This document shows positions 1 to 64,000 of a DNA stretch of 64,000 bases, piece after piece (position 1 is the first letter of the stretch; each line of letters opens with the position of its first letter). The position numbers and the translations under genes are program-made. Below the pieces are notes generated by a model, which had not been told where the DNA came from, made no database searches, and was given only the letters and a program-made list of their open reading frames with translations. Source of the DNA: Tahibacter amnicola (GTDB lineage Bacteria > Pseudomonadota > Gammaproteobacteria > Xanthomonadales > Rhodanobacteraceae); contig NZ_CP104694.1 in NCBI RefSeq assembly GCF_025398735.1, forward strand, positions 5,049,465 through 5,113,464. The letters run 5' to 3'.

Positions 1-144
1 GATCTGGTCGGCAAGGTCGACCGTATAGCTGTAGCCGGAGCAACCGGTTTTCTTCACGCCGAAACGCACGCCGACGGCCTGAGCGTTCCGGGCGAGGAAC
101 TCTTGCATGCGCGCCCGCGCAGCGGGGGTGAGGGAGATAGCCAT
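1..144 (-). CDS. A-type iron-sulfur carrier (IscA/SufA/HesB family), 5' part
   Basis: Read on the minus strand from the ATG at 142-144, the first 48 codons begin MAISLTPAARARMQEFL and contain GVKKTGCSGYSY. The TxGCSG segment carries the first of three conserved cysteines of the HesB/IscA family, small proteins that receive and pass on Fe-S clusters during cofactor assembly in the cytoplasm. The gene runs off the left edge, so the C-terminal CGC motif is not visible and the exact member (IscA, SufA or ErpA) cannot be fixed. It is divergent from asnS; the roughly 180 bases between them must hold both promoters. Confidence 0.85.
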   Translation of the reverse strand, partial: MAISLTPAARARMQEFLARNAQAVGVRFGVKKTGCSGYSYTVDLADQI

Positions 145-327
145 GGTCTGATTCTAGCAGTGGCGCCGGCTGGTGCCAGCCTGACCCTGCCAAATGCGGC
201 CGCCCCCCGCCGATTCAACCGCTGGACGCGCTGCCGCGACCGCCGATGAACCCGGGTCGTGGCAGTTCCGCTATCATCCCGCGCTTTACAGGTGCTCGTT
301 CAGCGCCCCAGTTTGCGGAGTGGAACC

Positions 328-1728
328 ATGTCGGCAGTCAGCATCAAGGAGGCCCTGTCGGGCCGCCGTCCCGAAGGCAGCGAAGTCACCGTCAAAGGAT
401 GGGTTCGCACCCGCCGCGACTCAAAAGCCGGCCTTTCCTTTGTCAATCTCAGCGATGGCTCCTGCTTCGACGCGATCCAGATCGTCGTGCCCAACACCCT
501 GGCCAACTACGATTCGGACGTGCTCAGGCTTACCGCCGGCTGCGCCGTGATCGCCACGGGCACCCTCGTCCCTTCGCAGGGCAAGGGCCAGAACTTCGAA
601 ATGCAGGCCAGCGCCATCGAGGTCACCGGCTTCGTCGACGATCCGGAAACCTATCCGATCCAACCCAAGCCCCATTCGATGGAGTTCCTGCGCGAAGTGG
701 CCCACCTGCGCCCGCGTACCAATGTCTTCGGTGCCATCACGCGGGTACGTCATTCCCTCGCCCAGGCGGTCCACCGCTTCTTCCACGAAAACGGCTTCTA
801 CTGGGTCAACACGCCCATCATCACCACGAGCGACGCCGAGGGCGCGGGCCAGATGTTCCGCGTCTCCACGCTGGATATGGCCAATCTGCCGCGCACCGAA
901 AAGGGCGCCGTGGATTTTGACAAGGACTTCTTCGCCAAGGACGCCTTCCTCACCGTCTCCGGCCAGCTCAACGTCGAGGCGTACTGCCTGGCGCTGTCAA
1001 AGGTCTACACCTTCGGTCCGACGTTCCGCGCCGAGAACTCCAACACCTCGCGCCATCTGGCGGAGTTCTGGATGATCGAGCCGGAAATTGCGTTCGCTGA
1101 CCTGGCCGCCGATGCCGATCTCGCCGAAGCCCTGCTCAAGTACGTGTTCAAGGCAGTGCTCGAGGAGCGCGCCGACGACATGGCCTTCTTCGTCGATCGC
1201 GTGGAAAAGACCGCCATTTCCCGTCTGGAACATTTCATCAACTCGCCGTTCGAACGCATCGACTACACCGATGCGGTGAAGATCCTCCAGAACTCCGGCA
1301 AATCCTTCGATTTCCCCGTGGAATGGGGGGTTGACCTGCAAACCGAACACGAACGCTTCCTGGTCGAGCAGCACGTCGGGCGCCCGGCCGTCGTGATGAA
1401 CTATCCGGAACAGATCAAGGCGTTCTACATGCGTATGAACGACGACGGCAGGACCGTCGCCGCGATGGACATCCTGGCGCCCGGCATCGGCGAAATCGTC
1501 GGCGGCTCGCAGCGCGAAGAACGCCTGGAACTGCTCGATGCACGCATGGCCAAGATGGGCATCGATGCGGCCCACTACCAGTGGTACCGCGACCTGCGCC
1601 GCTACGGCACCGTGCCGCATGCCGGCTTTGGACTGGGTTTTGAGCGGCTGGTGGTCTACACCTGCGGCCTGGCCAATATCCGCGACGCGATTCCCTACCC
1701 GCGCGTCCCCGGTCACGCGGAATTCTGA
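328..1728 (+). CDS. asnS: Asparaginyl-tRNA synthetase (466 aa)
   Basis: Charges tRNA-Asn with asparagine in the cytoplasm. The length equals that of E. coli AsnS (466 aa). An N-terminal OB-fold anticodon-binding domain (about residues 15-105, [12 protein letters not shown]) is followed by a class IIb catalytic core. Motif 2 is visible as [17 protein letters not shown] and motif 3 as [12 protein letters not shown] close to the C-terminus. I chose the ATG at 328 because GCGGAG lies 7 bases upstream and the protein then starts like the family ([10 protein letters not shown]). An in-frame upstream ATG at 259 would add 23 residues with no match to the family. A small membrane-protein gene follows after 7 bases. 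Confidence 0.97.
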
Positions 1729-1735
1729 GGCGACC

Positions 1736-2041
1736 ATGCTATTCCTGATGCTGGTCGCGCTGGCAGTGGCGGTGGCGGGCGCCACTGCCTACCTGATGTC
1801 CTGGCCGCTGGTTGCCACGCAGTTGCGCGACCGGCACCCGGCGCAGCGCCCCCTGGTGGGCGTCACGCCGTTCTCGCCGGGCGGCTTTGTCTGGTTCCTG
1901 CGTTTTGCCTGGCGCCGGCTGGGCGACAAGGATCTGAGCTTCCTCGCCTTTCCCGCCAGCGTGGCCGCCTGGGGCATTGCCGTCGGCAGCGCGCTGACCA
2001 TCCTGACCTACCTGCTGCGCAAAAGTGGAATTGTCGTATGA
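1736..2041 (+). CDS. Small inner-membrane protein, unknown function (101 aa)
   Basis: I do not recognise the family. The protein has two hydrophobic segments, at residues 1-22 and about 76-95. A central basic stretch (LRDRHPAQRP, FAWRRLGDK) probably faces the cytoplasm, so it looks like a two-helix membrane protein. It begins 7 bases after the asnS stop and its TGA overlaps the ATG of the next gene (ATGA at 2038-2041). It is therefore probably co-transcribed with asnS and translationally coupled to the downstream acidic protein. Confidence 0.7.
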   Translation: MLFLMLVALAVAVAGATAYLMSWPLVATQLRDRHPAQRPLVGVTPFSPGGFVWFLRFAWRRLGDKDLSFLAFPASVAAWGIAVGSALTILTYLLRKSGIVV

Positions 2042-2376
2042 CCAACGAATTGCCTGAGACGGAGAGCCCCGCCCCCGCGCATTCCTACTGGTGGTGCGCC
2101 GGTTTCGGCGACACGCTGATCTGGGCGCGCCTGGACGTCCACGAAAGCGGAGTGGCCGAAGTCTTCGGCGCGACGGGCGAATACCTGCGGTACGACGACG
2201 AGACTGCCGCGCGCATGGCCCTGCTCGACGCCGAATTCCGCGAATTCGACGGGCTCGACGAAGAAGATGCCGCCGTGATGGGCTTCGACCTGGACACGAT
2301 GGAACCACCGCGCGCCGACAGCGACGATGAACTGCTGCCGCGCATGGTGCACAAGATCGCCCGCGGCCTCGGCTGA
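2038..2376 (+). CDS. Acidic hypothetical protein (112 aa)
   Basis: Family not recognised. The protein is strongly acidic, with an aspartate/glutamate-rich middle (EFDGLDEEDAA) and no signal peptide, so it should be cytoplasmic. An aromatic N-terminal segment, SYWWCAGFGDTLIWARL, precedes a region resembling a small mixed alpha/beta fold. Its start overlaps the stop of the membrane-protein gene by 4 bases, which supports both gene calls and suggests coupled translation. It ends 27 bases before the SDR gene that opens the catabolic cluster. An AAGGAG site lies in that gap, so the catabolic genes may be read through from here or have their own promoter. Confidence 0.65.
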   Translation: MTNELPETESPAPAHSYWWCAGFGDTLIWARLDVHESGVAEVFGATGEYLRYDDETAARMALLDAEFREFDGLDEEDAAVMGFDLDTMEPPRADSDDELLPRMVHKIARGLG

Positions 2377-2403
2377 CACTTTCCTCTTCACGCAAGGAGC
2401 CCC

Positions 2404-3192
2404 ATGAATCTCGATCTCACCGGCAAGCACGCCCTGGTGTGCGGAGGTTCCCAGGGAATCGGCCGCGCCGCAGCGACGGAACTGGCCCAGCTGGGCGCCA
2501 ATGTCACCTTGCTGGCGCGCAGCGCCGACACACTCCAGGCGCTGGTCGGCCAGCTCCCGCGCACGCATGCCGCCCAGAGCCACGCGTACATCGCGGTCGA
2601 CATGGCAGACCTTGCCGCACTGCGTGCGAAAGTCGAGGCCACCGCGACTGCTGCGCCGATCCAGATCCTGGTCAACAACACCGGCGGTCCGCCGGGCGGC
2701 CTGGCCCACGGCGCCGACGCCGCCGCCTTTCTTGATGCCTTCCACCAGCACCTGCTCGCCAACCAGACCCTGGTGCAGGCCGTTCTGCCGGGAATGCGCG
2801 CCGCCGCCTACGGCCGCATCATCAACGTGATTTCCACGTCGGTGAAAGAGCCCATCAAGAACCTGGGCGTTTCCAATACCATTCGCGGCGCCGTCGCCAG
2901 CTGGTCAAAGACGCTCGCATCGGAACTGGGCCCGCACGGCATCACGGTGAACAACGTGCTGCCCGGCTATACGCGGACGCAACGCCTGGAACAGATCATC
3001 GGCGAACGCGTGAAGGTTTCCGGCAAGAGCGCCACCGAAATCGAACAGGCGATGCTCGCAAGCGTGCCGGCCGGCCGCTTCGCGCAACCGGAGGAAGTCG
3101 CCGCGGCCATCGCATTCCTGGCCTCGCCCGCCGCCGGCTACATCAATGGCATCAATGTCCCCGTCGACGGCGGTCGCACCTTGTCACTGTAG
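2404..3192 (+). CDS. SDR-family protein lacking the YxxxK catalytic pair (262 aa)
   Basis: Short-chain dehydrogenase/reductase fold. The Rossmann glycine motif is GGSQGIGR (about residues 15-22), the NNTGG motif is present (about 95-99), and the C-terminus ends with the family-typical PVDGGRT. The segment that normally reads YxxxK reads SNTIR before GAVASWSKTLASELG, so Tyr and Lys appear replaced by Ser and Arg. NADP(H) binding looks possible, but classical catalysis does not. A related SDR group with SNxxR in this place is known to me only as uncharacterised. AAGGAG precedes the ATG. The gene heads the kynurenine-type cluster, so a role there (intermediate handling, or reduction of a muconate product) is inference. 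Confidence 0.85.
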   Translation: MNLDLTGKHALVCGGSQGIGRAAATELAQLGANVTLLARSADTLQALVGQLPRTHAAQSHAYIAVDMADLAALRAKVEATATAAPIQILVNNTGGPPGGLAHGADAAAFLDAFHQHLLANQTLVQAVLPGMRAAAYGRIINVISTSVKEPIKNLGVSNTIRGAVASWSKTLASELGPHGITVNNVLPGYTRTQRLEQIIGERVKVSGKSATEIEQAMLASVPAGRFAQPEEVAAAIAFLASPAAGYINGINVPVDGGRTLSL

Positions 3193-3293
3193 CCGCACTG
3201 CGCCGGTTTGCACCACGGGCCGGCGTGTGCAGAAAACCCCGACTGACCGCTCGGCAATGCCGGTCTGACTCTGCAACGGGCTAAGCTTTCGGT

Positions 3294-4745
3294 ATGAGCG
3301 AACTGCAGCTGCTGAACCTGATAGACGGTCAATTGCGCGAACCGCTTGGCGGTGAATACCTGGAGGTCTTTGAACCCGCGACAGGGACGGCCTATGCCCG
3401 TTGCCCGCGTTCGGGCGCCGCTGACGTCGAGCAGGCGGCCGCCGCTGCCCGCGCGGCCGCGCCGCAATGGGCGGCCATGCCCGCCGGCAAGCGCGCCGAG
3501 TGCATGGAGCGCCTGGCCGCGCTGATTGAAGCGCGTGCCGAAGCGTTTGCGCAGGCCGAATCGCGCGACACGGGCAAGCCGCTCGCCCTGGCAGCCAGCG
3601 TGGATATCCCGCGCGCAGTCAGCAATCTCCGCTTCTTTGCAGCCGCCATCACCCAGTGGTCGAGCGAAGCGCACGCGATGGAGGACAGGGCGCTCAACTA
3701 CACCTTGCGGCAGCCGCTCGGCGTGGTCGGATGCATCAGTCCCTGGAACCTGCCGCTGTATTTGTTCACCTGGAAGATCGCGCCGGCCCTGGCCGCGGGC
3801 AACACCGTCATCGCCAAGCCGTCCGAAGTGACGCCCGTCACCGCTGCCCTGCTCGCACAGGCAAGCATTGAAGCCGGTTTTCCGCCTGGCGTCCTCAACA
3901 TCGTGCACGGCGACGGCAGCAGTGCCGGCCAGGCGATCGTCGATGCCAGCGCGGTAAAGGCGATTTCGTTCACCGGCTCCACCCGCGTTGGCGCCGCCAT
4001 TGCTGCCAGCGCAGCGCCGCGCTTCAAGAAAACATCGCTGGAACTGGGCGGCAAGAACGCCACCCTGGTCTTTGCCGACTGGGACGACAGCGACGCCAAC
4101 CTGTCGACGCTGATCCGCTCCGCCTTCTCGAACCAGGGGCAGATCTGCCTGTGCGGATCGCGCATCCTGGTGGAACGGTCCATCTACGCTGCATTCCGCG
4201 AACGCTTCGTTGCCCGCGCAGCCGCACTGCGGGTCGGCGACCCGACGCAGCCCGATACCGACCTCGGTGCCGTCGTTTCGCAGGTGCACCACGAGAAGAT
4301 CCTCGGCAGCATCGCCCTGGCCCGCGAAGAAGGCGGGACTGTCCTGACGGGCGGCCACGCCGTCACCGTTCCCGGTCGCTGCGAGAAGGGCTGGTTCGTG
4401 GCTCCGACGGTGATCGAAGGGCTGGGCCCGGCCTGCCGCACCAACCAGGAAGAAATCTTCGGCCCCGTCGTCACGCTCCAGCCCTTCGACACCGACGAAG
4501 AAGCCGTTTCCCTGGCCAATGCGACCAGCTATGGCCTCGCCGCCTCGGTATGGACGCGCGACCTGGCGCGGGCCCATCGCGTCGCAGCGCAGCTGGAAAG
4601 CGGCATCGTCTGGATCAACTGCTGGATGCTGCGCGACCTGCGTACCCCCTTCGGCGGTGTGAAGAACTCCGGCGTCGGCCGCGAAGGCGGCACCGAGGCG
4701 CTGCGCTTCTTCACCGAAGCCAAGAACGTTTGTATACAACTGTAG
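3294..4745 (+). CDS. amnC: 2-aminomuconate 6-semialdehyde dehydrogenase-like ALDH (483 aa)
   Basis: NAD-dependent aldehyde dehydrogenase expected to oxidise 2-aminomuconate semialdehyde, the product of ACMS decarboxylation, to 2-aminomuconate. The general-base Glu is in ELGGKN. The nucleophile Cys is in NQGQICLCGSRILVE, whose CLCGSR form is typical of the ALDH8A1/2-aminomuconate semialdehyde group. The oxyanion Asn is in SPWNLPLY, and EEIFGPVV lies near the C-terminal third. Length fits the family. Downstream genes supply the decarboxylase and deaminase steps, which supports this substrate over hydroxymuconic semialdehyde, the main alternative in this branch. No strong ribosome-binding site precedes the ATG. 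The 101-base gap after the SDR gene shows no clear terminator. Confidence 0.88.
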   Translation: MSELQLLNLIDGQLREPLGGEYLEVFEPATGTAYARCPRSGAADVEQAAAAARAAAPQWAAMPAGKRAECMERLAALIEARAEAFAQAESRDTGKPLALAASVDIPRAVSNLRFFAAAITQWSSEAHAMEDRALNYTLRQPLGVVGCISPWNLPLYLFTWKIAPALAAGNTVIAKPSEVTPVTAALLAQASIEAGFPPGVLNIVHGDGSSAGQAIVDASAVKAISFTGSTRVGAAIAASAAPRFKKTSLELGGKNATLVFADWDDSDANLSTLIRSAFSNQGQICLCGSRILVERSIYAAFRERFVARAAALRVGDPTQPDTDLGAVVSQVHHEKILGSIALAREEGGTVLTGGHAVTVPGRCEKGWFVAPTVIEGLGPACRTNQEEIFGPVVTLQPFDTDEEAVSLANATSYGLAASVWTRDLARAHRVAAQLESGIVWINCWMLRDLRTPFGGVKNSGVGREGGTEALRFFTEAKNVCIQL

Positions 4746-4796
4746 GCATCGTCGCATTTCGCGGGCGATATCACTCCTTCTGCAGAACCGGAACCG

Positions 4797-5462
4797 ATGA
4801 CTGATCTCAACGAACTGCTGGAACGAAATCGCAACTGGGCTGAGCGCGTGCGCACGCAAGACCCGGGCTTCTTCAAACGTCTGTCGCGGCAGCAGGCTCC
4901 CAAGTACCTGTGGATCGGCTGCTCCGACAGCCGCGTTCCGGCCAACCAGATCATGGACATGCAGCCGGGCGAAGTATTCGTACACCGCAATGTTGCCAAC
5001 GTCGTGGTGCACACGGATCTGAACTGCCTGAGCACGATCCAGTTCGCCGTGGACATGCTCAAGGTCGAGCACATCATGGTGGTCGGCCATTACGGATGCA
5101 GCGGCGTGCACGCCAGCCTGTCCGGCCTGCGCGTGGGCCTGGCTGACAACTGGCTGCGCCATGTCGGCGACGTGGCCCAGAAACATTCGGGGCTGCTGAC
5201 CGGCATCGAACTGGACTCGCTGCGCCACGCCCGCCTGTGCGAGCTCAACGTGATCGAGCAGGTACTTAACGTCTGCCAGACGACCATCGTGGAAGACGCC
5301 TGGGCGCGCGGCCAGCAGCTGTCCGTGCACGGCTGGATCTATGGCCTCCTGGATGGACGAATTACGGACCTGGGGATTACCGTAGCAGCACGCGACGAAG
5401 TGCCCGACGTCTATGCCCGCAGTGTGCAGCGACTGCACCAGGGTCTCAAACACGGGCTCTGA
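4797..5462 (+). CDS. can: Beta-class carbonic anhydrase (221 aa)
   Basis: Interconverts CO2 and bicarbonate in the cytoplasm. All catalytic elements are visible at E. coli Can positions: Cys42-x-Asp44-x-Arg46 in GCSDSRVPANQ, and the His-x-x-Cys zinc ligands in VVGHYGCSGV. Length is within one residue of E. coli Can. The gene sits in the middle of the kynurenine-type cluster, 51 bases after the semialdehyde dehydrogenase and 41 bases before an exported protein. Because the ACMS decarboxylase encoded 2.4 kb downstream releases CO2, co-expression could serve to hydrate it. That link is inference; the enzyme may equally be the cell's general housekeeping carbonic anhydrase. Confidence 0.95.
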   Translation: MTDLNELLERNRNWAERVRTQDPGFFKRLSRQQAPKYLWIGCSDSRVPANQIMDMQPGEVFVHRNVANVVVHTDLNCLSTIQFAVDMLKVEHIMVVGHYGCSGVHASLSGLRVGLADNWLRHVGDVAQKHSGLLTGIELDSLRHARLCELNVIEQVLNVCQTTIVEDAWARGQQLSVHGWIYGLLDGRITDLGITVAARDEVPDVYARSVQRLHQGLKHGL

Positions 5463-5503
5463 CCAAACAAAGGCGGCGCGCATCAGCCACGGCGGAGGTT
5501 TCC

Positions 5504-6826
5504 ATGACGCATACGCTACCGGGAATCCTGTTTGCGCTCGCGCTCGGCACGGGCGCCGCCACGGCAGCGCCCCAGCCGGGCACATCGTCCAGCAAATCGG
5601 AAGAATGGCGGGCGCAACAACGCGCCGCCGTGGAGAAATCGGAAAATCTCCTCGGCCAGGCGGAAAAACAGAAAGGCCTGCTGGCCCAGTACACCTTGCT
5701 GCGCGGCGCCTACAACGCGGACGAGAGCGCCCATTTCCGGTTGATTTTCAGCCAGTACGTGAGCTGGTACGAAAGCTTCATCGGCGCCTATGACGAGGCC
5801 CGTACGACGTTTTCCATCCGCCAGCCCGCCGCCGACGACGATGCAGCCTCGCCCTTCGAGGACGCGTCGCTGCACGCCGAGGATGCCGTCGAAGCAATCA
5901 CGCGCCTGTCGGAGGGCCGCAAGGCCGTCTTCTTCAACGAGGCGCACAACGCGCCGGTCACGCGCGTTCTCACCGTGCAGATGCTCGAAAAGCTGCGCAA
6001 ACAAGGCTTCAATACATTCGCCGCCGAAACCCTCTATCCGGGCGATACCACGCTCGGCGAGCGCGGCTACCCCATCGCGGACAGCGGCTTCTACACGCGC
6101 GAACCGATCTATGCCGAGATGGTCCGCACCGCACTGAAGCTGGGGTATCGCGTCGTCTCCTACGAATCCGAATCCCAGAAGGGTGGCAACGAACGGGAAC
6201 GCGAACAGGCGCAAAATCTGTACAACGCCAGCTTCAAGCAGGATCCGAAAACGCGCCTGGTCGTCAATGCCGGTTATGCGCACATCCAGGAGTCGGGGAA
6301 GTACCTGGGGGGTGAATCGATGGCGCAACATTTCGCGCGCATCGCCCGGATCGATCCCCTGACCATCGAACAGACCATGCTGATCGAGCACGATACCGCC
6401 AGCAAGGATCACCCCTATTTCCGCACCTATGCGGCAAGCAGCCGGCGATCGGTGGCAACGGTCTTCATGACCTCGAAGAACAAGGCCTGGACACTCAAGC
6501 CCGATCTCTACGATGTCAGCGTCTTCCTGCCGGTGACTGATCACGAGCGCGACCGTCCGACATGGCTGGCACTGGGCGGGCTGCGCACGTCGTACCAGGT
6601 CGGCGCGGAACTGTGCCGCGGACAGCTTCCCTGCCTGCTGGAAGCCCGCTACATCGAAGAGGACAGCGATGCCGTTCCTGCCGACCGGCTCGTCGTATCG
6701 CGCCTGCAGCAGGTCAGCCATCTCTACCTGCGCCCCGGACGCTATCGCCTGAGTAGCAGCAATCTCGACAACGAAACCATTGCCAGCGTCAACATCACCG
6801 TTACGGCCGACGGAAAGAATCCATGA
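5504..6826 (+). CDS. Exported ChaN/erythromycin-esterase-like protein (440 aa)
   Basis: A signal peptide (MTHTLPGILFALALGTGAATAAP) is followed by a helical stretch (about 30-110). A domain from about residue 135 to 300 contains FFNEAHNAPVTR, FAAETLYPGD and VVNAGYAHIQESG. These acidic/histidine motifs and their spacing recall the ChaN/TIKI/EreA-type fold, in which an early GE-x-H and a later G-x-x-H line an active site. I cannot assign a substrate. The remaining C-terminal part looks like a beta-rich domain. GGAGG precedes the ATG by 9 bases. Its stop overlaps the ATG of the RidA gene (6823-6826), so it is translated with the catabolic cluster although it should work outside the cytoplasm. Confidence 0.75.
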   Translation: MTHTLPGILFALALGTGAATAAPQPGTSSSKSEEWRAQQRAAVEKSENLLGQAEKQKGLLAQYTLLRGAYNADESAHFRLIFSQYVSWYESFIGAYDEARTTFSIRQPAADDDAASPFEDASLHAEDAVEAITRLSEGRKAVFFNEAHNAPVTRVLTVQMLEKLRKQGFNTFAAETLYPGDTTLGERGYPIADSGFYTREPIYAEMVRTALKLGYRVVSYESESQKGGNEREREQAQNLYNASFKQDPKTRLVVNAGYAHIQESGKYLGGESMAQHFARIARIDPLTIEQTMLIEHDTASKDHPYFRTYAASSRRSVATVFMTSKNKAWTLKPDLYDVSVFLPVTDHERDRPTWLALGGLRTSYQVGAELCRGQLPCLLEARYIEEDSDAVPADRLVVSRLQQVSHLYLRPGRYRLSSSNLDNETIASVNITVTADGKNP

Positions 6827-7248
6827 CCAGCATCATCCAGACCGAGCTCGCTCCGCAGCCCGTGGGCGCCTATCCGCATGCACGCCGTGTCGGCGAGCTG
6901 CTGTTCCTGTCCGGCGTCGGACCGCGCAAACCAACGACGAACGAAATTCCCGGCAATGTATACGATGACGACGGCCGCCTGGTCGCCTACGACATCGAAG
7001 CCCAGTGCCGCCAGGTATTCGCCAATGTACGCACCATCCTGGAAGCCTCCGGCGCCGCCTGGGAAGACCTGGTCGACGTCACCGTCTTCCTGACCGACAT
7101 GTCACGCGACTTCAAGACCTACAACCGCCTGTACGCCGAGCACTTCCCGGGCGCGAACCAGCCATGCCGCACCACGCTGGGCATCAGCGCGTTGCCGACG
7201 GCGATCGCCATCGAACTCAAGTGCATCGCCGCCCTGGGCGGCCGTTGA
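6823..7248 (+). CDS. amnD: RidA-family 2-aminomuconate deaminase (141 aa)
   Basis: A YjgF/RidA-fold trimer-forming protein. Characteristic segments are [19 protein letters not shown] at the N-terminus, [12 protein letters not shown] in the middle and [12 protein letters not shown] near the end; the Arg of the last segment normally binds the carboxylate of the enamine/imine substrate. Its place between the semialdehyde dehydrogenase and the 3-hydroxyanthranilate dioxygenase points to hydrolytic deamination of 2-aminomuconate to 4-oxalocrotonate and ammonia, as in the nitrobenzene pathway where AmnD is of this family. A general RidA role (clearing reactive enamines) is the alternative. The start overlaps the preceding stop by 4 bases. 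Confidence 0.87.
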
Positions 7249-7271
7249 TCCTGCCCCCAAGGCACTCGCCC

Positions 7272-7793
7272 ATGACCCTACCCCTGCCCCTGAATTTCCA
7301 GCACTGGATCGACGAACACCGCCACCTGCTGAAGCCGCCGGTTGGCAACAAGTGCATTTATGACGGCGACTTCATCGTCATGGTGGTCGGTGGACCGAAT
7401 GTACGCAGCGATTACCACTACGACGAAGGCCCGGAATTCTTCTACCAGCTGGAGGGCAGCATGGTGCTGCGTATCCAGGAAGGCGGGCAGCCGCGTGACA
7501 TTCCGATCAACGCCGGCGAGATCTTCTACCTGCCGCCCCGCGTGCCGCATTCCCCCCAGCGCAGCGCGAATTCCGTCGGCCTGGTGATCGAACGCAAGCG
7601 TCTACCGGGCGAGCGCGACGGTCTGATGTGGTACTGCGATGCGTGCAACCACAAACTGCACGAAGAGTTCTTTGTCCTGGGCAACGTCGAGACCGATTTT
7701 CCGCCCGTGTTCGAGCGCTACTACCGCTCCCTGGAGGCGCGAACCTGCAAGGCCTGCGGGCACGTCAATCCGGCTCCGGCCAGATACGCCTGA
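7272..7793 (+). CDS. haaO: 3-hydroxyanthranilate 3,4-dioxygenase (173 aa)
   Basis: A cupin enzyme that opens the ring of 3-hydroxyanthranilate to give 2-amino-3-carboxymuconate semialdehyde (ACMS). Iron ligands are visible: His and Glu in [13 protein letters not shown] and His in [10 protein letters not shown]. The bacterial-type C-terminal rubredoxin-like metal site is present as CDAC and CKAC. Length matches bacterial HaaO/NbaC (about 174 aa). The ATG at 7272 gives the expected N-terminus, whereas the same frame stays open upstream without family similarity. It lies 23 bases after the deaminase gene and is followed by the decarboxylase for its unstable product. Confidence 0.96.
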
Positions 7794-7901
7794 TCAACGC
7801 CCGACTCGCCTGCAAGCCCGCAACCCGGCCACATGCCAGCCTCGCGCTGGCCGCTATCGGCCAGTCGCGACCCGCCCCAATCCTGGCTACACTCGGCGCT
7901 T

Positions 7902-8909
7902 ATGCTCAAGATCGATACGCACGCCCACATATTGCCGCGCGATTGGCCCAATCTGGCCGAGAAATACGGCGACGACCGCTTCCCGGTGATCATCCACACC
8001 GATGGACGCCATCGCATCTACAAAGATGGGAAGTTCTTCCGCGAAATCTGGCCCAATACCTGGGATCCTGCGCTGCGTATCGCCGACTACGCGAAATTCG
8101 GCGTGCAAGCGCAGGTGATCTCCACGGTGCCTGTGCTGTTTTCCTATTGGGCCAAGCCGCACCAGGCTCTGGAACTGCACCGGCACCTCAATGACCACAC
8201 CGCCGAGATCTGCCGCCAGCATCCGCGTCACTACGCCGGCATCGGTACCGTCCCTCTCCAATCGCCGCACCTGGCCATCCAGGAAATGCAGCGCTGCGTG
8301 GAGCAGTTGGGCCTCAGCGGTGTGCAGATCGGCTCGCATATCGAGAACTGGAATCTCGACGCGCCGGAGCTCTTCCCGTTCTTCGAGGCGGCCTCGGACC
8401 TGGGTGCCGCCATCCTCGTGCATCCCTGGGACATGATGGGACGCGAGACAATGCCCAAGTACTGGCTGCCGTGGCTGGTAGGCATGCCCGCCGAACAGTC
8501 GCGCGCGGCCTGCAGCCTGATTTTTGGCGGCGTCCTCGAGCGACTGCCAGACCTGCGCGTCTGCCTGGCGCACGGCGGTGGTTCGTTTCCCTACACTATC
8601 GGACGCATCGAGCACGGCTTCCGTATGCGACCGGACCTGGTCGCGACCGACAATGCGCGCAACCCGCGCGAGTATTTCAGCCGGCTCTTCTTCGATTCCT
8701 GCGTGCACGACCCGCAGGCTCTGCGCTATCTCATCGACGTTGTCGGTGCAGACCGCGTGATGCTCGGCACCGACTACCCCTTCCCGCTCGGCGAGCAGGA
8801 ACCCGGCAGCGGCATCGCCGCGCTGAACCTGGACGAATCGCGCAGCGGCCGTCTCTATCACGGCACCGCCCTGGAATGGTTGGGGCTGCCGACATCCCGA
8901 TTCGCCTGA
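7902..8909 (+). CDS. nbaD: 2-amino-3-carboxymuconate 6-semialdehyde decarboxylase (335 aa)
   Basis: A zinc amidohydrolase-fold decarboxylase that converts ACMS to 2-aminomuconate semialdehyde with loss of CO2, diverting carbon from spontaneous quinolinate formation. The N-terminal H-x-H metal motif is at residues 7-9 (DTHAHILP). A further metal His is in ILVHPWDMMG, a catalytic-type His in LAHGGGSFPYTIGR, and the metal Asp in MLGTDYPFPLGE. Length fits ACMSD (about 335 aa). I start it at the ATG at 7902 because the protein then begins MLKIDTHAHILP, as in the family; upstream in-frame codons add unrelated sequence. The 108 bases before it show no obvious hairpin. Confidence 0.96.
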   Translation: MLKIDTHAHILPRDWPNLAEKYGDDRFPVIIHTDGRHRIYKDGKFFREIWPNTWDPALRIADYAKFGVQAQVISTVPVLFSYWAKPHQALELHRHLNDHTAEICRQHPRHYAGIGTVPLQSPHLAIQEMQRCVEQLGLSGVQIGSHIENWNLDAPELFPFFEAASDLGAAILVHPWDMMGRETMPKYWLPWLVGMPAEQSRAACSLIFGGVLERLPDLRVCLAHGGGSFPYTIGRIEHGFRMRPDLVATDNARNPREYFSRLFFDSCVHDPQALRYLIDVVGADRVMLGTDYPFPLGEQEPGSGIAALNLDESRSGRLYHGTALEWLGLPTSRFA

Positions 8910-8920
8910 CGGAGGCCACC

Positions 8921-9445
8921 ATGAAGCGCTCTTTTCGCACACTCCTCGCCGCCACGACGTTTCTGGCGACCCTCGCCCAGGCCAACGCCGGGAACGGCAA
9001 CTTCGCCCTCAACGGCGGCCTGATCAATTTCACCGCGCCGTCGGAATGGCCGGTCATCATGCAGATGAGCGAGGGTAATCCGCAGGTGATCGCGTTCCAG
9101 GTGAAAGACCCCGCCGATACCGGCACCGGCGAGGCCTCGCGCGTGAGTGTGACCACGCGCAAGATCGACGACGCGCAGGCCTTCCAGCAGTTCGTCAATA
9201 CATCGCTGGAGAAAGCGCGCCAGACGCCCGGGTACGAACACCAGACCAAGAGCGACAGCAACACGCTGCGCTACACCGGCCTCAACGCCAAGACAAAATA
9301 CGCTTATCGCGAAAACTACTTCTATAAAAACGGTGTCGCCGTGCAGCTGCGCTGCGTGCACCCGCTACTGAAGGAGACGACGTCGGCCTGGCTCAACGCG
9401 TTTGAGCAAGGCTGCGACCAGATCGCCACGTCGCTGCAGAAGTAA
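8921..9445 (+). CDS. Exported hypothetical protein (174 aa)
   Basis: The N-terminus (MKRSFRTLLAATTFLATLAQANAG) is a clear Sec signal peptide. The mature part, about 150 residues, has no motif I can name. It looks like a small soluble alpha/beta domain with a late pair of cysteines (LRCVHP and EQGCDQ) that could form a disulfide in the periplasm. GGAGG lies 6 bases before the ATG. It is placed between the decarboxylase and kynureninase genes, 11 bases after one and 3 before the other, so it is surely co-expressed with the pathway. A transport or sensing role is only a guess. Confidence 0.8.
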   Translation: MKRSFRTLLAATTFLATLAQANAGNGNFALNGGLINFTAPSEWPVIMQMSEGNPQVIAFQVKDPADTGTGEASRVSVTTRKIDDAQAFQQFVNTSLEKARQTPGYEHQTKSDSNTLRYTGLNAKTKYAYRENYFYKNGVAVQLRCVHPLLKETTSAWLNAFEQGCDQIATSLQK

Positions 9446-9448
9446 GCC

Positions 9449-10732
9449 ATGAACTACCCGCAGGACTTCCGTGCCGATGAGTCCTGGGCCCTCGCCCAGG
9501 ATGCCGCTGATCCGCTGTGCACCTTCCGCAGCGAGTTCCACATTCCCCGTCACGGTGACGAGGAACAGGTCTACCTGTGTGGCAACTCCCTCGGCCTGCA
9601 GCCGCGCGCCACGCGACAGGCTTTGCTCGACGAGCTGGACGACTGGCAGTCACTCGCCGTCGAGGCACACTTCCGCGGCCGCCATCCGTGGATGCCCTAT
9701 CACAGTTTCGTCCGCGATCACCTGGCGGAACTCGTCGGCGCGCAGCCGGGCGAAGTCGTCGCCATGAATTCGCTCAGCGCAAACCTGCACCTGATGATGG
9801 TGAGCTTCTACCGCCCCACCGCGGAACGCCACGCCATCCTGGTCGAGAAACGCGCCTTTCCCTCTGACCGCTACGCGGTCGAGTCGCAAATCCGCTTCCA
9901 TGGGTTCGACCCGGCAACCGCGCTGATCGAACTGGAGGCGGATGAACCCAACGGCACGATCTCCGACGCCGCACTCGCCCGGGCCATCGAGGAACACGGC
10001 AACCGCATCGCCCTCGTCCTCTGGCCCGGCGTCCAGTACCTCACCGGGCAGGTATTCGATCTCAAGGGCATCACTGCGCTTGCGCACCGCAAGGGATGCG
10101 TCGTCGGATTCGACCTGGCTCATGCGGTGGGCAACGTACCCGTCGACCTCCACGACAGCGGCTGCGACTTCGCCGTCTGGTGCCACTACAAGTACGTCAA
10201 TTCCGGTCCAGGCGCCGTTGCCGGCTGCTTCGTGCACGAACGTCACGCGCGGACCGACCGGCCGCGGTTTGCCGGCTGGTGGGGGCATGACCAGAGCCTG
10301 CGTTTTCGCATGGAACCGGAATTCATCCCTACACCCGGCGCAGACGGCTGGCAGCTCTCCAATCCGCCGATCCTTGCGCTTGCACCGGTGCGCGTTTCGC
10401 TCGAGATCTTTCACCGCGCCGGTATGGGTCGCCTCCGCGACAAGTCAAAGGCGATGACAGCCGGGCTCGCCCACCTGATTGAGCGTGAGGTGGACAACGT
10501 CCTGGATATCCTCACGCCGTCCGAACCCGGGCGCCGAGGCAGCCAGCTCAGCCTGCGCGTCAAGGGAGACAGGAATGCCGGGCGTTCCCTGTTCGACCAT
10601 CTCGCCGCCCAGGGAATCATCGGCGACTGGCGCGAGCCAAATGTCATCCGCGTGGCGCCGACGGCGCTTTACAACCGTTACATGGACGCCGTGCGGTTTG
10701 TGCGCGCCGTAAAAGACTGGTCGCAACGCTGA
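9449..10732 (+). CDS. kynU: Kynureninase (427 aa)
   Basis: A PLP-dependent fold-type I hydrolase that cleaves kynurenine or 3-hydroxykynurenine into (3-hydroxy)anthranilate and alanine. The cofactor lysine is in WCHYKYVNSGPGAVAG, preceded by the PLP-binding Asp in GFDLAHAVGNVP. The N-terminal segment YLCGNSLGLQPRA is also typical. It starts 3 bases after the exported-protein gene and ends the co-directional cluster; a perfect hairpin lies 24 bases downstream. With haaO, nbaD, amnC and amnD it gives a route from 3-hydroxykynurenine to 4-oxalocrotonate. Tryptophan dioxygenase, formamidase and the monooxygenase are not in this window. Confidence 0.97.
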   Translation: MNYPQDFRADESWALAQDAADPLCTFRSEFHIPRHGDEEQVYLCGNSLGLQPRATRQALLDELDDWQSLAVEAHFRGRHPWMPYHSFVRDHLAELVGAQPGEVVAMNSLSANLHLMMVSFYRPTAERHAILVEKRAFPSDRYAVESQIRFHGFDPATALIELEADEPNGTISDAALARAIEEHGNRIALVLWPGVQYLTGQVFDLKGITALAHRKGCVVGFDLAHAVGNVPVDLHDSGCDFAVWCHYKYVNSGPGAVAGCFVHERHARTDRPRFAGWWGHDQSLRFRMEPEFIPTPGADGWQLSNPPILALAPVRVSLEIFHRAGMGRLRDKSKAMTAGLAHLIEREVDNVLDILTPSEPGRRGSQLSLRVKGDRNAGRSLFDHLAAQGIIGDWREPNVIRVAPTALYNRYMDAVRFVRAVKDWSQR

Positions 10733-10755
10733 CCCAGCCGCGTCGGTTCCCCTCC

Positions 10756-10782
10756 AAAGCCCAGGCCCCGTGCCTGGGCTTT
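10756..10782 (+). terminator. Hairpin terminator after kynU
   Basis: A perfect 11-bp stem (AAAGCCCAGGC pairing with GCCTGGGCTTT) with a 5-base loop CCCGT. It has no long U-tract, but the A/T ends of the stem and its position just behind the last gene of the catabolic cluster fit intrinsic termination. Confidence 0.75.
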
Positions 10783-10877
10783 GCCGTTCCTGCGGCCGGC
10801 CCTTTGTAACGAACTGGCACGAGTTGCCCACCCCATGTACGCCTAGTATTCGCCTGTCACCAGTACGCACGGCGGCC

Positions 10878-13073
10878 ATGAGCATCCACAGCAACCTGCG
10901 CGAAACCGTGATTTCCCTGTCAGACGGCTCGCAGCTGTTGATCACCCTGGACCGGCGTGAAGACTACTATGCGGCCATTCGCGACACGTCGCTGAGTTAC
11001 GCCTGGCTGCTACCGCCCGATGGTGGACCGCGCCGGGACCTGCTGGGGGTGCTTTCCAACAGTCTGGTGCCTGATCGGGCGAAGTCGCGCCATGCGCGCG
11101 AACTCGCCGCTGCGCAACGCCACGCCGCCCGGAATCGTAGCGGCCGCGAAAAACAGCGCTGCCTGGACAATGCCACCCGCCATGACTGGGAAGCCGGCCA
11201 GTACGCCATGTTCTCCCGCGGCATGCCCCATGCCGTCGCCGAGCTCGCGCCAGGCGTCCTGATCGCGGGATTTGACTGGGGTCGACCGAACGCCCGCTTT
11301 CGCTGCATCGACATCCTGCGGGAACAGGCGCTCTTCGACATTGACGGCCCTGAACTGGACCGCCTTTTCGGCAATATTCGCTACTTCCGGCGCAGCGCGG
11401 AGGAGCGGAGCTTGCTCGATTCCGTGCGTCAACAGCATCCGGAACTGAGAGCGCACCTACCGCCCAGTGGCGGGATGCTACCCAGCCGCACCTATCTCGT
11501 CACAGCCCACCGCGAATACGCGCTATTTCTTCTGGGCGGCCTGGGGCTGGTGCTGACCTGCTGGTCCGAGGGCCGTTTGAAACCGTTGCACGCGCTGCAG
11601 CTCGGGCACTACTACCGGCACCGCAGCGCGGTGTTCTGTCGCAATCAGCTGATCGCGCTCGGCTGCCGGCACACCGACCGGCACGCATCCCTGCACGTCA
11701 TTGATCCAGTGAGCGGCGAAACCCGGCATTCGATCGCGTTCGAACCCTCGTGGATACCGGATTCCGTCGTCGGTTGCGATGCAACCGGCATGATCGCCCT
11801 GTCAGGCTCCGGCGGCCGGGTGCGGCTGCTTGAACTGGATACATTGGCCACCCGCGACCTCGCCGCCTGCCGCGGGCTCGGCAAGGAATACTCCGCAGAC
11901 CTGGCGCTATCTCCCGATGGACGCTGGTTGCTGGCAACCGCCCACCTGGGTGTCATGACATTGACGGATCTGCGAGACCTGCGCTCCGTCGAGCTGCCGC
12001 TGCCCGAGGCAGAGCGGCGTGAACCGGCGGACTACTCGACATTTCCGACACCGCTGATTCGGATTGCTGGCTATTACCTCGATAGCACGCAGGTTGGTCA
12101 TCTGCACAGTGGCCACATTCACGTCCAATCCATCGATTCGCTGGCATTCCGGCCCGGCGCGCCAGACGTACCGCTCCCCCCACTCAAAGCGCCTCACGAT
12201 GCAGTCAACCACGCCCTGACACTCGGGTTTTCCGCGCTTGCCGACTGTTTACGCCGCTGGGTACGCCAGCCGTGCCAACTCAGTGTGAAAGCCGTTCACG
12301 ACGAAATTCCCGAACTGGGCACTACCCGCGTCGGCGGCTACCCGGACCTGCCCATCGGTACGCGCTGGCCGCGCCACAACGGCAGGCCGATGCAGTGCCT
12401 GGCCCAGATCGATCTTTCCGACCTGCCGGGCACACTCGCGGCCAGCGGGTTCCCTGCTACCGGCTTGCTGACCTTCTTTATCGCATTGGAACCCGATCTC
12501 CCGACGGCGCGGTTCCACGACCCGGACCAGTCCCCTGGCAACGTGCGCGTGCTCTACACCCCCGAGGGCACGCCCCTCGAGCGCATCCGCTCCACCTGGG
12601 ATCGAGGAACACCGGCGGCCGATATCGTGATGCCAAGCTGCGCCGCCCGCTTCGCCACACTGCCGATCGACCTTCCCGCCATCGACAGCGCCCGCGTACG
12701 GCAGGCCCGGCTCTCCCCCGGCGAGCGCGACCTGTATGCCGAACTGCTCGAACACCTCCACGCCGTCGCGCCCGGGCATCGCTATCACTTCATCGGCGGC
12801 AACGCACGTCTCATCCAGTGCGGCGATCCCGCCGACGAAGCCGAACGCATCGTTCGCGGTATCGACCGCTACCAGCTCCAGATCGACGATCCCGCGCTCG
12901 CCGCCGACGTTCTGCGCGCCAGCACGGACTGGGTGCAGCTGGCTCAATTTGACAGCTGCAGCGAAGCCGGCTGGGAATGGGGCGATGGCGGCGTCCTGCA
13001 TTGGATGATCCGCGAAGACGATCTGCGCCACGGTTGCTTCGATCGCGTCATCATGACGTTTGAATGCCATTGA
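10878..13073 (+). CDS. Propeller-like domain fused to DUF1963 (YwqG-like) (731 aa)
   Basis: No signal peptide, so probably cytoplasmic. The first 400 residues include repeated blade-like segments (TYLVTAHREYALFLLGGLG, LALSPDGRWLLATAHLGVM, LLELDTLATRDLA) reminiscent of a WD40/quinoprotein-type propeller. From about residue 470 to the end is a DUF1963/YwqG domain: TTRVGGYPDLPIGTRWPR, CLAQIDLSDLPG, LTFFIAL, and near the end a segment with EAGWEWGDGGVLHWMI. DUF1963 proteins have no settled function and usually stand alone at about 260-300 residues, so the long N-terminal addition is unusual. The ATG at 10878 was chosen; an upstream in-frame ATG at 10770 lies inside the terminator hairpin and is unlikely. 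Confidence 0.8.
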   Translation: MSIHSNLRETVISLSDGSQLLITLDRREDYYAAIRDTSLSYAWLLPPDGGPRRDLLGVLSNSLVPDRAKSRHARELAAAQRHAARNRSGREKQRCLDNATRHDWEAGQYAMFSRGMPHAVAELAPGVLIAGFDWGRPNARFRCIDILREQALFDIDGPELDRLFGNIRYFRRSAEERSLLDSVRQQHPELRAHLPPSGGMLPSRTYLVTAHREYALFLLGGLGLVLTCWSEGRLKPLHALQLGHYYRHRSAVFCRNQLIALGCRHTDRHASLHVIDPVSGETRHSIAFEPSWIPDSVVGCDATGMIALSGSGGRVRLLELDTLATRDLAACRGLGKEYSADLALSPDGRWLLATAHLGVMTLTDLRDLRSVELPLPEAERREPADYSTFPTPLIRIAGYYLDSTQVGHLHSGHIHVQSIDSLAFRPGAPDVPLPPLKAPHDAVNHALTLGFSALADCLRRWVRQPCQLSVKAVHDEIPELGTTRVGGYPDLPIGTRWPRHNGRPMQCLAQIDLSDLPGTLAASGFPATGLLTFFIALEPDLPTARFHDPDQSPGNVRVLYTPEGTPLERIRSTWDRGTPAADIVMPSCAARFATLPIDLPAIDSARVRQARLSPGERDLYAELLEHLHAVAPGHRYHFIGGNARLIQCGDPADEAERIVRGIDRYQLQIDDPALAADVLRASTDWVQLAQFDSCSEAGWEWGDGGVLHWMIREDDLRHGCFDRVIMTFECH

Positions 13074-13129
13074 CGCATCGCGTACCGTCTCCGCCTGCAG
13101 CGCAGAGCGACAGCAAGGCAGAAACCACC

Positions 13130-13597
13130 ATGGAGAAGGTCGACCTCTTCACCGCAGGCATCCTGGCCCGCGAAAACGGCCACTTCGACGAAGCCCTGCA
13201 CCTGTTCCGGACAGGCGCAGCCGAGGGCAACACCGATTGCATGAGCGCCCTGGCCCTGATGTACGACACAGGCTGCGGCGTCATCCGCGACGTACGCCAG
13301 TCGATTTACTGGGACATCATGGCCATACGCCGCGGATCCACGCTCTCGCTGTTCAACCTCGCCGTCAGCTTCCGCAGCCTCGGCAGGATTCGACAGACGC
13401 GTCGCTACTTTGAACGGAGCCTGGCCAAAGGCGAAAGCGAAGCAGCCCTTGAACTGGCGAAGCTCTATAGCGTGAGCGACAAAGAATCCGCAACAGTCGC
13501 CCGGTACTTGAAAATCGTCCTGGATGCCCCTGCGCACACGACCTCCCAACAATGCCGCGAAGAGGCAGAGCGGATGCTGCGCGCGTTGGAGGCCTGA
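13130..13597 (+). CDS. Sel1-like/TPR repeat protein (155 aa)
   Basis: Helical-repeat protein without a signal peptide. Sel1-type units are visible as NGHFDEALHLFRTGAAEG, CMSALALMYDTGCGV and EAALELAKLYSV, the A-x-x-x-L-x-x-x-Y pattern of SLR/TPR solenoids that usually hold partner proteins. A possible earlier ATG at 13064 overlaps the previous stop and would add 22 residues of low-complexity sequence, so the 13130 start is preferred. It follows the DUF1963 gene by 56 bases and may be in one transcript with it. The gene ends where a repeat-rich gap begins. Confidence 0.75.
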   Translation: MEKVDLFTAGILARENGHFDEALHLFRTGAAEGNTDCMSALALMYDTGCGVIRDVRQSIYWDIMAIRRGSTLSLFNLAVSFRSLGRIRQTRRYFERSLAKGESEAALELAKLYSVSDKESATVARYLKIVLDAPAHTTSQQCREEAERMLRALEA

Positions 13598-13625
13598 GAA
13601 GCAACCCGGCATCCCGGTCGCCCCC

Positions 13626-13659
13626 AATCCAGGCCAACCACGATTCGGAAAATTCCGAC
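13626..13659 (-). repeat. REP-like palindromic repeat, copy A
   Basis: On the minus strand this copy reads TCGGAATTTTCCGAATCGTG followed by GTTGGCCTGG. The core at 13645-13658 has perfect 6-base arms TCGGAA/TTCCGA. It lies just beyond the 3' end of the RAYT gene, in the same orientation as copy B. Confidence 0.85.
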
Positions 13660-13718
13660 ACCCCGCTTCGACGCTGTCGACTGCTGCCGTGCTCATCCAG
13701 GAATGCCATTCGAGCAGC

Positions 13719-13753
13719 CATTCCAGGACAACCACAAATCGGAATATTCCGAG
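13719..13753 (-). repeat. REP-like palindromic repeat, copy B
   Basis: The core at 13739-13752, TCGGAATATTCCGA, is a fully perfect 14-base palindrome, followed on the minus strand by TTTGTGGTTGTCCTGG. It has the same polarity as copy A, about 80 bases away, and sits downstream of the RAYT gene. Confidence 0.85.
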
Positions 13754-13927
13754 GCAGCAGCCGCTACACCTAACTCCCGATGAGCACAAACCCGTTTGCA
13801 TGCCGCGTTCACTTGCCTGGCGCCGCATCTACCTGGCCACCAGCATTCGCCCACAGGAGAACAAAGCCCGGACACGACACGCCAAGGCCCGGCCTACGTG
13901 TGGCCGTTTGAACTGCACACCGATCAG

Positions 13928-14908
13928 TCACTCCGAACTGCAGATCCTCGCCGACTCGCAGAGTCTTCGGGGACGATGACCGCCTCCCTTCAACCAACGC
14001 TGCCCCAGTTCCCGCGCCTTTTCCTCAAGCGCCCGCAGGGATCCCACTGCGCGCCAGTAGCGGGATTGGATCGTGAATACTTCCGCGCACCACGCATCCG
14101 GTGTCACTTGGATCACGCGCAACACCTTGGGCGGCCCTCCCGTCCCTGCACCTGACCTGTCAGGGCTGCGGGAGTGACGGGTCCATTCGACCAGCCGAAC
14201 ATACTCCTGCGCGCTCAACGAGAATGTGCGATCAGCCACCCCCGCAACGGGCCGAAGCACGTCAGCGCTATCGATCTGCTGCAAACGACGGCGAATCGAG
14301 GTATGCCTGGAGGAAGCCAGGTTCTCCGCTATCCCTGCCCGGATTGGATTCAGGTCGACATACGCCATGCACGCCAGCACTGCTGCATCATCCAGCAAGG
14401 CCTGACAGTAGTAGCGCCCCTCCCAGAAACGCCCGCGGCAGGCGTCTTCCCGATTCGCGCGACGCGCAATAGGCTCGTTGAGGCATCGCATGAACCACGG
14501 CAGCGAGCACAGACGCTCGCGATAGCGCGCGACCAGATCGGCATTCGACGCGATCTGGGCAGCACGTAGGGCGCAGGCGACTTCGTCGACGCGGTTGTCG
14601 CGGCGAACCGGGCAAAGCGCCAACCACCGCCGGGCCACCTCCTCCGGCGACCACGAAATCGCCACAGCGGGAGCAACGTGTGCGACCACGTGGACGTGAT
14701 TGCTCATCACCGCATAGGCATGCACGCCGATGGCGAAGATCTGCGCCAGCTCGTACAGGCGGTCTTCAATCCATTGCTTGCGGTGATCAAAAGACCGTTC
14801 GGAAAATCGATCTTTCCCGCAAAGAAATGCCTGACGGACGCACCGGGAGATGCAGTGATAGTCACCGGCCACGCCGGGCGGAACCATGTGATGTCTGGGG
14901 GCGCTCAT
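13928..14908 (-). CDS. REP-associated tyrosine transposase (RAYT, TnpA-REP type) (326 aa)
   Basis: A Y1 HUH single-strand transposase of the IS200/RAYT superfamily. The HUH pair is His71/His73 in MSNHVHVV. A conserved basic segment RGRFWEGRYYCQALLDD precedes the presumed catalytic Tyr183 in MAYVDLNPIRAGI, and the N-terminal GDYHCISRCVRQAFLCG is typical. RAYTs act on REP palindromes near their own gene rather than on terminal repeats. Here copies A and B lie downstream and copy C upstream in opposite polarity. I start at the ATG complementary to 14906-14908; the frame stays open further upstream but without family similarity and through repeat C. It appears intact. Confidence 0.93.
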   Translation of the reverse strand: MSAPRHHMVPPGVAGDYHCISRCVRQAFLCGKDRFSERSFDHRKQWIEDRLYELAQIFAIGVHAYAVMSNHVHVVAHVAPAVAISWSPEEVARRWLALCPVRRDNRVDEVACALRAAQIASNADLVARYRERLCSLPWFMRCLNEPIARRANREDACRGRFWEGRYYCQALLDDAAVLACMAYVDLNPIRAGIAENLASSRHTSIRRRLQQIDSADVLRPVAGVADRTFSLSAQEYVRLVEWTRHSRSPDRSGAGTGGPPKVLRVIQVTPDAWCAEVFTIQSRYWRAVGSLRALEEKARELGQRWLKGGGHRPRRLCESARICSSE

Positions 14909-15318
14909 ATCCCCACATTGCCGCACGGACCAATTACGTGAATCAGCAAAATTCTGGCAACGGGCTCGGAATTCTCCGAATCGTGGTTGGCCCGGACGGG
15001 ATCTGGAACACAGGGTGTCCTCGTCAGGCCCGGCCGCAGCGAGCCCCCGTGCGAAACGACACGTGCAACACAACGCCGGCCAACGCGACCGCCCGGTGTG
15101 AAACAACGCCGAGCAGTACACGTCCCAGCACGGTCCTCGCCAGCAGCCCTCTTACCAGTGGCGAAACGAGGGAAGATCGGGAGACACCAAGTGAAGCGGA
15201 TCGCATTTTTCCTCCAGGACTGATCGGAGCCGCCTTGCTCGCGGCTGCAGAAGACACATCGCACTTCCACAGGACGGAATGCGGGGGCGACAACTGTCAG
15301 CGGAAGACTGGTGACAAT
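14909..15318. other. Gap upstream of RAYT, holds REP copy C
   Basis: Apart from repeat copy C at 14965-14998 I see no gene here. It merges on the right with the remains of a LysR-type regulator gene. Confidence 0.5.
14965..14998 (+). repeat. REP-like palindromic repeat, copy C (opposite polarity)
   Basis: Reads TCGGAATTCTCCGAATCGTG then GTTGGCCCGG on the plus strand, so it is inverted relative to copies A and B on the other side of the transposase gene. Its core is at 14966-14979. It lies 57 bases upstream of the RAYT start codon. Confidence 0.85.
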
Positions 15319-15561
15319 TCACGGGTCCGGGGATGCGATGACGCTGCTGTCGGATTGCCCCGGTTTGTGCAGCTGGGGATCGGAATCGCCATCGTCAATG
15401 CGTCGTGTGCACTGCCCCGCGGATTGAAGGGCATACCTGTTCCGTCATTGCCGTCACTGCGCTACCACGCGTTCCACCTCAAGCGCGCGCCCCGCCAAGC
15501 TACGGCACGACAGCTTGTGCAGGATCTCCTCCATCACGCCAACGACTGGAAGCGTTCCTGA
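15319..15561 (+). pseudogene. C-terminal remnant of a LysR-type regulator
   Basis: One plus-strand frame encodes about 80 residues matching the end of a LysR effector-binding domain: DDAAVGLPRFVQLGIGIAIV, then LPRGLKGIPVPSLPSLRYH, and a final helix ATARQLVQDLLHHANDWKR before the stop at 15559-15561. The pattern of G-x-GIAIVN followed by L-x-GIPVPxLP is characteristic of this regulator class. No helix-turn-helix region or usable start is visible upstream, where the frame runs into low-quality sequence. This looks like a decayed gene left beside the RAYT element. Confidence 0.6.
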
Positions 15562-15854
15562 GTGACTCCACTCACTTCAAGCCGGCGTGGGCCCCGTCGC
15601 GTGCCGAGCCGCGGCCGCCAGCCACCACGATGAGCCCGGTAGATAATTTCCAATCTTCCAATTGCCTTACACTACAGTTTGCTCGCCATGCTCCATCGCA
15701 TGGCGGCAAGTCGCCCGAGACATGAGCCCGCCATGTCGACCGCTTCCTGAAGCGGTCGCAAGACCGGGGCTTCCAGGGTTGAATCCGGCACCAGCCCTGT
15801 GACGGGCCCTGTTTGCACGTCCAGCCGGCCCGTTCGCCTGCAAGGAGCCGCATC
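15562..15854. other. Intergenic region upstream of the S74-domain gene
   Basis: No gene is seen. It must carry the promoter for the surface-protein gene starting at 15855; AAGGAG at 15842-15847 is the ribosome-binding site. Confidence 0.4.
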
Positions 15855-17525
15855 ATGAACCTGTTCACGTACGTGCCACGGCCGCTCGCTCTCGCACTGG
15901 GCATCGCCATCTCCGCAACCTGCCTGACAGCGACGGCCGCGCAGACCATCTACGATCCAGACGGCATCCGTTTTCTTCCCGCGATGGCAGCGCCCGCTTA
16001 TCAGCTCCGGGTCACAGGTCCCGGCGGATTCCGCTACGAGCAGGTCTTTGCCGGTGGCGAGACGATACGGGCCCAACCGGTCGCGTCCGGTTGGGCCGAC
16101 GGGCAGTACCTGTATGAACTTTTCCCCTTTCCGGGTGCGCCTGCGCGTGTCCGGGAGAATGGCAGCACTTCCGCGAACGAATCTATGTCGCCGGAAAGCG
16201 GGGGATTCATCGTGCACGGTGGCACGGTTCTGGCGGACGTTCCGATCGCCGGCACCAGCAATCGTGAGCACAGCGCGCGCGACCAGGTGATCGCCGACGA
16301 TCTTATCGTGCAAGGTCGGGTCTGTGCCGGGCAAAACTGCACGAACGGCGAGCCTTTCGGCGCGTCGACGCTGCTGCTCAAGGCCGATGACACACGGATC
16401 ACGTTCGACGACACGTCAACTGCACCGGGCGCCGCGGCCAATGACTGGCAACTGTCGGCCAACGAAAGCACCAACCCGGGCCTGAGCAAGTTTTACCTCG
16501 AGGACCTGACCGGCGCGACTATTCCATTCTCGGTCATGTCCGGCGCGCCGACGAACAGCCTGTTCATCAGCGCGGCTGGTGATATCGGCGTGCGTACCAG
16601 CACCCCCTTTCTGGATCTGCACTTGTTCAGCACCGAATCGCCGGGAGTCCGACTGGAACAGGTATCCGGGTTCGGCAACCAGACCTGGGACATGGCCGGC
16701 AATGAGGCCAACTTTTTCGTCCGTGACGTCACCGGCGGCAATCGGCTGCCGTTCCGCATTCGTCCGGGTGCGGGAACCAGCTCCCTGGACATCAGTGGAT
16801 CCGGCTACGTCGGCTTGAATACCGCGGCGCCATCCGCGCGACTGCATGTCGACAGCAGCGACGGCACCTCCCAGGTGAAAGTCACTGACACCAGCGCCTC
16901 CACTGGCCCGCGCGACCTTTTGCGCCTGGAGAACAATGGGCCGACACGTTTGCGCATGCGCAATACGGCAACGGGCAGCGAATGGAGCTTCAACGCACAC
17001 GATACCGATTTGCGCATCACGCCGGCAGGCGCGGCGGTCGTGGCTCTCACGCTGCAACCCGGAGGCAACCTGATTATCGCCGGCACGCTGACGCAGCTGT
17101 CGGACCGCAATGCCAAGGAGAACTTCCGCCCCCTCGACCACAAAGCGCTGCTGGCGAAGATCGCCGAACTTCCGATCAGCGAATGGAACTTCAAGCACGA
17201 GGGCAAGACGGTGCGCCACGTCGGACCTATGGCGCAGGATTTCCGCGCGGCGTTCGGCCTGGGGGATGATGACACCCACATCGCGCCCCTGGACACCTCG
17301 GGCATCGCGCTGGCGGCCGTGCAGGGCCTGCAGCAGGAACTCGCCGCACGCGACCGGGCCCTGGCGGAACGCGACCGCCGTATCGCCGATCTGGAGGCAC
17401 AGGTGGCCCGAATCGAACGCATCACGCAGCAACTGGTCCGCCTGCAGGAACCGGCCGACACGCACGAGCAACATGCCGTCGTGGCACCATCTGTCACAGC
17501 TGGCCTGGCCGGCAGGACTCCGTAG
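15855..17525 (+). CDS. Exported protein with C-terminal S74 intramolecular chaperone domain (556 aa)
   Basis: The signal peptide ends in TCLTATAAQ. The long middle part (about 40-410) is rich in short beta repeats and resembles tail-fibre/adhesin stalks. Residues about 415-520 form a peptidase S74 (endosialidase chaperone) domain: LSDRNAKENF supplies the Ser-Lys pair used for self-cleavage, followed by ISEWNFKH, HVGPMAQDFRAAFG and GIALAAVQGL. A coiled coil (RDRALAERDRRIADLEAQV) ends the protein. Such chaperones drive trimerisation of fibrous proteins and then cut themselves off. Here the setting is a bacterial exported protein, with no phage genes nearby. AAGGAG precedes the ATG. Confidence 0.85.
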   Translation: MNLFTYVPRPLALALGIAISATCLTATAAQTIYDPDGIRFLPAMAAPAYQLRVTGPGGFRYEQVFAGGETIRAQPVASGWADGQYLYELFPFPGAPARVRENGSTSANESMSPESGGFIVHGGTVLADVPIAGTSNREHSARDQVIADDLIVQGRVCAGQNCTNGEPFGASTLLLKADDTRITFDDTSTAPGAAANDWQLSANESTNPGLSKFYLEDLTGATIPFSVMSGAPTNSLFISAAGDIGVRTSTPFLDLHLFSTESPGVRLEQVSGFGNQTWDMAGNEANFFVRDVTGGNRLPFRIRPGAGTSSLDISGSGYVGLNTAAPSARLHVDSSDGTSQVKVTDTSASTGPRDLLRLENNGPTRLRMRNTATGSEWSFNAHDTDLRITPAGAAVVALTLQPGGNLIIAGTLTQLSDRNAKENFRPLDHKALLAKIAELPISEWNFKHEGKTVRHVGPMAQDFRAAFGLGDDDTHIAPLDTSGIALAAVQGLQQELAARDRALAERDRRIADLEAQVARIERITQQLVRLQEPADTHEQHAVVAPSVTAGLAGRTP

Positions 17526-17536
17526 ACGTCCGTCTT

Positions 17537-17563
17537 GCGCGCCACGCCGGAAGCGTGGCGCGC
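17537..17563 (+). terminator. Hairpin terminator after the S74-domain gene
   Basis: A perfect 11-bp stem GCGCGCCACGC/GCGTGGCGCGC with loop CGGAA, 12 bases behind the stop codon. There is no U-tract. Confidence 0.65.
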
Positions 17564-17614
17564 TACCGGCTTACGAGATAGCGCCCAGCCACGGCGAAGG
17601 CAATAGCATGCCCT

Positions 17615-17873
17615 GGCCCGTCGGAATTGCCCCCGCCAATCCATCGGAATACCCCGAATCATGGCAGGCACGATTCGACAGGCACCCTGCCGGCGTCTGC
17701 CCTGAGGCGCGCGCCGCCCGATCAATGCCAGGCCGGGCATCAGAAACTTCCGAATCATGGCAGGCACAATGCGCGCCTCCGGTCACGAGGTGGAAAAGCG
17801 GACGCCTGCGGCCTGTCGGAATTTGCCCTGCCACTTCATCGGAAAACCCCGAATGATGGCAGGCGCGATCTCT
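17615..17873 (+). repeat. Cluster of three REP-like repeats (copies G, H, I)
   Basis: Three copies with cores at 17644-17657 (TCGGAATACCCCGA), 17740-17753 (TCAGAAACTTCCGA) and 17839-17852 (TCGGAAAACCCCGA), each followed by AATCATGGCAGGC or AATGATGGCAGGC. Copies G and I are preceded by a partner half (CCCCCGCCAATCCATCGG, CCCTGCCACTTCATCGG), so the CTGCCA-type arm can pair with TGGCAG across the core to give a stem-loop of about 45 bases. This local subtype ends in GGCAGGC where copies A-D have GGTTGGC. Confidence 0.8.
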
Positions 17874-17962
17874 GCGCTGGGAGCACCTGGTCCATTCCGA
17901 AGTCGTGATCCCTCCCCATGGCAACCTGCGTATGTGACGACAACCATCCACGGAGTCGTCCC

Positions 17963-19375
17963 ATGCGCTCGTTTCTGCAAGCCGCCGCCCTGGCCTCCGC
18001 CGTCCTTTGCGGATCTGCGTACGCCGCCGATGGCGAGCTCGACCCCACTTTCGGAACGGATGCCGAGTTTCCCGGCTACGGGTTCTACCTCAATCCCAAC
18101 GGCGCGCCGGACAACACCCTTGATACCGTCGGCGCCATCGTCAAGCGGCCGGACGGCAAGATCTGGGTGATCGGACGCATGAAAGCACCGGGCGCCTATC
18201 GGTTGAGCCTGTACCTGGTCCGTGAGAACGGCTATCCGGAAACCGGGTTTGGCGATCTGGGCCTGCGGACTGTCGTAGCTCCGTGCACCGATTTCACAGT
18301 TGGCGATGCCACACTCGACGCCCAGGGTCGGCTCGTGGTCGCTATCGACCGCTGTAGCGATTTCATGGTGTATCGCTTCCTGCCCAACGGCGACCTCGAT
18401 ACGGATCTTGCCGGCAGCGGTGTCCTGACGGTGCCGTTCAACCAGGGTGGTGATAACCAGGACGTCAGCCAACGAGTTGCCACCACGCCGGAAGGCAACA
18501 TCATCGTGGCCGGGTCGGTCACCACCGCATCGGTCAACCAATTGGGCATCGCGCATTTCACGGCGACGGGGCAGCCTGTACCCGGTTTCGGCAACGGCGG
18601 AAAAGTGCAGATGCCATTTGAGTGGCAGGTATCGGAAATCTTCGGCGTCCATGGACTTGGACGAATGGCCGACGGACGCATCGTCGTCGCCGGCACGCTT
18701 TCAGAGACCTCCCAGGCCGTGTCCGACAAGAAGCAATTCGTCGTGCGACTACTGGCAAACGGCAACGTGGACCCGTCCTACGGGAACGTGTCGCCTGGCA
18801 TCTCGAAGATCAATCTGAAATCGCCGCTGGGTGTTACGCAGTCACCGCGGACATTCGGCGCCATGGTCGAACCCAACGGATCGGTCATCCACGTCGGGTC
18901 CATTCTCTCCAGCCAGGTCAGCTCCAGCACCGACATGTTCGTTCTGCGCTGGCGACCGGACGGACAGCTGGACACCACGATCGGCGCGCACGGGGTTCGA
19001 CAGTACGCACTGGACTTCGCCGGCCCCAATCCGTCGAACCCCGATCACAACGGCGAAGGTGCCGATCGGATCGTGCGCCAGGCCAACGGCCAGTACGTCA
19101 TCGTCGGCGGCAGCGTCATCGGGGACTACTACGCAACAGCCGTCCTGCGCGTAAATCGCGATTTCAGCGTTGATACCCGGTTCGGCAATGGTGGAAAGAT
19201 CCAGCACCTGGTGCAGGTCTCCACCAACGGTCAGCACGGGCAAGGTGCCAGCGCAGTGATGCTTCAGCCGGGCCGTATCACGGTCGGCGGGTCGGCATTC
19301 ACCGGCTTCAACGGCCGCGTACAGATGATGTTCGGCATGCAGCACGACGAAGTGTTTGCAGACCCGTTTGACTGA
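17963..19375 (+). CDS. Exported delta-60 repeat protein (470 aa)
   Basis: A signal peptide (MRSFLQAAALASAVLCGSAYAA) is followed by about seven delta-60-type repeats, predicted beta-propeller blades. Typical units read DGELDPTFG, GNIIVAGSV, FGNGGKVQM, GRIVVAGTL, GQLDTTIG and GQYVIVGGSV. Such proteins are exported and mostly uncharacterised. The C-terminus is DEVFADPFD, a variant of the IFxDGFE-like tail seen on other exported proteins in this window. I chose the ATG at 17963 because it gives a proper signal peptide; an earlier in-frame ATG at 17918 would put 15 polar residues before it. It faces a convergent gene across a terminator hairpin. Confidence 0.88.
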   Translation: MRSFLQAAALASAVLCGSAYAADGELDPTFGTDAEFPGYGFYLNPNGAPDNTLDTVGAIVKRPDGKIWVIGRMKAPGAYRLSLYLVRENGYPETGFGDLGLRTVVAPCTDFTVGDATLDAQGRLVVAIDRCSDFMVYRFLPNGDLDTDLAGSGVLTVPFNQGGDNQDVSQRVATTPEGNIIVAGSVTTASVNQLGIAHFTATGQPVPGFGNGGKVQMPFEWQVSEIFGVHGLGRMADGRIVVAGTLSETSQAVSDKKQFVVRLLANGNVDPSYGNVSPGISKINLKSPLGVTQSPRTFGAMVEPNGSVIHVGSILSSQVSSSTDMFVLRWRPDGQLDTTIGAHGVRQYALDFAGPNPSNPDHNGEGADRIVRQANGQYVIVGGSVIGDYYATAVLRVNRDFSVDTRFGNGGKIQHLVQVSTNGQHGQGASAVMLQPGRITVGGSAFTGFNGRVQMMFGMQHDEVFADPFD

Positions 19376-19719
19376 TGCGTTACGCTCGCACGGTGTATCG
19401 CCATCACATCAGTCTGGCAGAACGGTCTCTCCCGCTGTCCCTGAGGACCCGGAAGGGATGCGGCGTGCCGCAGTGAAAGCGATTCAGTATCTTGAACTTT
19501 TTTCTTTTGCCGCCTGGAAGTAGCAGCATTTTCGAGCGCCGCAGCGCCGAAATCCGTCCAATTCGATCGGCATGGCGAATGCTTGCGTTGCAAGGGCGAC
19601 CGTTCCGTCGCGAGCAGCCTGCCGACCCCTCCCCTCCCCCATCGGCGCGCTGCTTCGGCCAGCGCTGCCTCCGGCAGCGCTGGCCCCCTTTCTGATACCG
19701 GAACGACTCTGGTGTCACA
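19376..19719. other. Gap between convergent genes
   Basis: No gene is seen. The notable element is the perfect hairpin at 19658-19686; the rest shows a C-rich stretch (CCCCTCCCCTCCCCC-like) and nothing recognisable. Confidence 0.5.
19658..19686. terminator. Bidirectional hairpin between convergent genes
   Basis: A perfect 13-bp stem GGCCAGCGCTGCC/GGCAGCGCTGGCC with loop TCC, followed on the plus strand by CCCTTTCT. It lies 33 bases beyond the stop of the minus-strand gene and so most likely serves that gene. Confidence 0.7.
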
Positions 19720-20493
19720 CTACGGCTGGCAGAGCGAAATGATCTCGACGCTATCGACGAACGTATGCGCTGTAATCGCCGCTGGCGGTTGGCGCACGCT
19801 CCAGGAATCCACGGCAATGCCGCCGGAAATGTTCTGCAGCACCGCTGTCGGGTCGTCGAAGCTCGTTTGCCATCCCACCGGCTCAGTGCCTGCTGATGGC
19901 CAAAGTCTGGCTCTCAGCCGGGTGCTGGCGCTGTTCAATTGCAGCACCTGGAAACGAACACGGTACTCCACGCCCGAGGCCATTGCCGGGTTCGGAGCCG
20001 GTGCATGCGCCAGTTCAATTTCGGTGCCGTTCTCTTCCTTCCAGACACTCACACCAGGCGCATTGCGGAAGCTGCCTTCGGTAAAGACCGCGTAACCGCG
20101 TCCATTGGTCTGCGTCAGGTATCCGCCGTTCTGACGCACGTAGAAGCCGACACCTTGCGTGGCGATGTCTTCCATGCGCAGGGCAAACCGCAGCTCGACG
20201 TTTCGCGTATCGACCGGCGCGTACATTCGCGCCAGGGAGTAGTTGGTTGGGTGAGGTCGAAGGCGCGCAGCCGACTGCTGGACGTCAGCCGTCTCGACGT
20301 TGCCGATGGCCGTCCAGGGCGACGGCCAGGCACTGCCATTGGCACCGGAGAAGGGTTCGCTGTAAATGAGCCGGCCGCAATCGGCCTCAAAGCCATCGAG
20401 AAGCAGTATGTCTACCGGCTCGGCATTCGCAGCCGGCAGGGCGATGAGGACGGCAACCCACCGCAGGAACCGGACGCCCGAAACGACCCGCAT
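19720..20493 (-). CDS. Exported hypothetical protein with LLDGFE motif after the signal peptide (257 aa)
   Basis: The signal peptide MRVVSGVRFLRWVAVLIALP ends in ANA, and the mature protein then begins EPVDILLLDGFEADCG. The next 200 residues look like a beta-sandwich (LIYSEPFSGANG, VELRFALRMED, GFYVRQNGGYL, YRVRFQVLQLN), possibly concanavalin/LamG-like, suggesting carbohydrate or surface binding without a nameable family. The ATG complementary to 20491-20493 has GAGAGGAAGCG before it. The LDGFE motif matches the C-terminal tails of other exported proteins here but sits at the mature N-terminus. Confidence 0.75.
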   Translation of the reverse strand: MRVVSGVRFLRWVAVLIALPAANAEPVDILLLDGFEADCGRLIYSEPFSGANGSAWPSPWTAIGNVETADVQQSAARLRPHPTNYSLARMYAPVDTRNVELRFALRMEDIATQGVGFYVRQNGGYLTQTNGRGYAVFTEGSFRNAPGVSVWKEENGTEIELAHAPAPNPAMASGVEYRVRFQVLQLNSASTRLRARLWPSAGTEPVGWQTSFDDPTAVLQNISGGIAVDSWSVRQPPAAITAHTFVDSVEIISLCQP

Positions 20494-20831
20494 CGCTTCC
20501 TCTCCAGGCCGGCACGCCGGCATAGGTCCGGCGCCATTGTACGGCGAAGCGGCATTGCGGGGGCGCGAACATCGACCCCGGCCTTCCGGACGAAACCTCG
20601 GAATTTTCCGAATCCTGGTTGGCCCGATCCGTTGAACACTGGTTAGAACGCACGGGCGTTGTGCGCGACTGGCAGCGAACGGTGATTGATTCGCGTCTTG
20701 CCGGACACGCACTTGGCGGCCGACCTTCGCCAATTCGGCGAATCGCGAACAGCAGCACTCATCCGGTGTCGAGTCACCCCAGCCAGGCATGGCATCATCG
20801 AAGCAACGCCCGAAACCAAGAGTGCGGCATC
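20494..20831. other. Gap between divergent genes, holds REP copy D
   Basis: No gene is seen. It carries repeat copy D and the promoters of the two flanking divergent genes. Confidence 0.5.
20597..20630 (+). repeat. REP-like palindromic repeat, copy D
   Basis: Core TCGGAATTTTCCGA at 20598-20611 followed by ATCCTGGTTGGCCCG. It is nearly identical to copies A and C, 6-7 kb away near the RAYT gene. Confidence 0.85.
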
Positions 20832-21641
20832 ATGCCCTTTGACCTCAGCCTCTCCTATCCGCAATGGCAAGGTTCCGGCCGCAGCGAAAATCTCCCGCGC
20901 GGCGCGGAGGCGGCGGCAGCCGTCTGCGCCAGATACGCGCCGCTTGCGCGCGTGCCGCTGGCCGGTGCGGGCAGCGACGCCCATGGTATCCGTCGCTGGG
21001 ATGCGTTGTTCACCCAGTTCCGCAGTGCCCAGGACATTCTTCGACGCTCGGGCGCCACGCGGATTCTTACTGCGGGTGGCGACTGCGCCGTCGATATCGC
21101 TGTCATCGACTACTTGAAGAGCGTGCATGCAGACTTGCAGGTGATCTGGATCGACGCTCACCTGGATGCCAATACCCCCGCCACATCCCCCAGCGGTAAC
21201 CTCCACGGCATGCCCGTCAGTGTCATCCTGGGGCACGCTCCCGAACCCCTGCGCCCCCTCCTGGGGGAACCGGTCGACCCCACCCGTTTTCACTACTTCG
21301 GAATCCGCGTGGGCGATGAAGGTGATTGGGCACTGCAGCGGGAACGCGATTTGAAAGTGCTGGACCCGGATGCAGCGATCAGCGGACCGGTTCACATCCA
21401 TTTCGATCTGGACGTGCTCGATCCCCACGAATTTCCGTATCTGGCCTACACCGACGGAACGCTTGCCGTCGACGCTGCGATCGCCCTGGTCTCACGCATC
21501 GCGCGTCAGGCTGACATCGTTGGTCTGACGATAACGGAATTCGCTCCCGCCGACGCGGATGCTGCGCGCGAGGGCAGCCGTGTCATCGCACAGATCTGCG
21601 ACGCCGCAACAGCATATGACGATGGATCAAGGAGGCCGTGA
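20832..21641 (+). CDS. Arginase/agmatinase-superfamily protein (269 aa)
   Basis: A cytoplasmic ureohydrolase fold. The binuclear metal motifs are visible: GGDCAVDIA (normally GGDHS), IDAHLDAN (DAHxD), NLHGMPVS with the substrate-side His, and HFDLDVLDP (DxDxxDP). Five of six usual metal ligands are present; the first-motif His is Cys. The product could be an arginase, agmatinase or related guanidino/formimino hydrolase; sequence alone does not decide. The ATG at 20832 starts the domain directly, and the same frame is open upstream through REP copy D, which I take as non-coding. The following gene starts about 75 bases after its stop. Confidence 0.85.
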   Translation: MPFDLSLSYPQWQGSGRSENLPRGAEAAAAVCARYAPLARVPLAGAGSDAHGIRRWDALFTQFRSAQDILRRSGATRILTAGGDCAVDIAVIDYLKSVHADLQVIWIDAHLDANTPATSPSGNLHGMPVSVILGHAPEPLRPLLGEPVDPTRFHYFGIRVGDEGDWALQRERDLKVLDPDAAISGPVHIHFDLDVLDPHEFPYLAYTDGTLAVDAAIALVSRIARQADIVGLTITEFAPADADAAREGSRVIAQICDAATAYDDGSRRP

Positions 21642-21717
21642 CTTGCGGCATCCGACAAAGACCGCCACGCCGCAGATGATAGACGCCGTCCCAGGCCCGC
21701 ACGATCGACCATCATGG

Positions 21718-23595
21718 ATGAGAACGCCGCAGGAACGCCGGAGCCCGGATCCATCGCCCCCCCGATGGCGACGTGGCCTGATCCGTACAGCAGTCGCGAT
21801 TTGCACATTGTTGATCCTTGGAGTGTCTCCCCGCTCAGGTGCAACGGCAACCGACCTGCCCGCGCTCATCGGCCAGGCATTGCGCGAAGAGGGCATTACC
21901 GGCGCCGTCTGGGCTGTCGTTCATCCAGAGGGCTATACATCGGGTGCCGCTGGACTGAGCAATGCCGTAACGAACACGCCAATGACCGAAGACCAGCGTG
22001 TACAGGTCGGATCCGTCGGCAAGGTCGTACTCGCCATTGGCATACTTCGGCTCGTAACAGAAGAACACCTGTCGCTGGAGACGCCTGTCGCCGAGATACT
22101 GCCCCAGGTCGCTCTCGACAATCCCTGGAACGCTTCCGATCCCGTCCGCGTCAAGCATCTGCTGGCGCATACCGCCGGCCTTGAGCACAGCCGCTTCTGG
22201 CAGGTATTCAGCTTGTCGCCAAAGCCCGACACACCGCTCGTCGCGGCGGTGACCGGCGATCCGACGCTGCGCCACGTCCAGACCCGACCGGGCAGCCGCT
22301 ACGCCTATTCGAACATCGGCTACGCGCTGCTGGGCATGGTCATCGAGTCCGTCACCCAGCAGCGCTATGAAGCATTTCTCGACGAGCAGGTGCTCAAGCC
22401 ACTTGGCATGGACAGCAGCACGTTCCACTTTGTTACCCAATCCGGACCACATGCCGATACCCGCCTGGCCATGGGCCATTTCGAGAACGGCGCCGCACAA
22501 CCGGCCATCCCGACCTACCTGCGTGCCGCCGGGCAATTCACCACGACGGCCGCCGATATGGCCCGGTTTTCGCAATTTCTCCTGGGACATGGTGCGATCG
22601 ACGGCAGGCCCTTTGTCGCTCCCGATCTCATGGCTGCACTGGGCGAACCGCGGGACACCGATGCTGCATTGGCGGGACTGCCGATCGGCCACGGACTCGC
22701 CCTCGTCGGCCGTGACCGACACGGCGCCTATGGCTGGTGCCACCCGGGAACGACATACGGATTCGTCGCCATGCTGTGTGTCTTCCGGGATTCCGGCAAG
22801 GCATTTTTCATCGGCACGAATACCGACAGCGAAACCGCCGACTACGATCGCCTGAACCGTTTGCTGATCGGCGCACTGGGGCCGGCGCCGTTACCAGAAG
22901 CTGCAACGGCGGCGGCGCCCACCGACGTCCAGCTGTGGGAGGGGCTGTACGTGGCGACACCGAAGGCGATGTCGCGACTCGCGTGGATCGATGACGCGCT
23001 CAATGCCGTGCGGGTTCGATGGGACGGGCGTCAGCTTCACATCCAGCCCATGCAGTCAAAGACACGCATCCTTGATCCGGTTGGCGGCTACCGATTCCGG
23101 GCGCCCGGTCGATCCGGCGCCTCCCATGTCCTGCTGCTCTCCCCCGAGGGCACGCCACAGTTCAGCGACGGATTGCGTACCTACGAGCGCGTGCCGCTGC
23201 TGTACATCGCGGCGCGCTGGCTGAGCATGGCAGCGGGACTGCTGGGGCTGTGCGGCATCGTGGTCACCGGCGTCGCCAGGGCACTGATGCGCCGCCTGCG
23301 GCGAAGCGACCCCTCGTTCCTGCCACTCTTGGGCACCCTCTCCCTGCTGATACCAGTGCCCCTGTTCGCCGCCCAGTCCTTCCTTCAGCTGGGCGATCCA
23401 ACGGCAGCCAGCCTGGCCCTGGCGACCGTGACCGCAGCGTTGCCGGTGTGCCTGTCGCTGGGTCTCGTCGCTCAGCTGCGCCAGGGTATTCGCGGCACGT
23501 ATCCGATTTTCAACACCCTGGCGATTGTCGCAGCGCTGCAATGGTTCGCCTGGCTCACCGTCGAAGGGCTGGTCCCGTTCCGACTGTGGCTGTGA
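21718..23595 (+). CDS. Membrane-anchored beta-lactamase-fold serine hydrolase (625 aa)
   Basis: Class C beta-lactamase/DD-peptidase superfamily (ABH/EstB type). The nucleophile motif S-x-x-K is in VGSVGKVVLA, the Y-x-N motif in YAYSNIGYALLG, and the third motif H-x-G in HPGTTYGF. An N-terminal hydrophobic segment (about residues 19-40) exports the catalytic domain to the periplasm. A C-terminal region of about 130 residues has four hydrophobic helices (for example LSMAAGLLGLCGIVVTGVA) that anchor it. The substrate could be a peptidoglycan peptide, an ester or a beta-lactam. The start is uncertain: ATG at 21718 is used, but in-frame ATGs at 21616, 21622 and 21676 also exist, the first two overlapping the arginase gene end. 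Confidence 0.85.
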   Translation: MRTPQERRSPDPSPPRWRRGLIRTAVAICTLLILGVSPRSGATATDLPALIGQALREEGITGAVWAVVHPEGYTSGAAGLSNAVTNTPMTEDQRVQVGSVGKVVLAIGILRLVTEEHLSLETPVAEILPQVALDNPWNASDPVRVKHLLAHTAGLEHSRFWQVFSLSPKPDTPLVAAVTGDPTLRHVQTRPGSRYAYSNIGYALLGMVIESVTQQRYEAFLDEQVLKPLGMDSSTFHFVTQSGPHADTRLAMGHFENGAAQPAIPTYLRAAGQFTTTAADMARFSQFLLGHGAIDGRPFVAPDLMAALGEPRDTDAALAGLPIGHGLALVGRDRHGAYGWCHPGTTYGFVAMLCVFRDSGKAFFIGTNTDSETADYDRLNRLLIGALGPAPLPEAATAAAPTDVQLWEGLYVATPKAMSRLAWIDDALNAVRVRWDGRQLHIQPMQSKTRILDPVGGYRFRAPGRSGASHVLLLSPEGTPQFSDGLRTYERVPLLYIAARWLSMAAGLLGLCGIVVTGVARALMRRLRRSDPSFLPLLGTLSLLIPVPLFAAQSFLQLGDPTAASLALATVTAALPVCLSLGLVAQLRQGIRGTYPIFNTLAIVAALQWFAWLTVEGLVPFRLWL

Positions 23596-23640
23596 ATTCG
23601 AATACACGATCGCAGCTCGCACGCACGTCACCGCGCCAGA

Positions 23641-23964
23641 ATTTTCCGGCAGCGACATCGGAATGATCCAAAACGTGGCAGGCACGAAGTACGCACGAGA
23701 TACGCGCAATCGAGCATGGCTCTCGGAAAACACCAGGTAGCGACGTCGGAGTAATCCGAACCGTGGCTGGCACGAAGTGCACCCCTTCGCAATCGAGCAT
23801 GGCTCTCGGAAAACACCGGGCAGCGACGTCGGAATATTCCGAACCGTGGCTGGCACGAAGTGCAGGCACGAAGTACGCACGAGATACGCGCAATCGAGCA
23901 TGGCTCTCGGAAAACACCGGGCAGCGACGTCGGAGTAATCCGAACCGTGGCTGGCACGAAGTGC
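23641..23964 (+). repeat. Tandem array of ~88-bp units each carrying a REP-like core (copies J-M)
   Basis: About three and a half units. Each has GGCACGAAGT, a spacer (GCAATCGAGCATGGCTCTCG, then GAAAACACC), AGCGACGTCGGA and a core. Cores lie at 23658-23671 (TCGGAATGATCCAA), 23746-23759 and 23930-23943 (both TCGGAGTAATCCGA) and 23829-23842 (TCGGAATATTCCGA), each followed by a TGGCxGGCACGAAG stretch. One unit lacks part of the spacer and one contains a duplicated GGCACGAAGT, so the array has expanded unevenly. All four cores have the same polarity. Confidence 0.85.
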
Positions 23965-23986
23965 ACGGCACCGGTGGTTCGACAAA

Positions 23987-24013
23987 CCCGGATGCCCGAG
24001 GCGGGCATCCGGG
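23987..24013. terminator. Bidirectional hairpin between convergent genes
   Basis: A perfect 12-bp stem CCCGGATGCCCG/CGGGCATCCGGG with a 3-base loop. It lies between the ends of the beta-lactamase-fold gene and the minus-strand exported protein gene. Confidence 0.7.
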
Positions 24014-24053
24014 AACATCGCCCGATACGGTTGACGGGCAGCATGAACGCACG

Positions 24054-25688
24054 TTACTCCACGCGCGTCGTCTCCAGCGCCGTATCGTTTGATGAATTGG
24101 CGTCGTACTGGTTTCCGGATACCTGCAGGCTCAGTGACGCCATTCCAGGCTCACGGGGCGCCCAGACGCGAATCTGCAACGGTTCCGCGCTAGCGCCCGG
24201 AAGGACGGTACCGGTGTAGGTGCAACGCACATCCGAAGTGACGGTGCAATTCCAGTTGCCGCCGATGGTGTCGAGGACATTGGCGTCCAGCGACGGTACC
24301 GCGGCCAGGGTCACGCCCGTGGCGACCCCCACGCCAATCAAGGCAGATGCAGGGTAGCCGTTCGACACCGCCACGGTGTAGGTGATCAGCTCCCTGCCGG
24401 CGACCACATCGGCGTCGTCCGTCGCCTGCACATCCAGGTCCACCGACTCGCTGCCGGCATAGCGCCTGCTGTTGATATCGCTGTTCCAACTGGTGGTCTC
24501 CGCGGAATTCCAGGCGATCGTGAGGTCACCGTCCGCATCGCTGGCGATTGCCGGGTCGATTGTCGGGTACTTCTTCGTCGCCGACGACGCCGTCGTCAAC
24601 GCGGTGCCGCCGGACGAGAAATGGCGGTAGTAAAGACGATCGATGCCGCCTTCACTTTGCGCCCAGGTTGCGGTGAAGTGGCCGGTGGTCCGTGCCATGG
24701 TGACGGCCGCGGGGCGCGAGGCCACCGATCCCGAGGACGAGATCGCGAACTCCTTTCCGGCAAGGCCGCCGGTCGGCGCAATGCGCTGGCCACAGATGCG
24801 ATAAGCCGATTGCCAGATGACAACCGCATTGCCGTTGGCGTCCATTGCCACATCCGGATTGAACTGGTGGTCAGTGGTCGTCCGATTCACGCGAAGCGTG
24901 GAACCCGAGGCCAGGCCACCGGCCGTGTAGCGTTGCAGGTAGATGTCCCGGGCTGTCGGCGTTGACGAGGTGCTCCTGTCCTCGGCCCACACCACGGTGA
25001 ACTGGCCGGCGTCATCGATAGCGACGCGCGGCGTACCGTCGATGGTTTCCGAGCTTGCCACCACGAACTCCGTGCCCACTGGCAGGCCAGTCGGTGAGAA
25101 CCGACGTCCGCGGATCTCGACATCCGCGCCGATGGCGTTACGCGAAATCCACACCACGACGTGGTCTCCCGCGTTGTTTCGCGCAATTTGCGGCGAAAGG
25201 GCCAGGAAGCGCGCCGGTCCGTCGACGCGGACATCGGGCCCCAGCGGCAGGCCGTCGTGATTGAACAGGCGCAAGTAGACGTGCGGCTCGCTTACTGCCC
25301 TGCCTTCGAAAACCACCGAGATGTTGCCAGCGAAATCCATCGCTACGTCCACTCCGCGACTGCCACGGATCGTCGTTGTGTTGATCACGAATTCGTCGGA
25401 ACGGGGCAATGCCGCCGCATCCAGACGCCTGCCAATGATTTGCGTCGTCGCGGATCCGACGGGCGTGCTGTACCACACGCCGACCGTGTCACCGTCGGCG
25501 TCCATCGCGAGCGCCACTCCGTGCTGGCTGCCGTATTCCGTCGTGTTGAAGCGAAACTCGTCGCCAACAGGAGAGGTGACTGTTTCCACCGCGGCCGCCG
25601 TCAGCGGCACCACATTCAGCACGCTGACGCCGATGGCGACAAGCGTATTGCGATATCGCGCCATCCACCCTGCGGAATGCCGATTCAT
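24054..25688 (-). CDS. Exported beta-repeat protein with C-terminal DUF11-like domain (544 aa)
   Basis: A basic N-terminus and hydrophobic stretch (YRNTLVAIGVSVLNVVPLTA) form the signal peptide. Residues about 35-400 are repeats of roughly 50 residues with the pattern VAMDADGDTVGVW, VAMDFAGNISVVF, VAIDDAGQFTVVWA and VAMDANGNAVVIW, each followed by a G-x-R segment; a beta-propeller is likely. Residues about 415-544 resemble a DUF11/CARDB-type module (YTVAVSNGYPASA, WNCTVTSDVRCTYTG, LQVSGNQYDANSSNDTA). The ATG complementary to 25686-25688 has AAGGAG 7 bases upstream. Function is unknown, presumably cell-surface or secreted. Confidence 0.82.
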   Translation of the reverse strand: MNRHSAGWMARYRNTLVAIGVSVLNVVPLTAAAVETVTSPVGDEFRFNTTEYGSQHGVALAMDADGDTVGVWYSTPVGSATTQIIGRRLDAAALPRSDEFVINTTTIRGSRGVDVAMDFAGNISVVFEGRAVSEPHVYLRLFNHDGLPLGPDVRVDGPARFLALSPQIARNNAGDHVVVWISRNAIGADVEIRGRRFSPTGLPVGTEFVVASSETIDGTPRVAIDDAGQFTVVWAEDRSTSSTPTARDIYLQRYTAGGLASGSTLRVNRTTTDHQFNPDVAMDANGNAVVIWQSAYRICGQRIAPTGGLAGKEFAISSSGSVASRPAAVTMARTTGHFTATWAQSEGGIDRLYYRHFSSGGTALTTASSATKKYPTIDPAIASDADGDLTIAWNSAETTSWNSDINSRRYAGSESVDLDVQATDDADVVAGRELITYTVAVSNGYPASALIGVGVATGVTLAAVPSLDANVLDTIGGNWNCTVTSDVRCTYTGTVLPGASAEPLQIRVWAPREPGMASLSLQVSGNQYDANSSNDTALETTRVE

Positions 25689-25846
25689 CGCGAGCTCCTT
25701 CTTCGTAGGGAGCCCAGATCGTAGCGGCATGTCGTCGCAACCCACGCGACGTGGACGCCGGCCGTCGGCGCCAGGCGACCGTTAGCCGACACGTCGCGAT
25801 GCCCCGGCGTTTCCCGCGCTGAAGGATGGCGAGCCCGCGTGGCGCA

Positions 25847-26251
25847 TCAGGGCGTCTGCGCGCTTTCCGGCCACCGCAAATACTGCGGTACACCGTCGGC
25901 GATATCGTAGTAATCGCCCTTGTCCCCGACGAAGATGTGCATGCCCAGATGCGTATTCGTCGGCGATTCAAGTGCGCCCATCGCGACGCCAATGCGATCC
26001 CGCCCGGCTCGATCCCAGAGTAGCGCCGATCCGCACGTCGAACAGAAACCCCGCCGAACCTGGGACGATGACTGGTACCAGGTGAGTTTGTCCGCGCCGT
26101 GGATAACCAGGTCGCCGCGAAGTACGTCCGTGGACACCCAGTAGTGTCCTGACTGCTTGCGGCACTGGGAACAGTGACAGGCATCCGGCGCGTGCAACGG
26201 CGCCGCAATATCGAAGCGCACCGCGCCACACAGGCAAGAACCTCGATGCAT
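25847..26251 (-). CDS. GFA-family zinc protein (134 aa)
   Basis: Glutathione-dependent formaldehyde-activating enzyme (GFA)/CENP-V fold. Cysteines typical of its two zinc sites are visible: CLCG at the N-terminus, CHCSQC in the middle and FCSTCGSALLW later. Family members range from S-(hydroxymethyl)glutathione synthase to proteins with no proven activity, so I do not assign a substrate. Length is normal. The protein is cytoplasmic (no signal peptide). It lies between a minus-strand exported protein and the epimerase gene, with about 160 and 270 bases of space, so it is probably a single-gene transcript. Confidence 0.9.
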   Translation of the reverse strand: MHRGSCLCGAVRFDIAAPLHAPDACHCSQCRKQSGHYWVSTDVLRGDLVIHGADKLTWYQSSSQVRRGFCSTCGSALLWDRAGRDRIGVAMGALESPTNTHLGMHIFVGDKGDYYDIADGVPQYLRWPESAQTP

Positions 26252-26519
26252 GGATCAATTCCTTCAGCGTCGAAAAGTGGCATGCTCTTCCGGCAACCTG
26301 CGCCAACGCAAGCGCCGGATCAGACAGCAGCGTCGCAGAACCAGTGCAAAGGATGCACGCGTACGGGCTTATCGCGTTGCCAGGTCCTTCCGGCACGCAA
26401 TGAGCTGAGGCACCACGCATACCATGCAATCGACGCTCAACGAGCGCCCCGGACGCCGGCATGACGACTGACCGACGCGCGCCGTCCCAGGACGGCGTTT
26501 TCGACGGAGCACCGGTCGC

Positions 26520-27521
26520 CTACCGGGTCATCGCCCCCTCTGGCGCGACCTCAGCCGCAAGACAACCCAGCCCTTCCAATGACGCCGCGATCGCCTCGTC
26601 GACCGGCGTGTGCGGCTCGTACCCGAGCACTGCCTTGAGGCGGTCGTTCGACATTCGCAGTGGCTCGCTCCACAAGTAGCGAAGTTCGCGCATCTCCCGG
26701 AACGTCGCGACAAAGGGGGAAGCAAGGTTCACCAGCCACCACGGAAATGCGCGCAGGGCCGGTGCATTGCCGGTACGCCGGGATACGACCCGGCGGATGG
26801 CCTGGGCCATTTTGGTGCCGTCGTCGTCCCAGTGGCCTTCCATGTGGAATACGGCAAAAGGCACCAGCGATTCACGTTTTTCCAGCAGGCTTACCATCGT
26901 GCGCGCTACATCGGGCAGGTACGCCCATTGGTGGCCGACACCTGCAGTGCCGGGCAGATTGATCGTCTTCACCGCCTGGCCAGGCTTGATCATTCCCTGC
27001 GAAAACCAGCTGTTGCCTGGCTTCGGGCCGAAGAAGTCACCGGCACGCACGACGATCGCGCGAGCCCCCTGCGTTGTCGCAGCCTGCAGCCGCTGCTCCA
27101 GTGCGACGCGAATGGCGCCCTTGCGGGTCGTGGGTTGCTGAGGCGAGTCTTCATGTAGCGTTGGAAATGCACTTGGCCCGAAGTTGTAGACCGTGCCCGG
27201 CAGCACGATGGTGGCGCGCTGGGCCTTCGCGGCGGCAATGGTGTTGTCCAGCATCGGCAGCACCAGTTCCGCCCAGCGGCGATAGCCCGGCGGATTCACC
27301 GCATGCACGATGACCAGGCAGCCCTCCGCAGCGGCCATGACGTCCTCACGATTCATCGCGTCGCCGCCAATCCAGAGGATGCCATCACGCGGTTCGCCCG
27401 CAGCCGGCGCGCCACGCGTCAGGGCGCGCACGTCCCAACCCGCACCGCGCAGCTGCCGCGCCACTTCGCCGCCGACGCCGCCGGTGGCTCCCAGGACCAA
27501 AGCCGTCTTTTCCTCACGCAT
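26520..27521 (-). CDS. NAD(P)-binding epimerase/dehydratase-like protein (333 aa)
   Basis: An extended (atypical) SDR. The N-terminal nucleotide motif LGATGGVGGEVARQL (G-x-x-G-x-x-G) is intact. ILWIGGDAMN and VHAVNPPGYRRW follow, and a Tyr-containing VYNFGP segment lies where extended SDRs carry theirs; the usual YxxxK is not clear. RAGDFFGPKPG and a late YLPDVARTMVSLLE are typical of NAD-dependent epimerases. GGGAG lies 7 bases before the ATG. It is divergent from a LysR regulator, a common arrangement for a regulator and its target. The substrate is unknown. Confidence 0.87.
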   Translation of the reverse strand: MREEKTALVLGATGGVGGEVARQLRGAGWDVRALTRGAPAAGEPRDGILWIGGDAMNREDVMAAAEGCLVIVHAVNPPGYRRWAELVLPMLDNTIAAAKAQRATIVLPGTVYNFGPSAFPTLHEDSPQQPTTRKGAIRVALEQRLQAATTQGARAIVVRAGDFFGPKPGNSWFSQGMIKPGQAVKTINLPGTAGVGHQWAYLPDVARTMVSLLEKRESLVPFAVFHMEGHWDDDGTKMAQAIRRVVSRRTGNAPALRAFPWWLVNLASPFVATFREMRELRYLWSEPLRMSNDRLKAVLGYEPHTPVDEAIAASLEGLGCLAAEVAPEGAMTR

Positions 27522-27571
27522 AGCGAACTCCCGTTGGTGTGGAGCCAGTGTGCGGACTTCCGCCCCCCAAT

Positions 27572-27596
27572 GGAAATTGACGAACACCCTATTTCC
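27572..27596. promoter_or_regulatory. Candidate LysR operator in the divergent intergenic region
   Basis: An inverted repeat GGAAAT-N13-ATTTCC lies in the 90-base gap between the epimerase and LysR genes. LysR regulators commonly bind short interrupted palindromes in such gaps and repress themselves. The assignment rests on position and symmetry only. Confidence 0.45.
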
Positions 27597-27611
27597 GCTA
27601 TACAAAAACGA

Positions 27612-28511
27612 ATGATCATGGAACCGAGCTGGGAGCTCTACCGCTCGTACCTGGCCGTACTGCAGGAGGGTTCGCTGTCCGCGGCCGCTCGCGCCCTGGG
27701 CCTGACCCAGCCCACGCTCGGACGTCACATCCAGAGCCTGGAAGACACCCTGGGCTTCAGCCTGTTCACGCGGTCGCAGCAGGGCCTGCAACCCACGCCA
27801 GCGGCGCTGGAGCTCAGGCCGCATGCGCAAGCGATGCATCATGCCGCTGCCGCTCTCCGGCGCGCTGCGGAGGGCCAGGGCGCCATGCAAGGGACCGTGC
27901 GCATCAGCGCCAGCGAGGTCGTCGGCGTGGAAGTGCTGCCGCCCATCGTTACCGGGCTGCGTTCCGCGCACCCCCACCTGACGATCGAGCTCGCACTGAG
28001 CAATCGCGTCCACGACCTGCTCCTGCGCGAGGCCGACATCGCCGTCCGCATGGCACGCCCCGCGCAGGATGCGCTGGTGGCACAGCGCGCTGGCGACGTG
28101 GAGCTGGGCTTGTTTGCCCACGCGAAGTACTTGCGCAAGCACGGCACGCCCAAGGCACTTTCCGAGCTGGCGAAACACTCGCTGATCGGATTCGACGAGG
28201 AGACCCCGTTCCTTCGCGCAGCGCGCAAATCCCTGCCTACGTGGCGCCGTGACGCCTTCGCGCTGCGCGTCGACAGTGACCTGGCGCAGCTCGCACTGAT
28301 CCGCGCCGGTGCCGGCATCGGCGTCTGCCAGGTCATGGTGGCGCGACGTACCCCCGAGCTGGTGCGGCTGCTGCCGGAGTCATTCACGCTGGCACTGGAA
28401 ACCTGGGTGACGATGCACGAAGACCTGCGCCACAGCGTGCGCTGCAAACAGACCTTCGACGCCTTGTACCAAGGCCTGCAACGGCATCTGTCAGCGTCGT
28501 CTGCGCTGTGA
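27612..28511 (+). CDS. LysR-family transcriptional regulator (299 aa)
   Basis: An N-terminal winged helix-turn-helix (YLAVLQEGSLSAAARALGLT then QPTLGRHIQSLEDTLG, about residues 12-48) and a C-terminal effector-binding domain (VRISASEVVGVEVLPPIV, and IRAGAGIGVCQVMVARR near the end). It likely controls the divergent epimerase-like gene and its own expression through the intergenic palindrome at 27572-27596. The start could be the ATG at 27612 or the one two codons later (27618); neither has a strong ribosome-binding site. Effector unknown. Confidence 0.92.
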   Translation: MIMEPSWELYRSYLAVLQEGSLSAAARALGLTQPTLGRHIQSLEDTLGFSLFTRSQQGLQPTPAALELRPHAQAMHHAAAALRRAAEGQGAMQGTVRISASEVVGVEVLPPIVTGLRSAHPHLTIELALSNRVHDLLLREADIAVRMARPAQDALVAQRAGDVELGLFAHAKYLRKHGTPKALSELAKHSLIGFDEETPFLRAARKSLPTWRRDAFALRVDSDLAQLALIRAGAGIGVCQVMVARRTPELVRLLPESFTLALETWVTMHEDLRHSVRCKQTFDALYQGLQRHLSASSAL

Positions 28512-28704
28512 TCAGCCAGGGTTTGTGATTCAATTCCTTCTTTCCGGAACATCTTCCCATGCGCGGCGACACTGACTTTCACGTCTCACCTTCGCCGTCG
28601 AGATGGCATTCGACCTGGCCTCGGGCACGCCCCGCGCCTGGCGGCGAACAGAACCATCGCTGCCCCTCACCAGAAACCCATGTCCGTAGCAGGAACGACA
28701 CCCC

Positions 28705-29400
28705 GTGACCGAAAAGAAGACACCCCTTCCCCGCATGCAGTTGCTCGATACCGCCGCTATTCCCGGTGACGGCGGCGAATTGCGTTTTTTCCAGGAAGGC
28801 CAGCACTTCTCGATCAAGATCGCCGGCGGGGGCGACCTCATGTCGACGCGGATGCATGGATCCGAAGACCGCCTGGCCGAAATCGCCTGCGAGCGGATCG
28901 CGATGCGGCCTCGCGCCCGGGTACTGATCGGCGGCCTGGGCATGGGGTTTACCCTGGCGGCTGCCTTGCGCAGCCTGAATTCAGACGCCGAAGTGGTCGT
29001 CGCCGAGCTGGTGCCGGCAGTGGTGCGTTGGAATCGCGGCCCACTGGGAGAACATGCCGGAAATCCCTTGAACGACCCTCGCGCGCGGGTTTGCGAGCAG
29101 GACGTGGCGCTGCTGCTGAAGAACCAGCGCGCGGAGTACGACGCGGTGATGCTCGACGTCGACAACGGCCCCGAGGGCCTCACGCACCCGCGCAATGCCT
29201 GGCTCTACGGCATGAGTGGCCTGGGTGCCATCCGGCAGGCGCTGCGTCCCCGGGGCATTCTGGCGGTGTGGTCAGCCGGATCAGACCCGCGATTTACCGA
29301 ACGCCTTCGCCGCGCCGAGTTTGCCGTGGAAGAAGTACCGGTTCGGGCCCATGGCAAGAAGGGGCTGCGCCACCGCATCTGGGTGGCACAGCGTGATTGA
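28705..29400 (+). CDS. Spermidine-synthase-like methyltransferase-fold protein (231 aa)
   Basis: A Rossmann-type class I fold of the spermidine/spermine synthase group. The glycine motif is VLIGGLGMGFTLAAAL, followed by an acidic strand end (VVVAELVPAVVRWNR) and YDAVMLDVDNGPEG, where synthases carry their catalytic Asp region. It lacks the full N-terminal beta-sheet domain of SpeE and is shorter than usual, so polyamine synthesis is not certain. It begins at a GTG at 28705 with AGGAA about 9 bases upstream; the next ATG (28735) would cut ten residues. It stands alone between the LysR gene and a convergent small gene. Confidence 0.82.
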   Translation: MTEKKTPLPRMQLLDTAAIPGDGGELRFFQEGQHFSIKIAGGGDLMSTRMHGSEDRLAEIACERIAMRPRARVLIGGLGMGFTLAAALRSLNSDAEVVVAELVPAVVRWNRGPLGEHAGNPLNDPRARVCEQDVALLLKNQRAEYDAVMLDVDNGPEGLTHPRNAWLYGMSGLGAIRQALRPRGILAVWSAGSDPRFTERLRRAEFAVEEVPVRAHGKKGLRHRIWVAQRD

Positions 29401-29421
29401 ACGGCTTGCTCCGCGCCCGCA

Positions 29422-29601
29422 TCACCTTGCCGGCTCGCCATCGCAGAACTGCGGTGAGTCCGGCGTTCCGCTCCACCAGGCGCGCGCAAATTCCTCCGGC
29501 GACGGTGCGCGGCCCCGTGCCTGCGCGGCCTGTTTGTAGCGCTGCCAATTGGTCTGGACGGAAAGATAGGGGTTCGGCGACCAATCGGTGATTCGTTCCA
29601 T
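29422..29601 (-). CDS. Small hypothetical protein (59 aa)
   Basis: A short gene reading MERITDWSPNPYLSVQTNWQ onward to a stop at 29422-29424. The sequence is aromatic and charged, with no signal peptide or membrane helix; PSPEEFARAWW suggests a short helix. The minus-strand start has GGAG 8 bases upstream (CGGAGTCACATCG), and amino-acid composition is like a real protein. It is convergent with the synthase-like gene, leaving 21 bases between stops. I do not recognise a family. Confidence 0.5.
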   Translation of the reverse strand: MERITDWSPNPYLSVQTNWQRYKQAAQARGRAPSPEEFARAWWSGTPDSPQFCDGEPAR

Positions 29602-29938
29602 CGATGTGACTCCGCGGTTTGCGCCACATGGCGCCGGGGAATCGCATAGCAACAGCCGGACCAACCTGCCGCCCCCGCAAACCAGCGCCACTGCGCAATC
29701 AATAGCGGCAGCACTGGCCGCACTCTGCACGACCGTGCCGCGGCGGCCGCGCAATACGCCGGAGCGTAGGGATAGCCCTGCCTGGAATCGTCGTTTGAGG
29801 TAACACCGCATTGCATTGACCGCCCCGCCGCGGCGGGATCCGGTCCCTGGTCGGTCGAACGCCCCCGTATGTCGCAAATCCGGCCCCGAATCCGTCAATC
29901 GCTGCAGAATTGCCTGTTTTTTTCTGTGGAGTACCCGC
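29602..29938. other. Intergenic region upstream of the beta-helix gene
   Basis: Between divergent starts at 29601 and 29939. I see no gene or repeat; it must hold promoters for both neighbours. Confidence 0.4.
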
Positions 29939-31729
29939 ATGTTCCGTCACCTGCCGCTCGCTGTTGCTGCCGTGTCTGCCGCCGCGCCAGTCTCCGCAGC
30001 GATCTACTCGGTCGGCCCGTCGGGCACGCCCGGCAGTTGCACCCACACCACGATCCAGGCCGCAGTCAACGCCGCTGCAGCCAACCCGGGGCCCGACGAG
30101 ATCTTCGTTTCCACCAACGGCGTGAACGGCTACGCAAACCAGGCCATCACCATCGTCAACCAGCCGCTGACCCTGATCGGCGGCTTCAGCGACTGCTTTC
30201 CACTCGCCCCGACCGGCATGACCCGCCTGAACGGCAGCGGCGGTGCGGCAGCACCGGTCATCTTCATCCAGAGCACTGGCGACAACACTGTCGATGTGCA
30301 ACTGGAGCGGTTCGAAATTCTCAACGGTGACAACACCACCGGTTTCACCTACGGCGGCGGGATTTCGATCCAGGCACGCGGCCAGGTTTCGGCCACGCAT
30401 CTGCGCGTGGCGGGCAATCGCGCCTACTACGGCGCAGGCATCGCGGTCGTGGGTGACCTGGGCGAGCAGGCCACGCGGTTGACCATCGGCGATCACGTGC
30501 TCGTGGAAGACAACCTCACCGCCGGCACCAATGGTGGCGGCTCGGGCGGCGGCATCTACGTCAACAGCGCCGCATTGCGCCTGGGCGGGGTCAACACCGT
30601 GGTCCGCCGCAACAGCGCCTCGAGCGGCGGCGGCGTGGCCATCGGCGGCAACTCGCCTACCCAGCGCAGCAGCCTGGTGCTGCAATCCGGTGGCGAGGGA
30701 GCAGACCGCGTGATCGCGAACAACACGGCGAGTTACGCCGGCGGCGGCCTGCTCGTTGGCGCCTATTCAACTGCCACACTGTTCACGACGGACCCGGCGC
30801 GCCCGGTGAGCATTTCCGGCAATAGCGCCGATTACGGCGGTGGTATCTGGGCCTACGGGCCCGAAACGCAGGTGACGATGTGGGAAGGCCGCCTGCACGA
30901 CAACACGGCGCGCCAGGCGGGGGGCGGCATCACGGCCGACCGCGGTGCCGAAGTGGCGTTCTACCCGCTCTCTGCCGGCAACGCACCGCAGGGCGCCGTG
31001 GCCTGTACCGCATCGGCCTATTGCAATCGCCTGACCGATAACCGCGCCGGCGATTCCTTTGCCTGGCTGGGTGCCGTCGCGCTGATGAAAAACAGCGAGG
31101 CCACGGTCGAGACGAAACTGATCCTGCATTCGACGGTGATTGCCGGGAACGTCGGCTACACGCTGTTTGCGGACGGTTGCGATGCCCCGCCCACGCCGTG
31201 CGGCCTGCCTTCGTCGATCCGCATCACCAATTCGCTGATTGCGCCCAATTTTGATGCCGAGAGCCTGCTTGGCGTGTACCAGGGCGGCACTTTGTTCCGT
31301 TGTGACCTTTGCACCATCGCCAGCAATGGCGTCAACGGCGACGATCCGTTCATCGAGAGCAGCAGCCGCGTTGAATTGAGCCGCAGCATCCTTTGGCAAC
31401 CCGGCCGCGACATCATCGGTGGTTCCTTCACACCACAGGTGCAAGCCCAGTCGCTGCTGCTTCATGACGCCAGCGATTTTGCCGGCCAGAGCCATGTGCG
31501 CGTCGGCGACCCGCACTTCATCGCCCAAGGCGCTGGCGACTTCCGGCTCGCCATTACCTCTCCTGCGCTGGATTCAGCCAGTGCCGCGGCCGCACCGGCC
31601 TTCGACCTCGACGGGCATTTGCGCAACGTCGACCAGCCCGGCCTCACCAATCAGCAGGGGCCGCTGGACCTGGGCGCATTCGAACGCCACAACGACACGG
31701 ACCTGATCTTCCGCAACAGCTTCGAGTAA
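29939..31729 (+). CDS. Exported right-handed beta-helix protein with IFRNSFE tail (596 aa)
   Basis: A signal peptide (MFRHLPLAVAAVSAAAPVSA) is followed by a pectate-lyase-like, polymorphic-outer-membrane-protein-type repeat domain. TTIQAAVNAAAANPGPDEIF begins the domain; NGGGSGGGIYVNSAALRLGG, NSASSGGGVAIGGNS, NTASYAGGGLLVG and NSADYGGGIWAYG are successive GGG-I rungs. No catalytic residues are recognisable, so it may be an adhesin or surface protein. The C-terminus LGAFERHNDTDLIFRNSFE carries the short tail motif discussed in the findings. The ATG at 29939 gives the signal peptide directly. A hairpin follows 11 bases after the stop. Confidence 0.85.
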   Translation: MFRHLPLAVAAVSAAAPVSAAIYSVGPSGTPGSCTHTTIQAAVNAAAANPGPDEIFVSTNGVNGYANQAITIVNQPLTLIGGFSDCFPLAPTGMTRLNGSGGAAAPVIFIQSTGDNTVDVQLERFEILNGDNTTGFTYGGGISIQARGQVSATHLRVAGNRAYYGAGIAVVGDLGEQATRLTIGDHVLVEDNLTAGTNGGGSGGGIYVNSAALRLGGVNTVVRRNSASSGGGVAIGGNSPTQRSSLVLQSGGEGADRVIANNTASYAGGGLLVGAYSTATLFTTDPARPVSISGNSADYGGGIWAYGPETQVTMWEGRLHDNTARQAGGGITADRGAEVAFYPLSAGNAPQGAVACTASAYCNRLTDNRAGDSFAWLGAVALMKNSEATVETKLILHSTVIAGNVGYTLFADGCDAPPTPCGLPSSIRITNSLIAPNFDAESLLGVYQGGTLFRCDLCTIASNGVNGDDPFIESSSRVELSRSILWQPGRDIIGGSFTPQVQAQSLLLHDASDFAGQSHVRVGDPHFIAQGAGDFRLAITSPALDSASAAAAPAFDLDGHLRNVDQPGLTNQQGPLDLGAFERHNDTDLIFRNSFE

Positions 31730-31740
31730 TCATGCAGGAT

Positions 31741-31780
31741 CAGCGTAAGGAGACAGTCTTGCGGCAGCCTCCTTACGCTG
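31741..31780. terminator. Bidirectional hairpin between convergent genes
   Basis: A 12-bp perfect stem CAGCGTAAGGAG/CTCCTTACGCTG with a 16-base loop, between the stop of the beta-helix gene (31729) and the stop of the minus-strand gene (31785). Confidence 0.65.
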
Positions 31781-31784
31781 TGCG

Positions 31785-32678
31785 TCATTGGCGGTGCGCG
31801 GTGCTCTGCGCCGCAAGCGCCCCATTGCCCACGGCGGCGCGGCCAACGGCGATGTTGTTGTCCAGGCGAACTTCGGCGCCCATATAGGTGAACAGGCCTG
31901 CCATCGCCAGCATCGACGAAGGTGCGATCGACGCGTCGATCACCTGCCCCGCCGTGAGCGTCACGATATAGCGCACATGCACCTGGTGAAACGGCGCGAC
32001 GGACATGCGCTCGTACAGGTTGCCGTTCACGGTGGGCGCCGATCCGCAGCTCGTCGCCGCCGGCGCCACCTTGCAGTAGCGCGCCGAGTCGAACACCGAA
32101 CCGTCGTAGCCCGCGCTGATGACATAGGGCAACGTCGCCATGGGTGACATCGGCGGAATGTCCAGGTCCACGAAATAGGTGTAGGTGAACCCGTTGGCGG
32201 CGTCCGGCAACGCTACCACGGTGGCAGTCACCGTGGCGTCTGGCGTCTCCTCGAACGGCGCCACCAACAGGTAGGCCGTGTGCCTGCGCGTGCTGTCGCT
32301 ACGCAGTCCATAGCACACGAGCCCGTCGTCGCCGATCACGCGGAACTCCGGCACGAACTCAAGGGACCGCAGCCCCGCCACCGGAATCTGCCGGCCCTGC
32401 CCATCCAGCGGGCCGAACCGGAAGCTTCCGCCGCGCGGTCCGACCCCGGGCCACTGCACGTCCAGCTTCTGCGCGCCGGCCTGTGCGACATCGTCGACCT
32501 TGGCGCAGATCGCCGGACCCTGCGTGGAGAATGTCGCGACACCGTCCGTATAGCTCCAGTCCGTCGCGACCACGTGATCTTCGTCCGCGATCACAAGCGG
32601 CAGCGCGACGCCGGCGACGGCGGACGCCGGTAGCGACAGCAAAGCGGCGCAGGCCGCTGCACAGCTGGCAATTTTCAT
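31785..32678 (-). CDS. Exported hypothetical protein (297 aa)
   Basis: The signal peptide is MKIASCAAACAALLSLPASA with cleavage likely after AVAG. The mature part contains scattered cysteines (AICAKVDD, LVCYGLR, RYCKVAPAATSCGS) that could form disulfides, and beta-rich segments (YTYFVDLDIPP, VHVRYIVTLTAG). I recognise no family. An AGGGAGGAAAC-like site precedes its ATG. Together with the next minus-strand gene it forms a pair of exported proteins transcribed in the same direction, separated by about 110 bases, which may have separate promoters. Confidence 0.75.
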   Translation of the reverse strand: MKIASCAAACAALLSLPASAVAGVALPLVIADEDHVVATDWSYTDGVATFSTQGPAICAKVDDVAQAGAQKLDVQWPGVGPRGGSFRFGPLDGQGRQIPVAGLRSLEFVPEFRVIGDDGLVCYGLRSDSTRRHTAYLLVAPFEETPDATVTATVVALPDAANGFTYTYFVDLDIPPMSPMATLPYVISAGYDGSVFDSARYCKVAPAATSCGSAPTVNGNLYERMSVAPFHQVHVRYIVTLTAGQVIDASIAPSSMLAMAGLFTYMGAEVRLDNNIAVGRAAVGNGALAAQSTAHRQ

Positions 32679-32786
32679 GTCCGTTTCCTCCCTTCAATCG
32701 ATCACAGTGAACACCGGCAACCCGTACAATGCGGCTGTGCCGGAAACGGAACAGCCGCATCGAACAGCCCGCGGGCACGTGCGGAC

Positions 32787-33944
32787 TCAGTTGCCCGGCC
32801 GGCCCCTGTCGCGATGCGTCTTCATGCTGAATCGACAGGTGAAATCAGGACAAAGCGGCACTCCCGGTGTATCGACGTTGGCAAATACGAAATTCATGTA
32901 GTACCGCGCACCGGGTTCGAGCTGGCAGGCGTATTGCGGTGCCGAATTGTTCCGCAGCGCCAGGAAAAGCATTTCCGAGTTGGGCGACAAATTGCCGCGA
33001 CACGTTGACGAGATCTCCGGATCCTTGAACACGCCCGGACAACGCGAAATCGCGATACCAATCGGCTGCGGCGCCGGATTGAAGTTGCCGACGGGCGGCT
33101 GCCAACGGGTTTCAAACGTCGCCAGGGAGAAGAGGAAATTCGGCTGCAGGCCCGTCGTCGGCACGGTGAACTCAAAGGCAAAATACTCGTTTGCTCCAAG
33201 CGCGATATTCACCTGGGATCCCAGCGGAGGCTCGGGGAATTCGTGCGCCACGCCAGTGCCCGGAAGGTAGCCGAAGATGGTCTTGTAGTAGCGCGCGTCC
33301 GCCGTGCTGGCGCCGAAGTTCGAGTGGATCACGCTGGCAGTGAGCGCACGCGTGGCGACCTGTGGCGTCGGGCACTGGCCATCGGGCGTGGTCACGCTGA
33401 CCGTTGCCGGCGTCGGGCTGGAAACCGCCGCCACATTAGCCTTGTAGCACTTCACGGCGAACTGGTGTTCGCCGGTGCCCGTCGCCGTCAAGGTCTTGGC
33501 CACACTGGCACACGCGCCCCCCGTGCATACCTGGGTCGTGTTGCTGACCGGTTGCCAGCCGGCCACCGAGGAATTGGGCGGAATCACCGACCCTTCCGAC
33601 GTACAGTAATCCGGGCTGCCCGTGGTGGTGAATTGCACCGTAAACGGCGTATTCTGCTGAACGGAATTGGGGCCTGTCACCGGCGAAACCGTGATTCCAC
33701 CGCCCGTCTGCCCACCCGGGCAATCGCCACTAAACGGTGACGGCACATCCGTCACCATCACCAGATGGCCCGCATTCGGCCCCTCGGTGACCAACTTGAC
33801 GGCCGGCGCAGACGCACTGGTGATGGTGCAACGCTTGGTGCCGTTGGCATAGACCACATCCAGCTGCGTGTCGGCCGCAGAGATACCGGCCATGGACACG
33901 AATGCGCCTATCCCTACGAAAATGGTGCGCAGAACATTCAGCAT
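32787..33944 (-). CDS. Exported hypothetical protein with Ig-like middle (385 aa)
   Basis: The signal peptide MLNVLRTIFVGIGAFVSMAG ends in ISAA. After a short domain (VYANGTKRCTITSASA) comes an Ig/CARDB-like section (PFTVQFTTTGSPDYC, AKTLTATGTGEHQFAVKCYK, PATVSVTTPDG). A C-terminal region is rich in aromatic and cysteine residues (ISRCPGVFKDPEISSTCRG, YACQLEPGARYYMNFVFAN, CPDFTCRFSM). AAGGAAACCAAG precedes the ATG. No family is recognised. The C-terminal domain could bind a ligand on the cell surface; this is inference. Confidence 0.75.
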   Translation of the reverse strand: MLNVLRTIFVGIGAFVSMAGISAADTQLDVVYANGTKRCTITSASAPAVKLVTEGPNAGHLVMVTDVPSPFSGDCPGGQTGGGITVSPVTGPNSVQQNTPFTVQFTTTGSPDYCTSEGSVIPPNSSVAGWQPVSNTTQVCTGGACASVAKTLTATGTGEHQFAVKCYKANVAAVSSPTPATVSVTTPDGQCPTPQVATRALTASVIHSNFGASTADARYYKTIFGYLPGTGVAHEFPEPPLGSQVNIALGANEYFAFEFTVPTTGLQPNFLFSLATFETRWQPPVGNFNPAPQPIGIAISRCPGVFKDPEISSTCRGNLSPNSEMLFLALRNNSAPQYACQLEPGARYYMNFVFANVDTPGVPLCPDFTCRFSMKTHRDRGRPGN

Positions 33945-34482
33945 CTTGGTTTCCTTGTTCACGGATGGCGCAATCGCGGTCATGCGAGGAAGCTGTTCCC
34001 TTCCTCGCGCTATCCACTCGTACAACGTTTCCCGGCGGAGACGCCCTACCGGGTCAACTGACGCGCGCGGCAGCACGTGCCGCGAGAGGGCAGCCCGATA
34101 CTTAACGAGACGCAGCGATAGTGGTTGACGCGTGGACGAACAAAATGCGCGATGCCCCCTCGGAACCCGGGAGCTTGGTTTGCTTGCTCTCGAACTGAGT
34201 AGCGCAACGGATCGCACGGTTGCAGCGTGCACTATCCGACATTGGCGGAGGGCCGCCGGGAATCCGCGCAGCATGGATCCCCGTACGAACACTAACCGGA
34301 CTGCTGCTCCGCTTCCTCGCGAAATGCACCCCTATCTGGCGACGCGCAGGCGCGTGAAGACCTTCAGCGGTGCGAAAGAAGACGATAGGTCAACGGCACG
34401 CACCTTGCGTGCGCTATTCGACAAAGGGCGGCCAGCGACACCGCGAGCGACACTTTTGTGCTCGCGGCCGCACGCAACCTGG
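33945..34482. other. Intergenic region, nothing recognised
   Basis: About 540 bases between two minus-strand genes. Open frames exist on both strands but show no family resemblance or starts with ribosome-binding sites; I see no repeats of the REP type. Confidence 0.4.
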
Positions 34483-34935
34483 TCACTCCTCGTCATCCAC
34501 ACACTCCAACAAGGACATCAGTTCAGCCAACGCTTCCCAGGTCGGATCCTCCCGCTGCTTGAACAGGTGAGGCTCCGGCGCGAAGGTGTCCAGCAGCGGC
34601 TGCAGCGTTGCCAGAAAGACGGCCGGGTCGGCCGCGAAGTAGCGCCAGCTGCGACGGCCGTTGCCGGTCAGGCATGCGGCCTGGATACCAATCCCGGTTG
34701 CTTCGATGGCCGATTCCAGCGCGTCCTCGAACGCGCTCATGCGCTGGATATCCTTCTGGCGGGGCATCCCGTCCTTCTTGGCGGGATAAGGCCATCGCAG
34801 AATCATCAGCATCGGGTGCTTCGACCGGATTCGTTGCGCGGGAATCCGCGTGCGGAAACGAAAGACGGTATCAAGATCGTCACCGTCGAATGCCGAGCGG
34901 ACAACCGCCCAGTTATCGGAAATCGACTCATTCAT
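34483..34935 (-). CDS. DUF695-family protein (150 aa)
   Basis: A cytoplasmic protein of the DUF695 type, recognised from the early WAVVRSAFDGDDLDTVFRFR, the central FEDALESAIEATG and the following LTGNGRRSWRYFAADP, a strand-helix pattern shared by this family. Its biochemical role is not established; no catalytic residues are known to me. The ATG complementary to 34933-34935 has AAGGATGTGGCG in front. It is divergent from the DUF3228 gene about 325 bases away, so the two are independent. Confidence 0.75.
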   Translation of the reverse strand: MNESISDNWAVVRSAFDGDDLDTVFRFRTRIPAQRIRSKHPMLMILRWPYPAKKDGMPRQKDIQRMSAFEDALESAIEATGIGIQAACLTGNGRRSWRYFAADPAVFLATLQPLLDTFAPEPHLFKQREDPTWEALAELMSLLECVDDEE

Positions 34936-35260
34936 CGCCACATCCTTCTCCGAAGGGGGTTTCGGTACGCGGGGCCGAGCCGCCCGAACCTGTACCGGAT
35001 CGGATGCGGAAGGCGCCCGGTCCAGGGATTGGCCCGCCAACGGTATTCGGGTGGCGCCGCGCTGGCAATTGCCGCGTGTCGGTTTCCACCTGCCTCTCAG
35101 GGCCAGCGCCTCCCACGCAACGTGCGCGAATCGCTTGCAGGCACCGCAGTCGAAGCACCTCGAGCGCCTGCTGCACCGAACCTGGCCGCCTCGATTCGGC
35201 GGGGGATGAGGTTCCCCTCGCCATGCCTGATAATGCGCGCCCCATCGAGCCCGCCTGCCC
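34936..35260. other. Intergenic region between divergent genes, nothing recognised
   Basis: This region holds the promoters of the DUF695 and DUF3228 genes. I see no repeat or further gene. Confidence 0.4.
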
Positions 35261-35818
35261 ATGTCCATCATCCTGACCGACTTCGCCCGAGCGCGCCTGT
35301 TTCCGAAGGAAGCACGGCGCAATACCATCCAGGACTGCACACCCGAACAGTTCGAGCACCACCTCAACAGTGTGACGCCACTCGCAGTGCTCGACGGTTA
35401 TGCCCCGTTCTGCAAGCTGCATGTGCATCGCAACTGGACCTCCACGCGCTGCCTCGCCGCACCGATTACCGACGAGAACCGGCATCTGCTGCGCTCGGAC
35501 TACGAAGCCCGTACCAAAGACGAACTGCCGGTGCTGGTCCGCTGGTTTGAAGGTCTTGAGCCGCCAGTCGCCAGCTTCCTCATCGTCATCCTCTACAGCC
35601 GCGAGCAACTGGCGAAAGAAGGCACCGTAACAACCGCTGAGTGGGGCATCGTGGGCTGCATGTACACCGCAGAGCCGGTTGAAACACCGATGGCGCCGAT
35701 CACCATGATGCGCAACGCGCTGGGTGTGGAAGAAGGCGGCTCCGGCGTGCCGCTGGATCGCGACGCATACCAACGCAGCGTGGCCTTCTGGCAGACACAC
35801 GCGAACTGGCGCGGTTAG
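35261..35818 (+). CDS. DUF3228-family protein (185 aa)
   Basis: Single-domain cytoplasmic protein of the DUF3228 family, recognised by its overall length and by segments such as YAPFCKLHVHRNWT, SDYEARTKDELPVLVRWFEG and TAEWGIVGCMYTAEP. The function of the family is unknown. The HVHRN and CMYTAEP stretches are conserved-looking, but I cannot call them catalytic. The gene starts at the ATG at 35261 and stands alone; a short hairpin follows about 50 bases after its stop. Confidence 0.8.
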   Translation: MSIILTDFARARLFPKEARRNTIQDCTPEQFEHHLNSVTPLAVLDGYAPFCKLHVHRNWTSTRCLAAPITDENRHLLRSDYEARTKDELPVLVRWFEGLEPPVASFLIVILYSREQLAKEGTVTTAEWGIVGCMYTAEPVETPMAPITMMRNALGVEEGGSGVPLDRDAYQRSVAFWQTHANWRG

Positions 35819-36297
35819 TACACACCGGCGCCGGGCTTTCGCCGACGCCGCGCGAGTCGCGCCGACCTCTCGTCGGCGCCAGCACGCTCCCGGAACGGTG
35901 CCCCAGGTCCGCGCGCTGGGCACAACCGTGTCGGCGCTGCTGTTCGTACACAGTCCACCCGCGGTGGCCGAGGCAGCTGCGAGCCGTGCGGAAATCATCG
36001 CCCAGTACGTCAAGGCGAAGTCGGTCCCGGATCGATAGGTGGATGCACCGGATGAGCGCATTGTGAGACGAGCACCTCATTTCGTTAGTGCCGCGCTGTC
36101 GCGCTGATCATGTTCGATACCCTGTTCCGGTCGTATCGACCACGCGGCTTCGCCATCGGCGCTCTCCCCCCTGAAACCCGGTGGCGAAGCACGCGTTCCC
36201 GGACGCCGCGCCCCGATCCGCCGCAGCGGACGACGGCGTGACCCTGCCCCCCATCCTTGGTTAAGCTCATCGGGCACTTCCGAGAGCGACCCCCTCC
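35819..36297. other. Gap before the MoxR/vWA operon
   Basis: No supported gene. It contains a possible terminator hairpin (35869-35889) for the DUF3228 gene and must carry the promoter of the downstream four-gene operon. Confidence 0.4.
35869..35889 (+). terminator. Possible short hairpin terminator
   Basis: An 8-bp stem GCGCCGAC/GTCGGCGC with loop CTCTC, 50 bases behind the DUF3228 gene. There is no U-tract, so the call is tentative. Confidence 0.35.
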
Positions 36298-37416
36298 ATG
36301 GCCCGACAAACCTCCGCACGTGTGTCCGTGCCCCCTGCCGTCCAACGCCCGCCTGCGGAAATCCTGCATGGCGACGAACTGGCGGAGCTGATCCAGAGTG
36401 ACCGCGATCCGAAACCGCCGGGTTGGCAGCTGAGTTTGCGCGCGGTGCGACGGTTCATCACCGGGGATAGCGCAACCGGGCGGCCGGCCAAGCTGATGGT
36501 TCCGCTCAGCCTGGTCGATCGCGCCATGGTGACCCTGGCCAGCGGGCGCGGACTCCTGCTCGTGGGCGAGCCGGGTACTGCCAAATCGCTGCTGAGCGAA
36601 TTGTTGGCAGCCGCGATATCCGGCACCAGCGTGCTGACCGTACAGGGCGGTGCCTCCACCACCGAGGACCAGATCAAGTACGGCTGGAACTACGCCCTGC
36701 TGCTCAACGAAGGCCCCAGTCCGCGCGCCCTGGTGCCGGGGCCGATTCTCACGGCAATGCGCGAAGGCCGCATCGCGCGCTTCGAGGAAATCACGCGCTG
36801 TCCCGCCGAAGTGCAGGACAGCCTGCTGTCGATTCTTTCCGAGCGGGTGCTGATGGTTCCCGAGCTGGCCGGCGACGAGGGTGTGATCTATGCCAACGCG
36901 GGCTTCAACCTGATCGCAACAGCCAACACCCGCGACCGCGGCGTGAATGAAATGAGCGCCGCACTGAAGCGGCGTTTTGCGTTTGAGACCGTGTTTCCGA
37001 TCAGCAGTCTCGACGATGAACTCGCCCTGGTCACGCGCGAGGCGCAACGGCTCCTGCGCCAGTCGGGCGTGAGCCTGACGCCGCCGGATGATGTGATCGA
37101 AGTGCTGGTATCCAGCTTCCGTGAACTGCGTGCCGGGCTGGACGCCGACGGCGGCGGCATGGAGCGGCTATCCACCGTGCTCTCGACCGCCGAAGCCGTC
37201 AGCGTGGCGCATGCGGTGGGCCTGCGCGGCTACTACCTGCGCGGCGACGCGGGCGACCCGGGTGACATCGTCGAGGCGCTGCTGGGCACCGCGGTGAAGG
37301 ACAACGCCGATGACCTGAAGAAGCTGCGACGCTACCTCGAACAGAAGGTGAGCAAGCGCGCCGGTACGGCGTGGCGCGCATTCTACGAGGCCCGCCACCG
37401 CCTGCCCTCGGCGTGA
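36298..37416 (+). CDS. yehL: MoxR-family AAA+ ATPase, YehL-like (372 aa)
   Basis: A single AAA+ domain of the MoxR group. Walker A is GEPGTAKS (residues 90-97), Walker B is in RIARFEEITR, sensor 1 in NLIATANTRDRG, and the arginine-finger region in LKRRFAFETVFP. MoxR ATPases act as remodelling chaperones, usually with a vWA protein encoded next to them; the partner here is the gene at 39701. Gene order matches E. coli yehL-yehM-yehP-yehQ, so the symbol is by analogy. The stop overlaps the GTG start of the next gene (37413-37416). In vivo function is not established. Confidence 0.9.
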   Translation: MARQTSARVSVPPAVQRPPAEILHGDELAELIQSDRDPKPPGWQLSLRAVRRFITGDSATGRPAKLMVPLSLVDRAMVTLASGRGLLLVGEPGTAKSLLSELLAAAISGTSVLTVQGGASTTEDQIKYGWNYALLLNEGPSPRALVPGPILTAMREGRIARFEEITRCPAEVQDSLLSILSERVLMVPELAGDEGVIYANAGFNLIATANTRDRGVNEMSAALKRRFAFETVFPISSLDDELALVTREAQRLLRQSGVSLTPPDDVIEVLVSSFRELRAGLDADGGGMERLSTVLSTAEAVSVAHAVGLRGYYLRGDAGDPGDIVEALLGTAVKDNADDLKKLRRYLEQKVSKRAGTAWRAFYEARHRLPSA

Positions 37417-39704
37417 ACGCCTCTGTCGAGATCATTGGCGTCCGCCACCACAGCCCCGCCTGCGCGCGGCTGGTGGCGGCGCGCCTGCGCGACTGGCGCC
37501 CGGACCGGGTGCTGATCGAAGGCCCCAGTGATTTCAACGACCGTATCGAGGAACTGCAGCGTCCGGGACACGTCGCGCCCGTCGCTATTTTCAGCTATTA
37601 CAGTGATAGCGAGCACACGCACCACTGCTATGCGCCCTTCAGCGACTACGCGCCGGAATGGATCGCCCTGCGCGTGGCCCCGGAAATCGGTGCGAAGGTT
37701 CAATTCATCGACCTGCCCTACTGGCACGAAGGCTCCCGCGGACGTGCGCAGGTGGTCGGCGATGCGGATGCCGCGCGGCGCCATCGGGCCCGCGAACGCG
37801 CGCTGGCGCAGCGCCTGGGCCTGGATGATGGCGATGCGCTGTGGGATCACCTGTTCGAGCAGGCGCTGCCCACCGACCAGCTCGCGGCAAGGCTGGCCAC
37901 CTACTTTGACGAGCTGCGCGCCGGTGAGCTCGGCGACGCCAGCGATCGCGCGCGCGAAACCTACATGGCGCACTGCATCGCGCATGCACGGGCCGAGGGC
38001 GGCCGCGTCCTGGTCGTCTGCGGCGGTTGGCATCGACCGGCGTTGCTGCGGCTGGCAGAGTCTGCCACGGCCGGTCCGGCGGATCTGCACCTGGCCGTAC
38101 CGCCGTCGATCCAGCGCCAGGGCAGTTTCCTGATCCCCTACAGTGATCGCCGCCTGGAAGCGCTCGGCGGCTACGGCGCCGGCGTGCAATCGCCGGCCTA
38201 TTACCGTTGGCTTTATGAACACGGCGCGGAAGGCGCGGCCGAGCGCGCGCTTCGCGCCGTCGTCAGCCGTCTGCGCGCCGGCAGGCAGAGCGTGTCGACG
38301 GCGGGCCTCGTGGCCGCCACGACGCGCATGCACCTGCTCGCCCACCTGCGCGGTCACGCACAACCGTTGCGCGTGGACGTCCTTGACGGATTGCTCGATG
38401 CCATGAGCAGCGAAGCGCTCAGCGCGCCACCGCCGTGGCAGTCGCGTGGCGTACTGTCGATGCAGGACGATCCCGTGCTACGCGAAGCGTTGCTGGCGCT
38501 GACCGGCGACACGGTCGGCCGTCTGGCACCCGGAACGCCGCTGCCGCCGCTGGTGGCTGATGTGAACGAACTGCTGGAACGCCATGCGCTGGCCGGTGAG
38601 GGCACCCTGCAGCTGGATCGCCAGCGCGACGCCCACCGCCCGCGCCTGGAAACCTTGTGGCGACTGCGCGTCCTGCGCATCCCCGGCTTTGACTACCGCG
38701 GCAGCAGCGCGCCGCAGGCGGCGCGGCAGCTGGGCGCCGACCAGTATCCTTGTGAGGAATGGCATCTGCGCCCCGGCGATACGCGACACGTCGCCCTGGT
38801 TGAAGCCGGTGCCTACGGCCCGACGTTGCAGGCGGCGGCGCTTCGGCGCCTGCGCGAGTCCGTCGCCGACGCCGCCCAGATCGATGACCTCGCCGAGCTG
38901 TACGTAACAGCGCTTCGCGCCGGCTACGACGACTTCGGCGCAAGCGTCCTGCCCGATCTGCACGCCGCCGTGCTCCACTGTACCGAACATGGCCCCCTGG
39001 GACGCGCAGGCCTGCGCCTCTTCGGGCTGCTGCGAAATCGGCTCGGTCCGTCCGACAGCGGCGTCCTGCTGCTGCCGGCGCTGGATGCCATCGTGAACCG
39101 TGTCCTTTGGTTACTGGAAGGTTTGTCCGCACCGAACCAGCCGGCCAGTACCGATGATGTCGTGGCGCTGCAGCTGGTCGATCGTGTGCTCGGTGACGAT
39201 GCCGCCGGCGGCATCGTCACCGGCAGCCTGCTCGATACACTCCATCGCCTGGGTGGCAACGCCGACCTTCCGCCCTCCGCGCGCGGCGCCACCTTCGGTG
39301 TGCTGTGGCGCCATGCGCCGGTCGACGCCGTTGAAACACCGCTACTGGCGGCCGTGAAAGCCTATGCACACGGCGAACCGCTGGGTGATTTCCTGTTCGG
39401 CCTGTTCGCACTCGCGCGCACCGAGTGCGCCCGCTCCAGCCAGCTGCTCGGTGTACTCGACGGCGTTGTCAGCGCAATGACCGAACAGGAGTTCCTGGTC
39501 GCCGCACCGGCATTGCGCCAGGCCTTTCACTACTTCCCGCCACGCGAGCGCGCGCAGATCGGCATGCAGGTCGCACAGCGGCATCGCGAGGGCGACCACG
39601 TCGACTCCGACTGGATGCGCCTGCCCTGCTCGATCGACGACCTGCGCCGCAGCGCGCGCCTGCTCGCCTCAATCGAACGCTTGCGAACACGGTTCGGCCT
39701 ATGA
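37413..39704 (+). CDS. yehM: DUF5682 family protein, YehM-like (763 aa)
   Basis: A large cytoplasmic protein. The N-terminal part reads VEIIGVRHHSPACARLV, then VLIEGPSDFN and later VLVVCGGWHRPALLRL. The early H and E plus the late G-x-x-H recall the ChaN/TraB/TIKI-type fold; this resemblance is my inference. The rest is alpha-helical with no nameable motif. E. coli YehM is of similar size (about 760 aa) in the same gene position. The start is a GTG at 37413 overlapping the previous stop, and the stop overlaps the ATG of the next gene, so the products are made in fixed proportion. It may be the effector or substrate-handling part of a MoxR/vWA machine. Confidence 0.88.
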   Translation: MNASVEIIGVRHHSPACARLVAARLRDWRPDRVLIEGPSDFNDRIEELQRPGHVAPVAIFSYYSDSEHTHHCYAPFSDYAPEWIALRVAPEIGAKVQFIDLPYWHEGSRGRAQVVGDADAARRHRARERALAQRLGLDDGDALWDHLFEQALPTDQLAARLATYFDELRAGELGDASDRARETYMAHCIAHARAEGGRVLVVCGGWHRPALLRLAESATAGPADLHLAVPPSIQRQGSFLIPYSDRRLEALGGYGAGVQSPAYYRWLYEHGAEGAAERALRAVVSRLRAGRQSVSTAGLVAATTRMHLLAHLRGHAQPLRVDVLDGLLDAMSSEALSAPPPWQSRGVLSMQDDPVLREALLALTGDTVGRLAPGTPLPPLVADVNELLERHALAGEGTLQLDRQRDAHRPRLETLWRLRVLRIPGFDYRGSSAPQAARQLGADQYPCEEWHLRPGDTRHVALVEAGAYGPTLQAAALRRLRESVADAAQIDDLAELYVTALRAGYDDFGASVLPDLHAAVLHCTEHGPLGRAGLRLFGLLRNRLGPSDSGVLLLPALDAIVNRVLWLLEGLSAPNQPASTDDVVALQLVDRVLGDDAAGGIVTGSLLDTLHRLGGNADLPPSARGATFGVLWRHAPVDAVETPLLAAVKAYAHGEPLGDFLFGLFALARTECARSSQLLGVLDGVVSAMTEQEFLVAAPALRQAFHYFPPRERAQIGMQVAQRHREGDHVDSDWMRLPCSIDDLRRSARLLASIERLRTRFGL

Positions 39705-40855
39705 CCACCATCACGCTCACACCGCTGGAACGCTGGCGTCTGCTGCTGGGCGAGAGCGCCGAGCGCACGCTCGGGGGCAGTGGCCTCAGCGTAACGGTGC
39801 AGTCCATGGACCGCGCGCTGGAGTGGCTGTATGGCCGCGATACACAGGGCGATGATCGGGACGTGATGAGCCGGGAGCGTTCCGCTGACCTTGGCGCCAG
39901 CGCGCTGGCTGTGCCCGAATGGATCAACCAGGTGCACAGCCTGTTTCCCCGGGAAACGATCGAGCGCCTGGAACGTGATGCGGTTGAGCACTACAAGATC
40001 AACGAACTCGTCACCAGTCCTGAAGTGCTCAAGCGCGTGCAACCCAGCCAGGCCCTGCTCGAAGCGGTGATGCGCACCAGGCACCTGATGAATCCCCAGG
40101 TGCTGGCAATGGCGCGCGACCTCGTTGCGGCCGTGGTTCGGCAACTGATCGAAGCCCTCGCGGTGGAGCTGCAACAGGCTTTCAGCGGCGTACGCAATCG
40201 CCGGCAGCACACCCGTTTTGCGAATGCACGGAACTTCGACGCCGCGGCGACCTTGCGCGCCAACCTCAAGCACTACGACATTCGCCAACGCCGGCTGGTG
40301 ATCGAACGGGCTCTCTTCAACCGGCGCAGCACGCGGCACCTGGAGCGCTGGCAGATCATCCTGGTGGTCGACCAGAGCGGCAGCATGCTGCCCAGCGTGA
40401 TCCACTCGGCGGTTACGGCGGCATGCCTGAGCGGACTGCCGGGCATCGACACGCACCTGCTCGCTTTCGATACGGAAGTGGTCGACCTGACCGACGAACG
40501 TAACGATCCAGTGGAGCTGCTGATGAAGGTGCAGCTGGGCGGCGGCACCGATATCCAGAAAGCCATGCGCTACGCCGCAGAACGCATCGATGCGCCGCGA
40601 CGCGCCATCGTGGTGCTGATCAGCGACTTCTACGAAGGCGCCTCGCCGCACCTGTTGCCGCGCATCGTGCGAGAACTGTGCGCGCAGGGGACGCGCGTAC
40701 TGGGCCTGGCTGCACTGGACCAGGAAGCCGTTCCCGCCTATGACCGCGAAATGGCAGCGACGCTGGTTGCCGCCGGTGCCGAGATCGGTGCCATGACGCC
40801 CGGGCAGCTGGCGCGCTGGCTGGCCGAGAAACTCAAAGGTGGACGGGCCGGCTGA
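39701..40855 (+). CDS. yehP: von Willebrand factor A domain protein, YehP-like (384 aa)
   Basis: An all-helical N-terminal half (about 1-200) precedes a vWA domain. The metal-ion-dependent adhesion site is complete: Asp224-x-Ser226-x-Ser228 in VVDQSGSML, Thr283 in GGGTDIQ and Asp309 in ISDFYEG. There is no signal peptide or membrane helix, so it is an intracellular MoxR partner rather than a pilus or adhesin protein. Its ATG overlaps the DUF5682 stop (39701-39704). E. coli YehP (about 378 aa) has the same size and position. A role presenting clients to the MoxR ATPase through the metal site is inference from other MoxR-vWA pairs. Confidence 0.93.
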   Translation: MTTITLTPLERWRLLLGESAERTLGGSGLSVTVQSMDRALEWLYGRDTQGDDRDVMSRERSADLGASALAVPEWINQVHSLFPRETIERLERDAVEHYKINELVTSPEVLKRVQPSQALLEAVMRTRHLMNPQVLAMARDLVAAVVRQLIEALAVELQQAFSGVRNRRQHTRFANARNFDAAATLRANLKHYDIRQRRLVIERALFNRRSTRHLERWQIILVVDQSGSMLPSVIHSAVTAACLSGLPGIDTHLLAFDTEVVDLTDERNDPVELLMKVQLGGGTDIQKAMRYAAERIDAPRRAIVVLISDFYEGASPHLLPRIVRELCAQGTRVLGLAALDQEAVPAYDREMAATLVAAGAEIGAMTPGQLARWLAEKLKGGRAG

Positions 40856-40856
40856 G

Positions 40857-43800
40857 ATGACTGCTGCCTTGCGCGCCGACTTGCTCAAGCTGACCCCCGA
40901 AGCCTTGGCGCAGCTGGCCAACCTCGGCCTGGTCAAGCGCGCGCAGCGCGAGCTGGCCGCCGGCTATGTGCCGCAATTGACGCATGCGGACGACGGCACC
41001 GTCTCGGCCATCTTTCCCGACCAGGTTCAGACCGCCTTTCCGCCCGGTGCCGGACTGAAGGAAGCACGCTGCAGTTGCGGCGCAACGCTTTGCCGTCACC
41101 GCATCGCGACGGTGCTGCACTATGCGGCCACGAGCGCCGATGAAGCACCGGCGGCAGCACCCGCCGAGGCGCGTTTTGCTGACCTCGACGAACAACAGAT
41201 CCGCGACCAGACAACCGCCTCCCTGTGGGCGGCCGTCGAGCGCGAGGCACGCAGCGGAATCCGCATCGACGTCGAACGCAGTCACAGCGCGGACCGGCGC
41301 AGCGTGGTCTACACCGCGCGTCTGCCGCACGCCACGGCGCGCTTCTACGCGGGTGCGGATCTGGCGTTCGCGCGCTGCGACTGCACCGCTCAGCAACGCT
41401 GCGAACATATCGCTCTGGGTGCGTTGGCCCTCAAGCGCGCCGGAGACATCGGCGACGTGCGCCTGACCATCGAGCTGGGCGATCGTCGCGACGGCGACCA
41501 CAAGGGTACTGCCTTCGCGTTCTGCGTGGAGCCCTACCGACATCTCGTCCGCGTACTGCTGGCGCAAGGGCTTGCGAACGGCGCTGCCGACAGTCCGCAC
41601 ACGGCGCAGGCGCTGAACGATGCGCTGCAGGCCAGCCGCAACATCGATGCCACCTGGCTGACCCTGTGCCTGGAAGCCATCGAGCAATGGCTCGATCACT
41701 ATCACCGGCGTAGCGCCCGGTTTTCCTATGGCGAGGGCGTCCAGTTGCTGCGCGAGCTGAGTCTGCGCGTGGCTGTCGCGCAGGCGGGTACGGCCGAGCT
41801 TTCGCCGCGCGCCGTGCTTGGCATGGGCGAAGCCATGGAAACGGCAATGGATCGCCTCGGCCTGATTTCGCTGGGTATGCGCCTGGAAGGCGATGGTGCC
41901 GACCGTTGCGCCACGCTTGCTGTCGTTGACTGTGACACACAAACCCTGCTCTGCCTGCAGAAAACCTGGCAACGCAAGACGGATGACGGCACCAGCGAGC
42001 TCGCGCAGCTGGACCAGCAGCGCGTCGCCGGCAGCCTGCGCCTGGGCAAGCTGGCACAGGGCACCCTGGTGACCACCACCGCCCGGCGTCGCGCCAACGG
42101 CGAACTCAAGCTCGGGCAAAGTTTCGCCGGCAAGGCTTCCGTCACGCCGCACACTGGCGACTGGTCGGCGTTGCGCCCGCCGCTCCTGATCGAATCGCAG
42201 AAGGATTTCCTGCGCCAGGAAACGCACGCGCCACCCCGCGATCTGCTGGCGCGCAGCGCCCTGCCCGGCTTCCACGTGTTGCGTCTGGCACGGGTGATGA
42301 CGCTGGGGTTTGATCCGGCGCAACAACGCCTGCACGCCATCGTACTGGACCCCGGCGGTTCGCCCTGGCATCTGGTACGCGACTACGCCGCCACCACACC
42401 GGGAGCCTTCGACGCCATTGCACGGGCACTGCGCGACGTCGCGGCGTCGCCCCGGCCTGCCTATGCCGCCGGCCCCGTACGGCGCCATGCAGAGGGCCTG
42501 ACGCTGGAGCCCTGGGCGCTGAGTGTGGGGCGCCTCGTCGTTCCTGACGCGACTGCACCGGATGGCACACTTGCCGAAGTTCCGCTTATCAATGTGCCGA
42601 CCGCTGGCCAGGATCCGCTTCGCCAGTTCCTCGCGGCAATCGATGAGTGCCTGTGCGAAGTGTTGCGCGATGGATTGCGCCGTCACAGCGGGGCCTCCGA
42701 ACGACTCGGTGAACTGCTCCGGCGCTGTCGCGACCTGGGTCTGGCCGGCACGGGTGAGCGCGGTGCCGGCGCACTGCTGCAACAGTTGTCGACGCACTGG
42801 CACGCCAGCCGCCAGGGTGAACGCGACAGCGTCTTCGCTGCGGCGACAGCCTTTGGGGATCTTGTTCAATGGACCGCGCTGGCACGCCACGCGGCCGCTT
42901 CCATCGATCTGGACGTTTCTGAGGGGAAAATGACCATGCAGCGCTTTGAGCTGGTAGAAGGAACCGCATCGAAGTTCTGGGAAATCAGCCGGGACGGCTG
43001 CACCTACACGGTGCGCTTCGGACGCATCGGCACCAACGGGCAGACGCAGAGCAAGACAGCGCCCACCGAAGCCAAGGCACAGGCTGAAGTGGACAAGTTG
43101 ATCAAAGAAAAAACCGGCAAAGGGTACTCATCCGTCGCGGTGGCTGCCGGCGCCCGGCTGGACGCTGTGGCGGTAAAACCGGCCAGGCCGGCCGCCGCTC
43201 CTGCTGCCCCCGCGCAAGCACCGGCCGAAGGCGCGCCCGCCACGCTCGCATCCACGACGGAACCAGTCGCCGATCCATCGCCACCGGCTCCCACCGGCGC
43301 GCCAGTGCACCCGGGATCGATTCCCATGCCCAGCGGGCAGTTCCAGTTCACGCCGGCGATGCGGAAGCTGCTGCCGGTGCAGCGCGGATTCGATGCGCCC
43401 GCCCAGCCACAAACGCCGCAGGACACACTGTGGGGCCGTCTGCCGAACTTCGTCGGCGCAGACCAACAGCGCGCGCACGCCGCTATCAGCACGGCCGGCT
43501 TGAGCCAGCTCGCCAAACAGTTTCCGATCGCGGAAATCTTCACGGCGAGCAGCCTGAGCACCCCCGATGCCGCACGCTGGGAAGCGGCGATGCAGCTGGC
43601 GACGGCACTGCAAAGCGCCATATACGGCGGCAACATCATGATGGCCCTGCTGGAACTGTGTGTCGTACTCCATGGTGCCGAATTCGCGGTGGGTACGTAT
43701 CTGGCAGCCATGGCGCCGGCACCCTCCGGCCGCCTGTACAGCTGGGTCGGGCCCGTACCGGGCGTCGAGATCCTCCATGAGGCGTTGGCACGTTGCACCG

Positions 43801-46721
43801 ACGAGGAATATGCCCGGGCGAAAGCGGCACTGCCCGCCCAGCCGCGCAGCCAGCGCGAGCAATTCGCGCGCGGCGTGGTATTTCATACCGAACCCGACCT
43901 CGTCGCCGATGCCATCGCCGTGGCGAACACCAGCGACGCCTATGCCTTCGAGGCAGTCACCGGTTTGTCACGCGCGCAGCTCACCCTTGATCAGGCCGCA
44001 TCCGTGGTCAAATCGACGCTCTGGCGCGACCACACCGGCGCACCGATCCTGGCAGTCAATCTTGCGCGTCTGCACGGGGCTGCGTCGCTGCCACTGGCGA
44101 TGCGACTGTATGAGCACCAGATGGATTCCGGCACGCGCGCACGGTTTGCCGACATCGTGCGTGCGTTTGACAGCCCTGACGCTTTCGCCGCGCTGCTCAT
44201 GCATTTCGAGCGAAAGGAGGCCCGTGTTCAGATCGACGAGTTTGCGAAGGCGTGGCCCTTCGCAGCCATGCAGGCAGCGGCCGCGCTGGTCGCGCGCAGT
44301 CGCGACAAGGACGTTGAAGCCTGGCTGACACGCATGCTCAGCGCACACGCCCCGCTGGTCGATGCCCTGAGCGCGTCGCTGGACGGTGCCGCGGCCAACG
44401 TGGTCACGCGACTGTGCAGCAAGCTGACCGACCTGGAAGATGCGCCGCTCGACGCGCTACCGGATGTGTTGCGCGACCCACCCTGGCTTAAACCCGTGCG
44501 CAAGGTCCAGCGACCCGAGCTGCCCGAGCGGCCGATGCCGGAACCGCGCATGCAATGGCCACCGGGCGTGCAGGCGAAGTGGCGGACCTATTTCGACCCC
44601 AACGACGCCGAGAGCCAGATGCGCGGGACATCCCTGTCCCGGGGCCAGATGGCGCTGAAACGGCTGGTCATTCCCGGTGCATTGTGGGAGCCGCTGCTTA
44701 CGGGCGAGATTCGCGATCTCACACCACACCTGGAAGCCATCGACGCGCTTTGGCAAAGCACGGAGTCCTACCGGCGCTATCGCGACGCCGGCGAGCTCCA
44801 GTCGCTGCCCGATGCGACGCGGCAACTGCTGTGGAACAACCTGCCGGGTTTCGAAACGACTAGCTGGGGCCTTGAGTATTCGGTCTGCGCGATCGTCGCT
44901 GTGGATGAACTGTCCGGCTTGCCGGGGCTTCTGCGCAGCCTTGAAGCACGACTGGATACGGGATTGATGGCGGCGCTGCCGGTGGGGGCCGCACCGATCG
45001 CGCCCTTTGCCGTGCTGGGCCTGTCACGCAAAAAGGCTCGTCCACACGCGATGGCCTGGTTGCGCGCACATACGACGCTCGCGTCCACTGCGCTCCTGGC
45101 GCAGGCAGCCAGCGGTCAGAAGAAGGCGGTCGAGCAGGCGGAGGCCGGCCTGCGCTGGCTTGCAGCGAACACAGACATGGCGCAGGTACGGGAAGGCGCC
45201 CGTCATTTCGGCGACGCCGGCGAAGCCCTGCTCGATGCCATCCTTTCCGTCGATCCGCTCTCGATTCTGCCGCAGAAGCCGCGCCCCCTGCCCGCCTTCT
45301 TCCTACCAGGCGGTCTGGCCCGTCCCCGCTTGCATGACGGCCGCGCGGTGCCCGTGCAGGCGCTGGGCGCGCTGGCCACCCTGCTCCAGGTTTCCGTGCT
45401 GGATGAAGCGCATGCCGGCATCGATATCGTCAAGCAGTTCTGCACGCCTGCCTCGCTGGACGATTTCGCCTGGGACCTGTTCCAGGCCTGGAACCAGAGT
45501 GGCGCACCGAGCAAGGAGAGCTGGGCCTTCACCGCTATCGGACACCTCGGCGGCGATGCCTGTGTACGCCAGCTCACGCCCTTGATCCGCGCCTGGCCCG
45601 GTGAATCTCAGCATGCGCGTGCCGTGACCGGGCTCGACATCCTCAGCCGCATCGGCAGCGACCTGGCGCTGATGAACCTCAATGGCATCGCACAGAAAGC
45701 CAAGTTCAAGGGCCTGCAGGACCGCGCCAAGGAGAAAATCCAGGCAATCGCGGAAGCACGCGAGCTCACGACCGAGGAGCTGGGCGATCGTCTCGTGCCC
45801 GACCTCGACCTCGATGCCGACGGAACGCTACGGCTGGATTTCGGTCCGCGGCAATTCACGGTCGGCTTCGACGAACAGCTGCGCCCCTTTGCCAAGGACG
45901 CCAGCGGCGCCCGGCTCAAGGATCTCCCCAAGCCACTCAAGACCGACGATGCTTCGCTCGCCCAGGCCGCCAGCGATCGCTGGAAGCTGCTCAAGAAGGA
46001 CATGAAGACCATTGCCAGCAACCAGATCCAGCGTCTGGAGCTGGCCATGTGCAGCAGCCGCACGTTCGAATTCGGCGTCTTCCAGCGCTTTTTCGTGCAG
46101 CATCCGTTGCAGCGCCACCTGACGCAGCGCCTGCTGTGGGGCGTGAAACGCGCCGATGGCAGCGTGCAGGGTTTTCGCGTTGCCGAGGACCTCAGCTTCG
46201 CCGACCGCGACGATCTCACGCTGTCCATCGCCGAAGACGCAATCATCGTGCTGCCGCACGTTCTTACGCTGTCAGCCGAGGAGCAGGCCGCATTCGGCCA
46301 GATCTTTGCCGACTACGAGATTCTGCAGCCTTTCATGCAACTGGGCCGCGAAGTGCTGGCGCTGGACGATGACGAAATTGATCGGAGCGAATCGCAACGA
46401 TTCAAGGGCAAGCGGGTCGCCATCGGCAGCGTCTACGGCCTGCAGCACCGCGGCTGGCGCAACGGCAGCCCGCAGGACAGCGGCTGGATCAGCTGGTTCG
46501 AAAAATCCCTGCCGGGCGGCCTGGAAGTGCAGATCGAGCTTGACCCCGGCACGATCGTCGGCGATATCAACTACAACCCGAAGCAGACGCTCGGCGCACT
46601 CACGCTGCGTGTTGCCAATACCTGGGACGAAAAGGGCAAGCGGCCGTTTTCCGCGCTCGATCCAGTTTCACGGTCGGAACTGTTGCGGGATATCGACCGA
46701 TTGACGGTGCTGGTGGATTGA
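40857..46721 (+). CDS. SWIM-SWIM-WGR-DUF4132 fusion protein, YehQ+YehI-like (1954 aa)
   Basis: The N-terminal part carries two SWIM-type zinc motifs: C72-x-C74-x4-C79-x-H81 (RCSCGATLCRH) and C174-x-C176-x5-C182-x-H184 (RCDCTAQQRCEH); this part matches the size of E. coli YehQ (SWIM protein). Residues about 692-765 form a WGR domain (MQRFELVEGTASKFWEIS, then VRFGRIGTNGQTQ), a nucleic-acid or protein-binding module known from PARPs. After a Pro/Ala-rich linker comes a long helical-repeat region, and from about 1650 a DUF4132 domain (GVYGLQHRGW-like: VYGLQHRGWRNGSPQDSG). E. coli YehI (MolR) has WGR plus DUF4132 in about 1210 residues. The ATG at 40857 follows the vWA stop by one base; a GTG at 40839 is possible. 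Confidence 0.9.
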   Translation: MTAALRADLLKLTPEALAQLANLGLVKRAQRELAAGYVPQLTHADDGTVSAIFPDQVQTAFPPGAGLKEARCSCGATLCRHRIATVLHYAATSADEAPAAAPAEARFADLDEQQIRDQTTASLWAAVEREARSGIRIDVERSHSADRRSVVYTARLPHATARFYAGADLAFARCDCTAQQRCEHIALGALALKRAGDIGDVRLTIELGDRRDGDHKGTAFAFCVEPYRHLVRVLLAQGLANGAADSPHTAQALNDALQASRNIDATWLTLCLEAIEQWLDHYHRRSARFSYGEGVQLLRELSLRVAVAQAGTAELSPRAVLGMGEAMETAMDRLGLISLGMRLEGDGADRCATLAVVDCDTQTLLCLQKTWQRKTDDGTSELAQLDQQRVAGSLRLGKLAQGTLVTTTARRRANGELKLGQSFAGKASVTPHTGDWSALRPPLLIESQKDFLRQETHAPPRDLLARSALPGFHVLRLARVMTLGFDPAQQRLHAIVLDPGGSPWHLVRDYAATTPGAFDAIARALRDVAASPRPAYAAGPVRRHAEGLTLEPWALSVGRLVVPDATAPDGTLAEVPLINVPTAGQDPLRQFLAAIDECLCEVLRDGLRRHSGASERLGELLRRCRDLGLAGTGERGAGALLQQLSTHWHASRQGERDSVFAAATAFGDLVQWTALARHAAASIDLDVSEGKMTMQRFELVEGTASKFWEISRDGCTYTVRFGRIGTNGQTQSKTAPTEAKAQAEVDKLIKEKTGKGYSSVAVAAGARLDAVAVKPARPAAAPAAPAQAPAEGAPATLASTTEPVADPSPPAPTGAPVHPGSIPMPSGQFQFTPAMRKLLPVQRGFDAPAQPQTPQDTLWGRLPNFVGADQQRAHAAISTAGLSQLAKQFPIAEIFTASSLSTPDAARWEAAMQLATALQSAIYGGNIMMALLELCVVLHGAEFAVGTYLAAMAPAPSGRLYSWVGPVPGVEILHEALARCTDEEYARAKAALPAQPRSQREQFARGVVFHTEPDLVADAIAVANTSDAYAFEAVTGLSRAQLTLDQAASVVKSTLWRDHTGAPILAVNLARLHGAASLPLAMRLYEHQMDSGTRARFADIVRAFDSPDAFAALLMHFERKEARVQIDEFAKAWPFAAMQAAAALVARSRDKDVEAWLTRMLSAHAPLVDALSASLDGAAANVVTRLCSKLTDLEDAPLDALPDVLRDPPWLKPVRKVQRPELPERPMPEPRMQWPPGVQAKWRTYFDPNDAESQMRGTSLSRGQMALKRLVIPGALWEPLLTGEIRDLTPHLEAIDALWQSTESYRRYRDAGELQSLPDATRQLLWNNLPGFETTSWGLEYSVCAIVAVDELSGLPGLLRSLEARLDTGLMAALPVGAAPIAPFAVLGLSRKKARPHAMAWLRAHTTLASTALLAQAASGQKKAVEQAEAGLRWLAANTDMAQVREGARHFGDAGEALLDAILSVDPLSILPQKPRPLPAFFLPGGLARPRLHDGRAVPVQALGALATLLQVSVLDEAHAGIDIVKQFCTPASLDDFAWDLFQAWNQSGAPSKESWAFTAIGHLGGDACVRQLTPLIRAWPGESQHARAVTGLDILSRIGSDLALMNLNGIAQKAKFKGLQDRAKEKIQAIAEARELTTEELGDRLVPDLDLDADGTLRLDFGPRQFTVGFDEQLRPFAKDASGARLKDLPKPLKTDDASLAQAASDRWKLLKKDMKTIASNQIQRLELAMCSSRTFEFGVFQRFFVQHPLQRHLTQRLLWGVKRADGSVQGFRVAEDLSFADRDDLTLSIAEDAIIVLPHVLTLSAEEQAAFGQIFADYEILQPFMQLGREVLALDDDEIDRSESQRFKGKRVAIGSVYGLQHRGWRNGSPQDSGWISWFEKSLPGGLEVQIELDPGTIVGDINYNPKQTLGALTLRVANTWDEKGKRPFSALDPVSRSELLRDIDRLTVLVD
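42921..42932 (+). promoter_or_regulatory. Candidate internal ribosome-binding site and start inside the SWIM-WGR gene
   Basis: GAGGGG followed after three A residues by an in-frame ATG at 42930, with a second ATG at 42936, exactly where the WGR domain begins (residue 692). Initiation here would give a separate 1263-residue WGR-DUF4132 protein, close to the length of E. coli YehI. Confidence 0.4.
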
Positions 46722-46860
46722 CGCGCCTTCCGGGCGGCGGATCGCGTGGCCAGACCAGGCCGACCGCCCTGCCGCCCCTTCGTACGGTCGCCTGGGCGAC
46801 CTCACGCCACTCCCGTTCTGTAGCACGAACAGCGCCTACCATGTGATACATCTTTCGTAG

Positions 46861-46887
46861 CGCGCGGTCACCACCGGCGACCGCGCG
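46861..46887. terminator. Hairpin between convergent genes
   Basis: A 9-bp stem CGCGCGGTC/GACCGCGCG with a 9-base loop, between the ends of the SWIM-WGR gene (46721) and the amidohydrolase gene (46914). It lies 27 bases beyond the amidohydrolase stop. Confidence 0.5.
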
Positions 46888-46913
46888 AGCGCATCCGTCC
46901 TCGAAAACAGTGT

Positions 46914-48950
46914 TCAGTTCACCTTCCCACCCGACGCTGCCTCCACCACCGTCGGCGCGTCCACGAACGGTGTGATGCCAAACTTCGGGTACACCTCGGC
47001 CGGGTAGTAGAACACGCCATCCTTCACCACCACCGCGATGCGCTTGATGGCCTTCAGGTCCTGCGTCGGATCACCGGGAACCAGGAAAAAGCTCGCGAGC
47101 TTCCCCTTGGTGATGGAACCACGACGCTGGTCTTCGCCCAGATATCGTGCCGTCTCCAGCGTTGCCCGCTTCAAGATCTGCGGCGCAGACATGCCGGCCT
47201 TCTGGTACAGCTCCAGCTCCCGGTGGTAGCTGAAGGAGCCGCCGGTATCCGTGCCGAAGACAATGAAGACTCCGCGTTCGTGCAGCTGCTTCACCACCGC
47301 GACCAGCTTGTCGAAAGCCGAGCGATAGGCTTCGTCGTCCCCCTTCGCCGACACGTCCACCCAGCCCTTCATCATGTCGCGACGGGTGCCGATCGGCAGG
47401 TGTTCAATGTAGTCCACCGCGCCCGGAGGCACCTGTCCGTCGCGATTGTGGGTCAGGGCTTCGTGGATGCCGAGCGTCGGATCGATGGCCTTGTTCCCCT
47501 TGGCCATCAAGCCGATGGTGTGCTGCACCTTGTCACTTGCCAGGTCCAGCGCGGGCAATCGCTTGAGCGCCGTAAGACGGAACAGGGTACGGGTATCTTC
47601 CTCCGGTCCGATCACCCAGCCCAGTGCGAACTGATTGATGTGGGTCAGCTCGTCGTAACCGGCCTCGATCATCTTGTCTGCCGTCGTGAATGCCGGTACA
47701 TGGCCGGACACGCGCATTCCCAGCGTGTGCGCCTCCGCGACGACTGCCGGCACCCACTCCGGCTTCATGCTGTTGTAGACCTTCACCTGCCAGAAGCCCC
47801 GCGCCGCATACCAGCGCACCGCGTCGATCGCCTTTTCCTGGCTGTCGACGACAAATCCATGATTGGAGTTGTACGGGCTGCGCCCCTCGATGAAACCCGA
47901 GCGCACGACATGCGGTCCCGCAATCTCGCCCGCCTCGATGCGCCGGATCAGTGTTTCAAGAACGGCGTTGTCGTTCCCCATGTCACGCATCGTCGTCACA
48001 CCGGCGAGCAGGTTCAGCAGCGCGCCTTCCTGACTCACGTGCGCATGCATCTCGTGCATGCCGGGCACCAAAGTTCCTCCAGCGCCATCGATGGTGGTTT
48101 CGCCGGGCGACGCAGGGCTGTCGATCGGCACCACCGCGGCGATCTCGCGGCCGTGGACCACTACCGATACCGGTTCGGTCAAGGCGCCCGTGTGTGCGTC
48201 GAACACGCGCACGTTGCGAATCCGCACCGGTCCGTCGTACCGGTGCGCCACCTCGCGCTGGAGGTCCACGTAGCGTTCGGTCGCCCAATCCGCCGCCAGC
48301 TGGCGCAGACGCACCTCTTCCGCTTCGTAACCCGCGCGCACGACGATCATTCCCGGCGACACCACTGCAAACAAGGCACCGTCGCCATCCACCAGCAGCG
48401 TTTCCGGCGTCATCTCGATACCGGAGAGATCGTATCGCGTCACCTCGCGCGGACCGGCCTTGCCCTGTACGGTCAGCGTGGGCCCCCTCGTCAGCTGCAA
48501 GGTCCCGCCTGGCAGTGCCGGCATGCGCATGTCCTGCCGCTTGAGCAGTGCGCGCAGATAGATCTGGTTCGACCACGGGCTTCCACTCTGCGCGACATAC
48601 ACCGCCGGTTCCTTGGGTCTGGACTTGCCGGGGCCCGTCGAGTCACGCCAGCTCGCCTGCGCCCCGCTGCGGGCAAAACGCTCATCGACCTTGCTGCCGA
48701 AGGTGGTGCTGCCGGTGATGGTCCACTCCGTCGGCAGGCCCTCCTTGTCAAAGGTGATGTGCTCGGCAATCGTCGGCCCGCGGCCGTTGTTCTTGATGTT
48801 GAAGTCGACGACAGCCTTGCGATCGTCAAGCGCGACCTTGACGTGCCCCACGTTGTTGCCGCCAGCGATGACGGTGTACTGGAGATTTTCGGCGGCAATG
48901 CCGCCCAGCGGCAGACTGGCGACAAGCGCGACGGCAAGAAGGCGGAACAT
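46914..48950 (-). CDS. Exported metal-dependent amidohydrolase (678 aa)
   Basis: The signal peptide is MFRLLAVALVASLPLGGIAA. An N-terminal beta-rich extension of about 230 residues precedes a TIM-barrel amidohydrolase (imidazolonepropionase/prolidase-like). Metal ligands and catalytic residues: HEMHAHVS (H-x-H), the carbamylated Lys in FWQVKVYNS, His in RVSGHVPAF, His in DELTHINQF and Asp in FGTDTGGSFS. The set is complete, so an active periplasmic or surface hydrolase of a cyclic amide or dipeptide is likely; the substrate is unknown. The ATG complementary to 48948-48950 gives the signal peptide; an in-frame ATG 16 codons upstream does not. Confidence 0.9.
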   Translation of the reverse strand: MFRLLAVALVASLPLGGIAAENLQYTVIAGGNNVGHVKVALDDRKAVVDFNIKNNGRGPTIAEHITFDKEGLPTEWTITGSTTFGSKVDERFARSGAQASWRDSTGPGKSRPKEPAVYVAQSGSPWSNQIYLRALLKRQDMRMPALPGGTLQLTRGPTLTVQGKAGPREVTRYDLSGIEMTPETLLVDGDGALFAVVSPGMIVVRAGYEAEEVRLRQLAADWATERYVDLQREVAHRYDGPVRIRNVRVFDAHTGALTEPVSVVVHGREIAAVVPIDSPASPGETTIDGAGGTLVPGMHEMHAHVSQEGALLNLLAGVTTMRDMGNDNAVLETLIRRIEAGEIAGPHVVRSGFIEGRSPYNSNHGFVVDSQEKAIDAVRWYAARGFWQVKVYNSMKPEWVPAVVAEAHTLGMRVSGHVPAFTTADKMIEAGYDELTHINQFALGWVIGPEEDTRTLFRLTALKRLPALDLASDKVQHTIGLMAKGNKAIDPTLGIHEALTHNRDGQVPPGAVDYIEHLPIGTRRDMMKGWVDVSAKGDDEAYRSAFDKLVAVVKQLHERGVFIVFGTDTGGSFSYHRELELYQKAGMSAPQILKRATLETARYLGEDQRRGSITKGKLASFFLVPGDPTQDLKAIKRIAVVVKDGVFYYPAEVYPKFGITPFVDAPTVVEAASGGKVN

Positions 48951-49147
48951 CGGCACACCTCGCGGGATGGGAGTTCCCCAGAGTGACCAAAGCGGCACCC
49001 GCTGCGCAAGAGGCCGTCGTCACGTGGGCGCACACGGCCTGGCGATTGCCCCGCTCGTTGCGTCGACCGGCACGACCAATGGCATATGCGGATTGCCGTC
49101 CATGCAGGCCTTCTTGCCCGACACGCCCGGCCCCGGAGAACGTCGCG

Positions 49148-50089
49148 ATGCGCCTTTCCCTCGCCCTTCTGCTTGCCTGCCTGGCACCCGCGCTGGCCGC
49201 CACAGCCTCGACCGACCGTTCGCGCCGGCTGACCCAGATTATCAACGGGTATCCCGCCGCGTCTCCCGACGGAAGGCAGGTCGTCTTCCAGTCAAACCGG
49301 ACCGGACGCTACGAATTGTACGTAATGAATGTCGACGGCACCGGCGTACGCCAGCTCACCGATCTGGCCGGCGACAATGTCACGCCAGATTGGTCGCCGG
49401 ACGGCAGGCGCATCGTTTTCGCCGCCACCCGTGACAATGCCTCGGACGTCTTCATCGTTGATGTCGACGGCAAGAACCTCAAACGCCTGACCCACTCGCC
49501 CGGCGATGACGAGCACCCGCACTGGACAGCCGACGGCACCCGCATCGTCTTCGACTCCGCGCGCACCACGCCCGACCCTTCTGCCGCCTGGGAAACCCAG
49601 TGGCATGAAGTGTTCAGCATGCGCCCCGACGGCACCGACGCAAAAGCGCATACGCAACATCGCGCATTGTGTACCTATGCGTCGCTATCGCCCGACGGCA
49701 GGCGCCTGGTCTATCGCAAAGCAGTACCGGGCCCCGCGTTTCGCTGGGATCTGAGCCCGAGCGAGCGCAATTCCGAAATCGTTGTCGCCGATGCCGACGG
49801 CAGCAACGAGATAAATGTTTCCCGCAACGCCGCCTTCGATGGATGGCCACGCTGGTCGCCCGACGGCCGCCGCATCGTGTTTGCCTCGAACCGCGCAGGA
49901 CCCGCGGGCGTCGGGCAGATCTACGTCGTCGACGCCGACGGCTCCAACCTGCGACAGGTCAGCAAGGGCCCCTGGTCGCATGCGCAGCCGGCGTGGGCGG
50001 CCGATGGCAAGCGCGTGTATGCGTACCAGGTGCAGGAGGATGAACAGGGAGAGTTCGGTAATGTGGTGGAGTGGGTGGTTGAGCCGTAG
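49148..50089 (+). CDS. Exported TolB/PD40-type beta-propeller protein (313 aa)
   Basis: The signal peptide MRLSLALLLACLAPALAA is followed by five to six PD40 blades with the pattern PDGRQVVFQSNRTGRYELY, SPDGRRIVFAATRDNASDVF, ADGTRIVFDSAR, SPDGRRLVYRKA and SPDGRRIVFASNR, each ending in VDxDGxxxxxLT. This is a TolB-like propeller without the N-terminal TolB domain, so a periplasmic binding or scaffold protein. It is divergent from the amidohydrolase gene; GGAG lies about 10 bases before the ATG. Not part of a tol-pal cluster here. Confidence 0.88.
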   Translation: MRLSLALLLACLAPALAATASTDRSRRLTQIINGYPAASPDGRQVVFQSNRTGRYELYVMNVDGTGVRQLTDLAGDNVTPDWSPDGRRIVFAATRDNASDVFIVDVDGKNLKRLTHSPGDDEHPHWTADGTRIVFDSARTTPDPSAAWETQWHEVFSMRPDGTDAKAHTQHRALCTYASLSPDGRRLVYRKAVPGPAFRWDLSPSERNSEIVVADADGSNEINVSRNAAFDGWPRWSPDGRRIVFASNRAGPAGVGQIYVVDADGSNLRQVSKGPWSHAQPAWAADGKRVYAYQVQEDEQGEFGNVVEWVVEP

Positions 50090-50468
50090 CCCCTGCATTT
50101 GCCACACAGCGTCGCAAGGCGGATTCACGGCCATTTCATGGGTAAATCGCGAACCCCTGTGCCGGGTGCAAAAAAGCCTGCGGCCGTCACCCGTTGCTAA
50201 CCGGATCTTTACCTCCACCAAACGATTGCGACGTCGTGTCCATCATCGGACTGACGTCGCAGCGCGCTCACATAGTAGCGCCCGCAGCGCCGACGCACTG
50301 AACTGGCTTGTACAAGATGCACATGAGTGCAATTTGTGCGTAGCAGATTGGACGGACTCCCCCTGACGCCCAGCAACACCGCTATTGGATGCGTGGCATA
50401 CATCTTGGATTGCATCAGGTGTTGCCGGAATGCGGCAGCATTTTTCTTATTCTGTTCAGGAGAACACC
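50090..50468. other. Intergenic region upstream of the KGG protein gene
   Basis: No gene is seen. Near its right end a small hairpin (TGCCG-GAATG-CGGCA at 50423-50437) followed by TTTTT lies about 30 bases before the KGG start; it may be part of the 5' leader. Confidence 0.4.
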
Positions 50469-50837
50469 ATGCCTACCGAGAAGAACCAGGGCGGAAATCA
50501 GCAGGGCAGCGGACGCGGGTTTGCGTCCATGGATGAAGACAAACAGCGCGAAATCGCCAGCGAAGGCGGCAAGGCCGCACACGAGAAGGGCACAGCGCAC
50601 AAGTTCACTTCGGAAGAAGCGCGCGAAGCCGGCCGCAAGGGCGGCGAGGCCCGTGCGGAGAACAGCGGCTCGCGCAGCGAAGCAAGCGGCCGGTCGCAGG
50701 ATGAGAAATCCGGCAGCGGACAGAAGGGCGGCCAGGGCGGCGGTCAAGGCGGTCAAGGCGGCCAGGGCGGCGGTCAAGGCGGCCAGGGCGGTGGCGGCAG
50801 CGGCGGCGGTCGCTCCGGCGGTGGTGGATCGCGTTAA
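50469..50837 (+). CDS. KGG-repeat stress protein with Gly/Gln-rich tail (122 aa)
   Basis: The first 65 residues carry KGG-type units, seen as FASMDEDKQREIASEGGKAA, HEKGTAHKFTSEEAREAGRK and GGEARAE, related to E. coli YciG and Bacillus general stress proteins (desiccation/starvation-induced small hydrophilic proteins). The last 45 residues are almost only Gly, Gln, Ser and Arg (GGQGGGQGG-type runs). The coding DNA there is a degenerate tandem repeat of GGCGGTCAAGGC-like units, prone to length change. AGGAG precedes the ATG by 7 bases. The protein should be disordered and cytoplasmic. Confidence 0.9.
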   Translation: MPTEKNQGGNQQGSGRGFASMDEDKQREIASEGGKAAHEKGTAHKFTSEEAREAGRKGGEARAENSGSRSEASGRSQDEKSGSGQKGGQGGGQGGQGGQGGGQGGQGGGGSGGGRSGGGGSR

Positions 50838-51268
50838 CTGAACCTGCGCAGGGAAGCGCGATGTCATGAATAATCAGGCGGGCTGGGCCAGGGAAGGCCC
50901 CCGTCCTTTTCCTGATTCACTGCATTACGAAACGACAGAAGCGGCGGATCTGAGTCAACGCAGTCGCGGCGCCCTATGCGGGCCCGGAACGGTCGTCGCG
51001 CGGTACCGCCACGCCATCCGGCGTCGACCTTCTGCGTGTGCGGACCAGCATCCGACACCACTCTCTTCGAACCGCATGCAAACACGACGCGTGCGGCAAG
51101 CAATGCATCCACCGAGGCGACTGTGGCCTGTTGCGCGTACATCGGCTGATGCTACGTTCTGCGCACCAGCCGCGGTGACCACACCGCCCCCGGTGCGATC
51201 ACTTCACGCCACGGCAACACGTGCGGAACCACGCGCGCGTAGTATCGATCAGAAACCGGAGCGCATGC
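50838..51268. other. Intergenic region, nothing recognised
   Basis: About 430 bases after the KGG gene. Open frames exist but none has family resemblance; I see no repeats. Confidence 0.35.
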
Positions 51269-51595
51269 TTGCCACAGATCGAAGTCAACCCGGTGTACTC
51301 CATCCTGATAGACCTGGGTGATACCCTGGTTATCCGCATCGAGAAGTCGCGCCAGGTTCTTGCGCTTTCCGTGCAGGACGGCGAAGAATTGGGCGAGCGG
51401 GATGTCTACGTGCGCCGCGCCACCGACATTGAAACCCTGCACGTGGGCATCGACACCGACCACAGCATGGTCCGCTGGACGTTTAACGCTTCACAGGCAT
51501 CCAGCTCCGCGGCCGCGCTTGCGCTGGCTCTGCTTCTGCTGACCGGGCATTCAGCACCCACGCCCGACGCGGCCATCACGCAACGGATGCATTAG
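51269..51595 (+). CDS. Hypothetical protein with possible TTG start (108 aa)
   Basis: The frame reads QIEVNPVYSILIDLGDTLVI then KSRQVLALSVQDGEELGERD and TDIETLHVGIDTDHSM, a plausible beta-rich domain of a real protein. It ends with a hydrophobic stretch (AAALALALLLLTG) that could be a tail anchor or export-deficient remnant. No ATG is available near the front: a TTG at 51269 has GGAG 7 bases upstream, and a GTG at 51221 is the other choice. It ends 23 bases before the flavoprotein gene, so the two may be coupled. I do not recognise it. Confidence 0.4.
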   Translation: MPQIEVNPVYSILIDLGDTLVIRIEKSRQVLALSVQDGEELGERDVYVRRATDIETLHVGIDTDHSMVRWTFNASQASSSAAALALALLLLTGHSAPTPDAAITQRMH

Positions 51596-51618
51596 AGCCC
51601 CTTCCAAGGAGGCAGCCG

Positions 51619-52554
51619 ATGGATGGCACGGAGACGACCAGGGATGCGCTCGTGGTAGGCGGAGGGCCCGCGGGTCTGACGGCAGGGATCTACCTGCGCC
51701 GTTTCCACCGGTCCTGCATGGTGATCGACGCGGGCGAAAGTCGCGCCCGCTGGATTCCCGAGAGCAACAATTGCCCCGGCTTTCCCGACGGTATCCGCGG
51801 GACACGTTTGCTGGAACGAATGCGCGCGCAGGCCGGCACGGTGGGCGTTCCCATCGAGCGCGACCGGGTCGTGCAGATCGCCGCCGGAGACTCCACGTTC
51901 GCCGTGCAGACGCTCGGTGGGCAACGGTGGACGGCCCGCGCGATCGTGATGGCCACCGGCATCACCGACCAGCTTCCGCCATACCCGTGGGTGGAAAAAG
52001 CCATTGCGACGCACGCGCTGCGGCTTTGCGCCATCTGCGATGCCTACGAGGTCACGGACGCGCATATCGGCGTGCACGGACCGTTCGAAGACATACTGTC
52101 CCATGCGCAGTTCCTGAGTACCTTTTCGTCCCGCATTACGCTGTTACCCACCGATGACGGCGATGAAGATACACAGCGCACGGCACGGAAAATCGGCCTG
52201 CAGGTCCTTCCTCCCGGCGAGCTTACGTTCGACGGCAAGCACATCAGCCATCGGAACGGGCACGGCTCGCGCGAAGCGTTCGACACGGTGTACGCCTATT
52301 TCGGCGCCAGCTCTGCCGCCGAGCTGGTTGTTCCCCTGGGGGTCCGCCAGAACAAGAAGCGGGAACTCGAAGTCGACCGCCACCAGATGACTGCCGTGCA
52401 GGGCATCTATGCGGTAGGCGACATTGTCGGCGGGCTCAATCAGATCGCCGTTGCGGTTGGCCAGGCAGCGGTTGCCGCGTGCGCCATCCACGACCGGTTA
52501 CCAGACAATCCCCGCGCACCGCCTGCGGCGCAGGGCCGGGCACGCAGCGCATGA
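51619..52554 (+). CDS. Thioredoxin-reductase-like FAD protein with degenerate NADPH domain (311 aa)
   Basis: The FAD domain is intact: VVGGGPAGLTAGIYL (residues 12-26) at the N-terminus, GIYAVGDIVGGLNQIAVAVG near the C-terminus, and MATGITDQLP in between. The redox pair C-x-x-C is kept at Cys137/Cys140 (RLCAICDAY). The NADPH-binding part, which in TrxR has a G-x-G-x-x-A motif and an HRR-type phosphate loop, reads IGVHGPFEDILSHAQFLS and LLPTDDGDEDT, without a usable glycine motif or basic loop. It may therefore use another electron donor or have lost activity. AAGGAGG precedes the ATG by 7 bases. Confidence 0.87.
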   Translation: MDGTETTRDALVVGGGPAGLTAGIYLRRFHRSCMVIDAGESRARWIPESNNCPGFPDGIRGTRLLERMRAQAGTVGVPIERDRVVQIAAGDSTFAVQTLGGQRWTARAIVMATGITDQLPPYPWVEKAIATHALRLCAICDAYEVTDAHIGVHGPFEDILSHAQFLSTFSSRITLLPTDDGDEDTQRTARKIGLQVLPPGELTFDGKHISHRNGHGSREAFDTVYAYFGASSAAELVVPLGVRQNKKRELEVDRHQMTAVQGIYAVGDIVGGLNQIAVAVGQAAVAACAIHDRLPDNPRAPPAAQGRARSA

Positions 52555-52890
52555 CTGCCGCATTGTCCGGCACTGGCTGCTGATGCTGATCGGCATCGCC
52601 GTAGCCACGCGGGCATGGCGCTAGCGCCAGCGGCGCTGGTTTCTGGTCGCCGCACCAGGTTGTCATCGGAATAGTTCTTGCGGCCGCTGGCGCGCTTTGC
52701 GCCACAACGACGATTCGCGTGCGCATGTGACCTGTCCACACAGATCCGGACCGTAGTACCTCGTCGCCGAGCACCTCGGAGGCGCAGTGGTCGCCCGTTC
52801 GCTGCCGTCCCGGATTTTCCCCGCGAAAATTCACGAGGGAATTCTCGTACTCCCCTTTGCCTTGCGTGAAGGTCCTTGGGAGTCTGATCC
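52555..52890. other. Intergenic region, nothing recognised
   Basis: About 335 bases, no gene. It contains the promoter region for the exported protein at 52891; a small CGAGGGAATTCTCG palindrome lies near 52840. Confidence 0.4.
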
Positions 52891-54696
52891 ATGAAGAAGA
52901 GCATGTTGGCCCGATGTCTCGCCGCGACACTGGCGCTGGCCAGTTCAATTACCGCGGGTGCGGCGGGCACCGAGGGCCAGACCAGTCGTGCACCCGAGCG
53001 GGAGAGCACACTGTGGCGCTTCGGCGCTGAAAAGAACGTCGCAACCTCTGCCGTTCCAGGCGACGCAGTGTTCGGCAACGCGTTCATGACGCTGCGCACC
53101 GAGGGAAATCACGGCGCCGCCATCACCGCATTATGGGTACGAAATACGCAGTATATCGATCAGGACGGCCGCGGCCGCCTGATGCAGATGGCCGTTTTCC
53201 TGGGCGGCAATGGGGAGTGCGTCAACCCCACCGAGGCCGGCTCTGACTTGCCAAAGGACATCGGAACCCAGTCAACACTGCTCTTCGCCCAACTGGACGG
53301 AAGTACCTTTCGCTCCGCCGTGCATCCCGCGTACTGGTATTTCGACCCGGACTTGACACCAGATCCGCCGGCCAATCCCCCACCCCCTTGCCCAGTCGAT
53401 GTACCGCCTTCCCGCGTGTCGCAGGATCTGATGGAAAAGACGGTTGAGATTGGCGTGGAAGGTGATGATCGCCTGGGCCGCCACGTGGGCCGCTACACGA
53501 TGCAGGAGGAAATTTTTGAACGGTACTACGCCGAGATGCCGACGACGTATCTGAACCAGAATTTCTGGAAACTCACGCGGTTCGATCCTGTCACCAGGGA
53601 ATCGCGCGTGTACCCGGCGTTCGATTCCGAGCACGATCCGGGCGGCCCGGCCTCCGAGAGCAATGTCCCGGCAATTCTCTCGACGTGTGATGGGAAGCAC
53701 GCCTATGGCATGTGGTCACCATTTGAAGCCGAAGGCGGCGATTTTGCCTACCGCGTGCACATGTTCGATTTCTCGGAACATGGCTGGTCGAACTCCGCGA
53801 AGTTGAGCGTCACCCGCGGCTGGGGCTCGGGCGGCCCCAACCCACTCGAAGTAACTACCTATTTCACCGCAGGCACGATCGACGAAGTCAAAGCCTCGCT
53901 GGCGCGCATCTATTCCATGTATCCAACCGACGTCCCACGCCAATGGCCGCCCACGGGCGTCATTCCGCCCGGCACGGAGCCGACAGTTTCGTGTGACATC
54001 CTTGGTATTCCGACAGGCACCGCCATTGATCTTCGTGCATTCGATATCACCAGCGCCGATATCTCCACCGGCAACAAGGCAAGATTGTCTGCCCTGAGCA
54101 ACAACGGCACCGTGCTGAATCAGAAGTGGCAGATCGACACCCGCTGGGGCGAGTGGACATCGGATCGCGTGACCGACCTCCTGGGTCTTCCGTCCATCCG
54201 CTCCTTCAGCCACGGTCCGGACCCGGCCGGCATTCCGACAGAGTGGGCGTTGGACAGCACCGGTACAGCCCTGTTCTCCCGCAAATACACGGCCAGCACG
54301 TACAGCTGGAGCACATGGAAAGCAACAACCGTTTCCGGCCTGGGTATCAGTGGCGTCCACACCATCCGCAGCTTCGACCACGAAGGACCAGACGCCGCGC
54401 TCGGGGCGCGCCACCGCCAGACCGTCGTATCCAACGACGGTCGCACGATCTACTTTCGCATCACTACAAACAATGTCTGGGGACCTTGGCACAGCGTTCT
54501 GGTCAGCGCGCAAGGCATTCCCGGATTGACCGCAGTCCGCAGCTTCAGCATGGGTGTCACCCCATCCGGGCTGGTGCGCCAGGACATGCTCTCCAACGAC
54601 GGCCGCCTTGTATACTTCCGTGTATACCATGGCACCGCATGGGGCCCGTGGAACACGACGGTCGTGGCAGATTTGAAGGTACCGGACTACCTCTAG
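52891..54696 (+). CDS. Exported protein with C-terminal WxxW repeats (PLL/tachylectin-like) (601 aa)
   Basis: The signal peptide is MKKSMLARCLAATLALASSI then TAGAA. The first 380 residues form an unrecognised domain with an early proline-rich section (PDPPANPPPPCPVDVPP) and YAEMPTTYLNQNFWKLTRFD. From about residue 395 to the end are three repeats of about 68 residues: WGEWTSDRVTDLLGLPSIRS, WSTWKATTVSGLGISGVHTI and WGPWHSVLVSAQGIPGLTAV, each followed by a RSFxxG or RSFDHEG turn, and a last WGPWNTTVV. Such W-x-x-W blades occur in PLL-type lectins and tachylectin-like propellers, so carbohydrate binding is likely. No catalytic motif is seen in the front half. Confidence 0.8.
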   Translation: MKKSMLARCLAATLALASSITAGAAGTEGQTSRAPERESTLWRFGAEKNVATSAVPGDAVFGNAFMTLRTEGNHGAAITALWVRNTQYIDQDGRGRLMQMAVFLGGNGECVNPTEAGSDLPKDIGTQSTLLFAQLDGSTFRSAVHPAYWYFDPDLTPDPPANPPPPCPVDVPPSRVSQDLMEKTVEIGVEGDDRLGRHVGRYTMQEEIFERYYAEMPTTYLNQNFWKLTRFDPVTRESRVYPAFDSEHDPGGPASESNVPAILSTCDGKHAYGMWSPFEAEGGDFAYRVHMFDFSEHGWSNSAKLSVTRGWGSGGPNPLEVTTYFTAGTIDEVKASLARIYSMYPTDVPRQWPPTGVIPPGTEPTVSCDILGIPTGTAIDLRAFDITSADISTGNKARLSALSNNGTVLNQKWQIDTRWGEWTSDRVTDLLGLPSIRSFSHGPDPAGIPTEWALDSTGTALFSRKYTASTYSWSTWKATTVSGLGISGVHTIRSFDHEGPDAALGARHRQTVVSNDGRTIYFRITTNNVWGPWHSVLVSAQGIPGLTAVRSFSMGVTPSGLVRQDMLSNDGRLVYFRVYHGTAWGPWNTTVVADLKVPDYL

Positions 54697-55634
54697 TGGC
54701 GGCGCTTGGCGATGCGGCACCCGCGTCGCCTGTTCCCCGCCCTGCTCGCGATCCGATCGTGCCGTCTTCTGCCAAATAGCGGCGCGGCGCCCGGACCCGC
54801 CACGTACCAGGACCAGGGATGCGTGCGCTGACGTTGAACGTGCGCATCCCGCTCCAGCAACGAAATTCAACAATACACAGCCACATATCAGCGGCATCAA
54901 CGGTGGCGTACACATCCGTAGTAGCTTCGCCATTCGCATCCCTATCGAATCCACGCCATCGCCAGCAAGCCGGTCTGAAGTGCCTGTGGGCGACTTCAAC
55001 GGCGCCGGGAAAAGTGACCAATTCCAACAACGCGCCCGTCTTTCACACTGGCCCGTCCAAGCTCAAGTCAACCCGACTTTCCCCCGAACTCGCTCTGCTT
55101 GTCGTCTTGAGGTGGATACCTTGGACGTACCAGTCAGCAAAGGACCCGCTCAGCGCTCGGAATTTTCTGATTCATGGTTGTCCAGGAATCGTTGGAGGAA
55201 TCGTTCGCTTGTCGTCTTGAGGTGGATACCTTGGACGTGCCAGTCAGCAAAGGACCCGCTCAGCGCTCGGAATTTTCCGATTCATGGTTGTCCAGGAATC
55301 GTTCGCAGGAATCGGGAATTGCCCGGACTCGGCGTGCCTGGATCAATTATTTTGAGTGATCGTTCAATACCCGGCAGCCGCACCTACCCTGCGATCGACC
55401 GACTGGCCATTCCGTCACGCAAGAACGGCCAGGATTAGCACCGTTCGTCGCCGATATCCGGCATCCGGGAAGCACTATTTCGCTGCTCTGCCAGCGAAGC
55501 TGACGCGCGTCATTCATGACGTTCGCCGTCGATCCATCCGAATGCTCCGCTGGGGCGCTCGAATCCATCTCCTGAGCTGCGCGTCGTTACGGCAGTGGTA
55601 GTGTCGCGCCGCCGATGGACCACTGGACAGCAAG
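54697..55634. other. Gap with a 110-bp direct duplication carrying REP copies
   Basis: Nearly 940 bases without a supported gene. It holds the direct duplication at 55097-55303; the open frames crossing it are repeat-driven. Confidence 0.5.
55097..55303 (+). repeat. Two direct 97-bp copies, period 110, each with a REP-like core (copies E, F)
   Basis: Copy 1 (55097-55193) and copy 2 (55207-55303) differ at only two positions (A/G near 55129, T/C near 55168). Each starts GCTTGTCGTCTTGAGGTGGA and ends with the REP-like core TCGGAATTTTCTGA or TCGGAATTTTCCGA (55157-55170, 55267-55280) followed by TTCATGGTTGTCCAGGAATC. Duplication is therefore recent and includes the core plus about 60 bases of upstream sequence. 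Confidence 0.9.
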
Positions 55635-58079
55635 ATGAGCGCGTATCGATGGATTATGGCGTGGGTATTTGGGCTGTGTGTCCAGACCGCCGGCGCGCAA
55701 GCGCCGCCGTCCGCCTTCGTGACGGACTTCGTCTACGGATCGCAGTACGGCTTCACCAGCATCGTGTTCGATCATGCCGGCCGTCTGCTGGTTGCCGAGA
55801 AGCGCGGGCGCGTCGTCCTCCTGGCGCCTAACGGCAGCGGTGGTTTTGTCACGCCGGCAACAACATTTGCCGATCTGCTGTCATCCGTCGACGCATCTGC
55901 GGAGTGCGGCTTACTGGGGCTTGCGCTGGATCCGGACTACGCCAACACCCGTTATGTTTACTTTTTCTATTCGACACCGACCGACCAGCGACTCACGCGC
56001 GCGACAGTAAATGCGACCTACACCGCGGTCGTACCGGGCTCGGAAATCGTCCTGCTTTCGGGTCTTCCGCGCGAGTCGAACGCGCACAAGGCGGGTGATA
56101 TCCAGTTCAGGCCGGGCGATCCCACCTCCATCTACATCAGCCTTGGCGATGATGGGCGACGCGAACGCTCGCAGGATCTCACCTTCTACAACGGCAAGAT
56201 GTTGCGCGTCGATGCTGCGACCGGCCGCGGCCTTGCCGACAACCCCTACTACGACGGCGACCCGCTGTCGGTTCGCTCGCGCATCTGGGCCATCGGATTT
56301 CGGAACCCCTTCCGCTTCACGTTTCATCCGACGGGCGGGCCTGCCAATGTGATGTACTCGTCGGAGAATGGGGATGCGACGGATCGCCTGTCCTTCGTGC
56401 GCCGCGGATCGAACGGTGCGTGGGGGCCCGGTGGCGACAGCGGTGGTTTTCTCAATCCTCCGGATGCCAACCATCGCGTGCTCACGACGCTCAATCCCGC
56501 CGTGGTCGGCGTGGCCATCAGCCCGAGCGGCCCCTTCGGCACCAACGTGATCTATTGGGCACAGTGGCAGCGCAACATACGACGCTACCAGTTGAGTGGC
56601 GCCAATCTTGATACGGCGACAGCGCTGGACGGCGGCGCCAATTTCAAAAGCGGCACCGCCATGACTATCGACCTGGAGTTCGGTCCCGATGGCCACCTCT
56701 ATGGCACGTGGACGGGCGGTGGCAACGATGCCGGCGACCTGCATCGCATCCGGTATGTGGGAAGCCCACCGCCGGTGGCGGCGTTCGCGACCACGCCCAG
56801 CCCGCCCTCCGGCCAAGCGCCGCTGGCAGTGCAGTTCACCGATCAATCGACCGCGCCCGGCAGCAGCATCAGCAGCCGGCAATGGACCTTCGGTGACGGT
56901 GCGCAGTCAACGGCAACCAATCCGTCGCACACCTACACGCAAGCCGGTGATTACACCGCGACGCTCACCGTGACCAATGCGGTCGGCCAGCAATCGAGCA
57001 CGACGCGTGCAGTGCGCGCGACACGAGCGGTGCAACTGCAGATTACGGGCACCGTGCGCGATGGCCGCTCGCTGGCTGCGCCTGGCCTCGCCGCGCCGAC
57101 GGAGCTGCGAGTCTATCTCGCCAATGGTGTCACGCCGCTGGCAGTAAGCGGCGGCGCCGGCCCCGATGGCAACATCATCGCCATACCGGCAGGCGGGGCG
57201 ATCAATGTCACGGCAAACGTTTCGCTTCCCGGCGACGCGTTGGTGCTCAGTGCAGGCGAACCAACGGGCGACGGCGTACAACCGGCGCGACGCGGCTATC
57301 CGATCCCGGCCGGTGCCGGCCCCCACCCCATTAGCGCACATTTCCATTTGTCGGACACACAGGTCGCCGGGCGTGTACGGGATACACGCGGCACACCGCT
57401 TGCGGTGGATGTCGGTGTGCGGCGCGGCGCATCAGCGTACGCCGTCGCCGGTGGCCGAGACTTTCTTCCAGGCCACGGCCACCCTGCCAGCGGTGTGAAC
57501 CACCGTGTGACGAGCGACGGCCTGGGCTGGTATCACCTGCCCCTGCGTGCGGCAGACGCCGGAACCCCGTTTACGGTGGACGTCGTGGCGGACACCGGCT
57601 ACGCCACGCACGCCCGCATCACGGCGACGCGCACCATCTCCGCTGGCACGCTGGAAATGCTGGACCTGACACCCGGCCTGTGGTCCGGTGGGCAGGCGTG
57701 CGACGAACTCAGCGCCATCCCGGCGACGCCGGCCGTGAACTACGCGACGGCCATCCAGCCGATCTGGAACGCCGCCTGTATCGGATGTCACGCACCGGCA
57801 GCTACCAACAGCGGAGGCCTGGATCTGACCGGTGCCGGCAGCCAGGCAGCACTGGTGGGCGTGGGAAGCAGCGGCGCGCCGGGCGTTCCGCGCGTCAGTA
57901 GCGGACAACCACTGCGCAGCTACCTGATGGAGAAGATCAACTGCGCAAACCCGCAGTCGGGCACACGCATGCGTCCCACCGACGCGATGAGTCTGGCCAA
58001 CCAGGCGTTGATTCGCGACTGGATCAGCCAGCTGCCGCCGCAGCAGGATGGGATATTCAGCGACGGATTTGAGCCGTGA
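55635..58079 (+). CDS. Exported PQQ-type sugar dehydrogenase-like protein fused to PKD and cytochrome c modules (814 aa)
   Basis: After a signal peptide (to about AQA, residue 22) comes a soluble quinoprotein glucose dehydrogenase-like beta-propeller (about 25-380): SIVFDHAGRLLVAEKRGRV, GLLGLALDPDYANTRYVY, His151 in SNAHKAGDIQF at the place of the catalytic His, and WAIGFRNPFRF. A PKD domain follows (about 385-465; WTFGDGAQSTATNPSHTY). A carbohydrate-binding or Ig-like region precedes a cytochrome-c-like module with haem motif CIGCH (Cys715, Cys718, His719) and a later Met in TRMRPTDAMS. The tail is GIFSDGFEP. This combination would pass electrons from sugar oxidation to a covalently bound haem. 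Confidence 0.85.
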   Translation: MSAYRWIMAWVFGLCVQTAGAQAPPSAFVTDFVYGSQYGFTSIVFDHAGRLLVAEKRGRVVLLAPNGSGGFVTPATTFADLLSSVDASAECGLLGLALDPDYANTRYVYFFYSTPTDQRLTRATVNATYTAVVPGSEIVLLSGLPRESNAHKAGDIQFRPGDPTSIYISLGDDGRRERSQDLTFYNGKMLRVDAATGRGLADNPYYDGDPLSVRSRIWAIGFRNPFRFTFHPTGGPANVMYSSENGDATDRLSFVRRGSNGAWGPGGDSGGFLNPPDANHRVLTTLNPAVVGVAISPSGPFGTNVIYWAQWQRNIRRYQLSGANLDTATALDGGANFKSGTAMTIDLEFGPDGHLYGTWTGGGNDAGDLHRIRYVGSPPPVAAFATTPSPPSGQAPLAVQFTDQSTAPGSSISSRQWTFGDGAQSTATNPSHTYTQAGDYTATLTVTNAVGQQSSTTRAVRATRAVQLQITGTVRDGRSLAAPGLAAPTELRVYLANGVTPLAVSGGAGPDGNIIAIPAGGAINVTANVSLPGDALVLSAGEPTGDGVQPARRGYPIPAGAGPHPISAHFHLSDTQVAGRVRDTRGTPLAVDVGVRRGASAYAVAGGRDFLPGHGHPASGVNHRVTSDGLGWYHLPLRAADAGTPFTVDVVADTGYATHARITATRTISAGTLEMLDLTPGLWSGGQACDELSAIPATPAVNYATAIQPIWNAACIGCHAPAATNSGGLDLTGAGSQAALVGVGSSGAPGVPRVSSGQPLRSYLMEKINCANPQSGTRMRPTDAMSLANQALIRDWISQLPPQQDGIFSDGFEP

Positions 58080-58370
58080 ACATCAGGTAGCGGCGCCGGA
58101 CGATCGCGTCGGGCTTGAGCGTGGCCGTCGGCGACCACGTCTCACCGTTGCGCTGGAAGACAAAACCGCTTCCGTCCACTCCGTCGCGCGGTGCGCCGAC
58201 AAACAGGCGATCGCCGGATATCGCGATCGATCCGCCGAAGTGATCCGCCTCAACGCCGTCGGTCACGAACCGGGCTTCCTTCACCCATTGGGTACGGTTG
58301 TGGCGATAGAGATTGACGGCACCGGTAATGTTCTTGCCTACCTTGGTGCGGAAGTACTTGTCGCCGGCAG
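58057..58370 (-). pseudogene. Remnant of an FG-GAP (integrin-like) repeat protein
   Basis: On the minus strand a short frame reads KYFRTKVGKNITGAVNLYR, then QWVKEARFVTDGVEADHFGG and SIAISGDRLFVGAPRDGVDG, ending TATLKPDAIVRRRYLM and a stop at 58057-58059. DHFGGSIAISGDRLFVGAP is the signature of FG-GAP/integrin-alpha repeats. There is no start codon with a ribosome-binding site, no signal peptide, and only one repeat, so it is a fragment of a once longer exported protein. It is squeezed between two plus-strand genes and overlaps the end of the first by 23 bases. Confidence 0.55.
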
Positions 58371-58468
58371 CGGCCTGAGCCGTCCGGCGCCAGCCGCGCC
58401 GTAGGGTATTCCTGCTGTTTTCCCGTTGTGCATTTCATTGTATTCCCGATGCACACAGGAGAACCGCG

Positions 58469-60832
58469 GTGAACAGGTATGCCTTTGGATGTCTCGCGCT
58501 TTGCGGTTTGCTATTGCTGCCAACCCTGCCGGCTCAAGCCAAGGGAGTCCCCGGTCTGGCGTGTTTGCGAACGGTGGACGAGACCTACGACAGCCTGGAT
58601 CGGCTCGCCCGCGACAACCCCACTCTGATTACCGGAATCAATCTGGGGCCGGGCTTCGAGCGGTCGCGCAACCCCTACCTGGGGTATGCCATGCGGGCGT
58701 GGAAACTGACGAACACGGCGACGGACGCAACGACGCCGGGTAAACCGGATATCGTCATTGTGGGTGGCCTGCGCCCCGACGCTCCCAGCCCCCCCGAATC
58801 CATTACGCGATTTGGTGAGTGGCTGGTCGGCCGCTACGGTGCTGACGCCGACGCCACCTGGCTGCTGGACAATTTCCGTTTTCACCTGATTCCCCTGGGA
58901 AATCCGGACGGCCGCAAACACCTCGACCTGGGCTTTTCCAGAGCCAAGAACACCAACTTCCTCGTCTCAGACGGCCAATGCCAATCACTGAACGTTGGTG
59001 TCAGCGTGGATCACAACTTTGCCTACACGTGGGACACACCCCGTTTTAGCGAGGTGTGCGACCACCTCTTCAAGGGACACAGCCCGACCTCCGAGCCAGA
59101 GACAAACCGGTTGTTCGGCTATGTCGTCGGTGTACCCAATATTTTTGGATATCAGGACGGAGTGCTTTCCGACCGGCGAAACGACAACCGATCGAATGCA
59201 GCACCGGCCGACTACAAAGGCCTGTTTATCGAGATGACCAGCTCCAACAGAACGACAACGTCGTGGCCGTGGAGCAATTCGACGGATCCAGCGCCCAATG
59301 GGAACGCATTGCGAACGCTGGCGCGCAGGGTGTCCTGGCATACCAGCGGATCGCCGGAACAGCTTTATGTCACATCGCCAGTGGAGTCGGAGACAGGTCA
59401 TCTATTTGATACCGTCTACGGCCACCTCGGTGCACCTTCACTGCGTTTGACGTGGAATGAAATCCTGGCACCGGATTGCGCTGTCTTTGAAAGAACGATC
59501 TGGCCAGAATCGCTGGCTACGCTACGCTACGCGGCGCGAACCGCCGCCGCTCCGTACCTGTTGGCGTCGGGACCAAACACGCTCTTCACCGAGGCGACAC
59601 CGGCTGTGGTGCCTTTGGGCACACCTGTGACGATCACCGCCACGATTGATGACAGCCACTTCAATCAGAGGCTCGGTGCAGAACCCTTTCAGCCGATTAG
59701 GGCGGCATTGGCCTATGTCGATGGAACGCCGTGGCACAGTACCGGCGCGCCCATCAGCCTTGTGCCAGCGGATGGCGTATTCGATTCGCCGAGCGAAGTC
59801 GTGAGGGGCACCATCAATACACTTGACCTGGCAGTGGGTGTTCACTCAATCACGGTGCAGGGAATCGACAGCTCCGGCCGTGCCGGCACGCCCCGGTCCA
59901 CGCAGTTCCGGATCACCATCCCGGGAAACCAGCCGCCCGCCGTGAATTTTCGGACGCAGCAGATTGGCACCAGCGTCAGTTTCGTGGATGAATCCAGCGA
60001 TACCGACGGCGTCGTAATGACGCGTCTCTGGGACTTCGGCGACGGCACGAAATCGGGCGCCACGCATCCATCGCATACCTATCCGCGTAGCGGCACCTAT
60101 CGGGTCACGCTGACCGCCTTTGACAACCGCAGCGCTAGCCGCACGATCGAACGCGATATCACCGTTGCCGACGTGACCCCTGCTTATCTGTTTCCCGGTA
60201 GCGTGTCGATTCCCGCTGTCGCTGCCGGTTCACACTACCTAGCAATGATTTACGTACCAGCCGGCGCGAGAGACCTGACGATTCGCACTACAGGTGGCAC
60301 TGGCGACGCCGATCTCCTGGTCCGCTACGGCGCCCCGCCTACACAACGAATGCACGACTGCGCTTCTGCAACTCTTGGCAGCACCGAGAGCTGCGCGGTC
60401 GCAGTTCCCTATGCCGGGAGCTACTACATTCTTGTCCCCGCCAACTCGGCCATCAGCGGCACTCAGCTCTCGACCAACTTCACCCTGGCTGCGCCCTTTG
60501 TGGAAAACAACAACTGGCAATCGATCGAAGACCTGCGGACCACCGAAAGCACGGTGTATCTGCCGAACTTCGCGGGCAAGGCCCCCGACAAGGTCTACGT
60601 GCAGGTCGACATCCAGCACACCTATGTAGGCGACCTTGCAATCGACCTGATTGCGCCCGACGGCCGCCAATACAGTCTTTGGCGGAATGAAGGCGGCGAT
60701 ACGGAGGACTTGCGCCGCTTGTTCACGGTCGATGCATCGGCGTCAGGCGGTATGGGTTTCTGGGCCCTCCGTGTGAAGGACAAGTACGCCGGCGACGTCG
60801 GTCGTTTGACATCGTGGTCGCTCCGGTTCTAG
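58469..60832 (+). CDS. Exported M14-like pseudo-carboxypeptidase with PKD, PPC and P domains (787 aa)
   Basis: The signal peptide is MNRYAFGCLALCGLLLLPTL then PAQA. Residues about 30-370 follow a zinc carboxypeptidase (M14) plan: LIPLGNPDGRKHLDLG, GVSVDHNFAYTW and KGHSPTSEPETNRLFG are in place. But the H-x-x-E zinc motif reads GGLRPDAP (Arg102, Ala105), and the third zinc His region reads LFIEMTSSN. Three zinc ligands thus look lost and the enzyme is probably inactive. Next come a PKD domain (about 495-570, WDFGDGTKSGATHPSHTY), a bacterial PPC domain (DADLLVRYG, GSYYILV) and a C-terminal proprotein-convertase P domain (HTYVGDLAIDLIAPDG, GFWALRVKDKYAGD). Start is GTG at 58469 with AGGAG 7 bases upstream. 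Confidence 0.82.
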   Translation: MNRYAFGCLALCGLLLLPTLPAQAKGVPGLACLRTVDETYDSLDRLARDNPTLITGINLGPGFERSRNPYLGYAMRAWKLTNTATDATTPGKPDIVIVGGLRPDAPSPPESITRFGEWLVGRYGADADATWLLDNFRFHLIPLGNPDGRKHLDLGFSRAKNTNFLVSDGQCQSLNVGVSVDHNFAYTWDTPRFSEVCDHLFKGHSPTSEPETNRLFGYVVGVPNIFGYQDGVLSDRRNDNRSNAAPADYKGLFIEMTSSNRTTTSWPWSNSTDPAPNGNALRTLARRVSWHTSGSPEQLYVTSPVESETGHLFDTVYGHLGAPSLRLTWNEILAPDCAVFERTIWPESLATLRYAARTAAAPYLLASGPNTLFTEATPAVVPLGTPVTITATIDDSHFNQRLGAEPFQPIRAALAYVDGTPWHSTGAPISLVPADGVFDSPSEVVRGTINTLDLAVGVHSITVQGIDSSGRAGTPRSTQFRITIPGNQPPAVNFRTQQIGTSVSFVDESSDTDGVVMTRLWDFGDGTKSGATHPSHTYPRSGTYRVTLTAFDNRSASRTIERDITVADVTPAYLFPGSVSIPAVAAGSHYLAMIYVPAGARDLTIRTTGGTGDADLLVRYGAPPTQRMHDCASATLGSTESCAVAVPYAGSYYILVPANSAISGTQLSTNFTLAAPFVENNNWQSIEDLRTTESTVYLPNFAGKAPDKVYVQVDIQHTYVGDLAIDLIAPDGRQYSLWRNEGGDTEDLRRLFTVDASASGGMGFWALRVKDKYAGDVGRLTSWSLRF

Positions 60833-60854
60833 AACTCCGGGCAAAACTACCAGT

Positions 60855-60891
60855 CCAACCCGTCCCGGGGCTTGTCCCCGGGACGGGTTGG
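60855..60891. terminator. Strong bidirectional hairpin between convergent genes
   Basis: A perfect 16-bp stem CCAACCCGTCCCGGGG/CCCCGGGACGGGTTGG with loop CTTGT. It lies 23 bases beyond the plus-strand stop and 4 bases before the minus-strand stop. Confidence 0.8.
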
Positions 60892-60894
60892 TGA

Positions 60895-61560
60895 CTACGG
60901 CGTCAACGGACAGACCGACTCGTCCACCGTACCCGCGATGAGGAGCGGATGGATCGCATTGGCAGCGGCGGTCTGGGTCTGGCTGGCGGCGCCAGCAGCC
61001 AGGCTGAGGAAAAGCGACGGGCAGTTGCCGCCCGGCGTGTAGCTGGTGATGGACACAGTGGGAGTGGCAAGAGATGCCGTGTACGCGCCGTAATTGCCAT
61101 CGGGTGTCAGGGTGTACTGCAGCGCGTACGAGGTCGCGATGTTGGTCAGGGTCATCGTGCACGACTGCGGCCCGGCCCCCATGTTGTAGGTGATCGGCAC
61201 GGTCAAGGTGTCAACTGTGCCGGTGGCGTTGACGGCGCCGGTGCCGAAGTCACCCGTCGGCGTCGCGGCATGAAGTGTCACGGGACAGCCAATGGTGCCG
61301 CCCGGACAGTTGGGCGAGCCGCAGACGGTATAGGGAAACGGCGACGTCCCCGATTGCGCGCTGACGCAACCCTGGGTGCCTTCGATCGAGTTACGGACGA
61401 GTGTGAGGAAGCTCGACTTCGTTATTGCCGTCGTCCAACAGGCCGAAAAGCTGTTATGGAACATCAGTTCGCCGGCGTGAGCGACGGTAAAGCCCAGGAA
61501 CAAACCAACAGACACGGAGAGACGGGCCGTGAGGCACCGCCGGGATTTCGCGATCGTCAT
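60895..61560 (-). CDS. Exported hypothetical protein with MFHNSFS motif after the signal peptide (221 aa)
   Basis: The signal peptide MTIAKSRRCLTARLSVSVGL runs through to AHA, after which the mature protein begins GELMFHNSFSACWTTAI. The rest is rich in Thr, Cys and Gly (TVCGSPNCPGGTIGCPVTLH, PQSCTMTLTNIATSY, PGGNCPSLFLSLAAG) with several cysteines that should form disulfides outside the cytoplasm. No family recognised. The MFHNSFS segment is a variant of the short motif on other exported proteins in this window. GGGGG lies 5 bases before the ATG. Confidence 0.75.
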   Translation of the reverse strand: MTIAKSRRCLTARLSVSVGLFLGFTVAHAGELMFHNSFSACWTTAITKSSFLTLVRNSIEGTQGCVSAQSGTSPFPYTVCGSPNCPGGTIGCPVTLHAATPTGDFGTGAVNATGTVDTLTVPITYNMGAGPQSCTMTLTNIATSYALQYTLTPDGNYGAYTASLATPTVSITSYTPGGNCPSLFLSLAAGAASQTQTAAANAIHPLLIAGTVDESVCPLTP

Positions 61561-61836
61561 GTGACCCCCTGAGTACGGCCCCGCTCATCCGGCGGGGACC
61601 GGCGGAGGTGTCAGCAAGAAGCTTGCCGTCGACCCGATTGAAAGATTTACACGGCAAAGTGCAATGTCGCTGTGGATTAGGTAGCGGGAAGCCGTCAAAA
61701 ATCCGTCGCCACGCGGTACCACCCGAAGGTGATCGTCCCCTCAGGGCGGACCAAATACCCACCGGGCCACGCTATGTCGCCCGTAGCAACAACGCTGTCA
61801 CCAAGGGCGCGTCCATCCGCCGTGTCACGATAGCGG

Positions 61837-63816
61837 TTACCGGACGTTTGACGGGCAACTCATCGGTCCGGTGGCGCGCCAGAGGGGGCGCGTCGCGGTG
61901 AACTGCCCCTGCAACGGGGCTGCGAGCACAATGTTCGGACGCGACGTCGCATCCGGCGCGGCGGCAAAGTCGATGGACCAGGTGCCGACGCGCACCGCCG
62001 TCGGCGCCACGTAGCGGCACGTCGGGCACGCACCGCGGACCTGCTGCAGGTCAAACCCCTTCGTACCGCCGGCGTGGTCGGACGAGCCGATCACCCAGCG
62101 CGGCACGTGGTCGGCATCATAAAAGTAGCCGCCCAGCACCGTGGTGGCACCCAGGTCGAGGACGTTGATACCCCACCCTGCATCCACCGGTGAGAACCAA
62201 TGGCCGCTGACCGGCGCGCCCGACAGGCCTAGCGGCGAACAACCCGACGCAGCTGCCAATACGTACCGATTGCTGCCGGCCTTCTCGTTGATCGACCAGC
62301 TGAAGACCATCTCGTTGTCGCGCAGCGGATCCCGCGTCATCGCGAAGCGCCCGACAGCACGCGTCCCGTACTGCGTGCTGTAGATCTCTCCGCCCGCCGT
62401 GTCGCTGAGCTCCGAGGTACCCGCCAACGCATACCAGGTGGGAAGCCCCGCATCATCGAAGGTGTAAAAGAACGCAGCAAGGCGGCCGTTCACATAGTCG
62501 AGGAAGAGCCCATCGCCCGACCGCTGCGGATTGAAGTAGTTGCCCTCGGCCAGTCCAAGCCCGCCGCGCGGCGGCGCATTGAGCCCATCAGCCAGCACCG
62601 CCCGCACACGCAAGGTCACCGGCCGCGTGCTGAGATTGACGGGCGTAATGAACCACCGCCCCCGCGCTGCTGCGGACTGGCAGCTTTCGCATGCGGAACG
62701 CCAGGACCAGCTGCCCGGCTGACCGGTTCCCCGGCGCATCACAGCGTCGACACGATCGCGCGGCGGAGCTTTCACCGCCGTGGAGTCGACGCCCGATACG
62801 GGCAGCTCGACGCGCGAAATGTACACATCCACGTTTTCCAGCGAATCAACGCCGATCGCCACGGCGGAATAGCCCGGATTGTCGACGTAGAGCTTTTCAT
62901 GCGCCTGGCCGGGCGCCAGCGCGAGAGTCATTGAGTTCGCCCCGGGATCAGCCGTGGGCTTGAGCGCAGTCGGCTGGTCGACCGCCGTGACCGGTGCAAA
63001 CGTCAATTCCACAGGCGCGATGAACATCGACGTGGGCGAGAACGTCGGATCCGTCAGAAGCAGGCCCGCGAAATCGGTGTGCGAGCCGATTTCGTCCGGT
63101 CGAGCCGTATAGCGGAACGTTGCCGTGAAGGGGATGTCGGAGCTGATGCGCTCGGGCACCTCGACGATCAGGGAGTCGCCGTAGTCATCTTCCGCAATGA
63201 CCTGGCCATTGCGCAGGGTGAAGTCGGCGCCGGCGAACGTCGTACGTACCGAAACCGCGTCCGAGCCGGGCGTGTTCTCCATGCGCGTCAGCACCCAGGC
63301 CGACCGCGACGGAAAGGCACGCAGGTCGAGACGGCATCGCGCCCGCGATCCAGCACTGCGCGCACGGCACAGCACTTCATTGGCACTGGGCAGTCCATCA
63401 CCGTTGCGATCGACGCCGACCGTCACGCTCCAGCGCGCCGTGGCCACGGTGGATTCTGCAGTAACTTCGGCAAACCAGGCCTGCTCGCCACTGGCGGCTG
63501 TCAGGGGGCGCAGGAAATAGCCAGTGGCTGCCAGGGGCAGATCGTAGAGATCTGCCGGCGTCGGGTCTTCACGCAGTGAATAGCTCTCGGCCTGCTCTGC
63601 CATCACACGCCAGGGCTGTGCAATGACTTGCTCGATCGTCCGCTCGGTGCGCAACGTGGCCGTGGTGATGCCCGAGGGCATGCCGACGAATCCCTGGACC
63701 AAGGTGCCCAGGTAGATCGGGTAGTACGCGGATTCCGCGCCGGCCGAATGTGCGACTGCAAGACTTGCAGCGAGCACAACGGCAGCCGAATGATGTATCC
63801 CTCGAAGAACGCCCAC
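61837..63816 (-). CDS. Exported protein with C-terminal WY-type repeats (659 aa)
   Basis: A GTG start at 63816 with GGGAG 7 bases upstream gives the signal peptide VGVLRGIHHSAAVVLAASLA (to about AGA); a GTG 13 codons earlier is the alternative. The middle (about 150-380) contains Ig-like segments and two disulfide-type cysteine pairs (RSACESCQSA; LCRARSAGSRARCRLD). The C-terminal third has two copies of a motif common to my eye in Xanthomonad exported proteins: SGDGLFLDYVNGRLAAFFYT with FDDAGLPTWYALAG, and GWGINVLDLGATTVLGGYFY with DADHVPRWVIG. Its function is unknown; the repeats look like carbohydrate- or surface-binding beta units. Confidence 0.78.
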   Translation of the reverse strand: MGVLRGIHHSAAVVLAASLAVAHSAGAESAYYPIYLGTLVQGFVGMPSGITTATLRTERTIEQVIAQPWRVMAEQAESYSLREDPTPADLYDLPLAATGYFLRPLTAASGEQAWFAEVTAESTVATARWSVTVGVDRNGDGLPSANEVLCRARSAGSRARCRLDLRAFPSRSAWVLTRMENTPGSDAVSVRTTFAGADFTLRNGQVIAEDDYGDSLIVEVPERISSDIPFTATFRYTARPDEIGSHTDFAGLLLTDPTFSPTSMFIAPVELTFAPVTAVDQPTALKPTADPGANSMTLALAPGQAHEKLYVDNPGYSAVAIGVDSLENVDVYISRVELPVSGVDSTAVKAPPRDRVDAVMRRGTGQPGSWSWRSACESCQSAAARGRWFITPVNLSTRPVTLRVRAVLADGLNAPPRGGLGLAEGNYFNPQRSGDGLFLDYVNGRLAAFFYTFDDAGLPTWYALAGTSELSDTAGGEIYSTQYGTRAVGRFAMTRDPLRDNEMVFSWSINEKAGSNRYVLAAASGCSPLGLSGAPVSGHWFSPVDAGWGINVLDLGATTVLGGYFYDADHVPRWVIGSSDHAGGTKGFDLQQVRGACPTCRYVAPTAVRVGTWSIDFAAAPDATSRPNIVLAAPLQGQFTATRPLWRATGPMSCPSNVR

Positions 63817-63922
63817 CCACAGTCTCCCGATTCCGACGCCAGCACGGCTGCACACGCGAAACGGGCATCGTACGCAGCAGCGCGGGCGCTTGCAAAGGCA
63901 GCCCGGGGATGCGCTGCAGGGA

Positions 63923-64000
63923 TCAGAGGCAGTTCACGGTATCGGTCGCACGTGCCGTGTCTCTCGACAACCGATATCCGCCGCGCAGTGGGGCGACCAG
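63923..64000 (-). CDS. C-terminal end of a gene running in from the right (25 codons visible)
   Basis: On the minus strand the frame open at the right edge reads LVAPLRGGYRLSRDTARATD then TVNCL and a stop at 63923-63925. It is too short to identify. It could be the end of a neighbour of the WY-repeat protein in the same direction. Confidence 0.25.
   Translation of the reverse strand: MVAPLRGGYRLSRDTARATDTVNCL

Follow-up and report, generated by a model that had tools for sequence, protein, structure and literature searches.

Among the systems described so far, RavA–ViaA and CoxD–CoxE consist of a MoxR-type AAA+ ATPase and a von Willebrand A (vWA) partner, as in the operon analysed here. To our knowledge, neither of these pairs includes a DUF5682, SWIM or HEAT-like subunit. 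MoxR–vWA pairs have been assigned chaperone-like roles in the available parts of two sources (PMC3893208, PMC7159879), the first of which lists YehL as one of seven MoxR subfamilies. It has also been proposed that ternary systems, in which MoxR and vWA proteins are likewise accompanied by further subunits (VMAP, iSTAND, beta-propeller), act as conflict systems; SWIM, WGR, DUF4132 and Tiki are not mentioned in the available sections of that paper (PMC7159879).

The counterpart of the locus in E. coli K-12 is the yehF-yehH-yehI-yehK-yehL-yehM-yehP-yehQ region, which holds homologous parts in the same L-M-P-Q order. In E. coli, YehQ and YehI are separate proteins, the WGR domain belongs to YehF and yehH is a pseudogene, whereas YehQ and YehI are fused in the operon presented below. 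No paper on the function of the YehL subfamily was met in a partial search of the literature; as far as that search shows, the genes have been named but not characterised, and the fusion is new.

Operon layout and protein components

The window analysed, a stretch of 64,000 nucleotides from Tahibacter amnicola, contains an intact operon of four genes running in one direction (+ strand), a relative of E. coli yehI-yehLMPQ in which YehQ and YehI are fused. The open reading frames (372, 763, 384 and 1954 aa) have no internal stops. They are joined by a GTGA overlap (37413-37416), an ATGA overlap (39701-39704) and a one-base gap at 40856, between the TGA ending at 40855 and the ATG beginning at 40857. 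The MoxR, DUF5682, CoxE-type vWA and SWIM genes are adjacent and follow the L-M-P-Q order of the YehI-YehLMPQ gene set, with the C-terminal half of the SWIM protein supplying the DUF4132 (YehI) component.

The first gene (36298..37416, + strand) encodes a MoxR-type AAA+ ATPase of 372 aa (Pfam AAA_5, E 7.8e-39), sharing 61% identity with E. coli YehL over 356 columns (BLASTP). It displays a Walker A motif (GEPGTAKS, residues 90-97), a Walker B-like FEEI, the sensor N210 and Arg225/226, and none of these Walker, sensor and arginine positions varies in the 98 rows of the YehL alignment. Judged by its sequence, the protein is a member of the YehL subfamily with intact AAA+ motifs. The third gene (39701..40855, + strand) encodes a CoxE-type vWA protein of 384 aa (Pfam VWA_CoxE, E 2.7e-52), a homologue of E. 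coli YehP (56% identity, BLASTP). Its MIDAS comprises D224-S226-S228, T283 and D309, all invariant in 89/89 YehP rows except the threonine (88/89). PDB searches by sequence or fold returned no useful match for the vWA protein or for YehQ.

The fourth gene (40857..46721, + strand) encodes a 1954-aa fusion of YehQ-type (SWIM), WGR and YehI-type (DUF4132) parts, recognized by BLASTP to YehQ and YehI. The YehQ-like part (residues 4-608; 40866..42680, + strand) matches E. coli YehQ with 30% identity (E 1e-57). The C-x-C-xn-C-x-H motif occurs twice in the protein, from residues 72 and 174, giving SWIM motif 1 (residues 72-81; 41070..41099, + strand) and, by direct motif count, the SWIM-like motif 2 (residues 174-184; 41376..41408, + strand); the Pfam SWIM match lies below the cut-off (17.5 versus 19.6 bits). 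C72, C74, C79 and H81 of the first motif are kept in all 75 rows with a letter there. Two motifs were counted directly in only 21 of the 73 YehQ rows, the other 52 having one, so the second motif is optional.

The WGR domain (residues 698-759; 42948..43133, + strand; Pfam E 4.5e-16) matches PDB 2ra8 in sequence (E 1.2e-6) and resembles E. coli YehF (BLASTP E 4e-7). The same stretch of the window (42966-43205) matches the NCBIfam LIC_11051 'fibronectin-binding' model at positions 12-91 (E 1.3e-10; 40 bits, far below the cut-off), which suggests that the LIC_11051 family also starts with a WGR domain. The YehI-like part (residues 1058-1943; 44028..46685, + strand) shares 30% identity with E. coli YehI (BLASTP E 6e-99) and includes the DUF4132 domain (residues 1684-1867; 45906..46457, + strand; Pfam E 2.1e-48). 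The AF2 model of residues 1041-1954 (pLDDT 90.0) consists of a helical solenoid followed by the DUF4132 α/β region, and the Foldseek matches listed for this half are mostly HEAT/ARM proteins, albeit weak (best E 5e-4, poor TM). The YehI part is thus predicted to be a HEAT/ARM-like solenoid scaffold plus DUF4132.

The putative fusion point is an internal methionine, Met692 (MTMQRF; 42930..42932, + strand), where a free WGR-YehI gene probably once began. Codon-position GC shows no break at this point and the coding signal is even throughout the long frame, which makes a sequencing slip or a frame artefact an unlikely source of the fusion.

These results bear out most of the preliminary description of the locus. 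The four genes, the two overlaps and the one-base gap that it listed are exact at the nucleotide level. The intact Walker motifs of the MoxR ATPase, the DUF5682 product, the complete MIDAS of the vWA protein, and the two SWIM fingers, WGR and DUF4132 of the largest product were all recovered, the SWIM fingers by motif, with Pfam below its cut-off. The claimed relation to YehL, YehM, YehP, YehQ and YehI is reflected in BLASTP matches to each of them, and K-12 indeed carries yehL, yehM, yehP and yehQ in this order with a separate yehI. The description of E. coli yehI as a WGR-DUF4132 gene has to be corrected: YehI carries DUF4132 and gives no WGR match at E 0.01, and the WGR domain lies in a separate gene, yehF. 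Three features described below are absent from the preliminary description: a Tiki-like signature in YehM, another copy of the set that lies outside the window, and an architecture with DUF5691.

Conservation of the gene set and spread of the fusion

A scan of GTDB contigs with the YehL alignment yielded at least 569 confirmed relatives among 592 pattern matches. The best 80 were kept, and a phylum sample of 398 genomes added 14 loci, found in 13 genomes besides the window's own, for a total of 94; these counts give no estimate of prevalence, because the best 80 of at least 569 were chosen by YehL similarity. With loci cut by a contig edge counted as misses, DUF5682 is present in all 94 loci, vWA in 88, YehI in 82, YehQ in 79 and all five parts in 76, the organisms of the latter being titled actinomycetes, proteobacteria, myxobacteria and Thermoanaerobaculia. 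The commonest orders are YehI-L-M-P-Q (20 of 80 loci) and WGR-YehI-L-M-P-Q (18 of 80). WGR matches are found in 41 of the 94 loci only, and YehI copies (frames with a match of at least 550 residues) number one in 45 loci, two in 22 and three in 8. In two loci scored as lacking YehQ (L028 and L029), the vWA gene is followed by one for a SWIM-motif protein. Split frames were seen for YehM, YehP and YehQ in L082, YehP in L040, YehI in L062 and YehM in L063, which are possibly decaying or poorly assembled copies.

The genes are close to universal in E. coli, with yehM in 5284 of 5426 genomes (5166 at ≥80% coverage) and yehI in 5283 of 5426 (5177 at ≥80% coverage). DUF5682 was detected in 14 of the 398 phylum-sample genomes, the window's own included. 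Matches to the 1954-aa protein occur in 4 of 185 class genomes; one is the window's own and the other three match only the WGR or DUF4132 parts.

The fused YehQ-YehI frame is carried by none of the 94 loci. YehQ- and YehI-type matches are present in all eight genomes of the genus, three of which are also among the 94 loci (G401 = L036, G403 = L087, G154 = L031), and form one match in one frame in the window genome only. In a FastTree phylogeny that used six of the eight fetched genus loci (L119 and L124 being left out by the hit/length rule), the fused YehI half groups with Tahibacter soli copies (support 81; only 11 at the next node), on a long branch within a clade (support 99) whose other members are unfused. 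Taken together, these counts and the tree make the fusion look like a local event, a new variant of an old and conserved gene set. The conserved neighbourhood that had been expected is evident in the 76 loci with all five parts, and neither of the outcomes that the preliminary description named as refuting it was obtained. The earlier argument that the fusion shows YehQ and YehI working together stands in substance: the two belong to one system, for which the strong evidence is co-occurrence in 76 of 94 loci rather than a fusion confined to one genome.

In the window genome, a single contig of 6.46 Mb, DUF5682 and DUF4132 are each encoded by one further gene. Both of these genes are part of an unfused set in one direction, DUF4132-YehL-YehM-YehP-YehQ (copy B; G000:C1:5038875-5049075, equal to L004:6876-17076), that ends 390 bp upstream of window base 1. 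The two copies share 54% identity in YehL, 30% in YehM and 46% in YehP. The DUF4132 gene comes first in copy B, which has no WGR match, whereas WGR lies inside the fusion in the window copy. The YehQ of copy B is divergent: it aligns with E. coli YehQ over a short stretch (E 1e-4), has one SWIM motif and gives no Pfam match. Since the window YehL is closer to that of E. coli (61%) than to copy B (54%), the two sets are either old paralogues or separate arrivals.

A second architecture was found in Deinococcus taeanensis, with the order SWIM-DUF5691-MoxR-DUF5682-vWA (L184:6603-14649). This plan is common to the six of the 14 phylum-sample loci without YehI and YehQ matches (L022-L027), all of which have, upstream of the MoxR gene, a SWIM protein and a DUF5691 protein above the Pfam cut-off. 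HEAT matches were obtained for four of these six DUF5691 proteins, all weak and none reaching the cut-off (best E 1.9e-4). What the two architectures have in common is the ring motor, the vWA adaptor, DUF5682, the SWIM protein and, given weak HEAT matches for both DUF5691 and YehI, probably a HEAT-like scaffold. The DUF5691 version was not met in the partial literature search and appears to be new.

The N-terminal domain of YehM

The second gene (37413..39704, + strand) encodes the YehM homologue, a DUF5682 protein of 763 aa (Pfam E 5.8e-101) with 36% identity to E. coli YehM (BLASTP). The AF2 model of YehM (pLDDT 88.9) comprises an N-terminal α/β domain and a long, mostly helical tail. In the first 215 residues, the succession GVRHHSP ... 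LIEGP ... RExxMA ... GGxH resembles the TraB/Tiki pattern, the YehM N-terminus carrying GxxH ... E ... MAxxI ... GGxH as does the Tiki/TraB/PrgY/GumN/ChaN/Ere superfamily. The YehM domain differs from that superfamily in that a long helical tail follows it and an AAA+ motor is encoded alongside. From profile comparisons, Foldseek and conservation, a putative Tiki/TraB/ChaN-like domain can be placed at about residues 1-215 (37413..38057, + strand, inferred limits).

Profile comparison with hhalign gave a score of 35.5 between the DUF5682 N-terminus and TraB (13 distinct genes), against 21.3 for the best of 50 column shuffles, and 29.1 with ChaN, where the best of 50 shuffles also reached 21.3. 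The score with GumN (25.0) was below the best of 50 shuffles (26.5), and the vWA, AAA and Ere alignments scored at most 20.9. Accepted superfamily pairs measured in the same way gave 39.3 (TraB-ChaN) and 33.7 (GumN-ChaN), so that DUF5682-TraB falls between them; the hhalign probabilities are 40% with TraB and 12% with ChaN. The scored cores are short and do not coincide: that of TraB covers 36 columns at one end of the domain, around the N-terminal GxxH, and that of ChaN 33 columns at the other end, around the C-terminal MAxxI...GGxH. Long alignments to the superfamily come only from forced realignment, in which both zones are in register for TraB, GumN and ChaN, or from a smaller earlier alignment, which scored 25.3 with TraB over 198 columns versus a maximum of 15.7 in 20 shuffles, of which one had no result, and 5.2 with GumN. 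Ere (PF05139) did not match DUF5682, but it did not match TraB either, so this comparison lacks power at such a distance.

Searches with single proteins and structures gave a mixed picture. When 40 DUF5682 members were compared with Pfam at E 10, the TraB model did not appear among their matches, and the ChaN model was weakly matched by two of the 40 (best E 0.14). In a Foldseek search of BFVD, the top match of the YehM model was a TraB family protein (prob 1.00, E 0.018, target-normalised TM 0.43). The Foldseek search of PDB gave no match at E 0.001; the 50 rows listed out of 782 were mostly solenoids and included no Tiki protein, and a PDB profile search with DUF5682 found no Tiki protein.

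In an alignment that included E. coli, actinomycetes, Deinococcus and others, R11, H12, E36, E82 and D100 are invariant in 92/92 rows, and E149, R169, R181, E182, M185, G204 and H207 in 93/93. Tiki enzymes have common 2His/2Glu catalytic residues, according to the available part of one source (PMC6254334), and the invariance of His and Glu in DUF5682 is the pattern expected of an active site. The candidate catalytic residues, chosen by conservation, are H12 (37446-37448), E36 (37518-37520), E182 (37956-37958) and H207 (38031-38033; all + strand), the glutamates E36 and E182 being putative assignments. The DUF5682 N-terminus is therefore likely, though not proven, to be related to the Tiki/TraB superfamily, and YehM may share the Tiki fold and act as a hydrolase. 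The name DUF5682 is absent from the literature searched, and the Tiki-like assignment was not met in that partial search and appears to be new.

Proposed function and alternative readings

The reading that we favour, to which we give a little less than an even chance, is that the gene set encodes a complete, conserved and functionally undescribed machine, in which ATP-driven remodelling feeds a Tiki-like hydrolase and which is possibly induced by damage. The YehL ring would hydrolyse ATP, and the YehP adaptor would use its MIDAS-bound metal to capture an acidic residue of a partner. Through YehP, YehL could then remodel or pull a target held on the HEAT-like scaffold of the YehI part, which the WGR and SWIM elements would bring to nucleic acid or to a nucleic-acid-bound complex. 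The remodelled substrate would be presented to the Tiki/TraB-like domain of YehM, or would activate it, leading to cleavage, with DNA damage or general stress as the likely setting. The preliminary description had seen a nucleic-acid-linked, ATP-dependent stress or defence machine; the conserved system with an intact ATPase and SWIM motifs holds, and the defence part is not supported.

Published data offer a suggestive link to damage. In D. radiodurans, DRA0166 (DUF4132) and DR2173 (WGR) belong to the DdrO regulon and rise with mitomycin C in an IrrE-dependent manner (PMC8533742); whether these count for the window operon depends on a putative orthology of DRA0166 and its YehI part. In E. coli, molR lies directly before yehI (PMC10652928, in part) and appears on lists of LexA or SOS genes in the sections available of three papers (PMC3978071, PMC11039860, PMC4576408). 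Control of the system through SOS boxes was considered and set aside, with four SOS-type box kinds showing no enrichment upstream of the 94 loci: CTGTN8ACAG was observed 0 times (0.66 expected) and GAACN4GTTC twice (2.04 expected). The window, copy B and E. coli were also searched for CTGTN8ACAG, again with no support for SOS control, and a LexA-like site with seven mismatches in E. coli (L001:6448), 27 bases before yehF, is too weak to count. The yeh region is missing from a genome-reduced E. coli (PMC10652928, in part), and the system is thus dispensable in the laboratory.

Defence was examined through PADLOC and Pfam scans of the operon, the other window ORFs and the flanks of the loci, after which a defence island was rejected as the leading reading. 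Among the four operon proteins, PADLOC reported only a weak WGR_XIII match (E 2.3e-4, 17.8 bits, residues 710-785), and neither PADLOC nor Pfam listed a VMAP or iSTAND family. A Pfam scan of 20 further window ORFs, some of which may not be genes, left 10 without a match; the 10 with matches include no defence family. Two of the window's other ORFs are a 767-aa frame whose C-terminal third is DUF1963 (10770-13073; E 1.6e-34) and a zinc carboxypeptidase (M14) with PKD, PPC and P-proprotein domains (58469-60832). In the flanks alone, where 139 of 292 ORFs from 73 of the 80 loci were scanned, no PADLOC family among the best 25 of 50 listed occurs in more than two of the 139 proteins: mad3 and mad8 in two each, mad6 and mad2 in one each, and others, such as PD-T4-6, in single proteins. 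A location in defence islands, which the preliminary description asked about, has no support in the window ORFs scanned or, among the families listed, in the flanks. With the bpMoxR model, the MoxR proteins of the window (18.6 bits) and E. coli (18.4 bits) stay under the cut-off of 27.

As regards mobile elements, no relative of the MoxR protein was found in 113 pattern-matched IMG/VR stretches, and 50,697 phage records gave one partial match, in an unverified, unannotated 14-kb record; a phage origin was rejected on these grounds. DUF5682 matches occur in 36 of 72,556 plasmid records, some of them chromosome-sized, and the Yeh set is present on rhizobial conjugative plasmids. On the mobilizable plasmid pl1 of Iodobacter fluviatilis (L183), it adjoins a type I restriction-modification system and transposases.

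The same data can be read in other ways. In an anti-invader conflict system, the MoxR-vWA pair would be the switch, YehM the effector hydrolase and SWIM/WGR the nucleic-acid sensors. The conflict role proposed for MoxR-vWA ternary systems (PMC7159879, in part), the patchy spread of DUF5682 in the phylum sample (14/398) and of the 1954-aa protein among class genomes (4/185), the rhizobial conjugative plasmids, the Iodobacter mobilizable plasmid with its type I restriction system and the MoxR of Deinococcus taeanensis, which just passes the bpMoxR cut-off (27.8 versus 27 bits), are all in keeping with it. Yet yehM is near-core in E. coli (5284/5426), YehQ- and YehI-type matches are present in 8/8 genus genomes, ordinary enzymes surround the window operon, no listed PADLOC family exceeds two of 139 flanking proteins and the window bpMoxR match is under cut-off, which makes this reading improbable. 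A chaperone for metal or cofactor insertion is unlikely as well. Here the MoxR-vWA pair would mature a metalloenzyme in the manner of CoxD-CoxE or the chelatases, WGR-DUF4132 (MolR) would tie the system to molybdate and YehM would bind haem or metal like ChaN, a haem-binding member of the Tiki superfamily by its Pfam title. YehP does belong to the VWA_CoxE family, CO dehydrogenase depends on CoxD for its CuSMoO2 cluster (PMC3893208) and the name MolR goes with a suggested molybdopterin link (PMC8533742, in part). But no molybdenum or haem enzyme is present among the 20 window ORFs scanned or the best 25 of 120 Pfam families listed for the 139 flanking proteins, moeA and moeB were reported as not differentially expressed in the same study (PMC8533742), and DUF5682 retains the full His/Glu set.

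A further reading bears on YehM itself, whose Tiki resemblance would be a chance motif match; the protein would then serve as a structural adaptor, in a MoxR-vWA system that acts as an ordinary chaperone for YehI or YehQ. Low hhalign probabilities, a GumN score not above shuffles and the lack of a PDB match would fit. We hold it to be quite improbable: the TraB match falls in the zone of the N-terminal GxxH and the ChaN match in that of the C-terminal MAxxI...GGxH, either score exceeds those of its 50 shuffles, both zones are in register for TraB, GumN and ChaN under forced realignment and the motif residues are invariant. The fusion, for its part, could well be a neutral accident of one lineage and uninformative on function, a view that we incline slightly against. 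Its presence in 0/94 loci and 1/8 genus genomes and the internal MTMQRF, which resembles a former start, agree with such an accident, but the frame of 1954 aa is unbroken and has a normal coding signal, and at other loci the counterparts of its two halves are kept as neighbours.

Returning to the favoured reading of a remodelling machine that feeds a hydrolase, its fullest form is tentative and on balance somewhat unlikely. YehM would found a group of Tiki-superfamily hydrolases governed by a MoxR ring and a vWA adaptor, with a HEAT-like scaffold that bears WGR and SWIM. This ATP-driven machine, of an undescribed kind, would probably cleave proteins or peptides where nucleic-acid complexes are damaged or stalled, and would exist in DUF4132 and DUF5691 versions in E. 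coli, actinomycetes and Deinococcus. Should YehM have a Tiki-like active site, it would be the first testable enzyme of the set, and the question can be addressed in K-12, because the genes are present in 97% of the E. coli genomes examined.
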